From positions 1 to 47,259 of the forward strand of contig JAUWWQ010000033.1 in the NCBI GenBank assembly GCA_030616775.1: a DNA stretch of 47,259 nt, read 5' to 3'. The notes under the pieces are model-generated. The model was not told the DNA's origin. It did not search any database and saw only the letters and a program-made list of their open reading frames with translations. Every line of letters begins with the position of its first letter. Positions within the stretch are counted from its first letter, which is position 1. Of this stretch, positions 1 to 47,259 are shown in pieces. Origin of the DNA: Planctomycetota bacterium. GTDB taxonomy: Bacteria; Planctomycetota; Phycisphaerae; UBA1845. The position numbers and the translations under genes are program-made.

Positions 1-8
1 AACCCAGA

Positions 9-1859
9 CTACCCCCCACACGGAGGTGAACTTGGTGGTGCGAACGAAGGCGGCGGATAAGGGACACCGCGGAACGCATCCAGGCAGCAGGTGGCATCCG
101 AAATATTAATCAACTGGTCTGGGGTCTCCCAGTCATGATCGGCCCGGGCCTTGGTCACCGATGCACAATTGACATCCGGCGGCTCAAGGTTCCTGAACTT
201 GTCGAGCACTGCGGTCACGTCAGAGGCCATGTTGACGACTCCGTCAGGTGGGGTGCATGGACACGGGGCGCAACTCCTCACCAAGTCGCCCCATTTGCTC
301 TGGGTCATCGGCAATGGATCCGAGAAGCTTTCATCCGGCACTGCGACATAGTCGCAGCCGGCGTCGACCACATCGATCCAATAGTAGCCGTTCGGAACGA
401 TGCCCTCGTGGAACACGTGGATCACGCCTGCCGAGTAGAAATCTCCCCACCAGGGGGCACAACCCAGCGTGGTACCCAAGAAGTCGGTGGCTGGCTGAGC
501 TGGAGGACACGGAGGTAGCTTCTTACCTGAGTTCTCGCAGTACGTGGTCGGCTGCTGGACCCACATTTCTACGTCGTTCCAGCCATTGTACGGCGCCGGT
601 AGGTCCTTGAAGGTGACCCGAACCGCCTGGGTCTTACCTGGATCGCCGGCGCTGAATGACAGGTAGCGCATCTTCTGGTTGATAGGATCTCCCGCAAGCG
701 CCAGCGTCTCCGGCTGTGCCGGCGACGACCCGAAGCACGGCAAACACCACGAGAAAGTCGGCGGATCTCCTGGTCCGGTCCACAGGACTTCAAACACGCG
801 CCAATCATCACAATCGACGTCGTCGTCACCATCGAAGTCGAAGAATTCGCAGCCGGGGTCGGGGGGGGTGCCGGAGCCCGAGTAGCACGTGCTGAAGACG
901 TCGAAATCGTCCTGGTCGACGTCACCATCGCTGTCATAGTCAGCGTCAGGAATGTCGACGTTTACGCCGGCGTTATCTACCAGGAAACCGACGACGGAGC
1001 GGGTCATCCGGGTCGCGTAGGCGTAGTCGATGTAGCCCGGCGTGTCCACGCTGTCCTCGTCCGTGTGGTAATATGGATTGCCGAAGTCCTCCCTGAGATG
1101 ACACGCCTGAAACCCGACCCATTCAAACGGTGCGTGGTCGGTGAGGTCACTTCCGCCGCCCAGAAAGTAGCTCAGCCCGTCACCGTAGAGGGTCACAGCT
1201 TGTGCCAGGGCGTTTTTGTGGGAGTCCGAGGAAGATCGGCCGTAGATTCTCGCAAGATCATCTCCGTAATTGTAGGCCACCATGTCGGCGGAAATCATCC
1301 CCAGGATATCTTCCTCGGCATGGTCAACAACGTACGCCTGGCTACCGATGAGTCCCTGTTCTTCCCGATCAAAGGCAACAAAACGGATCGTGTAGTCTGA
1401 TTCGTATGCGCTCAGCACACGGGCGGCCTCCAACACCAGCGCGACGCCGCTAGCGTCATCGTCGGCGCCGGGGGCCTCGTCGTAGTACGAGTATGAGTCG
1501 TAGTGGGCCCCGATGATGAACTCCTGGTTCGGGTAGGTGGACCCGGTCATCGTCCCGACGACGTTATAGTAGGTCTCGTCGGTGTCGTCGTAGTCGGAGT
1601 CGAACAGGAACGGTTCCAGCGCCACCGTCAGGCCGAAGCCGGTCAACACGGAGACTATGTTGGCCTGGGCCAGGTCATGCTCGGGGCCGAAAACCCGATC
1701 ATCCCCGTTATGCGTGTAGAGCATGTCGTCCAGGTAGTGACGATAGCTCTCCTCGCTCACCAAGACGGCCGCAACCTCGCCCTCGGGTGACGCCAGAGCC
1801 GGCAAGGCCGGCACGACAACCAATCCTGACACAAAAAACAAAACAACTCGGCGCAGCAT
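9..1859 (-). CDS. Secreted M28-family zinc peptidase with dockerin-like C-terminus
   Basis: Exported aminopeptidase-like hydrolase. After a signal peptide ending about ALPALAS, the M28 metal ligands appear in order: GAHYDS, the DD of APGADDDASG, DREEQG, ADMVAYNYG and the late H of NPYYHTDEDS, covering roughly residues 100-300. Next come two EF-hand-like loops of dockerin type (DSDGDVDQDD and DFDGDDDVDCDD), then a module of about 230 residues ending in DGVVNMASDVTAVLDKFRN and DQLINISDATCCLDAFRG. That module recurs at the C-terminus of the papain-like protease at 19186-22074. I chose the ATG at 1859 because GGAGGG lies 7 nt upstream; a GTG at 1874 is in frame but has no comparable ribosome site. 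Substrate is unknown; extracellular protein or peptide degradation is inferred from the fold. Confidence 0.9.
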   Translation of the reverse strand: MLRRVVLFFVSGLVVVPALPALASPEGEVAAVLVSEESYRHYLDDMLYTHNGDDRVFGPEHDLAQANIVSVLTGFGLTVALEPFLFDSDYDDTDETYYNVVGTMTGSTYPNQEFIIGAHYDSYSYYDEAPGADDDASGVALVLEAARVLSAYESDYTIRFVAFDREEQGLIGSQAYVVDHAEEDILGMISADMVAYNYGDDLARIYGRSSSDSHKNALAQAVTLYGDGLSYFLGGGSDLTDHAPFEWVGFQACHLREDFGNPYYHTDEDSVDTPGYIDYAYATRMTRSVVGFLVDNAGVNVDIPDADYDSDGDVDQDDFDVFSTCYSGSGTPPDPGCEFFDFDGDDDVDCDDWRVFEVLWTGPGDPPTFSWCLPCFGSSPAQPETLALAGDPINQKMRYLSFSAGDPGKTQAVRVTFKDLPAPYNGWNDVEMWVQQPTTYCENSGKKLPPCPPAQPATDFLGTTLGCAPWWGDFYSAGVIHVFHEGIVPNGYYWIDVVDAGCDYVAVPDESFSDPLPMTQSKWGDLVRSCAPCPCTPPDGVVNMASDVTAVLDKFRNLEPPDVNCASVTKARADHDWETPDQLINISDATCCLDAFRGVPYPPPSFAPPSSPPCGG

Positions 1860-2244
1860 TCGTATACCCTCCACGGTCTTGCACTCCTCTCTACTTGAGA
1901 ATTGAGAAAACGGTTAGGTTCAGGATCGCGGTCCTGATCCAAGGCACCCCAAGGCTCGGGATCGCTAGGTCGAGGACGGCATTACCTCCCGAACTTCGAT
2001 TGTATTGTATCGGACCGGGCACGTTTATTGCAAGCTCTACCGTTCCGACGGTGAACGGACCAAGCCGTCCAGGGAATGAGTGTCCAGCCTCTTTCACTGG
2101 TGCGAATATGAAGCAGTTCTGTATCCACGACCTTCGGCGTTGGAGAGTATGCCCGCAATCCTGCCGCCAAAAGAAGTGGCCGGGGAGTCATGCCGTGGAG
2201 GCTGACGTGCCCGGCCAAGGCATCAAATAACTCAACGCGGACAA
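1860..2244. other. Intergenic region upstream of the M28 peptidase gene
   Basis: About 385 bases between the lpxD stop and the M28 start. I see no convincing coding frame; the open frames lack codon bias and recognisable motifs. The only signal is a possible promoter for the M28 gene, listed separately. Confidence 0.5.
2004..2033 (-). promoter_or_regulatory. Possible sigma70-type promoter for the M28 peptidase gene
   Basis: On the minus strand TTGCAA (2033-2028) and TACAAT (2009-2004) are separated by 18 bases, four and five matches to the consensus boxes. This would leave a leader of about 140 nt. Match by eye only. Confidence 0.3.
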
Positions 2245-3309
2245 TCAGGCGCTTTTTTGCGGTGTATCGCTTATTTGTTCCTCGAGCCGTTGCACCCGCC
2301 ATGTCAAGGTCCGGAGCCGTTCCATCCACTTTGGGAACTTGCGCACGGACGCCTGCTCGCGTAGGAAACGATGATTGTCCGTGGCTGGGATCCCGCGAAC
2401 GACACGGCCATCCGGGATGTCGCTCGTAGCCAAGGACTTGGCCGCGATCTGCGCGCCGTTGCCGATCCGCAGGTGATCAGTGATGGCGACCTGTCCGCTC
2501 AATATCACGTGGTGTCCAAGCGAACTCGAACCCCCGATGCCGCACTGAGCGATGATGATGCAATCCTCACCGACCTCGACGTTGTGGCCGATCTGAACGA
2601 GGTTGTCGATTTTTGTGCCGCGACCGATGCGTGTCACGCCGCTGCGTGCCCGGTCAATGGCACTGTTGGCACCGATCTCGACGTCGTCTTCGATGACGAC
2701 GCTTCCGATCTGAGGGATCTTGCGATGCCCGCCGTCGCGTTGAAGGTAGCTGAAACCATCCGCTCCAACTGTGGCATTGGGATGAATGACAACCCGATCA
2801 CCGATAGTGACGCGCTCCCGGACGACGACATTCGGCCACAACACGCAATCAAGTCCGATGGTTACCCGGGCTCCAACATACACACCAGGATAAATCTGTG
2901 TGCCGGCGCCGACCGTAGCGCCGGGTCCTACATGAACATGGGCGCCAATTGCCGCGCCGTCGACGACAGCGTCAGGACTGACGATCGCTGTCGGGTGGAC
3001 GCCGGGCGGAATGCGGTCGGGTGGCGGCGCCAGATATTCGAGTACCTCGCAAACTGCCACGTCGGGGTCAGTTACACGTATCACCGTGCGGTCCGGCGGC
3101 AAAGAACAGCCTTCCGTCACCAGTAGGACGCCGGCTTTCGACTTGGAAGCCTGTGGCAGAAAGTCGGGCGAACCGACCCACGAGAGTGTGTCCGGTCCGG
3201 CTTGTTCGAGAGTAGCTACGGCGCGGATCACCCGCGTACCATCGCCCCGGAGTGTCCCACCAAGGCGATGGGCCAGCTCCTCCGCCGTAATGGAAGGTTG
3301 GTCAGACAT
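2245..3309 (-). CDS. lpxD: UDP-3-O-acylglucosamine N-acyltransferase
   Basis: Adds the N-linked acyl chain to UDP-3-O-acyl-glucosamine in lipid A synthesis (cytoplasm, acyl-ACP dependent). The N-terminal domain (ITAEELAHRLGG onward) binds the uridine part. It is followed by a long left-handed beta-helix of hexapeptide repeats (for example AAIGAHVHVGPGATVGAG). The catalytic-His segment NLVQIGHNVEVGEDC and the helix end (QVAITDHLRIGNGAQIAAKS) are present. At 354 residues it matches the usual LpxD length. I take the ATG at 3309 (MSDQPSITAEEL), with AAGGGG 9 nt upstream; 14 extra in-frame residues upstream are not family-like. No other lpx gene is adjacent. The C-terminal helix ends with VQRLEEQISD. 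Confidence 0.95.
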   Translation of the reverse strand: MSDQPSITAEELAHRLGGTLRGDGTRVIRAVATLEQAGPDTLSWVGSPDFLPQASKSKAGVLLVTEGCSLPPDRTVIRVTDPDVAVCEVLEYLAPPPDRIPPGVHPTAIVSPDAVVDGAAIGAHVHVGPGATVGAGTQIYPGVYVGARVTIGLDCVLWPNVVVRERVTIGDRVVIHPNATVGADGFSYLQRDGGHRKIPQIGSVVIEDDVEIGANSAIDRARSGVTRIGRGTKIDNLVQIGHNVEVGEDCIIIAQCGIGGSSSLGHHVILSGQVAITDHLRIGNGAQIAAKSLATSDIPDGRVVRGIPATDNHRFLREQASVRKFPKWMERLRTLTWRVQRLEEQISDTPQKSA

Positions 3310-3698
3310 TGTTGTAATCCCCTTGATCTTCGTACAAGCGAGTCTCTTCACTCATAGGCCGGGCAAGAGACCTCTGCAGCCGAATACTAACGATACCAAG
3401 AATGTGTCTGCAAGGGGCAGGTCTGTCCGCCGAGGTGTCGAATGACTCTAAGGCTCAATCAGGCCAGCCCAACTCCCGCATCTGTTGTACCTGGGGCAGA
3501 CACTAGGGTATGCGTACTACGGTTGGCCGAGGTCCCTTGGAAAAGAGACCGCGAGGGAGCCTCTTGCTCCACCGTCCGGTGCACCCCAGCGGAAAGGGAC
3601 GAACGCACGACCTCCGCCATTGAACGCGCGACGAAGTGGGAGGGCAAAAGGCCAGCGGCGACCCACTCACCACTAAATCAGACGCATGCGCCATCGCG
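3310..3698. other. Intergenic region, nothing recognised
   Basis: About 390 bases between the toxin-like gene stop and the lpxD start. Several open frames exist on both strands, but none has a ribosome site, known motif or plausible composition. It should contain the lpxD promoter; I could not pick one out. Confidence 0.4.
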
Positions 3699-4013
3699 TC
3701 AATTCACGGACTCGTCCCCTTGCTGCCGTGAAGGCTCAAGGATACCGGTGCTGCGCAAATGTCCAACGTAGTCCGCAAGGGACATGGGGCACTCGATCAA
3801 GTCGGTGAACTTCTTCCGCGGCAGCCTCACCTGCCTGCTCATCTCGCCGAGCAACGAATCCCCGTAGTCTTTGACGTCGTGGCTAATCCTGGTCCGGATG
3901 GCGGTCTTTCTACCATCAACATGGAACCACAGCATTCTGTGGTGCGTATTGTCCTTCTCGAAGCCCTTGCTCAGTAAGGCATTCTCCAATACGCGAGGCT
4001 TATACGCAGCCAT
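3699..4013 (-). CDS. HicA-like toxin of a type II toxin-antitoxin pair
   Basis: A 104-residue basic protein with the layout of a HicA-like mRNA-interferase relative: an N-terminal segment (ENALLSKGF), then HHRMLWFHVDGRKTAIRTRISH with the conserved His-rich strand pair, then a C-terminal extension DSLLGEMSRQVRLPRKKF and IECPMSLADYV. From memory this longer variant (GF..DHH..dG+kT.irT+iSH..K...) is commonly found beside an antitoxin of the kind that ends the upstream gene. The upstream partner stops 2 nt before this ATG, so the two are very probably co-transcribed and translationally coupled, antitoxin first. Toxicity is inferred from family and context, not shown. Confidence 0.7.
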   Translation of the reverse strand: MAAYKPRVLENALLSKGFEKDNTHHRMLWFHVDGRKTAIRTRISHDVKDYGDSLLGEMSRQVRLPRKKFTDLIECPMSLADYVGHLRSTGILEPSRQQGDESVN

Positions 4014-4015
4014 GC

Positions 4016-5095
4016 CTACTCAACCCTTTCAACGAGATCCAGCAGCTCGGCTTTCAAGGCGAGTGCGTCTGGAGCCAGGGCGTCATCCTTCTCTTGGGCA
4101 ATGCCGTCCCAAATCGCGGCGAATTCCTCGTGAAAATCACTCAAGGCCTGCTCGCGCGTTTCGGCGTAGGCGTGAAGCCCCAGGAGTTCGCACTCGTAGA
4201 CCCACAGACCATTGCGAAAGTCAGGTTGGCAGGACACGGCACGCTTCAAGATGAAGCGGTGGTTGTCCCATGAGAATGCTTTGATCCGAAACGGCACCAA
4301 CACCACCGTATCGACGGAGAACACCTCGCTGATCTCCTGGACAATCCCCTGCGAGTCAAGGCGGGCGATACCGGTCACCTCAACCATCGAGCCTGCTACG
4401 AGCTGGGAGATGACCCCCTCGAGTTCTGACGGATAAGAGCATCTGATCTCACGCTGATTGCTCACGACGGCGATCTGATCCCGTCCTCCGACCCGGATCA
4501 TAACCAATCGGCCCGTGATCGCTTGGGTGTCGTAATCCTCTTCGCCCGCTTCCGCCCACGATGTTGCGCGCAGGTACCGGCGCGTAGCAGTCTCCAGTCG
4601 GGCCAGCACTGCTCCATTGTACCCCGACACCTCGACAGCGTAGTCCGCATCCAATTCGGGGCACAACGCTTCAAGCGACTTCAGTGATCGAACACGAGCC
4701 CCGTAATCTGGAATAATCGCCCGAATTGTGGATGTGTTCTCAGCGGCGACGGCCTCTGTAAGCTTCACAAAATCCCGCAATCCTTCAGGACCGGGACGCC
4801 GCCCGTGCGGCATGGACATCTGACGTTCCGGAGGCACCTCAACGAGGAGTTCCAGGCTCCCGGTCTTCACCTCGACCAGCGAGAGCTCGCATCGTTCCAG
4901 AATCTCGTTGGTCCACCGACCCCGTGCCGACAGCATGCCGCTGGTGGTGGCGGCGGCAACGTTATAGACCGATTTCTGCAGGGCATCGAGCTTGACCGAC
5001 AGCACGGTTAACGGGACCTGTCCATCGTCGACTCCCGGACCGGTCAGTCGCAGCCGAATCTGTCTCTCTGGGTCGGAGGGCATTTTCGTGTCCAT
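4016..5095 (-). CDS. Large antitoxin-like protein: unknown N-terminal domain plus HicB-like C-terminus
   Basis: About 359 residues. The last 85 (FILKRAVSC...WVYECELLGLHAYAETREQALSDF...LAPDALALKAELLDLV) match the small antitoxin type that pairs with the HicA-like family encoded directly downstream. The Ee/ALsDF block and the acidic LAPDA..LK end are characteristic. The preceding 270 residues (starting ERQIRLRLTGPGVDDGQVPL) look like a separate alpha/beta domain I cannot name; a short beta-rich section (TGRLVMIRVGGRDQIAVV) links it to the antitoxin part. Start: ATG at 5095 (MDTKMPSDPE) or 5083; neither has a strong ribosome site. The frame is open further upstream to 5239, but that stretch is the relic of another gene (see the pseudogene). 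A fused or extended antitoxin of this size is unusual. Confidence 0.65.
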   Translation of the reverse strand: MDTKMPSDPERQIRLRLTGPGVDDGQVPLTVLSVKLDALQKSVYNVAAATTSGMLSARGRWTNEILERCELSLVEVKTGSLELLVEVPPERQMSMPHGRRPGPEGLRDFVKLTEAVAAENTSTIRAIIPDYGARVRSLKSLEALCPELDADYAVEVSGYNGAVLARLETATRRYLRATSWAEAGEEDYDTQAITGRLVMIRVGGRDQIAVVSNQREIRCSYPSELEGVISQLVAGSMVEVTGIARLDSQGIVQEISEVFSVDTVVLVPFRIKAFSWDNHRFILKRAVSCQPDFRNGLWVYECELLGLHAYAETREQALSDFHEEFAAIWDGIAQEKDDALAPDALALKAELLDLVERVE

Positions 5096-5199
5096 CCAGC
5101 GGGCAAGGCTGACACCTAATGAGGCGCCCAGCCTGCAAGTAGTTCGCGCCCGAGAGCTGGCAGCTTCTGCGCCCGATTCTAAGGCCCGCCATCTCGGCG

Positions 5200-5540
5200 C
5201 ACAGCATACATCGGCCCGGGTGCTGAGCCATCGTAGCATGTAGTGGGCGGTCTTGCCACCGTCCGGGCCAGGCGGGTGTGGACTCGTCGGCGCAAGAGCA
5301 GCGTGTGCCGCAAACGCTTGGAGAAATCGACCGTCACCACCGGCCGCCTTCCACGGGCGGGTTCTGTTGGGCGCTTCGCGGGGGGGCGCAGGGGCGGGCG
5401 TGGCCCCGGCGTCGCGGACGGTGATGGCCAGCGCCGACCGCTGGGCGTCCGTGACAGACTCGTGGGCCTGGATCCGCCGGACGACCTCGCGGATCAGGCG
5501 GTCATAGTCGGCCCGTCGGTCATCCTTCGCCCGCCCGCTT
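5200..5540 (-). pseudogene. Decayed remnant of a common planctomycetal hypothetical protein
   Basis: Minus-strand fragments of one protein family lie in two frames. One frame reads DRRADYDRLIREVVRRIQAH and ESVTDAQRSALAITVRD, and later GKTAHYMLRWLSTR. The +1-related frame between them reads VVTVDFSKRLRHTLL. I recall intact relatives in planctomycetes with the order ...VRRIQAHP.VTDAQR..LGI, V.VDTSQRLRHTI, (a long middle), GKTAHYMLRWVSTRGEKGPWSE. Here the middle is missing and the frame is broken, so this is a deletion plus frameshift relic. Its tail lies in the open frame just upstream of the antitoxin-like gene. Identification is from memory of the family motifs. Confidence 0.55.
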
Positions 5541-5661
5541 CATTCTCGTATCAATTCGATGGATGACGAACGTGCCAGCACCACGCAGCGGCTTTGTTGC
5601 GGCGGCCAGTGCCGTCCGTCGTGAACAGACCCTACAGGGTCGTCGATGCGTGGAAAGTGAC

Positions 5662-6666
5662 CTACACCTGTTCGTCGAGGGTCAGCGCCGTGTCACGGAG
5701 GTCGTTGTAGATGGCCAGGAACTTGTCGTAGGCCACGCCGTTGCCGCTTGGCGGCGATGGGTCGGGGAGCTGGGCGGCCTGGTTAATGGAGGCCAATAGG
5801 GCGGACAACGCTTCCTGGAATGCGTCGGTCAACAAGGTGACGGCATCGTCGAGCGTCAGCGCGGGATCGTCGGTGGCGCCGTCCGGAGTATCGAGCGGCT
5901 CATCCGGGCGGACCAGATCGCCGTCGCTTTGGAGCGTGATTCGTGTCGCATCCGTGGCACTGAGTCGATCATCGACCGGCTCGCCCGGAGCAGCCCGGTC
6001 TGCCTTTGTATCTCTTGAGGACAGCCGGCTTCGATCCACAGCCGGGTCGGGAGGGGTGACGTCGCGGTCTACAGGTGGCTGGGGTTCGGTAAGCGACGCA
6101 TCGAGCAGCTCGGTCAAACGTTCCTTAAGAACCTCGAAGGCCGCTTGAATTGCGGTGATCAGTCCTTCGGTCTGGATCGCGCCGCCGGATGTAGCCTCGT
6201 CGACAGCAGCCTGGACCGCAGCGTTGAACCCTTCAACCAGCCCCGCGACCGCCTCTTGCACCTCATCGTCGACAGCCAGAGCGGTCACCAGCTCATCCAC
6301 TTTGGCAGTTATGGCGGTAAGCAGTTCGCTTGACTCCCTTTCGACGACAGGCACAGCGGCAGCCTGGGCCCGGGCGGAAAGCTCATCGAAGAAATTGATC
6401 CGCAGACGGACGTCGGCTACGCCTTTGAAGTGCCCCGCCTCCAAGAGACGAATCACACCGGGCACCTTCCCTTCATCGCCCGTCGGCTCCTCCAAAATCG
6501 GTGCATCGGCGGGCTCCGGGGAGCTCCTCAGGACACGTGCATCCACTTTTGCAAGCATATCCGACCGAACCGGCGTGATCTTCGGTTCGGCGATCTTGCG
6601 GGTAACGTCGTCCAGTCTGGTAATACGACGAGTGTTGCCGGGATGGTCAACGGGTTGGACTCTCAT
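5662..6666 (-). CDS. Acidic, alanine-rich hypothetical protein
   Basis: 334 residues, not recognised. The ATG at 6666 has GGGGAG about 11 nt upstream. The middle (LSARAQAAAVPVVERESSEL onward to KERLTELLDASL) is helical and Ala/Glu/Asp-rich. It is followed by a disordered Pro/Asp/Arg stretch (PPVDRDVTPPDPAVDRSRL) and a second helical segment (LTDAFQEALSALLASINQAA). No signal peptide or membrane helix is seen, which suggests a cytoplasmic structural or scaffolding protein. It lies 165 bases downstream of the QueC-like gene on the same strand and may be co-transcribed. Codon use is GC-rich and consistent with a real gene. Confidence 0.6.
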   Translation of the reverse strand: MRVQPVDHPGNTRRITRLDDVTRKIAEPKITPVRSDMLAKVDARVLRSSPEPADAPILEEPTGDEGKVPGVIRLLEAGHFKGVADVRLRINFFDELSARAQAAAVPVVERESSELLTAITAKVDELVTALAVDDEVQEAVAGLVEGFNAAVQAAVDEATSGGAIQTEGLITAIQAAFEVLKERLTELLDASLTEPQPPVDRDVTPPDPAVDRSRLSSRDTKADRAAPGEPVDDRLSATDATRITLQSDGDLVRPDEPLDTPDGATDDPALTLDDAVTLLTDAFQEALSALLASINQAAQLPDPSPPSGNGVAYDKFLAIYNDLRDTALTLDEQV

Positions 6667-6831
6667 GCTAATGGACTCCCCTTGATACGGCCGTGCGACC
6701 TCATCGAGGCCGATCGACCCCGGTCTTATCGGTCAATGGGTCGAGGGAGTTTTGTGCAATCTCTCTCCCCTGACTTGATGCGTCCGAAGCAGGTTTTCCG
6801 ATGCCTGGGGCTCACTACGAGGACTTTGGTT

Positions 6832-7539
6832 TTAGACCGGGGCCGGTGCCGGCGTGGATAGCGGATCGACCAGCGCGGCTTCAATGAATGCCCGGGCTCG
6901 TGCGGTACACCGCTCGCAACATCCGCAGGCTCGAGGTCCTGCCTGCTCACATGTCCATGTCCGTTCGAGGGGAATCCGGAAACGCCGGGCCAGCTTGATC
7001 ATTTGGGGCAGACCCAAGTCCATCAGCGGCGTCTCTACCCGGAGTTGCGGCCCGCGCCCCGACAGGCATTCGACCATAAGGTTAAACGAATGAACCAACT
7101 CGTGCCAACCGTAGCCCGGGGCGTCAACACCCGACATCCCCAGATGCGACGCCTCGCATAACCGCGAGACCCCGGTGACCATCGTCGAGGCTCCCACCCG
7201 CCAGGCGCACTGAACCCCGACCGACATCAATACCGGGATCAGTCCGCGTAAAGCCGGTGCGGAAGGCCCGCCCTCACCGACCCCCTCGTTGATTCCGAAA
7301 CGCTGCTCGACGGAACGACCCGGCCCCTCTTGAAGCTGCATGACGTGCGGCAATGTGAGCGCCATCACGCATGAGGACGGAAAGGTCTTGGTCAAAATGT
7401 TTACCGCTTTGAGCTCTGCCGGCGCGGACGGCTGGCCGTAGTTGACGTGCACCAGAAGCAGCTCGTTGTCCTCGGCGCAGCGCGCCGCCGCTACCGCCCC
7501 TTTGATACCGCCGCCGGTCATGACAACAATGGGAGGCAC
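6832..7539 (-). CDS. QueC-like (7-cyano-7-deazaguanine synthase fold) protein with degenerate PP-loop
   Basis: 235 residues. The C-terminal third is clearly QueC-like: VETPLMDLGLPQMIKLARRF, then RTWTCEQAGPRACGCCERC with the zinc-type cysteines, then AFIEAALVDP. QueC converts 7-carboxy-7-deazaguanine to preQ0 using ATP. The ATP pyrophosphatase loop SGGxDS at the N-terminus is replaced by MTGGGIKG, losing the Asp and final Ser that bind and activate ATP. The region corresponding to the usual VPxRN and YPDCR motifs is also changed (SAPALRGLIPV, GYGWHELVHSF). It may therefore be a divergent paralogue with another role or no ATPase activity. I use the GTG at 7539 because the first beta strand (PPIVVM) requires it and GAGG lies upstream. 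Confidence 0.75.
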   Translation of the reverse strand: MPPIVVMTGGGIKGAVAAARCAEDNELLLVHVNYGQPSAPAELKAVNILTKTFPSSCVMALTLPHVMQLQEGPGRSVEQRFGINEGVGEGGPSAPALRGLIPVLMSVGVQCAWRVGASTMVTGVSRLCEASHLGMSGVDAPGYGWHELVHSFNLMVECLSGRGPQLRVETPLMDLGLPQMIKLARRFRIPLERTWTCEQAGPRACGCCERCTARARAFIEAALVDPLSTPAPAPV

Positions 7540-7850
7540 CCTTTATTTTCCTCGAAGAACCACTCAGGTCTGCCCGGTGCGTGCTATTTATCGGCATTGT
7601 CGGAGCACCGCGGGTAGCGAATCTTCGTGGCAAGCCAAGCCTCAGGTTTCAGTCTGCCAGACGTAACACTCCTTCGCTCCGGGCCAACTGGCATCGGAGA
7701 TTCCGCGCAGCGTAAGGCCCCTGACCTGGTGGGTTCGGGAGCGCCGAGAATCCTGGGCGCACTCCGCCTTCATCCGACTTGCCACTCTCCCACGTCGCCG
7801 ATAGGCTGTAATTTGGTCACAAGGTCAGCGTAAACCCGAAGGAGCTGGAG
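7540..7850. other. Divergent intergenic region between the QueC-like and DUF1015 genes
   Basis: About 310 bases separating two divergently transcribed genes, so promoters for both must lie here. I found no strong paired boxes and no credible coding frame. Confidence 0.4.
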
Positions 7851-9095
7851 ATGCCCGAAGTCGCACCGTTTGCCGCCATCCGTTTCGACGCTGCACGCGC
7901 CGGTGGAGATCTCTCCAACTTGCTGGCACCACCATACGACGTGCTCGACAGGGATGACAAGGATGCTCTGCTCGCAAAGAGCGACCACAATATCGTTGCC
8001 CTCGACCTGCCGCACATCCCGCCGAAATCAGCCGGGCCACCTCAGGCCTATGACGGATCCGCCCAGCGGCTTAATGAGTGGCTGTCCGCCAGAGTGCTCA
8101 TCCGCGAGCAGAATCCCGCGCTGTATCTATATTATCAGCGGTTCGAGCACGCCGGCCGGCCGTACACACGCCGCATGTTCATCGCCCGCGTCCGGCTCCA
8201 GCCATTCTCGGAAGGTGTGATTCTGCCGCATGAGCAGACCTTCGGCGGGCCGAAGGAAGACCGCCTGGCGCTGATGAAAGCCACAAAGTGTCAGCTATCC
8301 CCCATCTTCGGCCTGTATGCCGATCCCGAAGATCGCATCGGCTCCGCCTTTACCGAGATTGCGTTAAGAACACCCGATGCCACCGGGACGCTGGACAACG
8401 TGGACAGCCAAATCTGGATCGTCACCGACAAGGTCGTAATCGACGCGGTCGTCTCGACCATGGCAGCCAAGCGGGTCTACATAGCAGACGGACATCATCG
8501 ATATGACACGGCCTTGATGTATCGCGAATTTCTCGCAAGCCGACACGGCGGATCACTGCCTTCCGATCACTCCGCCAACTACGTCATGTTTGTGCTGGCC
8601 GGTATGGACGATCCCGGTTGTCTGATTCTCCCCTACAATCGCGCTTTGGCGGACATCGATCTTGACACTGTGGTCCAGGCCTGGTCGAAGGGCGCCGAAC
8701 CAGCCCCGAAAGATCAAGCGGACATCGTGCTATTTGATGGTCGCACTGCGAAGGAAGCGCCGCTGCGCTTCACCAGTCGTGACATACTAAAGACACTGGA
8801 GCCGGATCAGTGTGAAGCCTGGCGCAAGCTCGACTATGCGTATCTGCACCGGTATCTGATCGATGAGTTGCTCGAGAGGAAGCTCGGTGGTCAAAAGCCG
8901 AAGGTCCGTTACGTCAAGTCGGTCGAAGAGGCCGAGAAAGCGGCCCGCGATGAATCCGGCGTGGCCCTCTTGACCAATGCCACACCAATGGCACACCTCC
9001 GGGCAGTGAGCGAATCCGGCGGCCTTATGCCCCAGAAAAGCACATATCTCCACCCCAAACTCGCCACCGGACTGACGATCAATCCGCTGACCTGA
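7851..9095 (+). CDS. DUF1015 family protein
   Basis: 414 residues, a full-length member of the DUF1015 family. Signature stretches are present in order: LAPPYDVL near residue 25, ILPHEQTFGGPKEDRLAL near 125, RVYIADGHHRYDTALMYRE near 205, and the terminal GGLMPQKSTYLHPKLATGL. The DGHHR motif resembles the ParB/serine-kinase-like active site seen in related folds. The family has no firmly established reaction that I can state; in other genomes it often lies near serine or amino-acid metabolism genes, which is not the case here. AAGGAG lies 6 nt before the ATG. It is transcribed alone and faces the sulfatase gene convergently. Confidence 0.9.
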   Translation: MPEVAPFAAIRFDAARAGGDLSNLLAPPYDVLDRDDKDALLAKSDHNIVALDLPHIPPKSAGPPQAYDGSAQRLNEWLSARVLIREQNPALYLYYQRFEHAGRPYTRRMFIARVRLQPFSEGVILPHEQTFGGPKEDRLALMKATKCQLSPIFGLYADPEDRIGSAFTEIALRTPDATGTLDNVDSQIWIVTDKVVIDAVVSTMAAKRVYIADGHHRYDTALMYREFLASRHGGSLPSDHSANYVMFVLAGMDDPGCLILPYNRALADIDLDTVVQAWSKGAEPAPKDQADIVLFDGRTAKEAPLRFTSRDILKTLEPDQCEAWRKLDYAYLHRYLIDELLERKLGGQKPKVRYVKSVEEAEKAARDESGVALLTNATPMAHLRAVSESGGLMPQKSTYLHPKLATGLTINPLT

Positions 9096-9199
9096 ACATG
9101 GGCCAGAAGTTGCCGAGATCGAGGATGAACATCAGTTAGAAGCGTTGCAGATCAGCAAACACCGCCTTACCTACCGGTTCGGGAAACACCCTTTGATCA

Positions 9200-11239
9200 T
9201 CACGGGGCCGTTGCTGCATCCCGGGTAGCCAATGCTCTCTCTAGGGCGCGTTGCCCCGGAGGGAATCCCGGTTTTAGCTCGAGCCCACTTTGATATGCCT
9301 CGATAGCTTCATCGTATCTCCCCTTCCTGTACCAGAGGTCCCCGAGTCGCAGGTAGGCAGTGCCTTTGATATTCCGGAACTGCTCGGACATGACCACCAG
9401 CGTCTCCACCTCCAGGGCCTGGCGATATGCATCAATGGCCTCGTCGACCAGGCGTTGCATGTACAAAGTGTCAGCAAGGTGAAGACGCGCCTTAAACAGA
9501 ACCGGGTGAATCCTCCCAATGCGATCCAACGTTCCCTTCAGACTGTCGCTTCCCTCGTCCATGCCCTCTGCCAGGCGCACCGCCTCGCTGAAGTATGATC
9601 TGGCCTCGTCATATCTAGCCTCTCGGGCAGCCACATTGCCCAGTGCGAAGTGCGCCTCCGCCGACGCCGGCTCTAATCTCAGAAGTTCGTGGTAATGGGC
9701 GCTTGCCTCCTCCAGCTCACCTTCCTCCATCGCGGCAATACCCAGGTACTCGTGCGCTCTTGCAGTATCCCAGCGCTCGGCCAGGATGTCCATACATACG
9801 TTCCTTAGGACGGAATAGTTGCCCTGATGAAGGAAGCGCGTTGCCACTGTGATTTTCTCGAAGACCCAAATAAAGTCTTTGGGATCCTCCTTGTCACTCT
9901 CGAACTCAAATACCTCCTGTACGGCCCCGCCCACATAGCCCAGTGCTTCCAGACGTTGGATACTCTTCTGATCCAGCGGTAACTCGCGGTCATCCTCTAT
10001 TGTGCGGGTCTGTTCCGTAAGAACAGCTTTCAGCCGCTCGCGAAATGAGTCAGCCCGTTCGGGATGCATATTCACGACATTGTACGTTTCACCCGGATCG
10101 CGGGTCAGATCATAGAACTCCGGTCTGGAGGCCTGGATATATTTCCACTGGTGGGTTTCCAGACCGAATAGAGGACTGCATTTGTACTTCGTCGGTACCA
10201 GTGATTCGCTATAGAAGTACCTTTCGCTCCCACTCCGATTGCTGTCGGCGAAGTAGGAGGACAAATCCTGGCCTTGCACTTCGGATGGCACCTGGATCCC
10301 GACGTTACTGAGGACCGTGGGAAAAAGGTCGATCAATGCGACAGTCTGTTGGACTCTTGCGGCCTTGCGGCTCCCAGGCAGCTTAACGATCAACGGAACC
10401 TTCGTAGTACTATGGTAAATGAAGTAACCATGCCACGTCTCGGAGTGTTCTCCAAGACCCTCACCATGATCGGAAGTCACAATGATCATTGCGGAATCGT
10501 AGAGCCCCAAACGTTTCAGCTTCTCGATGACCTTGCCCAGGTGGTGGTCTACATAGGCAATCTCGCCGGCATACAAGTTATCGGAGAAGTCCGACGCAAA
10601 GGGCTCGGGCGGCTCATATGGAAAATGGGGATCGAAATAGTGAAGGAACAGAAAAAAACGTTCGTCGGCGTGCTCGTCCAGCCAGGCGCTGGCGACCCCA
10701 CTTACGGCTTTCGCTCGTCGTTCGTTAAGAACACGGGCGGTTCCCACGCCCTCTCCAACGTCGTCATCGTACGTGTCAAACCCTTGGTCCAGGCCGAACT
10801 GGGAATCCAGCACGAAGGTGCTTACGAACCCGGCCGTTGTATATCCATGCTCCCGCAGTATTTCAGCGAGGGTGACGTTAGATTCCGGAAGGCGGTAGTC
10901 ATGATTGTCGTGTACGCCGTGATATGGTGGAATGGTACCCGTCAGCATGGAAGAATGAGCGGGAAGAGTATGAAGAGTATTGGGAATCGGCGTAATGACA
11001 TTCTCAAACAGAATCCCTTCCTTGGCGACGGCATCAATATTAGGCGTGGTTTTGCGCTGATAGCCGTAGCAGCTCAGGTGGTCAGCGCGGCACGTGTCGA
11101 TACTGACAAGAACAATGTTGACCGGCCCCTTCGCGGCGGAACCGGGACGCAGGAATAACCAGCCAGCTCCGCCTACCACAACGACCAGCAGCAGCACCCC
11201 CAAAAGGGGATACGCTGACGACACTTTGGTCTTCCCCAT
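9200..11239 (-). CDS. Membrane-anchored sulfatase-like hydrolase with C-terminal TPRs (copy 1)
   Basis: 679 residues: one N-terminal membrane helix (about residues 9-31), an alkaline-phosphatase-superfamily sulfatase-like domain (about 38-400), then TPR repeats (about 480-670). Metal-site motifs are SIDTCRADHLSCYG and TSDHGEGLGEH. The position that is Cys/Ser (formylglycine) in true sulfatases is Thr91 in TLPAHSSMLTG. The protein may therefore act as a Thr-nucleophile phospho- or phosphoethanolamine-type hydrolase/transferase rather than a sulfatase. Just before it three residues (TLH) are extra compared with the neighbour, produced by a 9-bp tandem duplication. GAGG precedes the ATG by 9 nt. 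It is a tandem paralogue of the gene at 11441-13447. Confidence 0.88.
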   Translation of the reverse strand: MGKTKVSSAYPLLGVLLLVVVVGGAGWLFLRPGSAAKGPVNIVLVSIDTCRADHLSCYGYQRKTTPNIDAVAKEGILFENVITPIPNTLHTLPAHSSMLTGTIPPYHGVHDNHDYRLPESNVTLAEILREHGYTTAGFVSTFVLDSQFGLDQGFDTYDDDVGEGVGTARVLNERRAKAVSGVASAWLDEHADERFFLFLHYFDPHFPYEPPEPFASDFSDNLYAGEIAYVDHHLGKVIEKLKRLGLYDSAMIIVTSDHGEGLGEHSETWHGYFIYHSTTKVPLIVKLPGSRKAARVQQTVALIDLFPTVLSNVGIQVPSEVQGQDLSSYFADSNRSGSERYFYSESLVPTKYKCSPLFGLETHQWKYIQASRPEFYDLTRDPGETYNVVNMHPERADSFRERLKAVLTEQTRTIEDDRELPLDQKSIQRLEALGYVGGAVQEVFEFESDKEDPKDFIWVFEKITVATRFLHQGNYSVLRNVCMDILAERWDTARAHEYLGIAAMEEGELEEASAHYHELLRLEPASAEAHFALGNVAAREARYDEARSYFSEAVRLAEGMDEGSDSLKGTLDRIGRIHPVLFKARLHLADTLYMQRLVDEAIDAYRQALEVETLVVMSEQFRNIKGTAYLRLGDLWYRKGRYDEAIEAYQSGLELKPGFPPGQRALERALATRDAATAP
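10963..10980. repeat. Perfect 9-bp tandem duplication at the sulfatase active site
   Basis: gaagagtat occurs twice back to back. On the minus strand it encodes TL-H-TL directly before PAH, inserting three residues next to the nucleophile position relative to the paralogue, which reads VPITLPAHCSM. Confidence 0.95.
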
Positions 11240-11357
11240 TTGCTCAGCCTCTAAAGTCTTGGCGTATCAATGTCCGGGACCAGAAGGTGCCGCGACTGTC
11301 TCCAGAAACGGAGCCCCCTGTCTTGTCAACCCTATTATGGTGGATTCGCCCGCCGGG
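11237..11357. repeat. Duplicated start and upstream region, copy 1
   Basis: The first codon and about 115 bases upstream of the sulfatase copy 1 are almost identical to 13445-13563, with three or four differences before the copies diverge at gattcgccc. The longest identical block includes atcaatgtccgggaccag and ggagccccctgtcttgtc. One of the differences falls in the ribosome site (GAGG here, GAGA in copy 2). Confidence 0.9.
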
Positions 11358-11440
11358 CATTTGCACGGTCTGAAACGAGCCGCAATGAGCCGCGGGCTTG
11401 AACCCCGCGCGGTCTTGACAATGACAGTTGTATTTCATCT

Positions 11441-13447
11441 TCACGGTCCCGTCGAACGGTCCCGTACCGCCAACGCGGCATCGAGTGCCCGGCGCGCCGC
11501 CGGGTAGTTCGGCTTGAACCGAAGCGCCTCCTCAAACTCCTTTATTGCATCTTCGTACTTTCGCCGGATGAACAAGATGGTACCATATTCATAGTGCGCC
11601 TTGGCGTAGCGCGGGTCGATCTCCGTCGCTTTGCGGAATTCTACGCCCGCCGCCCCGATCCTACCGAGATGGAACAGCGCCCTTCCCAGATTGATATGTG
11701 CGCGGACACGGACCGGATCGATTCTCCCAAGTCGGCGCAGCGCCCGGTCTAGGTTCTCCCTGTCCGCAGCCGCATCGGCCCGCAGCCGCAGCGCTTCCCT
11801 GTAGTGTGAGATCGCTTCCTTCAATCTAGCCTGCTGAGCACGTATATCACCCAGATAGTTGTGCACCTCGGCCGCCTCAGGATCGATTTCGAGCACCTTC
11901 AGGTAATGGGTCACGGCCTCCTCGACACGACCCTCCGCCATGGCGATCTTGCCCAATGAAATGTATACCTTTACAAAGCCGGGACGCACTGCCAGGATGT
12001 CACCACACAACCTCCTTGCCTCGGCATACACCCCTTGGTTAAAGAGCTCCATGGCCCGCGCGAGCTTCTCATAGAGACTGACAAATTCCTTGGGATCGTC
12101 CTTGCTTGTCTCAAACTCAAAAGCCTCGTCTGTCGTCCCCCCTCCGACATATCCGAGTGCTTCAAGGCGATCCAGACTCTCTTGATCCAACGTCAACGCT
12201 GATTCGTCTTCGGTGATGCGGGTTTGCTCCTCCAAAAGCGCTTTCAGACGACTTTTGAACAAAAGCGCCTGCTGCGGGTATGCTTCGACGAGATTCTTAC
12301 TCTCGCCCGGGTCCTCACTCAGGTTGTAGAGTTCCGGCCTGGAGGCTTGGATGTATTTCCACTTGCCGGTTTCCAGCCCTAAAAGCGAGCTGCATCCATA
12401 CCTCATTGGCGTCAGTGACTCGCTATAGATATATCTTTCCCCCCCGTGGCGCCTCTTGTTCACTAAATAGGGGCATAGACTCTCACCTCGCACTTCCGAC
12501 GGAATGGGAGCGCCGACATACTCGAGAATGGTGGGAACGATATCAATCAGGCCAACAACCTCATCCACTCGATTGGGTTCTCGGCGTTCCGGGAGTTTGA
12601 CGATCAGAGGAACCTTTGTGGTAGTATGATAAATGAAATAACTGTGTCTAGTCTCCGAGTGGTCACCGAGACCCTCGCCGTGGTCTGAGGTGATGAGGAT
12701 CAGGGCCGAATCATAGAGCCCGAGGCGCTTCAGTGTATCTAATAGCTCCCCGATACAACGGTCAGTGTACGCAATCTCACCGGTGTATGGGTCATTCGAG
12801 AATTCCGAGGCGAAAGGCTCAGGGGGATCGTAGGGATAATGAGGATCAAAGTAGTGCAGGAAAAGAAAAAAGGGCTCCTCCACCTGTTTATGCAGCCAGG
12901 CATTCGCAACATGGTTCACGTCACCGGCTCTGCGTTCACTGAAAACACGCTGCTGGAAGGTCGCGCGTTGTCCAAATTCCGCGTCATAGGCATTAAAACC
13001 CTGGGCAATGCCAAACCGCGGATCAAGCACGAACGAAGCTACAAAGGCGGCTGTTTCATACCCGTACTCCCGCAGTGCTTCCGCGAGGGTTACGTTCGAC
13101 TCGGCAAGCTGATAGGTAATATTGTCATGGGCTCCGTGATAGGGAGGATTGGCACCTGTCAGCATCGAACAATGTGCGGGGAGGGTGATGGGTACCGGCG
13201 AAATGACGTTCGTAAAGAGGATTCCCTCGCGAGCAAAAGCATCGATACAAGGTGTCGTCTTGCGGGGATGACCGTAGCAGCTCAGATGGTCGGCCCGACA
13301 GGTATCGATGCTGATGAGAATGACGTTAACCGGCCCCTTCGTGGCGGAACCGGGGCGCAGGAACAACCAGCCAACGCCGCCTACAACAACGACCAGCAGC
13401 AGCACCCCCAGAAGGGGATACGCTGCCGACACTTTGGCCTTCCCCAT
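11441..13447 (-). CDS. Membrane-anchored sulfatase-like hydrolase with C-terminal TPRs (copy 2)
   Basis: 668 residues with the same architecture as copy 1: membrane helix (residues 9-31, nearly identical in both), sulfatase-like domain with SIDTCRADHLSCYG and TSDHGEGLGDH, then TPR units (for example YISLGKIAMAEGRVEEAVTHY and AHYEYGTILFIRRKYEDAI). The nucleophile position is Thr88 (TLPAHCSMLTG), so formylglycine cannot form by the usual C-x-P-x-R rule. The two genes are about 60 percent identical by eye in the catalytic part but diverge in the TPR part, where substrate or partner choice may differ. The start is the ATG at 13447, with a weaker ribosome site than copy 1. Likely an envelope enzyme facing the periplasm; substrate unknown. 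Confidence 0.88.
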   Translation of the reverse strand: MGKAKVSAAYPLLGVLLLVVVVGGVGWLFLRPGSATKGPVNVILISIDTCRADHLSCYGHPRKTTPCIDAFAREGILFTNVISPVPITLPAHCSMLTGANPPYHGAHDNITYQLAESNVTLAEALREYGYETAAFVASFVLDPRFGIAQGFNAYDAEFGQRATFQQRVFSERRAGDVNHVANAWLHKQVEEPFFLFLHYFDPHYPYDPPEPFASEFSNDPYTGEIAYTDRCIGELLDTLKRLGLYDSALILITSDHGEGLGDHSETRHSYFIYHTTTKVPLIVKLPERREPNRVDEVVGLIDIVPTILEYVGAPIPSEVRGESLCPYLVNKRRHGGERYIYSESLTPMRYGCSSLLGLETGKWKYIQASRPELYNLSEDPGESKNLVEAYPQQALLFKSRLKALLEEQTRITEDESALTLDQESLDRLEALGYVGGGTTDEAFEFETSKDDPKEFVSLYEKLARAMELFNQGVYAEARRLCGDILAVRPGFVKVYISLGKIAMAEGRVEEAVTHYLKVLEIDPEAAEVHNYLGDIRAQQARLKEAISHYREALRLRADAAADRENLDRALRRLGRIDPVRVRAHINLGRALFHLGRIGAAGVEFRKATEIDPRYAKAHYEYGTILFIRRKYEDAIKEFEEALRFKPNYPAARRALDAALAVRDRSTGP

Positions 13448-13563
13448 TTGCTCAGTCTCTAAAGTCTTGGCACATCAATGTCCGGGACCAGAAGGTGCCG
13501 CGACTGTCTCCAGAAACGGAGCCCCCTGTCTTGTCAACCCTATTATGGTGGATTCACCCCCGG
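13445..13563. repeat. Duplicated start and upstream region, copy 2
   Basis: Near-identical to 11237-11357 (see that entry). Conservation of this non-coding block is much higher than that of most of the two coding regions it precedes. This suggests either recent gene conversion or a shared regulatory leader. Confidence 0.9.
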
Positions 13564-13695
13564 GCGGCAAGCCCTACGGTTGGTACTGGACGGTGTGCGC
13601 AACGACCACCGGCGAGGGGCTCCTGATCACCCGCCGAAGGCCTATTGCCAACCGGCTGGAAGAGTTGGCCGCGACCACGACCTACGCAAAACGCA

Positions 13696-13935
13696 CTATC
13701 GATCGTCGACCACGGTCCCCGGCGCAACCATCTCACCAGGTGAGACCATCTCTCCGGGGGACTGCATCTGATATTCGGAGCCCAACTCTTCCTCGGTCAC
13801 GCGGGCCGGCTGAGGCTCGTCATTGTACTCATAGGTCCGGACGGACTTGTATGAGGACGTTTCACATCCTGCCGGAAGGCCCCAGACAAACGCCACCGCT
13901 ACCGCTGCCAGTAAGCATCTTATCCGACGTCGCAT
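13696..13935 (-). CDS. Small probable lipoprotein
   Basis: 79 residues. The N-terminus is basic (MRRRIRCLLA), followed by a hydrophobic stretch and LPAGC, with Cys24 as likely lipid-attachment site; Pro at -3 makes the lipobox atypical. The mature part is acidic and Tyr-rich (SYKSVRTYEYNDEP), then has a short repeat (SPGEMVSPGEMVAPG). A strong ribosome site (AGGGGAGGA) lies before the ATG at 13935. It sits 50 bases downstream of the LPP20-like gene on the same strand and probably belongs to the same transcription unit. Function unknown; an envelope accessory role is inferred from the neighbours. Confidence 0.7.
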   Translation of the reverse strand: MRRRIRCLLAAVAVAFVWGLPAGCETSSYKSVRTYEYNDEPQPARVTEEELGSEYQMQSPGEMVSPGEMVAPGTVVDDR

Positions 13936-13985
13936 CGTTTACATCCTCCCCTTTCGACGGGGTTGAACAAAACCGCACCTACTGC

Positions 13986-15308
13986 TTACCCACGCCGCTT
14001 GACCACCAACATGTGTTGGTGAACGACGGACCAGACCTCTGCCGCCGGCAGCGAGACCGTGACCCTGGCGATCTCCCCACTGAAGACCGGTCCCTCGCCG
14101 ACCGCTCCGGCAAGCACGGCTTCCACCTGCGTGACGATCTCATCATATTCGGTCACGAACTCTCGTACCGTGCTGTCGGAACTGATGGTCAGTCCGTAGA
14201 CCTGCTCGGCCAATCTGCGCATGGCGTCAAGCTCGGCCGCGCGGGCCGCCCGCAACTTGCCCTGGGCGGTATGAATCTCGGCGTCGGTGGCCTCACCGGT
14301 AGCGTTGAGCCGCTCACCGAACCAGGCGGGCATCTCCGCCCCGGCGCTGGTTGCCTGGCTGATGAAACGGGAGGGCGGAACACCGGAACCGGTGGCCCGA
14401 ATCAGATCGCGTTTGATCTTCTTTTTGATATTGGTGATGTCGGTTCTGGTTACCTTGTTGCCGTGGTAGTGCTCGCTGTGCAGTTCTTTGATCCTGGTGA
14501 TGATCTTCTCCACCGGGACCTCCATGGTGACCTCGGCGATCAGCTCGTCATCGTGCAGGTACGCGCTGAGCTGTGTGGCCCCATATACTATGCCGTCGGC
14601 CCGCGTCCGTATCTCGTCGAACTCGGTGATGAAATCGCGCACCAGCGTATCCGAAGTCAGCCGCAGACCCTTGATGTTCTCGAGCAACTTGCGCATGGCG
14701 TCCAACCGGGCCGCCCGCTCGGCCATCAACCGAGCCTGGGGCCCCACCGTCTTCCAGATCGGAGGGATCGATCGGGTCGGTACATAGTCAGGCGGCAGAG
14801 GTGTAATGACTTCCTCGATACCATCCGGCAAATCGGGAGGCAAGTCGGGACGGGGAGCCCCGGAGCCCGTCACCCGGAATACGTCAGTCTTGACGTGCTG
14901 TCTGATGTTCTCGATGTCAGTGGTCGTCACCCTGTTGCCGTGGTAGTGGGTCTTATGCACGGCCTTGAGCGTGGTAACCAGCTTGGCCACGGTGACTTCC
15001 GCATCAACCTCACAGACGCCGTCGTCGTAATACCGAGGCGGGCCCAGTCGAATGCCCTTCACAAAGGTATCTACCGCGGCACGGATCTCGTCGCTTTCCG
15101 TCACGAAATCGCGCACGTAAGTGTCCGAAGTGATTCTGGCGCCGTAGACCGCCTCGGCCAGCTTACGATAGCAATCCGCCTCCGCCGCCCGCCGGGCGAG
15201 CAGCTTGTTCTGGGCATCCGAAACCGCGCTTTGAGCCCAAGTCGGCACGGTCATCACAAACGCTGCAAACGCGGCTAACCTGATACAAACACGATCATGT
15301 CTTATCAT
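13986..15308 (-). CDS. Secreted protein with three LPP20-like repeats
   Basis: 440 residues with a signal peptide (MIRHDRVCIRLAAFAAF... cut after TWAQ). Three tandem units of about 110-130 residues share one pattern: RAAEADCYRKLAEAVYG + ITSDTYVRDFVTESDEI, RAARLDAMRKLLENIKG + LTSDTLVRDFITEFDEI, and RAAELDAMRRLAEQVYG + ISSDSTVREFVTEYDEI. This is the LPP20 / FlgP-type helix-strand pattern of outer-membrane or flagellar-associated lipoproteins, although no lipobox is present here. Units 1 and 2 also share HYHGN.VT.TDI.NI. AGGAG lies 8 nt before the ATG. The gene lies downstream of the CsgG-like lipoprotein gene and upstream of a small lipoprotein, consistent with an envelope complex. Confidence 0.8.
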   Translation of the reverse strand: MIRHDRVCIRLAAFAAFVMTVPTWAQSAVSDAQNKLLARRAAEADCYRKLAEAVYGARITSDTYVRDFVTESDEIRAAVDTFVKGIRLGPPRYYDDGVCEVDAEVTVAKLVTTLKAVHKTHYHGNRVTTTDIENIRQHVKTDVFRVTGSGAPRPDLPPDLPDGIEEVITPLPPDYVPTRSIPPIWKTVGPQARLMAERAARLDAMRKLLENIKGLRLTSDTLVRDFITEFDEIRTRADGIVYGATQLSAYLHDDELIAEVTMEVPVEKIITRIKELHSEHYHGNKVTRTDITNIKKKIKRDLIRATGSGVPPSRFISQATSAGAEMPAWFGERLNATGEATDAEIHTAQGKLRAARAAELDAMRRLAEQVYGLTISSDSTVREFVTEYDEIVTQVEAVLAGAVGEGPVFSGEIARVTVSLPAAEVWSVVHQHMLVVKRRG

Positions 15309-15581
15309 CGAAACGTCTCCTGACCTCCTGAATCCCCGCCCCGGGAAGAGTCCCTATGACTAATTCTCTTCGAAAAGCCAATGCTTTGACATTGTGTACG
15401 ACACGGTAGCACGGGGAAGGTTAACAGCTTCCGCCAAAACCCCTGCGAGACAGACTTTCTCCCGGCACGCCGGGATCTCGTGACCGACAAGAAAACCGGT
15501 TCCACAGGTTCTGTCAGACGGTCCACGCCTTAAAACGCACTACTTGTCGTCGCCCGATAACAACAGTGTAAGGGAATTCGG

Positions 15582-16631
15582 TCAACTGCCCGCCCCTGGC
15601 CTAACCCGGTGCCCGTAAAGTTTGGCACGATCAAGCGCTTCGCGGTACATGGCGATGTCGGCCCCGGCGCAAGCTCTCTTGTAGAACCGCAGGGCTTCGG
15701 GGTGACGGCCCGAGGCCTCACACGCAACCCCCGCACCGTACGCCGCTCGGTGATCATCGGGGTTGTTGGCCAGGGCGGCTTTGAACCTGGCGACCGCCTC
15801 GTCATACATCTCGGCACGCAGCATCTTCACACCCTCGATGCAACTCTTGTTCCCGCTGGAGAGGACCACTGTATCCACATCTATGCGGCAGGGCATCAGC
15901 CTGCTGATGAACTCCTGAACGGCCCGTCCAACCAGGGTCGCGATTATCTCATCCTGGGGTGTCAACTCTGCCTCGGTCTGACTGGAGCCGAAGATCGGAC
16001 TCGCCTTGGTCTTATCCGTGCCGGTGTAGGGCTTGGGGCTGTAGTGCTCCCAAACCATGTTGTTGGCGGTATCAACCAGCTTGAAAGCAGTCTGAACGGT
16101 CATGGTGCGCGACACCGTTTCGACCTCCTTGGTCCTGATGTCCGTACCGCCGCCGCCCCAACCGCGTCCGCCCCAACCGGACAGGCTCAAACCGGCCAGC
16201 GTTCGCTGCTTGCCGATATGTTTCTCGACCTTCACGTCGACGTGGCTGAGGATCACGCCCTGGGCGGCGAGCAATTGACCGCCGCTGCCGCCCGGTGCCG
16301 TCGACATACCCGCTGCAGCCAGATCAGCCTCATCAAACGTCACCTGCGTATCACGTCGATCGGACACCGTGATGTCGGCCCCCAGACGACGCGACTCATT
16401 CGCCATCGTCTGCATGACCGTGACGCACATGTCCGACCACTTCGGGTCGGTCGTGGGACCGACTTTTGCAGGCATGATCGCGATGGTCTTCATTCCCTGC
16501 GGCAGCCCCCGCTCCGCCTCGACCACATAGCTGAAGCTCACGGGTGCCCGCTCGGTTGCGGCACATCCTACCATCAGGGAAAGGAGCAATACACCACCGG
16601 CGTGAACCTTAGCAGTCCTGGTTGTCAACAT
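15582..16631 (-). CDS. CsgG-like lipoprotein with C-terminal TPR
   Basis: 349 residues. The signal peptide ends in LMVGC, with Cys23 probably lipidated. The N-terminal half follows the CsgG/LpoB-type fold: KTIAIMPAKVGPT, an alpha helix (MCVTVMQTMANESRRL), a strand/helix and GQLLAAQGVILSHVDVKV. A glycine-rich loop (GWGGRGWGGGG) precedes a strand pair (TMTVQTAFKLVDTANNMVWE). The last 90 residues (GVKMLRAEMYDEAVARFKAAL and later ALRFYKRACAG) are TPR-like. CsgG-type lipoproteins form secretion pores or activate envelope enzymes; pairing with an LPP20-type protein resembles known flagellar-envelope (FlgO/FlgP/FlgT-like) groupings, but no flagellar gene is nearby. GGAG lies 9 nt before the ATG. Confidence 0.75.
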   Translation of the reverse strand: MLTTRTAKVHAGGVLLLSLMVGCAATERAPVSFSYVVEAERGLPQGMKTIAIMPAKVGPTTDPKWSDMCVTVMQTMANESRRLGADITVSDRRDTQVTFDEADLAAAGMSTAPGGSGGQLLAAQGVILSHVDVKVEKHIGKQRTLAGLSLSGWGGRGWGGGGTDIRTKEVETVSRTMTVQTAFKLVDTANNMVWEHYSPKPYTGTDKTKASPIFGSSQTEAELTPQDEIIATLVGRAVQEFISRLMPCRIDVDTVVLSSGNKSCIEGVKMLRAEMYDEAVARFKAALANNPDDHRAAYGAGVACEASGRHPEALRFYKRACAGADIAMYREALDRAKLYGHRVRPGAGS

Positions 16632-16805
16632 GATTCAAACTCCGTCGTCTTGAGCCTGGTTTCAATGAGGCGCTCGTGAAAGTGCGCTCCCGCCCGCGAC
16701 AGCACCTCACAGGCGCCGATCCGATCCACCCGACCGGACGTACCCAACTACCTACGCTATAGCAGAACATCGGGGGGACATGCCGTCAAGCCAAGATCGG
16801 CCAGT

Positions 16806-16835
16806 TTGACGAGCTGCAGCAGCGGGTTCTACAAT
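16806..16835 (+). promoter_or_regulatory. Sigma70-type promoter for ispG
   Basis: TTGACG (16806-16811), 18-base spacer, TACAAT (16830-16835), each five of six matches. Transcription would start near 16842, 30 bases before the GTG start. This argues against an ispG start at 16806, which is the -35 box itself. Confidence 0.55.
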
Positions 16836-16871
16836 CCAACTGTTCTCGCCCCTTTTCAGGAGAGGTTTTCG

Positions 16872-18077
16872 GTGATTCTGCGTCGAATGACCCGGAAGGT
16901 AATGGTCGGTGGCGTAGGCATTGGTGGCGGTGCCCCGGTCGCTATCCAGTCCATGACCAACACCTATACACATGACGTGGACGCCACTGTGCGGCAGATT
17001 CGGCGGCTCGCAGAGGGCGGCTGCGACATCGTGCGCGTCGCCGTTCCCGAAAAGCGCGACACCGAAGCACTACCTGCCGTTTTGGAGCAGTCACCGGTGC
17101 CGATCGTGGCCGACGTTCATTTCCAGTATGAACGGGCGTTGGAGGCCGTCGAGGCGGGCGTGCACAAGATCCGGCTTAATCCCGGAAACATCAAGGACCG
17201 GAATAAGGTGGATTGTGTGATTGCCGCCTGCCGAGAGCGTGGCATCCCGATCCGGGTGGGCGTTAACGAAGGCAGCGTCGTCGAGCGAAGGGATAGCGAC
17301 CTGCGTGCGGCGCAAAAGCGAAGCCTGGCCGCCGATTATCGGCCGGAGATGATCCGGTTGATGCTCGAAACGCTCGAGGGTTATCTGCGCATCTTCGACG
17401 AAAACGACTTCCACGACGTAGTCCTGAGCGCCAAGAGCATCGACGCGAGTATGGTCATCGATGCTTACCAAGCCCTCAGCGAGCGATTTGATTTGCCATT
17501 ACATCTGGGCGTCACCCACGCCGGTCCGCCCGAGACGGGTCGAATTCGCTCGATCGCCGCGATCGGTTCGCTTCTGGCCACGGGAATCGGCGACACGATC
17601 CGCATCTCCTATGCTGCCGATCCGATCTACGAGGTGGAGGACGCAAAGGAGCTTCTCTGCTCGTTGGGCTTGCGAAACCGCACCGAGCCGGAGCTGATAG
17701 CCTGCCCGACCTGCGGCCGGATTGAGATCGATCTGATCAAGCTCGTCGCCGAAGTGCGTAGAAGGCTCTCGGGCATCAAGACTCCGGTCAAGGTGGCCGT
17801 CATGGGTTGTGTGGTCAACGGCCCCGGTGAGGCCGAGGGGGCCGACGTCGCAGTGTTTGCAGGGAAGGGACGAGGCATCATCTGTGTTCAAGGTAAACAG
17901 AAACGCACGGTGAGTGAGGCTGAAATGCTCGATGCACTATATGAAGAGACGCTGGCTTTCGCCCAGCGCGTCGAACGCGGCGAGGTCGAGTTGAGTCAGA
18001 GTACGGTCACCATTGCCCCAGCAGACCCGCTGCCCCACACGAATGGTTCAATCCCGCCGGCCGTGGCAAGAGAATGA
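16872..18077 (+). CDS. ispG: 4-hydroxy-3-methylbut-2-enyl diphosphate synthase
   Basis: Penultimate enzyme of the MEP isoprenoid pathway; reduces methylerythritol cyclodiphosphate using a [4Fe-4S] cluster. Family marks: TRKVMVGGVGIGGGAPVAIQ, SMTNTYTHDVDATV, the TIM-barrel section with VHKIRLNPGNI, and the cluster-domain cysteines in ACPTCGRIEIDL and VMGCVVNGPGEA, plus GKGRGIICVQG. About 401 residues, typical of the short bacterial form. I chose the GTG at 16872 (VILRRMTRK) because AGGAGAGG lies 6 nt upstream and family members start just before the RR.TRKV motif. Preceded by a good promoter and followed by rnc 215 bases downstream on the same strand. Confidence 0.95.
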   Translation: MILRRMTRKVMVGGVGIGGGAPVAIQSMTNTYTHDVDATVRQIRRLAEGGCDIVRVAVPEKRDTEALPAVLEQSPVPIVADVHFQYERALEAVEAGVHKIRLNPGNIKDRNKVDCVIAACRERGIPIRVGVNEGSVVERRDSDLRAAQKRSLAADYRPEMIRLMLETLEGYLRIFDENDFHDVVLSAKSIDASMVIDAYQALSERFDLPLHLGVTHAGPPETGRIRSIAAIGSLLATGIGDTIRISYAADPIYEVEDAKELLCSLGLRNRTEPELIACPTCGRIEIDLIKLVAEVRRRLSGIKTPVKVAVMGCVVNGPGEAEGADVAVFAGKGRGIICVQGKQKRTVSEAEMLDALYEETLAFAQRVERGEVELSQSTVTIAPADPLPHTNGSIPPAVARE

Positions 18078-18111
18078 GTCATCGACCCAGCTCCCCTTTC
18101 TACTCCTGGAT

Positions 18112-18140
18112 TTGACTCGTCAAAACGCCGATGTTAATAT
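18112..18140 (+). promoter_or_regulatory. Sigma70-type promoter for rnc
   Basis: TTGACT (18112-18117), exact 17-base spacer, TAATAT (18135-18140). It lies between ispG and rnc, giving a leader of about 145 nt; E. coli RNase III controls its own leader, and a similar role here is only a possibility. Confidence 0.5.
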
Positions 18141-18292
18141 CAAAGACGTAAATCCGGGATGTTGAACCGGATTTCCGGTGCCGACATCGGTGGTACCCGG
18201 CTGTCTTTATTACTGGCTCTTGGCGAAAGGCGCGCCCGCTGCGACACGCAGCACGGTTCGCGGTTTTCGCTACGGGCCCGTGGGACTGATCC

Positions 18293-18985
18293 GTGAGTGA
18301 AAGCAATCTTGCCGCGCGCGCCCAGGAAATCCTCGGCTACTGTTTCCGCGACGCCAATCTGCTTATCACCTCGTTGACCCATTCATCCAAGGCAAATTCT
18401 CGCGTTGAAAGCAATGAGCGACTGGAATTCCTCGGTGACGCCGTGCTGGGCATGGTCGTTTGCGGCGAGCTGTACCGGCGATTCGCCGATTGGCTGGAGG
18501 GTGACCTGACTAAGGTCAAGTCCATGGTAGTCTCACGGCGGGTATGCGCTCAGATCGCCGACGAGATCGGCCTGACCAAACTCCTGATCCTTGGAAACGG
18601 GATCAACGGGCAACATGCCCTGCCGACCTCGCTTCGGGCGGCGGTGTTCGAGGCCGTCATAGGAGCACTGTACGTGGACGGCGGCTTCGAGGCCGCCAGG
18701 GAATTCATCCTGCGAACCGTGTCGGCACACATTGATGTCTGGTCGACGACGGAGAACCGCGACAACTACAAATCAGCGTTGCAGCAATACGCCCAGCGAT
18801 GGCTATCCGCTACGCCCCGCTATGAAGCCCTGGACGAGCAGGGGCCCGATCACAGTAAATGCTTCGAGGTCTGCGTGGTCATTGGAAACGAGCCGTTTCC
18901 CAGCGCGTGGGGCCCCAGCAAGAAGGAAGCGGAGCAGGAGGCTGCCCGCCGGGCATTTGAAATCCTTCAAACTCGGGACAATTGA
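18293..18985 (+). CDS. rnc: Ribonuclease III
   Basis: Double-strand-specific endoribonuclease that processes rRNA precursors and structured transcripts. The signature ESNERLEFLGDAVLGMVV carries the catalytic acidic residues; the second metal site lies in AVFEAVIGALYVDGG. The double-strand RNA-binding domain (DNYKSALQQYAQRWLSATPR to KKEAEQEAARRAFEIL) fills the C-terminus. 230 residues is the normal length. The GTG at 18293 starts the family-like N-terminus (SESNLAARAQEILGYCF). Confidence 0.95.
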   Translation: MSESNLAARAQEILGYCFRDANLLITSLTHSSKANSRVESNERLEFLGDAVLGMVVCGELYRRFADWLEGDLTKVKSMVVSRRVCAQIADEIGLTKLLILGNGINGQHALPTSLRAAVFEAVIGALYVDGGFEAAREFILRTVSAHIDVWSTTENRDNYKSALQQYAQRWLSATPRYEALDEQGPDHSKCFEVCVVIGNEPFPSAWGPSKKEAEQEAARRAFEILQTRDN

Positions 18986-19185
18986 TGGTCAGCCCGCAAC
19001 CGTGAGTGACATGGGCCAAGTGGATTGCCGATTGCCAATTGGCTATACTGCTTGACCTCGTAGAACGCAGTACATCAGATCCGTAACGCCCGGAACTAAA
19101 ACCTGTCATCGGAAGGTGAATCCGTAGATGGGACCGGCGCTGCGGAATGGCCCCAGCGACTCGGGTGCGTCCGCTATGACAAAGC

Positions 19186-22074
19186 TCAGCGTGTAGGTGG
19201 GCACGCGGTCGGCCCGTCGAACGGGTAGTCGAATCCGCGGAATGCATCCAACGTGTACGTCACGTCGGCTATGTTGATGAGCTGGTCCGGACAATTTGGC
19301 TCGACATCAGCCCTGGCCTTGATCGGCGCCGCACACGGGGTGTCCGGCGGGCCCAGGTTCCTGAACTTGTCCAACCCCGCCGTCACATCGCTTGGTATGT
19401 TTACAACGCCATCCGGCGGGCCACACGGACACGTCGTGCAATCCCTGACTGTGTCGCCCCACTTGCTGGTGGTGACGGTCAACGGGGCTGAGTAGTTTAA
19501 CTCGATTGTATCGTCACAAGCTTCGTCAAGGGCCTGGATGGCGTACGTGCTGCCGGGCACGATACCGTCGCTGTACAGGTGCACCGTCCCCAGCGAACCC
19601 CAATCGGTGTAATACGGCTCACATTGGAGCTTTGCAGCCCACATTGTGAGGATTTCGAGCCCAGGCGCCGGGCCGCAGCCTTCGGCCGGCGGAACGTCCT
19701 GCCCCGCGTTCTCACACAACTCCCGTGGCGGGCCGGCCCATCTCTTCTGACCCTCGAAGTCTGTAAATTCATCCGGGAGGTCCATGAACGTTACCCGCAA
19801 GGCTGTGTGGCTTCCTGCGTTCCCTGGCCGGATGGACAAATAGCGGTTCTTGGCCGCAACGAACCTCTCAGGTAACGGAGCGATGGACGGAAGACACTCC
19901 TCACAGTCGTCCGGAATGTAGTTATGATTGCTGTCCTCGGGTGAAGGCGGGTAGAACGCCAGGCCGGCGGGAGTGTCCAAGTCCGGGTCGGCGCGATTGA
20001 ACGTGCGCCATGATCTTCCAGTCTCCCCATCGCACTCGTATATTCGCACGACGCCGCCGCCGTAAGTGATGACGTAAAGGTAGCCGTTGGGACCGTAAAC
20101 CAGTCCCTGGACCGCCCCGGGCCCGGCGCCCATCGATGCGAACACTCCCAGGTAACCGCCTGTCTGAATATCGAATCTCAACACCTGCGTATTGCCGTAA
20201 CTGGCGACGAGTAGATCGCCACCGGGATGGAAGGCCAACCCGCGCGGGTTCAGCAACTGAGTATCTGTGAAGCTCCGTACGAACTGCCAGGACAGGTCAT
20301 ATTGAATCACCTGGTTGTTGCCGCTGCTGGAGACAAACATGTGCCCCTGGGGGTCAAATGTCAGACCATAGGGCGCGGCCAGCCCACCAGCACCTGGAGC
20401 GACGCACTCTCCCAGGCAGGCGTTTGCGGTCGTGTCGTACCTAAACACGCTGTTGGTATCCCGGCTGGCGATGTACAGGTTGCCGTCGGGGCCAAAGGCC
20501 AGACCGGTCGGATAGGTGCCGCACGGGTTCAGGTCGCCAACATAGTTGCCCAACGTGTCCAGCTCGACGACACGGTTGTCACCACTGCTGCTGACGTAAA
20601 GATGGCGCTGGGGACCCACGACGACGTCGTAGGGCTCTTGGAGATGTCCCACGCCGTACGAACCAACCGCCGCTCCCACATCGGGATAGAAGACTCTGAC
20701 CAGCCCGTTGCCCGCGCTAACCACGAGCAAGCCGTCGGGTCGGCCAAGATCATCCCAATCCCAGATGTCGTCATCGTCACAATCCTGGCACTCATCAGGG
20801 ACTAGATTGCGGTCAATGTCCAGGTCCAGGTCATCCTGGAGTTCATAGAAATCGAACTGCCCGTTACCGTTGCAGTCGGTTTCACATTCGTCGGGAAGAA
20901 AGTTCACGTTGACATCCGGGCTGAATCCGCTCCCGATATCGCAGTCGTCCGGAATGCCGTTGTCGTTGCAGTCCTGCTCGCACCCGTCGAGAAGCCCGTT
21001 GGCGTTGCAGTCGTCGCACCACATCTGGCCGCTGCAATTCGCGAAGTCCTGGCTGTCGGGAATGCTATTGTGGTTACAGTCGGATGGATTGTAGTCTACG
21101 GCAATCGAATAAAAGCCGATGAAGGAGCATCCGTATTCGATGCGCATATAGCCGTATTCACCCCAATCAGGACCCCAGGAATTGCGCAGGATCCATACGC
21201 CGTTTGTGCCTTGATTGTCATCCCATCCGACCAGGGCGACACTGTGGCCGCTTCCCTGTGTGGAATCCGCGTTGAAGACTCCGCCCATATAGGCCTGAAA
21301 AGCAGGGTCCGCGACCAGGGCCCCCAAGATCGGGCCGTAATCGAGAATCGCCTGTTTCAGGTACGGCACGTGCTCGAGAAGATAATCGCCAACCCAGAAA
21401 TAGTCATCGATGCAATAGGGATGGTCGTAGGGTCCGCCACATGCGACATCAGCAGCCTCATAGGGAAAATCCTCCTCGAGAACGGCCCCCTGTTCAGTGC
21501 ACAGGAACTCATACAACGCTAAGTCGGGATTGCCTCCGTTGCAGCTCCCGGCGTAAGTGCAACTCACAAGCCATTGCTCAGAGAGATCGGTCTCGACACC
21601 CTCCTTAATTAGGATGGCACTTTCGATCGGAGCCACCGCGGAGAACGCCCAGCAGCTACCGCATGCGCCCTGGTCTTTCATCGAGGTCGTACCGCGTAGA
21701 ATCCGCCAGTCGAAGAAAGTCGGGAGCTCCTCCCTTGGTGCGGCGGGGATTCCGCGGACCTGCGGCGGCTCCCAATCCGGCGGAATGATCAAACCACACA
21801 GGTCGTCGAGCGAACGGTCCGTAGCGGAGTTATGCCCCACCTCAAACGTCCATCCCTTGGCTCGCCCCTCCTCCCTCAGAGCCTCGATATCCGCTCGAGT
21901 CAATGGGCCACCGTGCAGGGGTCGTAAGACGCGCGATTGTCCTCTGGGATCCACATGTAACGGGCCGTCCGTGATCGGCTGAGCCTGTTGCGCTCGTGTC
22001 GCCGCCGGTGCGCCAATCCAGGCCAGGATCATCGCAAGAGCAAGTACGGGCAGTCGGTGTGTGTCGCGAGACAT
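19186..22074 (-). CDS. Secreted papain-like (C1A) cysteine protease with calcium repeats, NHL propeller and shared C-terminal module
   Basis: 962 residues. Signal peptide (to TRAQQ), then a propeptide-like stretch (WTFEVGHNSATDRSLDDLCGL), then a C1A protease domain. Catalytic motifs are DQGACGSCWAFS (Cys), GSGHSVALVGWDD (His) and WILRNSWGPDWGEYGY (Asn). Next are CNxNGIPD-type calcium-binding repeats (CNHNSIPDSQD, CNDNGIPDDCD, CNGNGQFDFYE), five or six NHL-like blades (for example PTGLAFGPDGNLYIASR and NPRGLAFHPGGDLLVASYG), and a C-terminal module of about 230 residues ending DGVVNIPSDVTAGLDKFRN and DQLINIADVTYTLDAFRG. The same module ends the M28 peptidase at 9-1859. GGAGGG lies 5 nt before the ATG. 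Predicted extracellular; substrate unknown. Confidence 0.93.
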   Translation of the reverse strand: MSRDTHRLPVLALAMILAWIGAPAATRAQQAQPITDGPLHVDPRGQSRVLRPLHGGPLTRADIEALREEGRAKGWTFEVGHNSATDRSLDDLCGLIIPPDWEPPQVRGIPAAPREELPTFFDWRILRGTTSMKDQGACGSCWAFSAVAPIESAILIKEGVETDLSEQWLVSCTYAGSCNGGNPDLALYEFLCTEQGAVLEEDFPYEAADVACGGPYDHPYCIDDYFWVGDYLLEHVPYLKQAILDYGPILGALVADPAFQAYMGGVFNADSTQGSGHSVALVGWDDNQGTNGVWILRNSWGPDWGEYGYMRIEYGCSFIGFYSIAVDYNPSDCNHNSIPDSQDFANCSGQMWCDDCNANGLLDGCEQDCNDNGIPDDCDIGSGFSPDVNVNFLPDECETDCNGNGQFDFYELQDDLDLDIDRNLVPDECQDCDDDDIWDWDDLGRPDGLLVVSAGNGLVRVFYPDVGAAVGSYGVGHLQEPYDVVVGPQRHLYVSSSGDNRVVELDTLGNYVGDLNPCGTYPTGLAFGPDGNLYIASRDTNSVFRYDTTANACLGECVAPGAGGLAAPYGLTFDPQGHMFVSSSGNNQVIQYDLSWQFVRSFTDTQLLNPRGLAFHPGGDLLVASYGNTQVLRFDIQTGGYLGVFASMGAGPGAVQGLVYGPNGYLYVITYGGGVVRIYECDGETGRSWRTFNRADPDLDTPAGLAFYPPSPEDSNHNYIPDDCEECLPSIAPLPERFVAAKNRYLSIRPGNAGSHTALRVTFMDLPDEFTDFEGQKRWAGPPRELCENAGQDVPPAEGCGPAPGLEILTMWAAKLQCEPYYTDWGSLGTVHLYSDGIVPGSTYAIQALDEACDDTIELNYSAPLTVTTSKWGDTVRDCTTCPCGPPDGVVNIPSDVTAGLDKFRNLGPPDTPCAAPIKARADVEPNCPDQLINIADVTYTLDAFRGFDYPFDGPTACPPTR

Positions 22075-22245
22075 TCATTCCCTCCATTCAAGAAACGCGC
22101 TGTTCGTTGGCAAGTCCCCTCCTCGGGACAACCGGTCGATGCCGGCTGGGCATGCTCGATTATACCGCGCCGCGGAGACGCAACACAAGCGCAATTCCGG
22201 CGACCCTCCCGGCCGATCCGCCAGTTCTCGGCCCGGTGCGGCCGT

Positions 22246-22274
22246 TTGACAAAGGCGGCGAGAGGAGGGACAAT
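22246..22274 (+). promoter_or_regulatory. Promoter-like boxes overlapping the panD start region
   Basis: TTGACA (22246-22251), 17-base spacer, GACAAT (22269-22274). The spacer contains the strong AGGAGG ribosome site of the upstream ATG. If these boxes are a real promoter, translation must begin at the second ATG (22312). Confidence 0.25.
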
Positions 22275-22719
22275 GAACAATGTCGCGGCAGGGATAGCAG
22301 GAACCCGCACAATGAAACTTGAGATGCTCAAGGCCAAGCTGCATCAGGCCCGCATAACCCACGCCCAGGTCGAATACGAGGGCAGCCTGGGGATCGACGT
22401 TGAGCTGATGGAGGCGGTCGGTCTCTATCAGTATGAAAAGGTGCTGGTAGCAAACATCAACAACGGCAGCCGGCTCGAAACCTATGCGATTGCCGAGCCG
22501 TTCGGCTCCCGTCGGATTGTCCTAAAAGGGGCCGCAGCCCGCTGTGGCTGTGTGGGTGACCGAATCATCATCATGTCGTTCTGCTGGGTGGATGAGGCCG
22601 AGGTACGCGAGGGCAGGTACCGACCTCGGGTCATCCGTCTCGACGAGCATAACGTACCCATTCAACGGATTCCGCCCGCTCCAACAACCGAAGAGATCGC
22701 TTCGATGCTGGAAGGCTGA
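22273..22719 (+). CDS. panD: Aspartate 1-decarboxylase precursor
   Basis: Makes beta-alanine from aspartate for pantothenate and CoA. The proenzyme cleaves itself at the Gly-Ser of YEGSLGID to form the pyruvoyl cofactor; that site, the active-site-type VANINNGSRLETYAI segment and GAAARCGCVGDRIIIMSF are all present. 148 residues from the ATG at 22273, which has AGGAGG 4 nt upstream. The family usually starts at the MKLEMLKAKLH segment, i.e. the ATG at 22312 (135 residues), so the true start is uncertain. The C-terminal tail (RPRVIRLDEHNVPIQRI) is longer than in E. coli. Confidence 0.93.
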   Translation: MNNVAAGIAGTRTMKLEMLKAKLHQARITHAQVEYEGSLGIDVELMEAVGLYQYEKVLVANINNGSRLETYAIAEPFGSRRIVLKGAAARCGCVGDRIIIMSFCWVDEAEVREGRYRPRVIRLDEHNVPIQRIPPAPTTEEIASMLEG

Positions 22720-22882
22720 CCCAGCCGTCTGACATCTATTCGAGCGTCGCCGTCAATTACAGGTCACGTTGGCTTCCACCGCTTCGGGTATAGCCCCGAG
22801 TCAACTTCGACGTTGGCGCAACGGTTCGGCCAACAGGCCGCCAGTGCTTGCCGACCCCAACCGCCTTTGAACGACTCAGTCT

Positions 22883-22911
22883 TTGACCGGAAATAGCGGT
22901 GACTGTACGAT
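22883..22911 (+). promoter_or_regulatory. Possible promoter for the epimerase-like gene
   Basis: TTGACC (22883-22888), 17-base spacer, TACGAT (22906-22911), about 38 bases before the GTG start. Confidence 0.35.
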
Positions 22912-22949
22912 TCCGCCCGTTCGGGCGTGGGGCCGAGAGGAGACCCGGT

Positions 22950-23933
22950 GTGAGCGAATCTTCGGCAGTCCAGAACATCATGGTGACCGGTGCGACCGGA
23001 TTCGTCGGTCGGAGTGTCGTACGTGAGTTGCTCGCCCGTGGGCTTCGGCCGGTGTGTTTGGTTCGATCTCGGCAGAAGCTGATCGGCCAACATCCCCACG
23101 TTGACCCCGACCGGCTGGCCATCGTCCAAGGTAGCCTGGGCGACCGCAACGCCTTGCGTCACGCGGCCAAGCTGAGCCGGGCGGCTATCCATCTGGTAGG
23201 TATAATCATTGCCCGACGGCTCAAAGGGCAGACCTTCAGGCGCGTTCATGCACAAGGTACCCGAAACGTCATTGATGCGGTTGACGAGGCCGGGATCAAG
23301 CGATTCGTGCACATGTCGGCCCTGGGCACCCGACCCGGCGCGGTTTCGACCTACCACCGGACGAAATGGGCGGCTGAAGAGTACGTCACTCAAAGCGGTC
23401 TGGACTGGACCATCTTCCGCCCGAGCCTCATTCACGGCCCCGAGGGCGAGTTTATGAGGATGATTAAACGGTTCATCTGCGGACTCGTACCGCCGGTGAT
23501 TCCCTATTTCGGGAGCGGCCAGGCGAAAGTGCAGCCGGTGTCGGTGAAGGATGTTGCATTTTGCATTGTTGAGGCATTGGGCCGTGCCGATACTTTCGGT
23601 AAGGTGTTTCCCCTTGGCGGTCCGAAAGCATACTCATGGATCGAGTTGTATAATACCTGCCGGGCCATGATGCCTGGGGCGAAACGCTGGAAGCCGTTCG
23701 CCTCCCTGCCGGTTTCGGGGGCCAAGGTGATGGCAGCTTTGTCGGCACCGCCGATGGCGCTTGTGGAATTGGCTGCACCCTCGATCGGCACGTTCCGGTT
23801 CGATGCCGGTCAGGTACAGATGTCGCAAGAGGATAGTGTCTGCGATCACACTCTGGCTGAGACAGCATTCGATATGCGTATGCGGTCCTTTGAGGATGAA
23901 CTTGCGTTGTACGCAGGGGAGATTGATTGTTGA
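22950..23933 (+). CDS. NAD(P)-binding epimerase-like protein (atypical SDR, NDUFA9-like)
   Basis: About 327 residues. The Rossmann motif MVTGATGFVGRSVVREL lies at the N-terminus, with VHAQGTRNVIDAV, FVHMSALGTRPGAVSTYHRTK (the YHxTK active-site-like stretch) and DWTIFRPSLIHGP following in the order of extended/atypical short-chain dehydrogenases. Relatives include complex I assembly subunit NDUFA9 and sugar-nucleotide epimerase-like proteins; the actual substrate cannot be told. The GTG at 22950 follows GAGAGGAGA. The downstream intergenic gap before gpmI holds a palindromic repeat. Confidence 0.85.
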   Translation: MSESSAVQNIMVTGATGFVGRSVVRELLARGLRPVCLVRSRQKLIGQHPHVDPDRLAIVQGSLGDRNALRHAAKLSRAAIHLVGIIIARRLKGQTFRRVHAQGTRNVIDAVDEAGIKRFVHMSALGTRPGAVSTYHRTKWAAEEYVTQSGLDWTIFRPSLIHGPEGEFMRMIKRFICGLVPPVIPYFGSGQAKVQPVSVKDVAFCIVEALGRADTFGKVFPLGGPKAYSWIELYNTCRAMMPGAKRWKPFASLPVSGAKVMAALSAPPMALVELAAPSIGTFRFDAGQVQMSQEDSVCDHTLAETAFDMRMRSFEDELALYAGEIDC

Positions 23934-23997
23934 CAATGAGCCGCGGGTCGTAACCCGGGCGGAGCTCCGCGCAGGCTGATGCCTGCGGCTCGGCGCA
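23934..23997. repeat. Palindromic extragenic repeat between the epimerase-like gene and gpmI
   Basis: Contains the perfect hairpin GCAGGC-TGAT-GCCTGC (23971-23986), nested between GAGCCGC and GCGGCTC arms. Its start, caatgagccgcggg (23934-23947), is identical to 11383-11396 between the two sulfatase genes, so it belongs to an interspersed family. Confidence 0.75.
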
Positions 23998-24012
23998 AGT
24001 TGGAGAGAGTGG

Positions 24013-25641
24013 GTGAGCCAACCTCAGGGCAGACCGATTGTCCTTATCGTCCGCGACGGGTGGGGGTCCAACCCCTATCCCGAGTGGAACCACGCCAACG
24101 CCATCCACCTTGCGAGAACACCGGTCGATGACCGCCTCCGAAGCCGTTACCCCCACGCCCTCATCCACACCAGCGGGACCGCAGTAGGCCTGCCCGAAGG
24201 CATTATGGGCAACAGCGAAGTCGGTCACCAGAACATCGGCGCCGGACGAATCGTCGAACAGGAGATCATACGCATCACCGGCCGGATTCACGACGGCTCG
24301 TTCTTCTCCAACCATGCTCTCGTTGGGGCGTTCGATCATGCGGTCAAAAGAGGCAGCAACATCCACATCATGGGGTTATGCAGCGACGGCAGAGTCCACA
24401 GCGACCTCGATCATCTTTACGGCCTGTTGGAGATGGTCAAGAGGGGCAGATTCCCGGGCAATCGCGTCTTCGTACACGCGTTTACCGATGGTCGTGACAC
24501 GCCGCCGCACAGCGGGGTGGATTTTGTCGAGACAATTCAAGCCAGGTGTCGTGAGGCCGGCGTCAACCCGGTGGCCAGTGTTGTCGGCAGGTACTACGCG
24601 ATGGATCGCGACAGACGCTGGGATCGCGTTGAAAAAGCCTACCGGATGCTGACCCATCGCGAGGGCAAGCACTTCTCGTCAGCAGTAGAGGCCCTTCGCG
24701 ACTACTACGACCATCCATCGGAGCCAAGTCGTACCGGCGACGAGTTCGTCGTCCCCAGCCTGGTAACAAACAGCAACGGATCCGTAGCCACGATAAGCAA
24801 CGGTGACAGCGTGGTTTTATTCAACTATCGAGGCGATCGGCCACGGGAGCTGACCAAGGCGTTCGTCTACAATGAGTTTCCGTTCGAGGGGGAAGGGCTG
24901 GACGGACGCAGGACGGGCTTCAAGCGGGGTTCCAAGCTCTACCTGTACTTCGTGACCATGACCCGTTACGAGGAGGATCTGCCGGTCCACGTGGCGTTCA
25001 ACAAGCCTCCGAAGTTGCAGGACATTCTCGGTTCATATCTCAGTGAGCGGGATTTGAATCAGTTCCGCTGTGCCGAGTCTGAGAAGTATCCCCATGTGAC
25101 GTTCTTCTTCAACGACTACCGTGACCAGCCGTTCCGCGGCGAAGAGTGGCACCTGGTGCCCTCGCCCCGTGACGTGACCACCTATGACCACAAGCCGGAG
25201 ATGTCGGCCTATGGGGTGACGGATGTCGTCCTCAGGCGAATCGCGACGGGCTGGGACGATTTCATCGCGATCAATTACGCCAACGGTGACATGGTCGGTC
25301 ACACCGGTGATTTGCAGGCCGCCATGCGTGCCATTGAGACCGTCGATAAATGTGTCGGCCGCGTCGTCGAGGCAGTGCTGGCTAGAGGCGGTGGGCTTCT
25401 GATAACCGCCGACCATGGAAATAGCGAACAGATGATCGACCCGGACACCGGTGGCCCGCACACCGCCCACACGACGTATGATGTCGAGTTCATCGTTGTC
25501 GACCAGCGCTATCGGGAATGCACGCTGCACACCGGCGGCAGCCTGGCCGACATCGCCCCAACCGCTTTGGAGCTTCTTGGCCTGCCCAAACCGGAGGCCA
25601 TGACCGGCTCGTCGCTGATATCACACCCTCATGCCGAATAA
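24013..25641 (+). CDS. gpmI: 2,3-bisphosphoglycerate-independent phosphoglycerate mutase
   Basis: Interconverts 3- and 2-phosphoglycerate with two manganese ions through a phosphoserine. Motifs: LIVRDGWG (metal Asp), GLPEGIMGNSEVGHQNIGAGR (nucleophilic Ser), VHAFTDGRDTPP, NYRGDRPREL, NYANGDMVGHTG, TADHGNSEQM and HTAHTTYDVEF. 542 residues is slightly longer than the usual 510-520. The GTG at 24013 is preceded by TTGGAGAGAGTG. It stands alone between a palindromic repeat upstream and a 440-base repeat-bearing gap downstream. Confidence 0.96.
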   Translation: MSQPQGRPIVLIVRDGWGSNPYPEWNHANAIHLARTPVDDRLRSRYPHALIHTSGTAVGLPEGIMGNSEVGHQNIGAGRIVEQEIIRITGRIHDGSFFSNHALVGAFDHAVKRGSNIHIMGLCSDGRVHSDLDHLYGLLEMVKRGRFPGNRVFVHAFTDGRDTPPHSGVDFVETIQARCREAGVNPVASVVGRYYAMDRDRRWDRVEKAYRMLTHREGKHFSSAVEALRDYYDHPSEPSRTGDEFVVPSLVTNSNGSVATISNGDSVVLFNYRGDRPRELTKAFVYNEFPFEGEGLDGRRTGFKRGSKLYLYFVTMTRYEEDLPVHVAFNKPPKLQDILGSYLSERDLNQFRCAESEKYPHVTFFFNDYRDQPFRGEEWHLVPSPRDVTTYDHKPEMSAYGVTDVVLRRIATGWDDFIAINYANGDMVGHTGDLQAAMRAIETVDKCVGRVVEAVLARGGGLLITADHGNSEQMIDPDTGGPHTAHTTYDVEFIVVDQRYRECTLHTGGSLADIAPTALELLGLPKPEAMTGSSLISHPHAE

Positions 25642-26081
25642 GAAGGGCCTGGGAGGTCAGATCGTATCACACCTCCGCGCAGGCTAAAGTCTACGGTGGT
25701 GTGGCATGGTCAAGCACTAGCTTGGCCGTGGAGGCGTCCGCTAAAATACGGCCTGACAAGTCAAACTGTGGCATACTTCCCGAATGTTATCCGACCGCAA
25801 CACGGTCATGTTGGGCAAAGTCAACGTTCGTTGGAAGCGGATCGACACGTTGCCGATTAAACAGAAGGATCGTGCGCGGCGTTGTGTGGGAGCAACATCC
25901 CGGCGGAGCGCCGGGCAGTGCATCCACATAAGCTGCCCCCAAGGCTTGTGATGCTGCCTGTTGCGGGACGAGCTTTCTGGTCTGTCTTCTGACCGACTGG
26001 AAAGTCGGTCCCATAGAGTAGGTCGGCCCCACAGAGGGGGGTGGGTCCCATAGGTCTTGATACAACCGTCGAGCGTTTCGC
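25642..26081. other. Intergenic region with palindromic repeats upstream of the two-component genes
   Basis: 440 bases, no credible gene. It contains a perfect hairpin CCCGGCG-GAG-CGCCGGG (25899-25915) and the block tgaccgactggaaagtcg (25990-26007), which recurs at 30454 upstream of argF. It also has a GC-rich stretch with gcaggctaaagtctacgg, resembling other extragenic repeats of this genome. A promoter for the kinase gene must lie here but is not obvious. Confidence 0.6.
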
Positions 26082-27251
26082 ATGACTATTGATACGCAAT
26101 CTCAAACCTCTTTGCCCGCCAGTGGCGTTCGACCACCCGAGTTCGCGTCCGCCGTTCTGGACAGCTTGGACGTGGCTGTTCTGGTCGTCGATCGGAACGG
26201 GACCATTTGCTACCGCAACACAACGGGCGCGTCGTGGTTACCGGACGACCCCAACCTATCATCGGTGCTTAAAGAGGCGCGCTTTCTAGAGCCCTTTGAG
26301 GGTTGGTCTACCGAGCTGCCTCGGGTCATTGATGAAGGTCAAGCATTGCGGTTCGAGGCCGCCTTACGTCTGTCGGCCGGATCATCACCGGTGCTGGTTA
26401 CCGTCCGCTGCACTCCACTGCGCGAGCGCGGCTCGCAACCCGTCACCGGCGCCGTGATCCTGATCGAGGAAGGGCAAAGACAGGAGGCTGTCGAGGAAAG
26501 ACTGGAAGTGTCTAAACGATTGGCGTCGCTCGGCAAGCTGGCTACTCGCGTTGCCCATGAGTTGAACAACCCGTTGGACGGAATCCTGCGATACATCAAT
26601 CTGGCCATGCGGGTCGCTTCCGACGCCCCGGACTCCAAAGTGAAAGCCTACCTGGCCGAGTCTCGCATCGGGCTGATTCGCATGGTGCAGATTATCAGTG
26701 AACTGCTCGAATTCTCCCGGACTACCGACGGTGAGTTCGATGAGATGAACATCAATGAGGTAATCGAACAGGCCATCAAAAGCACCGCGTCCACTGCTGA
26801 TGCAAACGGCGTTGTCGTAGCCGCAGATTTCCACAACCAGGATATGCCTGCAGTTCGGGGGAGCCGGCTCTATCAAGTCTGCTGCAACCTGATCAAGAAC
26901 GCTGTCGACGCGATGCCCGACGGTGGGAGACTGTCGATCACCACCGGGCTGGTCGATGACCAGGTGATCATCCAGGTGTCCGACACCGGCGTGGGACTCC
27001 CCGAGCCCATCGAGCAGATCTTCAAGCCCTTTTTCACCACCAAAGAGGCGGGCAAGGGGACCGGGCTGGGGCTGGCCATCTGCAAGGATTTCATTGAAGA
27101 CATGCACGGTACCATCACTGCTGAACCGGCCGATGAAGGTGGCGCGGTCTTCACCGTGCGCATTCCAATGGAGGAGTGCCACCGCCCGTCACCACTGACG
27201 GCATCCACCGCCGACACGAAAGTCAGTGAACCGGCCAAACCGCCGCGCTGA
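26082..27251 (+). CDS. PAS-domain sensor histidine kinase
   Basis: 389 residues, no membrane helix, so probably cytosolic. A PAS-type sensor (AVLDSLDVAVLVVDRNGTICY, about residues 20-125) is followed by the HisKA dimerisation helix with phospho-acceptor His159 in RVAHELNNPLDGI. The ATPase domain shows the N box (CCNLIKNAVDAMPDGG), G1 (VSDTGVGLPEPI), F box (FKPFFTTKEAG) and G2 (KGTGLGLAIC). It lies 26 bases before the NtrC-type regulator gene, its obvious partner; together they form a sigma54-dependent two-component system whose signal is unknown. NtrB-like layout, but no glutamine-synthetase or nitrogen gene is close. Confidence 0.92.
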   Translation: MTIDTQSQTSLPASGVRPPEFASAVLDSLDVAVLVVDRNGTICYRNTTGASWLPDDPNLSSVLKEARFLEPFEGWSTELPRVIDEGQALRFEAALRLSAGSSPVLVTVRCTPLRERGSQPVTGAVILIEEGQRQEAVEERLEVSKRLASLGKLATRVAHELNNPLDGILRYINLAMRVASDAPDSKVKAYLAESRIGLIRMVQIISELLEFSRTTDGEFDEMNINEVIEQAIKSTASTADANGVVVAADFHNQDMPAVRGSRLYQVCCNLIKNAVDAMPDGGRLSITTGLVDDQVIIQVSDTGVGLPEPIEQIFKPFFTTKEAGKGTGLGLAICKDFIEDMHGTITAEPADEGGAVFTVRIPMEECHRPSPLTASTADTKVSEPAKPPR

Positions 27252-27277
27252 CCACCCACTGTCCGGGGAATGTCCTG

Positions 27278-28675
27278 ATGCCCACTATCGATACCCAAGC
27301 ACGCATCCTGGTCGTTGATGACGACCGGATCATCCTTGATTCGCTTAGTGAGTATCTGCGTCTCGAAGGCTATAACGTCGAGCCGGCCCTTTCATTCAGA
27401 GACGCCCTTCAGACCCTGGAACGTCAACCGGCTGATCTGATCATCACCGACGTCAACATGCCCGGTGGCAACGGCTTCGAGCTGCTCCACGTCGTGCGCA
27501 AGCGGTATACCCAGACAGTCGTCATCATGATGACCGGCTACGGCACGATCGAAAGTGCCGTCGAAGCCATCAAGATGGGGGCGTACGACTATTTGACCAA
27601 GCCGATCATCGATGACGAACTGAAGGTCTGTGTCGAACGGGCCATCAACCAGCAGGCCATCCTGCGGGAGAACCGGGTTCTCAAAGAGAGACTCGACCAG
27701 CGTTACGGTCTCGACGCCGTGTTGGGGCAGGACTATCGGATGCTCAAAGTCTTCGACCTGGTCGAAGCGGTGGCCGGTTCCAAGGTGACCGTGCTAATCC
27801 TGGGGCCTTCGGGCACCGGCAAGTCACTTATCGCGGAGGTCATTCACCAGCGAAGCGAACGTCGCAACCAGCCGTTTGTCGAGGTCAGTTGCGGGGCGAT
27901 CCCGGAAACGCTCTTGGAAAGCGAGCTGTTTGGCCACCTTCGCGGAGCCTTTACCGGGGCGGTGGCCAACAAGCCGGGTAAGTTCAAGGCCGCTGCGGGC
28001 GGTACCGTATTCCTCGACGAGGTCGCAGCCGCTTCGCCGGCCCTACAGGTCAAGCTGCTGCGCTTCCTGCAGTCGCACCAGTTTGAGCCGGTGGGAAGCA
28101 ACAAGACCGAGACCGTCGATGTACGCGTCATCCTGGCCAGCAACACGGACTTGGAGGCCGAGGTCCACGCCGGGCGATTCCGTGAAGACCTTTATTATCG
28201 CATCAACGTGGTCGCCATCGACATGCCGGCACTGTCCGAGCGCGTCAGCGATATACCCTTATTGGCCAGGCACTTCCTGGAGCGTTTCAGCGCCGATATG
28301 AAACGCGAGATCCTCGATTTTGAGGACCAGGCCATGCAGGTTCTTCAGGGCTATCACTGGCCCGGAAACGTCCGCGAGCTTGAAAACGCGGTGGAGCGCG
28401 CCGTCGTGCTGTGCAAGGGACACTATATTGGCACCGGAGACCTTCCGCCTAAGTTGACGGAACCATCCGCATCGCTACAGCCGGCTATCACGTATCAACC
28501 GGTGCCGTTGAAAGAAGCTTTGGAAGAACCGGAAAAACGCATCATCGAAGTCGCCCTTCGGTCCAACGGGTGGAACCGGCAACTGACCGCTCAGCAATTG
28601 GGCATCAATAGGACAACGCTCTATAAGAAAATGAAACGCTACGGCCTGGACGCCGAGCCGGTGCCACTGCGCTAG
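27278..28675 (+). CDS. Sigma54-dependent NtrC-family response regulator
   Basis: 465 residues: receiver domain with phospho-acceptor Asp58 (LIITDVNMPGG) and Lys in YLTKPI; AAA+ domain with Walker A GPSGTGKS (176-183), the sigma54-contact loop GAFTGA (223-228), Walker B GGTVFLDEVA and the arginine-finger region EDLYYRINVVAI; C-terminal Fis-type helix-turn-helix (LTAQQLGINRTTLYKKMKRYGL). All key parts are intact, so it should activate sigma54 promoters when phosphorylated by the kinase encoded just upstream. Target genes are unknown; the rocD-argF-arcC group downstream is a possible but unproven candidate. Confidence 0.95.
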   Translation: MPTIDTQARILVVDDDRIILDSLSEYLRLEGYNVEPALSFRDALQTLERQPADLIITDVNMPGGNGFELLHVVRKRYTQTVVIMMTGYGTIESAVEAIKMGAYDYLTKPIIDDELKVCVERAINQQAILRENRVLKERLDQRYGLDAVLGQDYRMLKVFDLVEAVAGSKVTVLILGPSGTGKSLIAEVIHQRSERRNQPFVEVSCGAIPETLLESELFGHLRGAFTGAVANKPGKFKAAAGGTVFLDEVAAASPALQVKLLRFLQSHQFEPVGSNKTETVDVRVILASNTDLEAEVHAGRFREDLYYRINVVAIDMPALSERVSDIPLLARHFLERFSADMKREILDFEDQAMQVLQGYHWPGNVRELENAVERAVVLCKGHYIGTGDLPPKLTEPSASLQPAITYQPVPLKEALEEPEKRIIEVALRSNGWNRQLTAQQLGINRTTLYKKMKRYGLDAEPVPLR

Positions 28676-29187
28676 ACCGAACCGCGCCTGGCCATTCCGT
28701 GCCGCCTGGGCATTCCGAACCGCGACCGTCAGGGAGCGGAAAGCACCCTATCCACACCGCGAGAGCCAGCGAGCAGCCACAACCTGATGCCACATCGCTG
28801 TCTGCGTCCCACAGCTCCGATGGGGCGGTCGCAACTATCCCTGGGCGCAGTCCGAGCACTGGCGGTGTCCCTCACCACACACCCCAGAGGGGCGGTGCCC
28901 CCAGGGGTCTATCGCCACGCTGGGACTCGGGTATTAGCGAGCCCATCCTTCTTCAGGTACGTTAAACCGCATCGAATCTTGCGCTGGAATGCTTAACATC
29001 TCCAGGGTGTCGCCTGGGTGGTATCTTCAGACGCATTGGGCTATACTCCCGCTCGGCCTGAGGCCAACGACGAATACTACTTGCGCCTCTGGTACCTGCG
29101 ATTGGGGTCCGCCGGCGGTGCCGGAACGATTCCGTGAACATACCCCGCCTGTGTACCGTCCCACGCATTGAAAAGTGAAGGTTTGCA
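28676..29187. other. Repeat-rich intergenic region between the regulator gene and rocD
   Basis: 512 bases with no credible gene. It holds gaaccgcgaccgtcaggg...gcgg (28717-28739), whose inverted copy is at 39264-39286. It also holds a perfect hairpin GGGGC-GGT-GCCCC (28889-28901) and a GGGACTCGGG block resembling the hairpin region near 44289. I saw no clear sigma54 (GG-N10-GC) or sigma70 promoter. Confidence 0.6.
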
Positions 29188-30417
29188 ATGAGCGTAGCAC
29201 CAACAATCGAGCCGACAGACATGACCGGTGATCAGCACATTAACCTGGTCGAGCGTTATGCAGCCCATAACTATCATCCGCTGCCGATCGTGGTCGCCAA
29301 GGCCGAGGGCGTTTGGGTCGAAGATGTCGAGGGCAAGCGGTACATGGACATGCTGGCGGCCTATTCGGCCATCAACTTCGGCCATTGTCACCCCGAGCTT
29401 GTAGCCGTTGCGAAAGAGCAGCTTAAACGAGTGACGCTTACCTCACGGGCCTTCCACAACGATCAGCTAGGCCCAATGTGCAAGGAGCTTGCCGACCTCT
29501 GCGGCATGGAGGCCGTCCTGCCCATGAATACCGGGGCGGAGGGCGTCGAGACGGCTATAAAAACCGCCCGCAAGTGGGGCTACATGAAAAAGGGCGTCCC
29601 CGAGGGCAAGGCCAAGATCATCTGCTGCGCCAACAACTTTCATGGCCGGACCACGACGATCATTAGCTTCAGCACCGATCCGGCATGCCGGGCCGGTTTC
29701 GGTCCGTTTACGCCGGGCTTCAAGATCATCAAGTACGGCGACATCGGGGCGCTTGACAGCGCGATTGACGACAACACCGTTGCCTTTCTGGTCGAGCCCA
29801 TTCAGGGTGAGGCCGGTATCCTGATTCCGCCGCCGGATTACCTTAAACAGGTGCGCGGACTGTGCACCGAGAAGAACGTGCTGTTTATCCTGGACGAGAT
29901 TCAGTCCGGCCTGGGACGCACCGGCACAACCTTCTGCTGCGACCATGAGGGAGTCAAACCGGACATTCTCGTTCTCGGCAAGGCCTTGGGCGGCGGCATC
30001 ATGCCGATTTCCGCCATCGTTTCGAGTCGTGAGATTCTGGGCGTCTTTAAGCCCGGCGATCACGGCAGCACGTTTGGCGGCAACCCGCTGGCCTGTGCGA
30101 TTGCCCGCAAGGTCATCGAAATCCTCAAGACCAACAAGTATCAGGACAACGCCAACCAGCAGGGCGAGTACCTCTTTGGCAAACTAAGGACGCTCAAGAC
30201 GAACAAGGTCAAGGATATTCGCGGTCGCGGGCTGTGGGTGGGCATAGAGTTCCACACCTCAGCCGGTAAGGCCCGGGAGTATTGCGAAGAGCTCATGCAT
30301 GAAGGGATGCTCTGCAAGGATACCCACGAGCAGGTCATGCGCCTGGCACCACCGTTGTGCATCACCAGGGACGAGATCGACTGGGCCTTCGAGCGACTGC
30401 AAAAGGTGTTGGCGTAG
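29188..30417 (+). CDS. rocD: Ornithine aminotransferase
   Basis: PLP enzyme that moves the delta-amino group of ornithine to 2-oxoglutarate, giving glutamate semialdehyde. Family marks: HNYHPLPIVVAKAEGVWVED near the start, MNTGAEGVETAIKTARKWGY, the PLP-binding ILDEIQSGLGRTG and the lysine in LVLGKALGGGIMPISA, then STFGGNPLACAIA. 409 residues is typical. AAGG lies 7 nt before the ATG. It is followed by argF and arcC on the same strand with gaps of about 120 and 80 bases, suggesting one pathway: citrulline or ornithine breakdown, or proline/arginine interconversion. Confidence 0.93.
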   Translation: MSVAPTIEPTDMTGDQHINLVERYAAHNYHPLPIVVAKAEGVWVEDVEGKRYMDMLAAYSAINFGHCHPELVAVAKEQLKRVTLTSRAFHNDQLGPMCKELADLCGMEAVLPMNTGAEGVETAIKTARKWGYMKKGVPEGKAKIICCANNFHGRTTTIISFSTDPACRAGFGPFTPGFKIIKYGDIGALDSAIDDNTVAFLVEPIQGEAGILIPPPDYLKQVRGLCTEKNVLFILDEIQSGLGRTGTTFCCDHEGVKPDILVLGKALGGGIMPISAIVSSREILGVFKPGDHGSTFGGNPLACAIARKVIEILKTNKYQDNANQQGEYLFGKLRTLKTNKVKDIRGRGLWVGIEFHTSAGKAREYCEELMHEGMLCKDTHEQVMRLAPPLCITRDEIDWAFERLQKVLA

Positions 30418-30453
30418 AGCAGGTATCTGTGACAGGCATTGCAACCTGTAAAA

Positions 30454-30477
30454 TGACCGACTGGAAAGTCGTTCCCA
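30454..30477. repeat. Interspersed repeat copy before argF
   Basis: tgaccgactggaaagtcg followed by t/gtccca; the same block occurs at 25990-26013. The inner part is an inverted repeat (GACT-GGAA-AGTC). Confidence 0.75.
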
Positions 30478-30537
30478 CAGATGTGTGTTGCCGCGACTAC
30501 AATCCTCGCGGATTTATTTTTGGCGGAGTGTTGACAG

Positions 30538-31467
30538 GTGACTGCTGATCTCAAAGGCCGCAACTTTATATCAATGTTGGATTTCTCCAAGGAAGAGATC
30601 CTTACAGTTCTGGACACCGCTAAGCGGATGCGAACCGAAGGATATGGCGCGGAATCGTTGCCGCTGAAAGGCAAGACCCTGGCCATGGTCTTTCAGAAAC
30701 CCTCGCTTCGCACCCGGGTCTCGTTTGAGACCGGAATGACCAAGCTCGGCGGGCATGCAATCTACCTGGCTCCGAGCGACATCAGCCTGGGGAAGCGCGA
30801 GATCACCGAGGACATAGCCATCGTGCTGTCGCGCTACGCCGACATCATCATGGCCCGCGTTTTCGGCCATGACGTCGTAGACGAGCTAGCGAAGTACGCG
30901 ACGGTACCCGTAATCAACGGGCTGAGTGATTTCGAGCATCCCTGTCAGGTGCTTGCCGACTTCCAAACCATCCTGGAGCGCAAGGGCAGGCTGGAAGGCC
31001 TCAAAGCCTGCTATATCGGCGATGGAAATAACGTCGCCCATTCGCTGATGTTCGGTGCGGCCAGGATGGGCATGCACATGACCATCATTACGCCTCCGGG
31101 GTATGAGCCCAAGCAAGAGGTCGCAAAAAGGTCGATCGAAGTAGCGGCGTCGACAGGTTCCAAGATCACCGTGTCGAATGACTTGAGCGCCGCCGCCGGT
31201 GCGGAAGTTCTGTATACCGATGTCTGGGCGTCGATGGGGCAGGAAGGCGAGGTTGCCCAGCGTAAGAAGCTGTTCACGAAATACCGCATCGACGCCGAGA
31301 CAGTCAGTATGGCCAATCCGGATGCGATTATTCTCCATTGTCTACCGGCCCACTACGGCGAAGAGATCGACTATCGGACCTCGCGGCTGCCCAACTCCGT
31401 CATCTTTGATCAGGCTGAAAACCGCATGCACGCCCAGAACGCATTGATGGTTCATCTGGCGGGCTGA
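30538..31467 (+). CDS. argF: Ornithine carbamoyltransferase
   Basis: Catalyses ornithine + carbamoyl phosphate to citrulline, reversible and usable for catabolism. The carbamoyl-phosphate site KPSLRTRVSFE, the HPCQ motif (FEHPCQVLADFQ) and HCLPAH near the C-terminus are intact. 309 residues. The start GTG at 30538 has only a weak ribosome site. It sits between rocD and the carbamate kinase gene, the arrangement expected for a catabolic (ArcB-like) role, but anabolic and catabolic enzymes cannot be told apart by eye, so I keep the neutral symbol. Confidence 0.93.
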   Translation: MTADLKGRNFISMLDFSKEEILTVLDTAKRMRTEGYGAESLPLKGKTLAMVFQKPSLRTRVSFETGMTKLGGHAIYLAPSDISLGKREITEDIAIVLSRYADIIMARVFGHDVVDELAKYATVPVINGLSDFEHPCQVLADFQTILERKGRLEGLKACYIGDGNNVAHSLMFGAARMGMHMTIITPPGYEPKQEVAKRSIEVAASTGSKITVSNDLSAAAGAEVLYTDVWASMGQEGEVAQRKKLFTKYRIDAETVSMANPDAIILHCLPAHYGEEIDYRTSRLPNSVIFDQAENRMHAQNALMVHLAG

Positions 31468-31549
31468 CCCACTGGTGTATAATGGGGCGGTTAGGCCCCA
31501 GACATGCCGAATGATAAGTGTTCGCCGGCGGCGAACGCAGGATGTGCCT

Positions 31550-32509
31550 ATGGCAGATAGACCATTGATTGTCGCAGCACTCGGTGGCAACGCCATTTCC
31601 CGACCGGATGAGGAGGGCGATGTTGACCAGCAGTTCGCCAATTCGCGCATGACAGCCAAGGCGCTGGCCGACCTCGTCCAAGAGGGGCATCAGCTTGTCA
31701 TCACGCACGGCAACGGCCCGCAGATCGGCAACTTCCTGCTTCGCAACGAAGCCGCCGCCGGCATCATATATCCGCTGCCCATGGAGGTAGCCGTGGCCCA
31801 CGTCCAAGGCGGCATGGGCTACATGATAGCCCAGACCCTTATGAACGAACTTGCCAGCCGTGGAAACAATGCGGTCATCACGACGATCATCACGAACGTA
31901 CTCGTTGATCGCGATGATCCTTCATTTCGTAATCCGACGAAGCCAATCGGTAGGATGCTCACCAAAAATGACGCCGAGCGCCTTGCCAGACAAGAGGGCT
32001 GGACGATCAAGGAGATGGCCCCGGGCCGGTACCGGCGCGTGGTGCCCTCGCCGTGTCCCAAGCGGATCATGGAGATAGAGAACATTCGCCACGCGGTAGA
32101 GGCCGGCGACCTGCTGGTTGCCTGCGGCGGAGGCGGCATCCCGGTCGTGCGTGATCCGCAGAAGGGGCTCTGCGGGTTGGCGGCAGTGATCGACAAGGAC
32201 CTGGCCAGTGCTTTGCTCGCTGCCGAGCTAAGCGCCGACATGATGATGAACCTTACCAACGTCGATCGGGTCAGCATCAACTTCGGCAAGCCTGATGAGC
32301 AGCCCATCGACCGGATGACCGTTGAGCAGGCTCGCCGCTGGATGGACGAGGGGCAATTTCCACCCGGTTCCATGGGGCCGAAGGTTCAGGGGGCGATCGA
32401 CTTTCTCAGCAGTGTGGCCGGCGACAACGCCCGGGTCATCATCGGCCCGCTCGACCGGGCGACCGACGCCGTGGCCGGCCGCATCGGCACCTGCATCACA
32501 AAGTGGTGA
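31550..32509 (+). CDS. arcC: Carbamate kinase
   Basis: Transfers the phosphate of carbamoyl phosphate to ADP, releasing carbamate (ammonia and CO2). Motifs: IVAALGGNAI at the start, ITHGNGPQIGN, PMEVAVAHVQGGMGYM, VACGGGGIPVV, AVIDKDLASALLA and GSMGPKVQGA. 319 residues from the ATG at 31550, which has AGGA 8 nt upstream; the frame is open further upstream but the extra residues are not family-like. A TATAAT and a hairpin (TGGGGC-GGTTAG-GCCCCA) lie between argF and this gene, so a second internal start of transcription is possible. No arginine deiminase gene is present in the window. Confidence 0.94.
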   Translation: MADRPLIVAALGGNAISRPDEEGDVDQQFANSRMTAKALADLVQEGHQLVITHGNGPQIGNFLLRNEAAAGIIYPLPMEVAVAHVQGGMGYMIAQTLMNELASRGNNAVITTIITNVLVDRDDPSFRNPTKPIGRMLTKNDAERLARQEGWTIKEMAPGRYRRVVPSPCPKRIMEIENIRHAVEAGDLLVACGGGGIPVVRDPQKGLCGLAAVIDKDLASALLAAELSADMMMNLTNVDRVSINFGKPDEQPIDRMTVEQARRWMDEGQFPPGSMGPKVQGAIDFLSSVAGDNARVIIGPLDRATDAVAGRIGTCITKW

Positions 32510-32661
32510 TCACAACCCGCAGAGCTGACGTAGTACTAAGCGTCTACAAGCTCCCGAACCGCCCTGGATCGGGGCAGGTGAGTTATGGGGCCTTTGAGTA
32601 TACTGATTCCTCTGTGGGAGGTGCTTGACGTGGGTCTTGCAGTTATCCGGAGAGAAAGATC

Positions 32662-32829
32662 GTGACCGGAAAACTCGTTTGGGCTTTTGCGTTGATACCA
32701 CTGGCCGGGGTGGGTTTGAAGCTGGCTTATTGTTGAGGCCACCCTCTTGACTTGCTCGGTACGGGCATGGTCATCGCTGGTTTGCCCCTCGTGATCGGCC
32801 TCTCGATGAGATCAAGAGACCGTAAGTAA
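32662..32829 (+). CDS. Small two-helix membrane protein with an in-frame TGA
   Basis: The frame opens at GTG 32662, with GGAGAGA upstream. It reads MTGKLVWAFALIPLAGVGLK + LAYC, then TGA (32734-32736), then in the same frame GHPLDLLGTGMVIAGLPLVI + GLSMRSRDRK and TAA. Both halves are hydrophobic helices, the second ending in a basic anchor, so they look like one 55-residue protein with two membrane segments. The stop follows a Cys. About 21 nt after the TGA a hairpin TGCTC-GGTAC-GGGCA (32753-32767) has the loop composition and spacing of a bacterial SECIS element. Selenocysteine, a nonsense mutation and two chance short frames are the alternatives. A 26-codon frame (32585-32665) overlaps the start by GTGA. 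Confidence 0.35.
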
Positions 32830-32916
32830 CGCCGCGCGTGGGTGCCCCGACTACGCAATCGCGAGGGACACAGCGTCACGTATGGCGCGTGTCGCCACAT
32901 CGGCGCGTCAGAACCG

Positions 32917-33663
32917 CTATAGGCCCACCTTAATAGCTGCACCACACACAAGCACGACGAACCCCGCCAAAGCATGACCATATCGCTCGAAGCGGGTAAA
33001 CGCCATGCGCCCCACAGTGGCGTGCGCCATCACCACTATGGTAACCATCGTGGCGATCGTCGTGGTGCCAAATATCGCCGTGACCAGAACCACGTGCCAC
33101 ATTTGGCCCTTGGCGGCCGGATACATGAGTAACGGAATCAGCGGTTCGCAGGGGCCGAATAGGAAAATGGTAAAGAGCACCCAGGGAGTCATTGAACCGG
33201 TCCGTACGGTTCCGGGGCCGTGTTCGGACGCGGAGGAATCCGTTTGCTGATGGACGTGAACGTGCCCGCCGGCGTGCACGTGCCTGTGGGCATGGATGAC
33301 GCCGTCCACGTGGGCATGCGGGTGTGCATGTGGCTTATTGCGGATGGCCCGGCGCACGCCCCACACGAAGTAGACCAGCCCGAATGTCAAAAGCAGCCAG
33401 CCTGCAAGATCACCCCGGAGACCTTCGATGGCCTCGAGCTTCAGGAGGGCCACGCCGAATGCAATGCCGATAACTCCCAATGCGACGGAGCTGAGCACGT
33501 GGGCTATCCCACACACCAGAGTAATGATTACGGTCTTGGCGAGCGACCAGCCGCCAACCCGCGACATGGCTACAAACGGCAAATAGTGGTCGGGTCCCAG
33601 AACAGTATGAAGAAACCCGATCGACGCGGCTGTACCGCACAGAAGTGTAATGCCCTCAATCAT
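32917..33663 (-). CDS. NicO/UreH-like membrane metal transporter with histidine-rich loop
   Basis: About 248 residues with six predicted membrane helices. The first helix carries HTVLGPDHYLPFVAMSRVGGW, the H...GPDH motif of nickel/cobalt efflux and UreH-like transporters. Between helices 3 and 4 a loop holds eleven histidines in about 30 residues (PHAHPHAHVDGVIHAHRHVH...), a likely metal buffer. The next helix begins MTPWVLFTIFLFGPCEPLIP. Export or import of nickel, cobalt or a similar ion is inferred. The ATG at 33663 has GGGGA 9 nt upstream; a TTG at 33678 is a possible alternative. No urease or hydrogenase genes are adjacent. Confidence 0.82.
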   Translation of the reverse strand: MIEGITLLCGTAASIGFLHTVLGPDHYLPFVAMSRVGGWSLAKTVIITLVCGIAHVLSSVALGVIGIAFGVALLKLEAIEGLRGDLAGWLLLTFGLVYFVWGVRRAIRNKPHAHPHAHVDGVIHAHRHVHAGGHVHVHQQTDSSASEHGPGTVRTGSMTPWVLFTIFLFGPCEPLIPLLMYPAAKGQMWHVVLVTAIFGTTTIATMVTIVVMAHATVGRMAFTRFERYGHALAGFVVLVCGAAIKVGL

Positions 33664-33764
33664 GTCTTCATTCCCCAAGCCGCCCTTCTGATCGCAGGTA
33701 GTGTAGCACCATTGGCAACTGCCGCACCCGCATCAGGCAGCAGCCCAAATGGCTGACACGACGC

Positions 33765-34235
33765 TCACTCGAACTGGGCGCCGCATACAGGACAGTACAG
33801 CTTACCATCTTGCCTCTCCAAGGGCACCCACCGGCCGCGACACGTTGCCGAGTTGCACCGTCGCGCCTGTGCGCCGGTTCTCTTCTGACATTTCGGACAG
33901 TCAACGGGAAATTCCCGATAGCCAAACTCGCGATGAATCACAAAGTGATGCCGGCAGTCTGGATTGGTACAGACAACGTGGAAGTCGGCCGTCTTAGCCT
34001 GGGGTCTCACGGTGGCAGGCGGTGCGATCGTTCCCGCAACTTGGGAAGCTCCCCATAGTAACACAACAGCGCCCAAACCGTAGACCGCGTACCGGACCGC
34101 TGTCGTCTGCCAGATCAAGGCCGGTTCCTCCCGCACGGCCTCTACCCAATCCTTGAGGTGCTGCCGGACAACCGGTACTTGCCCTCGAAGCAAGTGAAAC
34201 CACTCTACAAACCGGTTCGGCTCTTCCTGCGCCAT
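33765..34235 (-). CDS. Membrane-anchored zinc-ribbon protein
   Basis: 156 residues. One membrane helix (AVRYAVYGLGAVVLLWGASQV, about residues 46-66) is followed by a periplasmic or cytoplasmic part with several CxxC-type pairs: VCTNPDCRHHF, DCPKCQKRTG, RRCNSATCRGRW and YCPVCGAQFE, i.e. two zinc ribbons in series. The N-terminus (MAQEEPNRFVEWFHLLRGQ) is amphipathic. TAGG lies 5 nt before the ATG. I do not recognise a named family. It is next to and on the same strand as the NicO-like gene, with 101 bases between them. Confidence 0.7.
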   Translation of the reverse strand: MAQEEPNRFVEWFHLLRGQVPVVRQHLKDWVEAVREEPALIWQTTAVRYAVYGLGAVVLLWGASQVAGTIAPPATVRPQAKTADFHVVCTNPDCRHHFVIHREFGYREFPVDCPKCQKRTGAQARRCNSATCRGRWVPLERQDGKLYCPVCGAQFE

Positions 34236-34672
34236 AGCAGCCTACCCTTCGGTTCGCCCATGCATCCTAGACCATGCTAACCGATCTGCATTCCTGGTTG
34301 GTCGTATTCGGTGGGATACGCTGTGAAAAACGGGGCTGACCGGCGAGCACCGCATGATGCGTGTGTCCCCGGCTAGCCCCGCGGCGCGTGGGTACCACAT
34401 AAGCATACGTGTGGCATGTCCATCGCGGGTAGGCCCAACTCGCTAACCTATGTCTGACAGGGAGGTTACATCGCACCAAGCCCTGACGACACATGGTGCG
34501 CGGTGTCTGTGCCAGCTTGGCGAGTCCGATTGAGCGCCCCGGATCGGAACATACGCAGGCGAAGCTTGACGGTCTGGGTTCCGTAAACACGCTGCTACTT
34601 TAGTCGATCTAACTTCTTGTAAATACGAACCTTATGGAACCGTGAGCTGTGTGATTAACAAGAATCTGATCG
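34236..34672. other. Intergenic region upstream of the pyrK leader
   Basis: About 440 bases without a credible gene. It is less GC-rich near 34600-34670. The downstream edge is the promoter of the pyrK leader. The upstream part must hold the start region of the zinc-ribbon gene transcript. Confidence 0.4.
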
Positions 34673-34701
34673 TTGACAGCCGGGAGTATCTGGGCTAGAA
34701 A
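34673..34701 (+). promoter_or_regulatory. Sigma70-type promoter of the pyrK leader RNA
   Basis: Perfect TTGACA (34673-34678), 17-base spacer, TAGAAA (34696-34701). Transcription would start near 34708. Confidence 0.5.
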
Positions 34702-34707
34702 AGCAGG

Positions 34708-34839
34708 TGAGGAACAGTCCCGCGTATTGTAGGCGTCGGGTTGTTAAGACAACGCGATGCGTTGCCCGATAGATGCGGCTTCTTTAGCCGTGGCGAACTT
34801 CCGGGATCGCAGCTATGCTCCGGTTCCGGAAGTTTTTTT
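34708..34839 (+). ncRNA. Structured leader RNA or small RNA ahead of pyrK
   Basis: About 130 nt between the promoter and a T-run terminator. Helices seen: an 11-bp stem built from TCGGG/CCCGA (34736-34740 / 34765-34769) stacked on CAACGC-GAT-GCGTTG (34750-34764); a 5-bp hairpin CGGCT-TCTTT-AGCCG (34776-34790); and the terminator stem. Competing pairings exist: CCCGCG (34719-34724) can pair with CGTCGGG (34734-34740), and GTTGT/ACAAC (34740-34744 / 34749-34753) excludes the CAACGC helix. Mutually exclusive helices before a terminator and a pyrimidine gene suggest attenuation. I recognise no known riboswitch or PyrR-binding consensus. An independent sRNA is the alternative. Confidence 0.4.
34796..34839 (+). 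terminator. Intrinsic terminator or attenuator before pyrK
   Basis: AACTTCCGG (34796-34804) pairs perfectly with CCGGAAGTT (34826-34834), followed by a run of seven T (34833-34839). It lies just upstream of the likely pyrK start, on the same strand. Confidence 0.65.
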
Positions 34840-34853
34840 GCGCCTGCCGTGGG

Positions 34854-35849
34854 ATGCGTTCCGCATCGGAGAGGGTGAACATCACAAACGACCGCAGAGA
34901 CGCCGTCATTCAGACAGCCGGCATTGTGGCTAATCAGCAGCTCTGCCGTGAGCATTACCGCCTGACACTTAGCCTGGATATGTTTCCCGGAGCAATCCCG
35001 GGTCAGTTTGTTCATCTGAGTTCTGAGCCCGATTCGCCGAGCGGCTATCGTACCTGGGACTCCAGCCGGCGCGCACCGCACGATGCCCACACAGCCAAAC
35101 GCTCCGCCCCGATGTTACGCCGCGCCTTCAGTATCGCCGGTCTTCGAGACGTGTCCGAAGGCATTAATCTTGATGTGATCTACCGCGTGGTCGGAGCGGC
35201 AACCGGCTGGATGAAATCGCTTTCGGTGACGGATCGTCTCAGCCTGCTAGGCCCGCTCGGCAACGGGTTTCCCATTCACAACCGCAAACAGGTTGCCTGG
35301 TTGGTGGCTGGTGGTGTGGGTTTACCGCCGATGCTCTGGCTGGCTGAGGCACTGCGAAACGCGAGCGTGCGTGCGGTTGCGTTCTGCGGTGCGCAAACCA
35401 GTGACCTGCTTGCTTTGACCTTGGAGCCATCCGTCCGTCCGGCCGACGATGCCCGCTGTGCAACGCTCTGTTGCCATGAGTTCGCGCAAAACGACGCGCC
35501 TGTCGTCATCAGCACGGACGACGGTTCCCTCGGTTTTCGCGGCCATATCGGTGCGGCGATGGCGGTCTATCATAAGGCCAACCCGGTCCCGCAGGACGAT
35601 CTTGTTGTTTACACCTGCGGGCCGGAGCCCCTGATGCGGTTCGTCGCTGAGTACTGCGTTGAGCGGGATATCGAATGTTACGCATGCATGGAGCGGGCCA
35701 TGGCTTGCGGCACGGGCCTGTGCCAGTCATGTGTTGTGCCAGTTCGTGACCACACCGATCCAGACGGATGGCGGTACCGGCTGTGCTGCACGGAAGGACC
35801 GGTCTTCAACGCCGCCGAGATTATCTGGGAACCTATTGGCTCGGGGTGA
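34854..35849 (+). CDS. pyrK: Dihydroorotate dehydrogenase electron-transfer subunit
   Basis: Flavin/iron-sulfur subunit that passes electrons from dihydroorotate dehydrogenase B to NAD in pyrimidine synthesis. FAD motif RRAFSIAG, NAD-binding VAGGVGLPPMLWLAEAL, VYTCGPEPLM, and the C-terminal [2Fe-2S] loop CYACMERAMACGTGLCQSC with the fourth Cys in RLCCTEG. About 331 residues, longer than the usual 250-280, with an insert of about 25 residues (SEPDSPSGYRTWDSSRRAPH...) before the FAD motif. The start is uncertain: ATG 34854 is used because it is the first ATG after the terminator; the frame is open back to 34815. No pyrD lies beside it, and tdk is convergent. Confidence 0.88.
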   Translation: MRSASERVNITNDRRDAVIQTAGIVANQQLCREHYRLTLSLDMFPGAIPGQFVHLSSEPDSPSGYRTWDSSRRAPHDAHTAKRSAPMLRRAFSIAGLRDVSEGINLDVIYRVVGAATGWMKSLSVTDRLSLLGPLGNGFPIHNRKQVAWLVAGGVGLPPMLWLAEALRNASVRAVAFCGAQTSDLLALTLEPSVRPADDARCATLCCHEFAQNDAPVVISTDDGSLGFRGHIGAAMAVYHKANPVPQDDLVVYTCGPEPLMRFVAEYCVERDIECYACMERAMACGTGLCQSCVVPVRDHTDPDGWRYRLCCTEGPVFNAAEIIWEPIGSG

Positions 35850-35861
35850 GGTCAACGCGGC

Positions 35862-36470
35862 CTATCGCTCCGTGGCGCCTTGCGGCACCGTGTCGTTTGG
35901 CGCCGGTTCCGGGGGCGGCACCCAACACTTCCGGCAACGGGCTTCGTAACTCTCGGGCCCGCCGACCATGTTGCCGTTGATGATCGGGGTGAACCGCTGT
36001 GTACGGTCGGCCACAACACCGCATCCGCTACAGACGGCGTATTTCACAACCGACTCATCGGCTATCGTGCAGAGGCGCTCCGCCACGGTAAAGGGGCGAC
36101 CCCAGCTATCCCGGTCGAGTGACGTCGTAATGACACTAATACCACGGTCAGCCAGTCCACGCGTAACGTCGACAAGATTGACGTCGAAGAAGTGGGCTTC
36201 ATCGACGGCGGCGACCTCAATCCCCGGTCGAAGATGATCCATAATTTCTTCCGCGGACGCGATCCGAATGGCCGGCCGCGCTTCACCGTCGTGTGACACT
36301 ACGGCATCGGCCCGGTAGCGCTGATCGATCACGTGCTTGAATACCAGGATGGAAAGCGGAGGTAACTCACTGAGCCTACGCAATAATTCCGTGGTTTTCC
36401 CGCTGAACATGCAGCCGGCGATGACCGTAATCATACCGCGCGGCACCGTAGACCCGATAGAAGATGCCAT
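35862..36470 (-). CDS. tdk: Thymidine kinase
   Basis: Salvage kinase that phosphorylates thymidine and deoxyuridine. Type II (TK1-like) fold: P-loop GCMFSGKTTELLRRL, VFKHVIDQRY, Walker B AVDEAHFFD, and the zinc lasso with two CxxC pairs (YAVCSGCG and RCRKCW) flanking TQRFTPIINGN. About 202 residues. The ATG at 36470 (MASSIGSTVPRG) has AGGA upstream; a start at 36434 (MITVIAGCM) is closer to the family start but lacks a ribosome site. The C-terminal PPPEPAPNDTVPQ tail is extra. Convergent with pyrK, with only 12 bases between. Confidence 0.94.
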   Translation of the reverse strand: MASSIGSTVPRGMITVIAGCMFSGKTTELLRRLSELPPLSILVFKHVIDQRYRADAVVSHDGEARPAIRIASAEEIMDHLRPGIEVAAVDEAHFFDVNLVDVTRGLADRGISVITTSLDRDSWGRPFTVAERLCTIADESVVKYAVCSGCGVVADRTQRFTPIINGNMVGGPESYEARCRKCWVPPPEPAPNDTVPQGATER

Positions 36471-36578
36471 ATCATCCTGAAGCCCACCGCTCGTACTGCG
36501 CATGCTCAGATTGTGACCGGATAACCCGCGTCTGTGAAGCGCGGAAATGGAAAGGACGCCCGGCTGAGTTCGCCACAG

Positions 36579-37532
36579 CTAAAGATCATGCCTACGACGG
36601 AGTGATTTTCGTTCGGTCGGAGCTTTTTCAGACCGCTGCGCGGACACTCGTGCCAGATTGGCAAGGCGGACGACGATCTTATCCTCCGGCCACAGCCTGG
36701 CTGCACTTGCAAGTGATTCAGCAGCTTTGGTCATGTTGTTCGAGAAGAAGTAACAGTAACCCAGTACGAACCACAGGTCGCAGTTATCCGCGTCGCTGTC
36801 AACCGCGTCGCGAAGGGCCCCGATATGTTTGAGAAAGTCCGTCCGGTTTCCATACGCGTTGCGGATGTCCATCGGCAGGTAGATGAGCTTGGGCTGCAGC
36901 TCGATTGCTCGCCTCAAGAGCCGAGCCGCCGGCTGGTAATCACCTAGAGCAACATGGGCGTGAGCAGCGCACAGGCGCGAGGTGGGATCACCCTGGTTCG
37001 TCGTAACTGCCAGCAGGAACTGGCGGACCGCCAGGCCGTAATCACCCGCCGCAAACGCCGCGTGACCGGTGACCATGGCCTGTTGATAGGTTGCCAGGCC
37101 TCGTTCCGCCTGGATTTCGAAGCGCTCAAAGTTGCTGCCGTCCGCGAGACCCTGCCGATAGGCCCGCTCGAGATCGTAGCCGTACGGATCGCCGTAATAA
37201 GGCACGCCGAATCGGTAGGTGTAGTCGTCGTGGTAGTAAGCCCGAAGTCGGCCGAAACGCCGGGCGTATCCGCGCGGGCGATGACGGTATGGATCCAAGT
37301 ATCGCGGCCGACCCCACGGCCGATTCGGATCCGGAAAACCGAAGCGGCGCTCGATCTGCAGCGAACGATCCCTATGAGCCTCCTCGGGACAAGGCTGCTC
37401 CCTGGGCTGCTCAAACTCGGACCGACCGTCCCTGTGACGAGCCCTTTGTTGAGCGAACGCGGGCACGACCAGCATTAATCCGCCGACCAGCCACGCTACT
37501 ACTGCTAGAGCGCGAAAATCACGACCAGACAT
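36579..37532 (-). CDS. Secreted TPR protein
   Basis: About 317 residues with a signal peptide (RALAVVAWLVGGLMLVVPAFAQ). The region after it is Arg/Tyr/Pro-rich (GRPRYLDPYRHRPRGYARRF and YYHDDYTYRFGVPYYG). The second half is TPR-like: AMVTGHAAFAAGDYGLAVRQ, AAHAHVALGDYQPAARLLRR and LWFVLGYCYFFSNNMTKAAE. The ATG at 37532 follows AGGTGG. No named family is recognised; planctomycetes have many such periplasmic repeat proteins. Probably a scaffold in the envelope. It is not evidently co-regulated with its neighbours. Confidence 0.72.
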   Translation of the reverse strand: MSGRDFRALAVVAWLVGGLMLVVPAFAQQRARHRDGRSEFEQPREQPCPEEAHRDRSLQIERRFGFPDPNRPWGRPRYLDPYRHRPRGYARRFGRLRAYYHDDYTYRFGVPYYGDPYGYDLERAYRQGLADGSNFERFEIQAERGLATYQQAMVTGHAAFAAGDYGLAVRQFLLAVTTNQGDPTSRLCAAHAHVALGDYQPAARLLRRAIELQPKLIYLPMDIRNAYGNRTDFLKHIGALRDAVDSDADNCDLWFVLGYCYFFSNNMTKAAESLASAARLWPEDKIVVRLANLARVSAQRSEKAPTERKSLRRRHDL

Positions 37533-37708
37533 TGATCCACCTGCCTTTCCCGGCACGGCGCTTCAAGAGGCACACTACGCCGTCAACTCGAGAAACGTCC
37601 TCCGCCTATTATTGTACCAGGAACGGCCAAGGAGGTTCCACCGGCCCATTTTCGTTGCTGACAGTCCGGTCAAACGACATGGACACGGCCAGACGAGGCT
37701 CTTTTTTG

Positions 37709-38476
37709 TCAATTCTGGCTTGAGACGGGCTCGATACTGAGCGGGATGCCCTCGAGCAGAGCGGTACCGATCCGGACATAGGTAGCGCCGGCCTCGATGC
37801 CATACTCGAAGTCGTTGGTCATGCCCAGGGATAGTTCTTTGAACTCCGGGCCACAGATGCGACCGGCAACAATCTCGTCGAACAGCTCGCGCACGCGCCC
37901 GAATACCTGTCGGATGCGCAATCCGTCGTCGGTCAACGGAGCCATCGCCATCAGACCACGGAGCTCGATGTGCTCCAGCGAATTGACCTGCTCGGCCAGG
38001 TGCGTGGTGGCCGCGACGGCGACGCCGTATTTGTCTGCATCGTCCGCTGCATTCACCTCGAGCAGAATGGGCATGACACGGCCGAGCTTGGCGGATTGAG
38101 CATCGATCTCCTCGGCCAGACGGAGACTGTCCACCGAATGGATCATGTCTATCCAGGGTAGCACTGCCTTGACCTTGTTGCGTTGGAGGTGGCCGACCAT
38201 GTGCCACCGCGGCCTGGGACGGGCCCCGGCACTTACGTCGCGTGCCCGGCGGCCCAGCCACTCGTTGATTGCAGCCGCCCGCTTGCTCAATTCCTGTACC
38301 CGGCTCTCGCCAAGGTCGGTGAAGCCCAGGTCCACCATCGTCCGGATAATATCGAGGCTGGCGTATTTGGTGACGGCGACGAGCGTGACACCAGCGGGGT
38401 CCCGCTGGGCACGGTGACAGACATTGTTAATTCGTTGCTCGACCCGCTTCCAGTTTTCAGAGAGCCTTCGTTTCAT
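37709..38476 (-). CDS. YggS-family PLP homeostasis protein
   Basis: PLP-binding, enzymatically inactive alanine-racemase-fold protein that controls free PLP and amino-acid balance. Lys of VTLVAVTKYAS is the PLP lysine; other marks are DLGESRVQEL, WHMVGHLQRNKVK, HSVDSLRLAEEI, LLEVNAADDADKYGV, GLMAMAP and LSLGMTNDFEYGIEAGATYVRIG. About 255 residues. The ATG at 38476 (MKRRLSENWKRV) has AGGA upstream; a longer in-frame start at 38527 is not family-like. Confidence 0.94.
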   Translation of the reverse strand: MKRRLSENWKRVEQRINNVCHRAQRDPAGVTLVAVTKYASLDIIRTMVDLGFTDLGESRVQELSKRAAAINEWLGRRARDVSAGARPRPRWHMVGHLQRNKVKAVLPWIDMIHSVDSLRLAEEIDAQSAKLGRVMPILLEVNAADDADKYGVAVAATTHLAEQVNSLEHIELRGLMAMAPLTDDGLRIRQVFGRVRELFDEIVAGRICGPEFKELSLGMTNDFEYGIEAGATYVRIGTALLEGIPLSIEPVSSQN

Positions 38477-38615
38477 CGTGCAAGATCCTGCATGCGCCGT
38501 AAACTGATCACAACAGCAGCCATCCACCGGCGCCCCAAGTGTCGCGATGCGCCATACCGTCGGCTAATGCTGACGGTGTCGAATCGGGCACGTTCCCGCC
38601 CAACGCACGCATCAT

Positions 38616-39200
38616 TCACTCCTTGTCCTCACGTGCGTTCCGCCCCTGCTTCGCTCCTCTATTGAATCCTTCCTCGAAGGCTGCGAGATTCATATCCACG
38701 GTTTTTGGTGGGACGCTCTCGGAAATGGCCGCACGGAGCGAATTGCGGGATGCCACGCCGGTCAATCCGGCCATGCAGCCCACCATGATCACGTTGGCCA
38801 CCACCTCGCGGCCGAAGGTTTTCTCGGCGATATCCGTTGCCGGCAGGCCAAGGGCACGGATGGTACAGTCACCGGGCTTCACCAGGTCACTGTCGTAGAC
38901 CAGAATCCCGTCTTCCTTCAGGTTGGGGAGATACTTGTCGAGAGCAGGCTGAGACATGGCCACCAACACATCCAGACCAGGCGGCACGAGGTCCAGGATC
39001 TCTCCTTCCGAGATGATCACATCGCTTTTGCAGGCTCCGCCACGCGACTCACTCCCGTAGGACTGGGTCTGCAGGGCGTTGCCCCCGTCCAAAATGCCTG
39101 CATGGCCCAGGACATATCCGGCCATGACAATGCCCTGGCCACCGAAACCGGCCAGCCTGATGTTGGTGCTACGTGTCTTATCCGCAAAAGCGTCAGACAT
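38616..39200 (-). CDS. korC: 2-oxoacid:ferredoxin oxidoreductase, gamma subunit
   Basis: 194 residues. RLAGFGGQGIVMAGYVLGHA near the start, QTQSYGSESRGGACKSDVII and LVAMSQPALDKYLPNL are hallmarks of the gamma subunit, which helps bind CoA or substrate. Fits the beta, alpha and delta subunit genes upstream on the same strand. It is separated from korB by 180 bases of repeats rather than overlapping it, which is unusual for such operons. The paralogue group (2-oxoglutarate versus pyruvate or branched-chain acids) cannot be fixed by eye; Kor is favoured by subunit order and length. Confidence 0.9.
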   Translation of the reverse strand: MSDAFADKTRSTNIRLAGFGGQGIVMAGYVLGHAGILDGGNALQTQSYGSESRGGACKSDVIISEGEILDLVPPGLDVLVAMSQPALDKYLPNLKEDGILVYDSDLVKPGDCTIRALGLPATDIAEKTFGREVVANVIMVGCMAGLTGVASRNSLRAAISESVPPKTVDMNLAAFEEGFNRGAKQGRNAREDKE

Positions 39201-39263
39201 CGGTTGTTAGCCCTCTGATTCTTGCTGCAGGCCTGAGCCCGTAAGATTCACGATCATTCCGGG

Positions 39264-39286
39264 CCGCTCCCTGACGGTCGCGGCTC
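39264..39286. repeat. Interspersed repeat, inverted copy of 28717-28739
   Basis: ccgctccctgacggtcgcgg + ctc; 22 of 23 bases match the reverse complement of the element between the response-regulator gene and rocD. Lies in the korB-korC gap. Confidence 0.8.
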
Positions 39287-39337
39287 TGCCTATTTGTGTC
39301 CGCCGAAATGCCACAATCCGCTGCTTCTCCTTACTAA

Positions 39338-39387
39338 TGACTGACAACTGATAACTGATAACTCAAGACTGACAACTCATCACTCAC
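39338..39387. repeat. Short degenerate tandem repeats in the korB-korC gap
   Basis: Repeated ctgacaact / tgataact units (for example tgacaactgataactgata), low GC against a GC-rich background. The end runs into the last codons of korB. A related string (taactgacaattgatgg) lies upstream of the ATPase gene at 46743. Confidence 0.7.
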
Positions 39388-40219
39388 CCGACGCCCTTTT
39401 CTGGCAGCTCTCATTGATTCGCCGGAGGCTTTCGGTGAACTCGATTCGGTGGCGCTCAACCAGCTTGCCCACAACGATCTTCCCTTCCAGTTCTTCCTCG
39501 CTCATATTCTCGGCAGTTCCAACACCCACCGAGCTCTTTTTGAAATACTCCATAAACGCCACTCCGTCCCGAAGCCCGACACGCCGGCCGTAGCTCACCG
39601 GGCACTGCGAGACGATCTCGATGAAGGAGAACCCTTTTTTCTGAAGGACTTCTTTCATCGCCGCTATGAGCTTGCGAATATGATACGTGGTCCACCGGGC
39701 TACGTAGTTGGCTCCCGCGGCGGCCACTACTTCGGCAATGTTCAAGGGATACTCGGCGTTGCTGTAGGGTGTGGTAGTGGTCACAGCGCCGAAGGGCGTG
39801 GTGGGGGATACCTGGCCTCCGGTCATTCCGTAGATGTAGTTGTTCACCAGAAACACCGCCAAGCCCACGTTGCGGCGCGCGGCATGGATCAAGTGGTTGC
39901 CGCCGATGCCGGCCAGATCGCCATCGCCCGCAATGACCACCACGTTGGCCTGGGGCCTGATCACCTTCACCCCGGTCGCGAAGGCAACGGCCCGGCCATG
40001 CGTGGTGTGCAGGGTATCGCACTTAAGATATGGGCTTGGAATCCAGGAGGAGCACCCGATCCCGGTCACGGAGATGATGTTCTTCGGGTCGATTTCAAGA
40101 TCGTCTATGGCATTGACGAAGGCATTGAGCACCTGCCCGCAGCCACAGCCGGGGCAATGCGTGGTGGGTAGGATCTCTCGGCGCAGGTACCCGAGCAGCT
40201 TGTGTTTGTACTCCCTCAT
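39380..40219 (-). CDS. korB: 2-oxoacid:ferredoxin oxidoreductase, beta subunit
   Basis: 279 residues. Binds thiamine diphosphate and a [4Fe-4S] cluster. Marks: THCPGCGCGQVLNAFVNAI, SVTGIGCSSWIPSPYLKCD, TPP-binding AGDGDLAGIGGNHLIHAARR with NVGLAVFLVNNYIYGMTGGQ, and SPTTPFGAVTTTTPY. The ATG at 40219 overlaps the korA stop (ATGA), so translation is coupled. Reaction: 2-oxoglutarate (or a related acid) + CoA + oxidised ferredoxin to acyl-CoA + CO2 + reduced ferredoxin. Confidence 0.93.
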   Translation of the reverse strand: MREYKHKLLGYLRREILPTTHCPGCGCGQVLNAFVNAIDDLEIDPKNIISVTGIGCSSWIPSPYLKCDTLHTTHGRAVAFATGVKVIRPQANVVVIAGDGDLAGIGGNHLIHAARRNVGLAVFLVNNYIYGMTGGQVSPTTPFGAVTTTTPYSNAEYPLNIAEVVAAAGANYVARWTTYHIRKLIAAMKEVLQKKGFSFIEIVSQCPVSYGRRVGLRDGVAFMEYFKKSSVGVGTAENMSEEELEGKIVVGKLVERHRIEFTESLRRINESCQKRASGE

Positions 40220-41361
40220 GACGTCTCCCGGACGATCGCCGCGTAGACCTCCTCCACGGAATGAGGCACACCTCCGATCTTGGACACGCGTACGACCGGA
40301 ACGCTCACAAACCGCTCCACCTCGCGTGCCAGCTGGCCCAGATTCATCTCCGGCACCAGGATCTTGTTGATGCGCCTCCCGATACCGGCCAGCTTCTCCT
40401 GGCAGAAGGGCCAGATGGTGATCAACCTGAAGTATCCCACCTTTCGCCCCTCGTTCCGTGCCCGCTTGACAGCGCCGAGAGCCGCCCTCGAGGCGGCGCC
40501 GAAGCACACTACGACGGTCTCGGCATCCTCCATGAAGCGCTCCTCGTACCGGATGATGTTCTTCCGGTTTCTGTCGATCTTAGCGTAGAAGCGTGTGATC
40601 AGGCTCTCATGCACATCCTGGGACACTACGTCCCTCATGCCGTCTTCCTTATGGGTCGAGCCGGTGATATGGATGGCCTCCCCTTTGCCATACTCTCGCA
40701 CGGGCTTGATGAGCCCCGACTCATCGGCAGGGTCGAAGCCACCTCGGGGGAAGAGATGCACGTCTGCAAGGTTGGGGAAGGTCAGCCTCTCCCGAAGATG
40801 CCCGATCTCACCGTCCATGAGGAAAATCACGGGATGCCGGTAACGCTCCGATAGGTCGAAGCACGCGATCATCAGATCGAAGCACTCCTGCACCGAGTTG
40901 GGGGCCAGGGCGATCATCTCATGGTCGCCGTGGGTCCCCCACCGGGCTTGAAGTATGTCACCCTGGGCGGGTTTGGTGGCCTGACCCGTCGAGGGACCGG
41001 AGCGCTGGACGTCCACCACCACGCAGGGGGTCTCGGTCATGATGGCGTAACCGATGTTCTCCATCATGAGCGAAAAACCGGGACCGGAAGTTGCGGTCAT
41101 GGCCTTGGCGCCCGCCCGGGCCGCCCCGATCACGGCCGCAATGCTGCCGATCTCGTCCTCGAACTGGACAAAGTAACCGTCCACGTGGGGGAGTTCCTGA
41201 GCCATGGTCTCCGCCACCTCGGAAGCGGGCGTGATGGGATAGCCTGCGAAGAATATGCACCCGCCGACCAGGGCGCCGTAGGCGGCGGCCTCGTCGCCCA
41301 AGGCGAATCGCATTTTGCCGGAAAGGCCGCTCAAATATTGCCGGGCTCTAGCCGTCTCCAC
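40216..41361 (-). CDS. korA: 2-oxoacid:ferredoxin oxidoreductase, alpha subunit
   Basis: About 381 residues. FAGYPITPASEVAETMAQ, FVQFEDEIGSIAAVIGAARAG, TATSGPGFSLMMENIGYA and DVQRSGPSTGQATKPAQGD are the standard alpha-subunit motifs, followed by the transketolase C-terminal-like part (VVVCFGAASRAALGAVKRAR and VLVPEMNLGQLA-like end). Start uncertain: GTG 41361 (used) has GAGG 9 nt upstream and overlaps the ferredoxin gene by 14 bases; the ATG at 41313 (MRFALGDEAAAYGAL) is nearest to the usual family start. Coupled to korB by ATGA. Confidence 0.92.
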   Translation of the reverse strand: METARARQYLSGLSGKMRFALGDEAAAYGALVGGCIFFAGYPITPASEVAETMAQELPHVDGYFVQFEDEIGSIAAVIGAARAGAKAMTATSGPGFSLMMENIGYAIMTETPCVVVDVQRSGPSTGQATKPAQGDILQARWGTHGDHEMIALAPNSVQECFDLMIACFDLSERYRHPVIFLMDGEIGHLRERLTFPNLADVHLFPRGGFDPADESGLIKPVREYGKGEAIHITGSTHKEDGMRDVVSQDVHESLITRFYAKIDRNRKNIIRYEERFMEDAETVVVCFGAASRAALGAVKRARNEGRKVGYFRLITIWPFCQEKLAGIGRRINKILVPEMNLGQLAREVERFVSVPVVRVSKIGGVPHSVEEVYAAIVRETS

Positions 41362-41566
41362 CTTCCTCGTCCTCAATGATAAAGATTGCGAAGTCGGGAC
41401 AATACAGCTCGCACTGCTGGCAATTGCTGCATTCAGCCCCGTTCACGACGTAGGGTGCGTAGTACCCGCGGCTGTTCACCTCCTCGGAGGCCTTGAGCAA
41501 CTTTTTGGGGCAGAAGTGGATGCAGATGCCGCATCCCTTGCAGTACATCTCATCGATGATGATCAT
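41348..41566 (-). CDS. korD: Ferredoxin-type delta subunit of the 2-oxoacid oxidoreductase
   Basis: 72 residues with two [4Fe-4S] clusters: CKGCGICIHFCPKKL and CSNCQQCELYCPDFAI. Accepts electrons from the beta-subunit cluster. The ATG at 41566 (MIIIDEMYCKGC) follows GGAGCGGAAG. The same frame is open upstream to 41845, but that stretch has no motif and is probably leader. First gene of the operon; its end overlaps korA. Confidence 0.92.
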   Translation of the reverse strand: MIIIDEMYCKGCGICIHFCPKKLLKASEEVNSRGYYAPYVVNGAECSNCQQCELYCPDFAIFIIEDEEGGDG

Positions 41567-42038
41567 CGGCTTCCGCTCCAAGATGAAGGGGACCGCAGGA
41601 CGGGCCGCCTCAGACAGAGTCGCGCCGAAAAAGAGCAGGAGCGCGTCTGCAGGCTGACCAAGGCCCACCGCGGCGTTTGCCGCTTGGCTTTGTGCTCGCA
41701 GAACCATCGCCCGGCTCCGGAGTAGCCGGGCTGGATCAGGTGGTCGGTTCCGGCGCGAGAACCATGGACTTTCGGCTTGATCGTAGATCCTCCTCGGCGA
41801 AACAGGCATCATACCCCAGACAACGGTGACGTCGAGCCTTGTCACCGCCTCATGGATGCAGGTATAGTATTGGTGGACGAGGTTGTGGTGGGCACAACAC
41901 CCTGTTGCCTACCAATTCAAGGGACCTTTCCGCGAGTGTTGCCGCGAGCCGCGGGTCTCAGGCCGTGCGACTTCCGCACCGGCCGATGCCTGCGACCTGC
42001 ATGTGCGAGGCGGACGGATCGGTGTCGAGAACCTGCCA
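41567..42038. other. Divergent region between korD and the radical SAM gene
   Basis: About 470 bases containing promoters for the kor operon (minus) and the radical SAM gene (plus). The open frames here have no recognisable domain. A short block cgcgagccgcgggtctcagg (41947-41966) resembles the gagccgcggg element found at 11385 and 23936. Confidence 0.4.
41839..41868 (+). promoter_or_regulatory. Promoter of the radical SAM gene
   Basis: TTGTCA (41839-41844), 18-base spacer, TATAGT (41863-41868); transcription start near 41875, so the coding start lies after that point. Confidence 0.45.
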
Positions 42039-44084
42039 ATGGTGTCAAGAGCACAACCCGACGCAACAAATCCTGCTAAGTCCCTCCAGTCTGGCGCTCG
42101 GTCGCGCGCCCCGGTAACGCCGCTTCCGATGAGTCGAGAGGAGGCTCAGGTGCGCGGATGGGATGAGATCGACGTTGTCTTCGTAACCGGTGATGCATAC
42201 GTCGACCATCCGAGTTTGGCGACGGCCATTCTCGGACGGATGCTCGAGGCCAATGGATTCCGTATCGGTATCGTGGCACAACCCGAGTGGCATAGTTGCG
42301 AGGCTTGGAAGACATTCCGCCGGCCGAAGCTCTTCTTCGCAGTCAGTGCCGGGAACATGGACTCCATGGTCAATCACTACACGGCCAACAAGAAAGTCCG
42401 CAATGACGACGCGTACTCGCCCGGCGGGCGGATCGGGATGCGACCGGACCGGGCGACGTCGGCCTACTGTCAGCGGGCCCGCGAAGCCTACAAAGGCGTG
42501 CCAATCATTGCGGGCGGCGTGGAGGCCAGCTTGCGGCGGCTGGCCCACTACGATTACTGGAGCGATACGGTCAAGCGGTCGATCCTGCTTGATTCGAAAG
42601 CCGACCTGGTTGTCTTCGGCATGGGCGAGTCGGCGATAGTCGAGATCGCCAGGCGGTTGTCAGCCGGGGAAACGATCAGGGACCTGCGTAATATGCGCGG
42701 TGTGGCCTACGCCACCGGTGCCAGGGAGACGCCGCCTTCGGGCAATGATGTCGTCGTTCTGCCTTCCTATGAGCAGGTCAAGACCGACAAGTCCAAGTTC
42801 GCCGAGGCCACCCGGCGGATTCATCTCGAGACCAACCCTTACAACGCCAGGACACTCGTTCAATGGCATGACCGACAGGCAGTGGTGTGCAACCCACCAC
42901 GGCTGCCGGAGTCGCAGCAGGCTATGGACTTCTTCTACGACCTGCCGTACACACGCAAGCCGCATCCCGGCTATACGAAGCCGATCCCCGCGTACGAAGT
43001 CATCAAACATTCGGTGACGATCATGCGGGGATGCTTCGGCGGATGCACATTTTGCTCGATCACCGCGCATCAGGGCCGGATTATCCAATCGCGCAGTAAA
43101 GAGTCGATCGTCCGCGAGGTGGCGGCGCTCGGGCGGGATAAGGATCTCAAAGGGATCATCAGTGACATCGGCGGGCCCACTGCGAACATGTATGAAATGC
43201 GATGTACGCGCCGAGACATTGAAGCGATCTGCCGGCGTTTGTCGTGCTTGCATCCGAGAATCTGCCCGCTTCTTCGAACCGATCACGGGCCACTCGTTGA
43301 GGTGATGAAAGAGGCCCGACGGCAGAAAGGGGTGCGCAAGGTTTTCGTTGCCAGCGGTATACGCATGGACCTTGCACAGCTTTCACGGGAATACATCGAA
43401 GAGCTGACTGCTCATCACGTGGGTGGGCACTTGAAGGTGGCCCCGGAGCATACCGACCGCGAAACACTGCGAGTCATGAAGAAACCGGATATCGAGAGTT
43501 TCCTACAGTTTGCAGAGCAGTTCAGGGACGCATCGGAAACGGCCGGGAAGCAGCAGTTTCTGGTACCCTATTTCATCTCTGGGCACCCCGGAAGTGACAC
43601 TAATGCCATGATCGATCTGGCAGTGTTCCTCAGGCAAACCGGCTACAGGCCGGAACAAGTGCAGGACTTCATCCCAGCGCCGATGGATATTGCAGCCTGT
43701 ATGTACCATACCGGGCTGGACCCAATGACCATGAAGCCCGTCTACGTCGCCAAACATCTCCGCGAACGGAAGGTCCATCGGGCGTTGATGCAGTTCTTCA
43801 AGCCGGAGAATTACTTCCTGGTACGCCAAGCGCTGACGAAGGCCGGTCGACAAGATCTGATCGGCGAAGACCCCGACTGTCTGATCCGCTCGAAGCCGCC
43901 TGAGGCAGCAATCGAAGCCCGCCGCCGGGGTGCGCGGTCTGCCGCGCCAAGCCAGGGTCATGTGGACTCAAAACCTCGCCCGCCGGGTCAAGGCGCCCGG
44001 CGCCGTCAACGACACCGCTCGACGGTCGGTTACCGCCCCCGCCGCCGCGGCGCAAAAGGGCATAATACCAGAAGCGGAAGCTAA
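42039..44084 (+). CDS. YgiQ family radical SAM protein
   Basis: About 681 residues. N-terminal YgiQ marks [20 protein letters not shown] and [18 protein letters not shown]; the radical SAM cluster motif CFGGCTFC (CxxxCxx[19 protein letters not shown]); then [35 protein letters not shown] and [13 protein letters not shown]. The C-terminal tail is basic and disordered ([20 protein letters not shown]). The reaction of this family is not firmly known. Start uncertain: ATG 42039 is used because intact relatives have an LP..REE segment before the GWDE motif, which here precedes the ATG at 42129. Confidence 0.92.
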
Positions 44085-44147
44085 GAACTACCGTGCGAGG
44101 CGCGAAATGCGGTCACGTTGTCAGTCAAATCCCTTTTCATGTTCGAG

Positions 44148-44174
44148 ACCTCCGGTATAGAATTATACCGAGGT
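44148..44174. repeat. Inverted repeat after the radical SAM gene
   Basis: ACCT-C-CGGTATA (44148-44159) pairs with TATACCG-AGGT (44164-44174) around a GAAT loop, an 11-bp stem with one bulged C. No T-run follows, so it is more like an operator, RNA-processing site or rho-dependent end than an intrinsic terminator. Confidence 0.6.
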
Positions 44175-44216
44175 CGGGGGCGGCAGGGTCGGGAGCGGAA
44201 GCAGCGCCAGCCAGTA

Positions 44217-44250
44217 TGATCCACAAGAGCTTTATTGCCGTCCTTGTTAC
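44217..44250. repeat. Duplicate of the first codons of the next gene
   Basis: 34 bases matching 31 of 34 with 44363-44396, the start of the zinc-ribbon gene. It has its own ATG and would read MIHKSFIAVLVT before the frame diverges, so it is a truncated duplicate of the gene's 5' end, 146 bases upstream. Confidence 0.8.
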
Positions 44251-44255
44251 TCGCT

Positions 44256-44279
44256 GGACCGAGAATCCCTTCTCGGTCC
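44256..44279. repeat. Perfect 10-bp hairpin
   Basis: GGACCGAGAA, loop TCCC, TTCTCGGTCC. Lies between the duplicated gene start and the gene itself. Confidence 0.85.
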
Positions 44280-44288
44280 TCTGGCAGG

Positions 44289-44322
44289 TGCCGAGAATCC
44301 CGATGCACATCGGGACTCGGCA
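44289..44322. repeat. Long near-perfect palindrome
   Basis: TGCCGAG (aa) TCCCGATG (ca) CATCGGGA CTCGGCA, a 15-bp stem with an AA bulge. Shares CCGAGAATCCC with the hairpin just before it, so the two look like variants of one repeat. Confidence 0.85.
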
Positions 44323-44361
44323 CAGCGTATAGTCGTATTACTTGTGAAACACGGGATTAGT

Positions 44362-44880
44362 GTGATCCACAAGAGCTTTATTGTTGTCCTTGTCACCGCC
44401 GGTCTCGCCCTGACCGGGCTGGGAGTTGTCAGCTTGTGGGTTGAGATCGGATGTGCGGGTCGTATCCATCAGCGGCATTGGGCGCGGGTCAGGATCGAGG
44501 AAGGCAACCTTCAGCTCGCCCATGCCCGTACGACGCAGGTAGCTTACCCTCGGGGCGGAATGACGTTCTTTCGCGGTGGGCTGGGCGTTTTGAGTTTCCG
44601 GACAGGCACCAGCCGTGACTGGCGGTGGGCTGCATTGAGCGTTCCGCTGTGGCTTGTTGTGGCCTTGCTGTTTATCCACCCGGCTATAGCGTTTCTTCGC
44701 GGACCTGTTTTGCGGCGGCGCCGGCTAAGGCGTGACCAGTGCATGGGATGTGGCTATGATCTTGCGGGCAATGTGTCCGGCCGGTGCCCGGAATGTGGTA
44801 TGTACTTGTCAACTGACGTGACACGCAAGCGCCGGCCCGATATACTAAGGGCCGTAAACCAAGATCAATCAGAGGCGTAA
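44362..44880 (+). CDS. Membrane protein with C-terminal zinc ribbon
   Basis: About 172 residues. Two membrane helices: VIHKSFIVVLVTAGLALTGLG near the start and WRWAALSVPLWLVVALLFIH later. The extramembrane domain between them contains RVRIEEGNLQLAHART; the C-terminal zinc ribbon is CMGCGYDLAGNVSGRCPECG. This two-helix plus zinc-ribbon plan is common in planctomycetes; function unknown. The GTG at 44362 is chosen because the duplicated copy at 44217 also starts at this codon; a GTG at 44344 is in frame. It ends 3 bases before lepB, so the two are probably coupled. Confidence 0.75.
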   Translation: MIHKSFIVVLVTAGLALTGLGVVSLWVEIGCAGRIHQRHWARVRIEEGNLQLAHARTTQVAYPRGGMTFFRGGLGVLSFRTGTSRDWRWAALSVPLWLVVALLFIHPAIAFLRGPVLRRRRLRRDQCMGCGYDLAGNVSGRCPECGMYLSTDVTRKRRPDILRAVNQDQSEA

Positions 44881-44883
44881 CCG

Positions 44884-45594
44884 ATGAGTCTGATAACGGC
44901 AGCGACATTGAAGGCACGGTTGTTGAAGTTCTGGCGAGAAATCGGCAAGCCGTTTCTGGTCATCCTGATCGTGGTCGGATCGTTCCGATCAGCGGTAGCC
45001 GATTGGAACGACGTACCCACCGGCTCCATGCAGCCAACCATTCTCGAAGGCGATCGCATTTTCGTGAACAAGCTCGCATACGACCTGAGGGTTCCGTTTA
45101 CGGACTGGCGGGTGATGGAGTGGTCCGGGCCCCGGCGGGGCGACGTTGTGGTCTTCTTTTCACCGGCGGATGATGTGCGCATGGTCAAGCGGGTAGTCGG
45201 TCTACCGGGCGATCGAATCAAGTTGAGAAACAACCGGTTGCTCGTCAACGGCCAGCCGGCTGAGTATGGGCCTATCGATCCTGCGATAACCAGACAGATC
45301 GACACGGCGCAGCGGCCGCAACATCGCTTCTACGGCGAGAGGATCGACGACCAGGCGCACCCCATCATGATCACACCATCGCGGCGTGCAGGCAGGTCGT
45401 TCATCGCCGTCACCGTGCCCGAGGGACACTATTTCATGATGGGCGACAATCGCGACAACAGTCGTGACTCGCGCTCCTACGGCGCCGTGGAACGTGTACG
45501 GATTGTGGGCCGGGCCACAGCGGTGGTGCTGTCGCTTGACCCTGATCGCTACTACCTACCCCGTTGGGACCGGTTCTTCCGCGGCTTGCCGTGA
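44884..45594 (+). CDS. lepB: Signal peptidase I
   Basis: Removes signal peptides of exported proteins at the outer face of the inner membrane. 236 residues: one N-terminal membrane helix (FLVILIVVGSFRSAVADW), catalytic Ser48 in VPTGSMQPTILEGD and catalytic Lys102 in RMVKRVVGLPGD, plus the family box MMGDNRDNSRDSRSYG. The segment between them (RQIDTAQRPQHRFYGERIDD) is a larger insertion than in short forms. Probably in one operon with the zinc-ribbon membrane protein upstream. Confidence 0.95.
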   Translation: MSLITAATLKARLLKFWREIGKPFLVILIVVGSFRSAVADWNDVPTGSMQPTILEGDRIFVNKLAYDLRVPFTDWRVMEWSGPRRGDVVVFFSPADDVRMVKRVVGLPGDRIKLRNNRLLVNGQPAEYGPIDPAITRQIDTAQRPQHRFYGERIDDQAHPIMITPSRRAGRSFIAVTVPEGHYFMMGDNRDNSRDSRSYGAVERVRIVGRATAVVLSLDPDRYYLPRWDRFFRGLP

Positions 45595-45658
45595 CAGATC
45601 GCCCACGGCGCCCGGTCGTCATGTGTAGAGGAAGCTCAAGCTCTCTGTGTTGCAAGAG

Positions 45659-46570
45659 TTACTGCTGATCCCGGGTCTGCGCTGATTTGACCGGCGATGT
45701 ACCCTGCAGTGCGGCAGTGATGTCCGCCTCATTAAGGATGCCGTCGCCGTTCAAATCGGCGTGGTGGAGATCCAGCCCCATAAGCTCAATCTCACCAGCG
45801 GAGATGTGTATGACGGGCAGAGCGGCTGCTGCGCCCGTGCCACCACCACAGCAACTGCCCAGGTCAGTAGCCCCCAGGTTGATCTGGATGAATGATAGAT
45901 CGAGCACGTCCACAATCCCGTCGCCATTGATGTCCGCGTGGGGGGATGGCGTTCCACACGGCGTATCGGGACTGACAATCCTGCCGGACTCGGCGATGTA
46001 GATGCCGAAGTCCAGAATGTCGATGATGTGGTCGTCATTGAGGTTACCCCCAATCAGCCAATTTCCGTCAAACCTGGGAGTATCTCGGAACACGGCCACA
46101 TACCTGCCGTCAACAATCTGCAGATCGGCCGCCGCTCACAACGTGTGCAGCGGATCACGTGCCGTTGCACACACGTACTCACCGGGTGGGATCTTGAGGA
46201 GAACGTTACTGGCATAGCCGGGGAAATCGAAGAGTGAGCCGAACTCCATCACCTCCTCGATGATGACCGGGGCCTGCGTGCAGTCGGAGTAGAACTCAAA
46301 CACGATGCATCGCTGAAGAGGCTCGGGCACGATCGTCGGCGCTAGTTGCACAGTGACCTCGGCCAGGTGGGCTCGGTTGACCTGGATGCTCCAGGCGCAC
46401 GGTGCTTCCGTACCGCAACTGTCGGAGGCGGTACATTCAAATTCCGAAATCCCCGGCGGGAACTCTCCTCCTGCCTCGATCAGGTGGTCAACGTCGACAT
46501 CTTCGCTGTTTCTCGCGGTGCGAACCTGACCGGTCGTTCTGATCGAGGCGGGTATGCCGATGTCCGATAC
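45659..46570 (-). pseudogene. Broken secreted HYR/dockerin-type protein gene
   Basis: One minus-strand frame reads through a C-terminal piece of a large planctomycetal exported protein: DVDVDHLIEAGGEFPPGISE + FECTASDSCGTEAPCAWSIQ (HYR-like), then VTVQLAPTIVPEPLQRCIVF, then YVCATARDPLHTL, TGA (46136-46138), and continues in frame with GRYVAVFRDTPRFDGNWLIG and dockerin loops (ADINGDGIVDVLDLSFIQ, ADLNGDGILNEADI). The family usually has Arg after HTL, so the TGA looks like a CGA-to-TGA mutation. Upstream the frame closes at 46571-46573 with no signal peptide, so the 5' part is missing too. Two lesions make a relic the best reading. Confidence 0.7.
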
Positions 46571-46756
46571 TCATTGACACCGGCCACTCGGTGCGGCGAT
46601 AATGCGGGCCGGACGCTGCTGTGGCGCTCAACTCGCACAGGAGCAAGCTGTTATGGCCAACGACTATATCCCGCGACCTCGTCGCGTGAAAGCATGGCAC
46701 CCGGAAGACAAGAACAGGTGTCTTTCCCTTTCTAATTAAAGGATAACTGACAATTG

Positions 46757-47149
46757 ATGGCAATCTCGACTCCTCACAACTCCGAGCCATTCACAACGGC
46801 TGGTAACGAAACTGACCAGATCGACGTCAAGATTAGTCTCCGGATCATACAACTGTTTTCCGAAGGCCTGTATTCCAGCCCCAATAAGGCTGTGGAAGAA
46901 CTCGTCTCCAATTCATTCGATGCTGGCGCGGAAAGCGTCCACATCATCCTTTCCCCAGACCTCCGTGATCCAGATGCAACCATTGTGGTCATAGATGACG
47001 GGGAAGGAATGAACGCTGATGGGCTCAAGAAGCATTGGATCATTGGTGAAACCACAAGGCGCAGCGTAACTGGTTCTTCCAGGCGAAAGCCCATTGGTCA
47101 GTTCGGCATTGGCAAGTTGTCCACATATGTATTCCCCAACGTTGCATAA
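46757..47149 (+). CDS. Truncated GHKL-type ATPase (Hsp90/MutL-like N-terminal domain)
   Basis: 130 residues. The Bergerat ATP-binding fold is clear: N box VEELVSNSFDAGA, G1 box VIDDGEGMN, KHWIIGETTRR and G2 box RKPIGQFGIGKLSTYV. After STYV the reading changes to FPNVA and stops. Intact relatives of this ATPase type continue for several hundred residues (transducer and effector domains), so the gene is cut soon after the G2 motif. Start ATG 46757 has a weak ribosome site. Relatives occur as single proteins and in some anti-phage operons; with only the ATPase part present I cannot say which. Confidence 0.75.
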   Translation: MAISTPHNSEPFTTAGNETDQIDVKISLRIIQLFSEGLYSSPNKAVEELVSNSFDAGAESVHIILSPDLRDPDATIVVIDDGEGMNADGLKKHWIIGETTRRSVTGSSRRKPIGQFGIGKLSTYVFPNVA

Positions 47150-47165
47150 ATCTCGTCGGGGTTCT

Positions 47166-47259
47166 TCACGCGGCCGGTCGTAGGCGGTCGAGCATGTCGA
47201 GCAGTTTCTCTTTCACCATGCCGGCTCCGCTGATGGTCAGCGTGAGCTTGCCGCTTGGG
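47166..47259 (-). CDS. C-terminal end of an unidentified gene entering from the right edge
   Basis: Minus-strand frame reading PSGKLTLTISGAGMVKEKLL + DMLDRLRPAA then TGA (stop at 47166-47168). It has coding-like composition, runs off the window, and starts about 20 bases after the point where the ATPase gene loses family similarity. An inserted mobile element with a transposase is the likeliest reading, but 30 residues are too few to name a family. Confidence 0.4.
   Translation of the reverse strand, partial: PSGKLTLTISGAGMVKEKLLDMLDRLRPAA

Follow-up and report, generated by a model that had tools for sequence, protein, structure and literature searches.

A short reading frame interrupted by a UGA codon lies on the forward strand at positions 32662–32829 of the window, the whole 47,259-nucleotide stretch of DNA that was analysed. 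The frame starts with GTG, 7 nt downstream of a Shine-Dalgarno site recognized in the sequence (GGAGAG, 32649–32654, forward strand), runs through 24 codons ending with Cys to the UGA (32734–32736) and continues without a frame change for another 30 codons before the TAA stop at 32827; the frame, its UGA and the coordinates are exactly as an earlier note on this DNA had them. Decoding of the UGA as selenocysteine (Sec, U) gives VTGKLVWAFALIPLAGVGLKLAYC-U-GHPLDLLGTGMVIAGLPLVIGLSMRSRDRK, a product of 55 residues in which Sec is residue 25. On the basis of its homologues and of the pS and pN values given below, we annotated the frame as a putative selenoprotein gene of 55 codons including Sec. 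Its features are a first predicted membrane helix (32668–32727), the turn motif C-U-G-H-P (32731–32745), a second predicted membrane helix with a basic cytoplasmic tail (32743–32823) and a SECIS hairpin at the RNA level (32751–32769), all on the forward strand.

On one side of the gene lies a carbamate kinase gene in the same orientation, and on the other a convergent membrane permease gene (32917–33678, reverse strand), which is TauE-like by appearance, has a His-rich loop and shares its position with the congener only. The region just upstream (29188–32509, forward strand) contains genes for an aminotransferase (ornithine/acetylornithine type by appearance), an ornithine carbamoyltransferase-like protein and the carbamate kinase, and resembles ordinary arginine metabolism; in the congener, only the position of the carbamate kinase was seen to be kept.

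Homologues of the UGA-containing frame

Comparison of the read-through protein with 60 related genomes gave matches down to an E-value of 6e-29, and the strong matches almost all contained exactly one UGA, which, once the loci were translated, fell at one and the same codon within C-U-G-H/D-P; in nearly all homologues the start codon has a GGAG-like site upstream. A profile of 36 members (A1), used on 114 genomes of the same order, revealed 55 solid copies in 50 genomes, with UGA in 54 of the copies and Cys in the remaining one. In a second planctomycete order, sampled more densely, copies were found in 25 of 151 genomes and all 25 have the UGA, while a phylum-wide sample yielded matches in 15 of 392 genomes, chiefly of this second order, several of them being weak matches without UGA. 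Across the two orders, the homologues spanning this codon carry either UGA (about 80 copies) or Cys (a single copy), the two states that the earlier note had proposed to look for, and never Trp or Arg. Weak matches without UGA within long frames (L079–L081 and L083) were left out of the Cys homologues. The genome searches covered Planctomycetota, plus one wider scan sensitive to close relatives only, and a plasmid search using the protein gave no match.

Comparison with the congener showed a pS of 0.305 and a pN of 0.057 before the UGA, and a pS of 0.211 and a pN of 0.030 after it, demonstrating purifying selection on the amino acids on both sides of the codon. The earlier note had regarded a nonsense mutation as the main alternative; conservation across two orders together with purifying selection downstream of the UGA excludes a nonsense mutation or a pseudogene.

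The sole Cys copy stands first in a tandem pair in one genome (G038; L025 2913–3545). Its SECIS is degraded and its tail is long and rich in His; the other copy retains the UGA, and the two form a natural Cys/Sec pair.

The SECIS hairpin and the selenium machinery

The core of the hairpin, TGCTC-GGTAC-GGGCA (32753–32767), is a 5-bp stem closed by the loop GGUAC, and the GG at which the loop starts lies 21 nt after the UGA, in exact agreement with the earlier note; the stem reaches up to 7 bp in relatives. In the published bSECIS model, G occupies the first two loop positions and the loop lies 16–37 nt after the UGA (PMC13188914), a geometry that the hairpin fits, so that its assignment to the bacterial SECIS range is borne out. 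To this the alignment of 51 distinct sequences, gap-free from the UGA onward, adds covariation: 91.6% of the stem cells are standard pairs, and both sides had changed in 52 cells, compared with 18.6 ± 6.4 in shuffled alignments (0 of 500 reaching the observed value) and 18 or fewer in slid controls. At the outermost pair of the 5-bp core, for example, 24 sequences have U-A, 22 have C-G and one has G-C. Furthermore, the chance that the same codon is used for the same amino acid was 0.88–1.00 at codons +6 to +10, which span the hairpin, against 0.24–0.56 at nearly all synonymous codons elsewhere, the exception being the Cys codon at −1 (0.71). Most members have a GGU loop (68 sequences counted, one of them spurious), and single-sequence folding was uninformative (z −0.88). 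The hairpin is under RNA-level selection, its codons being nearly frozen at synonymous positions and its stem pairs covarying. A conserved RNA hairpin lacking a protein product was also considered and is ruled out by third positions, which vary freely outside the SECIS codons. Taken together, the occurrence of homologues in most of the relatives sampled, nearly all of them with a single UGA at this position, the covariation of the hairpin and the synonymous constraint place the observation far beyond chance.

In the Cys copy of G038, the stem contains a G-G mismatch and A replaces U in the loop (both read by eye). Such degradation is the expected outcome if Cys frees the RNA from its role.

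The host genome has selA, and the adjoining open reading frame encodes a SelB-like GTPase, judging by a reading of its sequence. Two SelD genes are present (C69:10000–10929 and C70:30451–31374; L088 and L089), one inside a 741-residue frame without UGA and the other of the Sec type, whose UGA lies within CAGUAGKLP and is followed 32 nt later by a hairpin with a GGU loop, identified by eye. An intact tRNA-Sec gene was absent from the 97.8%-complete host assembly in searches by Rfam model, pattern and BLAST, which returned only a 38-nt 3' fragment. Hence, of the sel genes for which the earlier note had suggested a search, selA, selB and selD were recovered but selC only as this fragment. The fragment (C24:2192–2229; L128 and L131) is a 97% copy of the 3' half of the tRNA-Sec gene in the congener and is preceded by unrelated sequence; it may be what is left of an attachment site or the result of a break in the assembly.

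Among the relatives, 30 of 40 passed the Rfam cut-off for tRNA-Sec, and each of the nine loci examined with ARAGORN was called as tRNA-Sec (anticodon TCA), including the full gene of the congener (G002). Of 60 relatives, 53 gave a selA match and 33 of these have the family, compared with none of the seven others (Fisher's exact test P = 0.0023, uncorrected for relatedness). One genome (G004) has a tRNA-Sec though no SelA match, so the absence of SelA may sometimes reflect an assembly gap.

Protein topology and relation to known systems

The turn motif is conserved among the 51 sequences, with Cys in 47, U in all 51, Gly in 48, His or Asp in 44 and Pro in 42. In three of the members without Cys at −1 (L033, L036 and L037), a different Cys lies no more than four residues from U, in one case in the reversed order U-C, and one member (L018) has no Cys near Sec. 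AlphaFold modelled the 55-residue form as two helices (residues 2–22 and 28–54) with the motif in the turn between them (pLDDT 78), and added a third helix in an 86-residue long form (pLDDT 68); a third helix follows the UGA in many members, and the Sec forms in the alignment range from 52 to 93 residues. Net charge averages +0.9 at the N terminus, +0.3 around Sec and +1.9 past the second helix, a bias that by the positive-inside rule would place the turn in the periplasm. The protein is thus probably a helical hairpin whose C-U-G-H/D-P turn faces the periplasm, according to models of moderate confidence. That the two halves form one hairpin membrane protein, as first read from the sequence, agrees with the model; the alignment and the modelled hairpin likewise support the Cys-Sec pair that the same reading placed between the two helices, but the adjacent Cys is common to most members rather than invariant.

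Searches with Pfam and NCBIfam models gave no family match, the best NCBIfam result among 36 members being a lone CopA match at E 0.0012. No match was found in the PDB and nothing significant in a Foldseek fold search; a thioredoxin-fold selenoprotein was considered and set aside, the model being an all-helical hairpin with no PDB match. None of the 119 prokaryotic selenoprotein families and subfamilies of the 2026 catalogue is comparable (Table 1 of PMC13188914), and no description of the family was found in the literature searched, which comprised sources other than subscription papers and preprints. These comparisons, together with the conservation of the UGA and its hairpin, indicate that the frame is very probably a real selenoprotein gene of a family absent from the databases searched.

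The candidate family shares with bacterial selenoproteins decoded by bSECIS and SelB the in-frame UGA, the downstream hairpin and a host with SelA, SelB and SelD; nearly all known families have Cys homologues, however, whereas the present one has almost none and is small and membrane-embedded. A vicinal Cys-Sec pair also occurs in the CU-motif selenoproteins SaoC, SaoL, KCU-star and MbdU, from which the family differs in giving no NCBIfam match and in carrying the motif between two membrane helices. Eukaryotic selenoproteins K and S are likewise small and membrane-anchored, but have a single helix, Sec near the C terminus and eukaryotic decoding; the likeness, drawn from their description and not from sequence, is that of small membrane selenoproteins, which differ in helix number, Sec position and decoding. 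Thioredoxin reductase ends in Gly-Cys-Sec-Gly, in which adjacent Cys and Sec followed by Gly form a selenenylsulfide. It is a large soluble flavoenzyme with no homology to the hairpin protein, and the analogy is a chemical one only.

Proposed function and rival readings

From established biology, SelB with Sec-tRNA-Sec would bind the hairpin, leading to insertion of Sec at the UGA. The protein would then form a hairpin of helices in the inner membrane, its two ends lying in the cytoplasm and its C-U-G-H/D-P turn at the periplasmic surface. There, the selenol could attack an oxidised substrate (a peroxide, a lipid hydroperoxide or a disulfide), after which Sec and the Cys beside it would join in a selenenylsulfide, as in the tail of thioredoxin reductase, to be reduced again by a partner; the His or Asp beside Sec could tune the selenol. 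Such a selenenylsulfide would not be universal in the family, since L018 has no Cys near Sec. By analogy, we give roughly even chances to the vicinal Cys-Sec pair acting as a redox centre on the surface of the membrane. Neither conserved neighbours nor any domain or structural match pointed to a specific reaction: a scan of 96 neighbouring genes revealed no Pfam family recurring more than three times, and the flanks are the same in the congener only, neighbours differing between genera and often being convergent.

The main rival to the redox centre accepts a real selenoprotein and takes it to be a hairpin that binds or transports soft metals (Hg, Cu) in the manner of MerT and MerF, with the Cys-Sec pair as a metal ligand. 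The motif itself had prompted the comparison: the vicinal CC-x-GPL of MerT resembles CU-GHPL here, and hhalign sets LAYC-C-GHPLDLLG on MerT ASTCCLGPLVLVA. In favour too are the small size of the present protein, its two to three helices and its adjacent chalcogens within a membrane turn, MerT, MerE and MerC being small helical membrane proteins as well, and the His-rich tail of the Cys copy of G038. The profile comparisons nevertheless gave no support to a MerT-like transporter, with hhalign probabilities of about 1% or less against MerT, MerE and MerC and Pfam matches to MerT, MerF or MerC in none of 36 members; adjoining mer or metal genes are not recurrent and the Cys partner is not invariant, and we consider a metal-binding role unlikely, at something like one chance among several.

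Much less probable is a selenium-sensing leader, in which read-through of the UGA-SECIS frame would regulate a neighbouring gene without making a functional protein. The very small size of the frame and the GTG start at this locus would suit a leader, but the neighbours are not conserved across genera and are often convergent, purifying selection downstream of the UGA is strong, and many members continue into a third helix there. Lowest of all we rate a UGA read otherwise, by near-cognate read-through or reassignment, or arising by nonsense mutation, which would be highly improbable: the missing intact tRNA-Sec gene of the host assembly speaks for such a reading, against which stand the retention of the UGA in about 80 copies with a covarying SECIS, the selA, selB and selD genes of the host, the tRNA-Sec of 30 of the 40 relatives including the congener, Cys as the sole replacement seen, and the absence of the gene where selA gave no match.

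Returning to the selenoprotein with a redox-active turn, we somewhat favour the view that the locus belongs to a Sec-dependent family of minimal membrane redox hairpins, widespread in two planctomycete orders or more and nearly lacking Cys forms. Selenoprotein discovery leans mainly on Cys-containing homologues and on reasonably long genes (PMC13188914), and all new families of the deep-Sep paper have Cys homologues (PMC12013277). With a single Cys copy beside about 80 Sec copies, and with only 24 codons ahead of the UGA at this locus, the family would probably be missed by both routes, and a Sec-only family of such size would be hard to find by a Cys-homologue approach of the deep-Sep type. 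Its near-complete failure to revert to Cys suggests chemistry beyond that of Cys, and the family may help to explain why these planctomycetes retain the Sec machinery. It would also give biochemists a very small membrane module with a Cys-Sec pair and, if other lineages hold Sec-only small proteins, known selenoproteomes would be systematically incomplete at their small, membrane-bound end.

Two UGA-containing copies were found in each of four genomes, in tandem in G459 (L118 1125–1740) and also in G005, G017 and G035, indicating that the family has paralogues; one of the G459 copies carries CUVPP in place of CUGHP.
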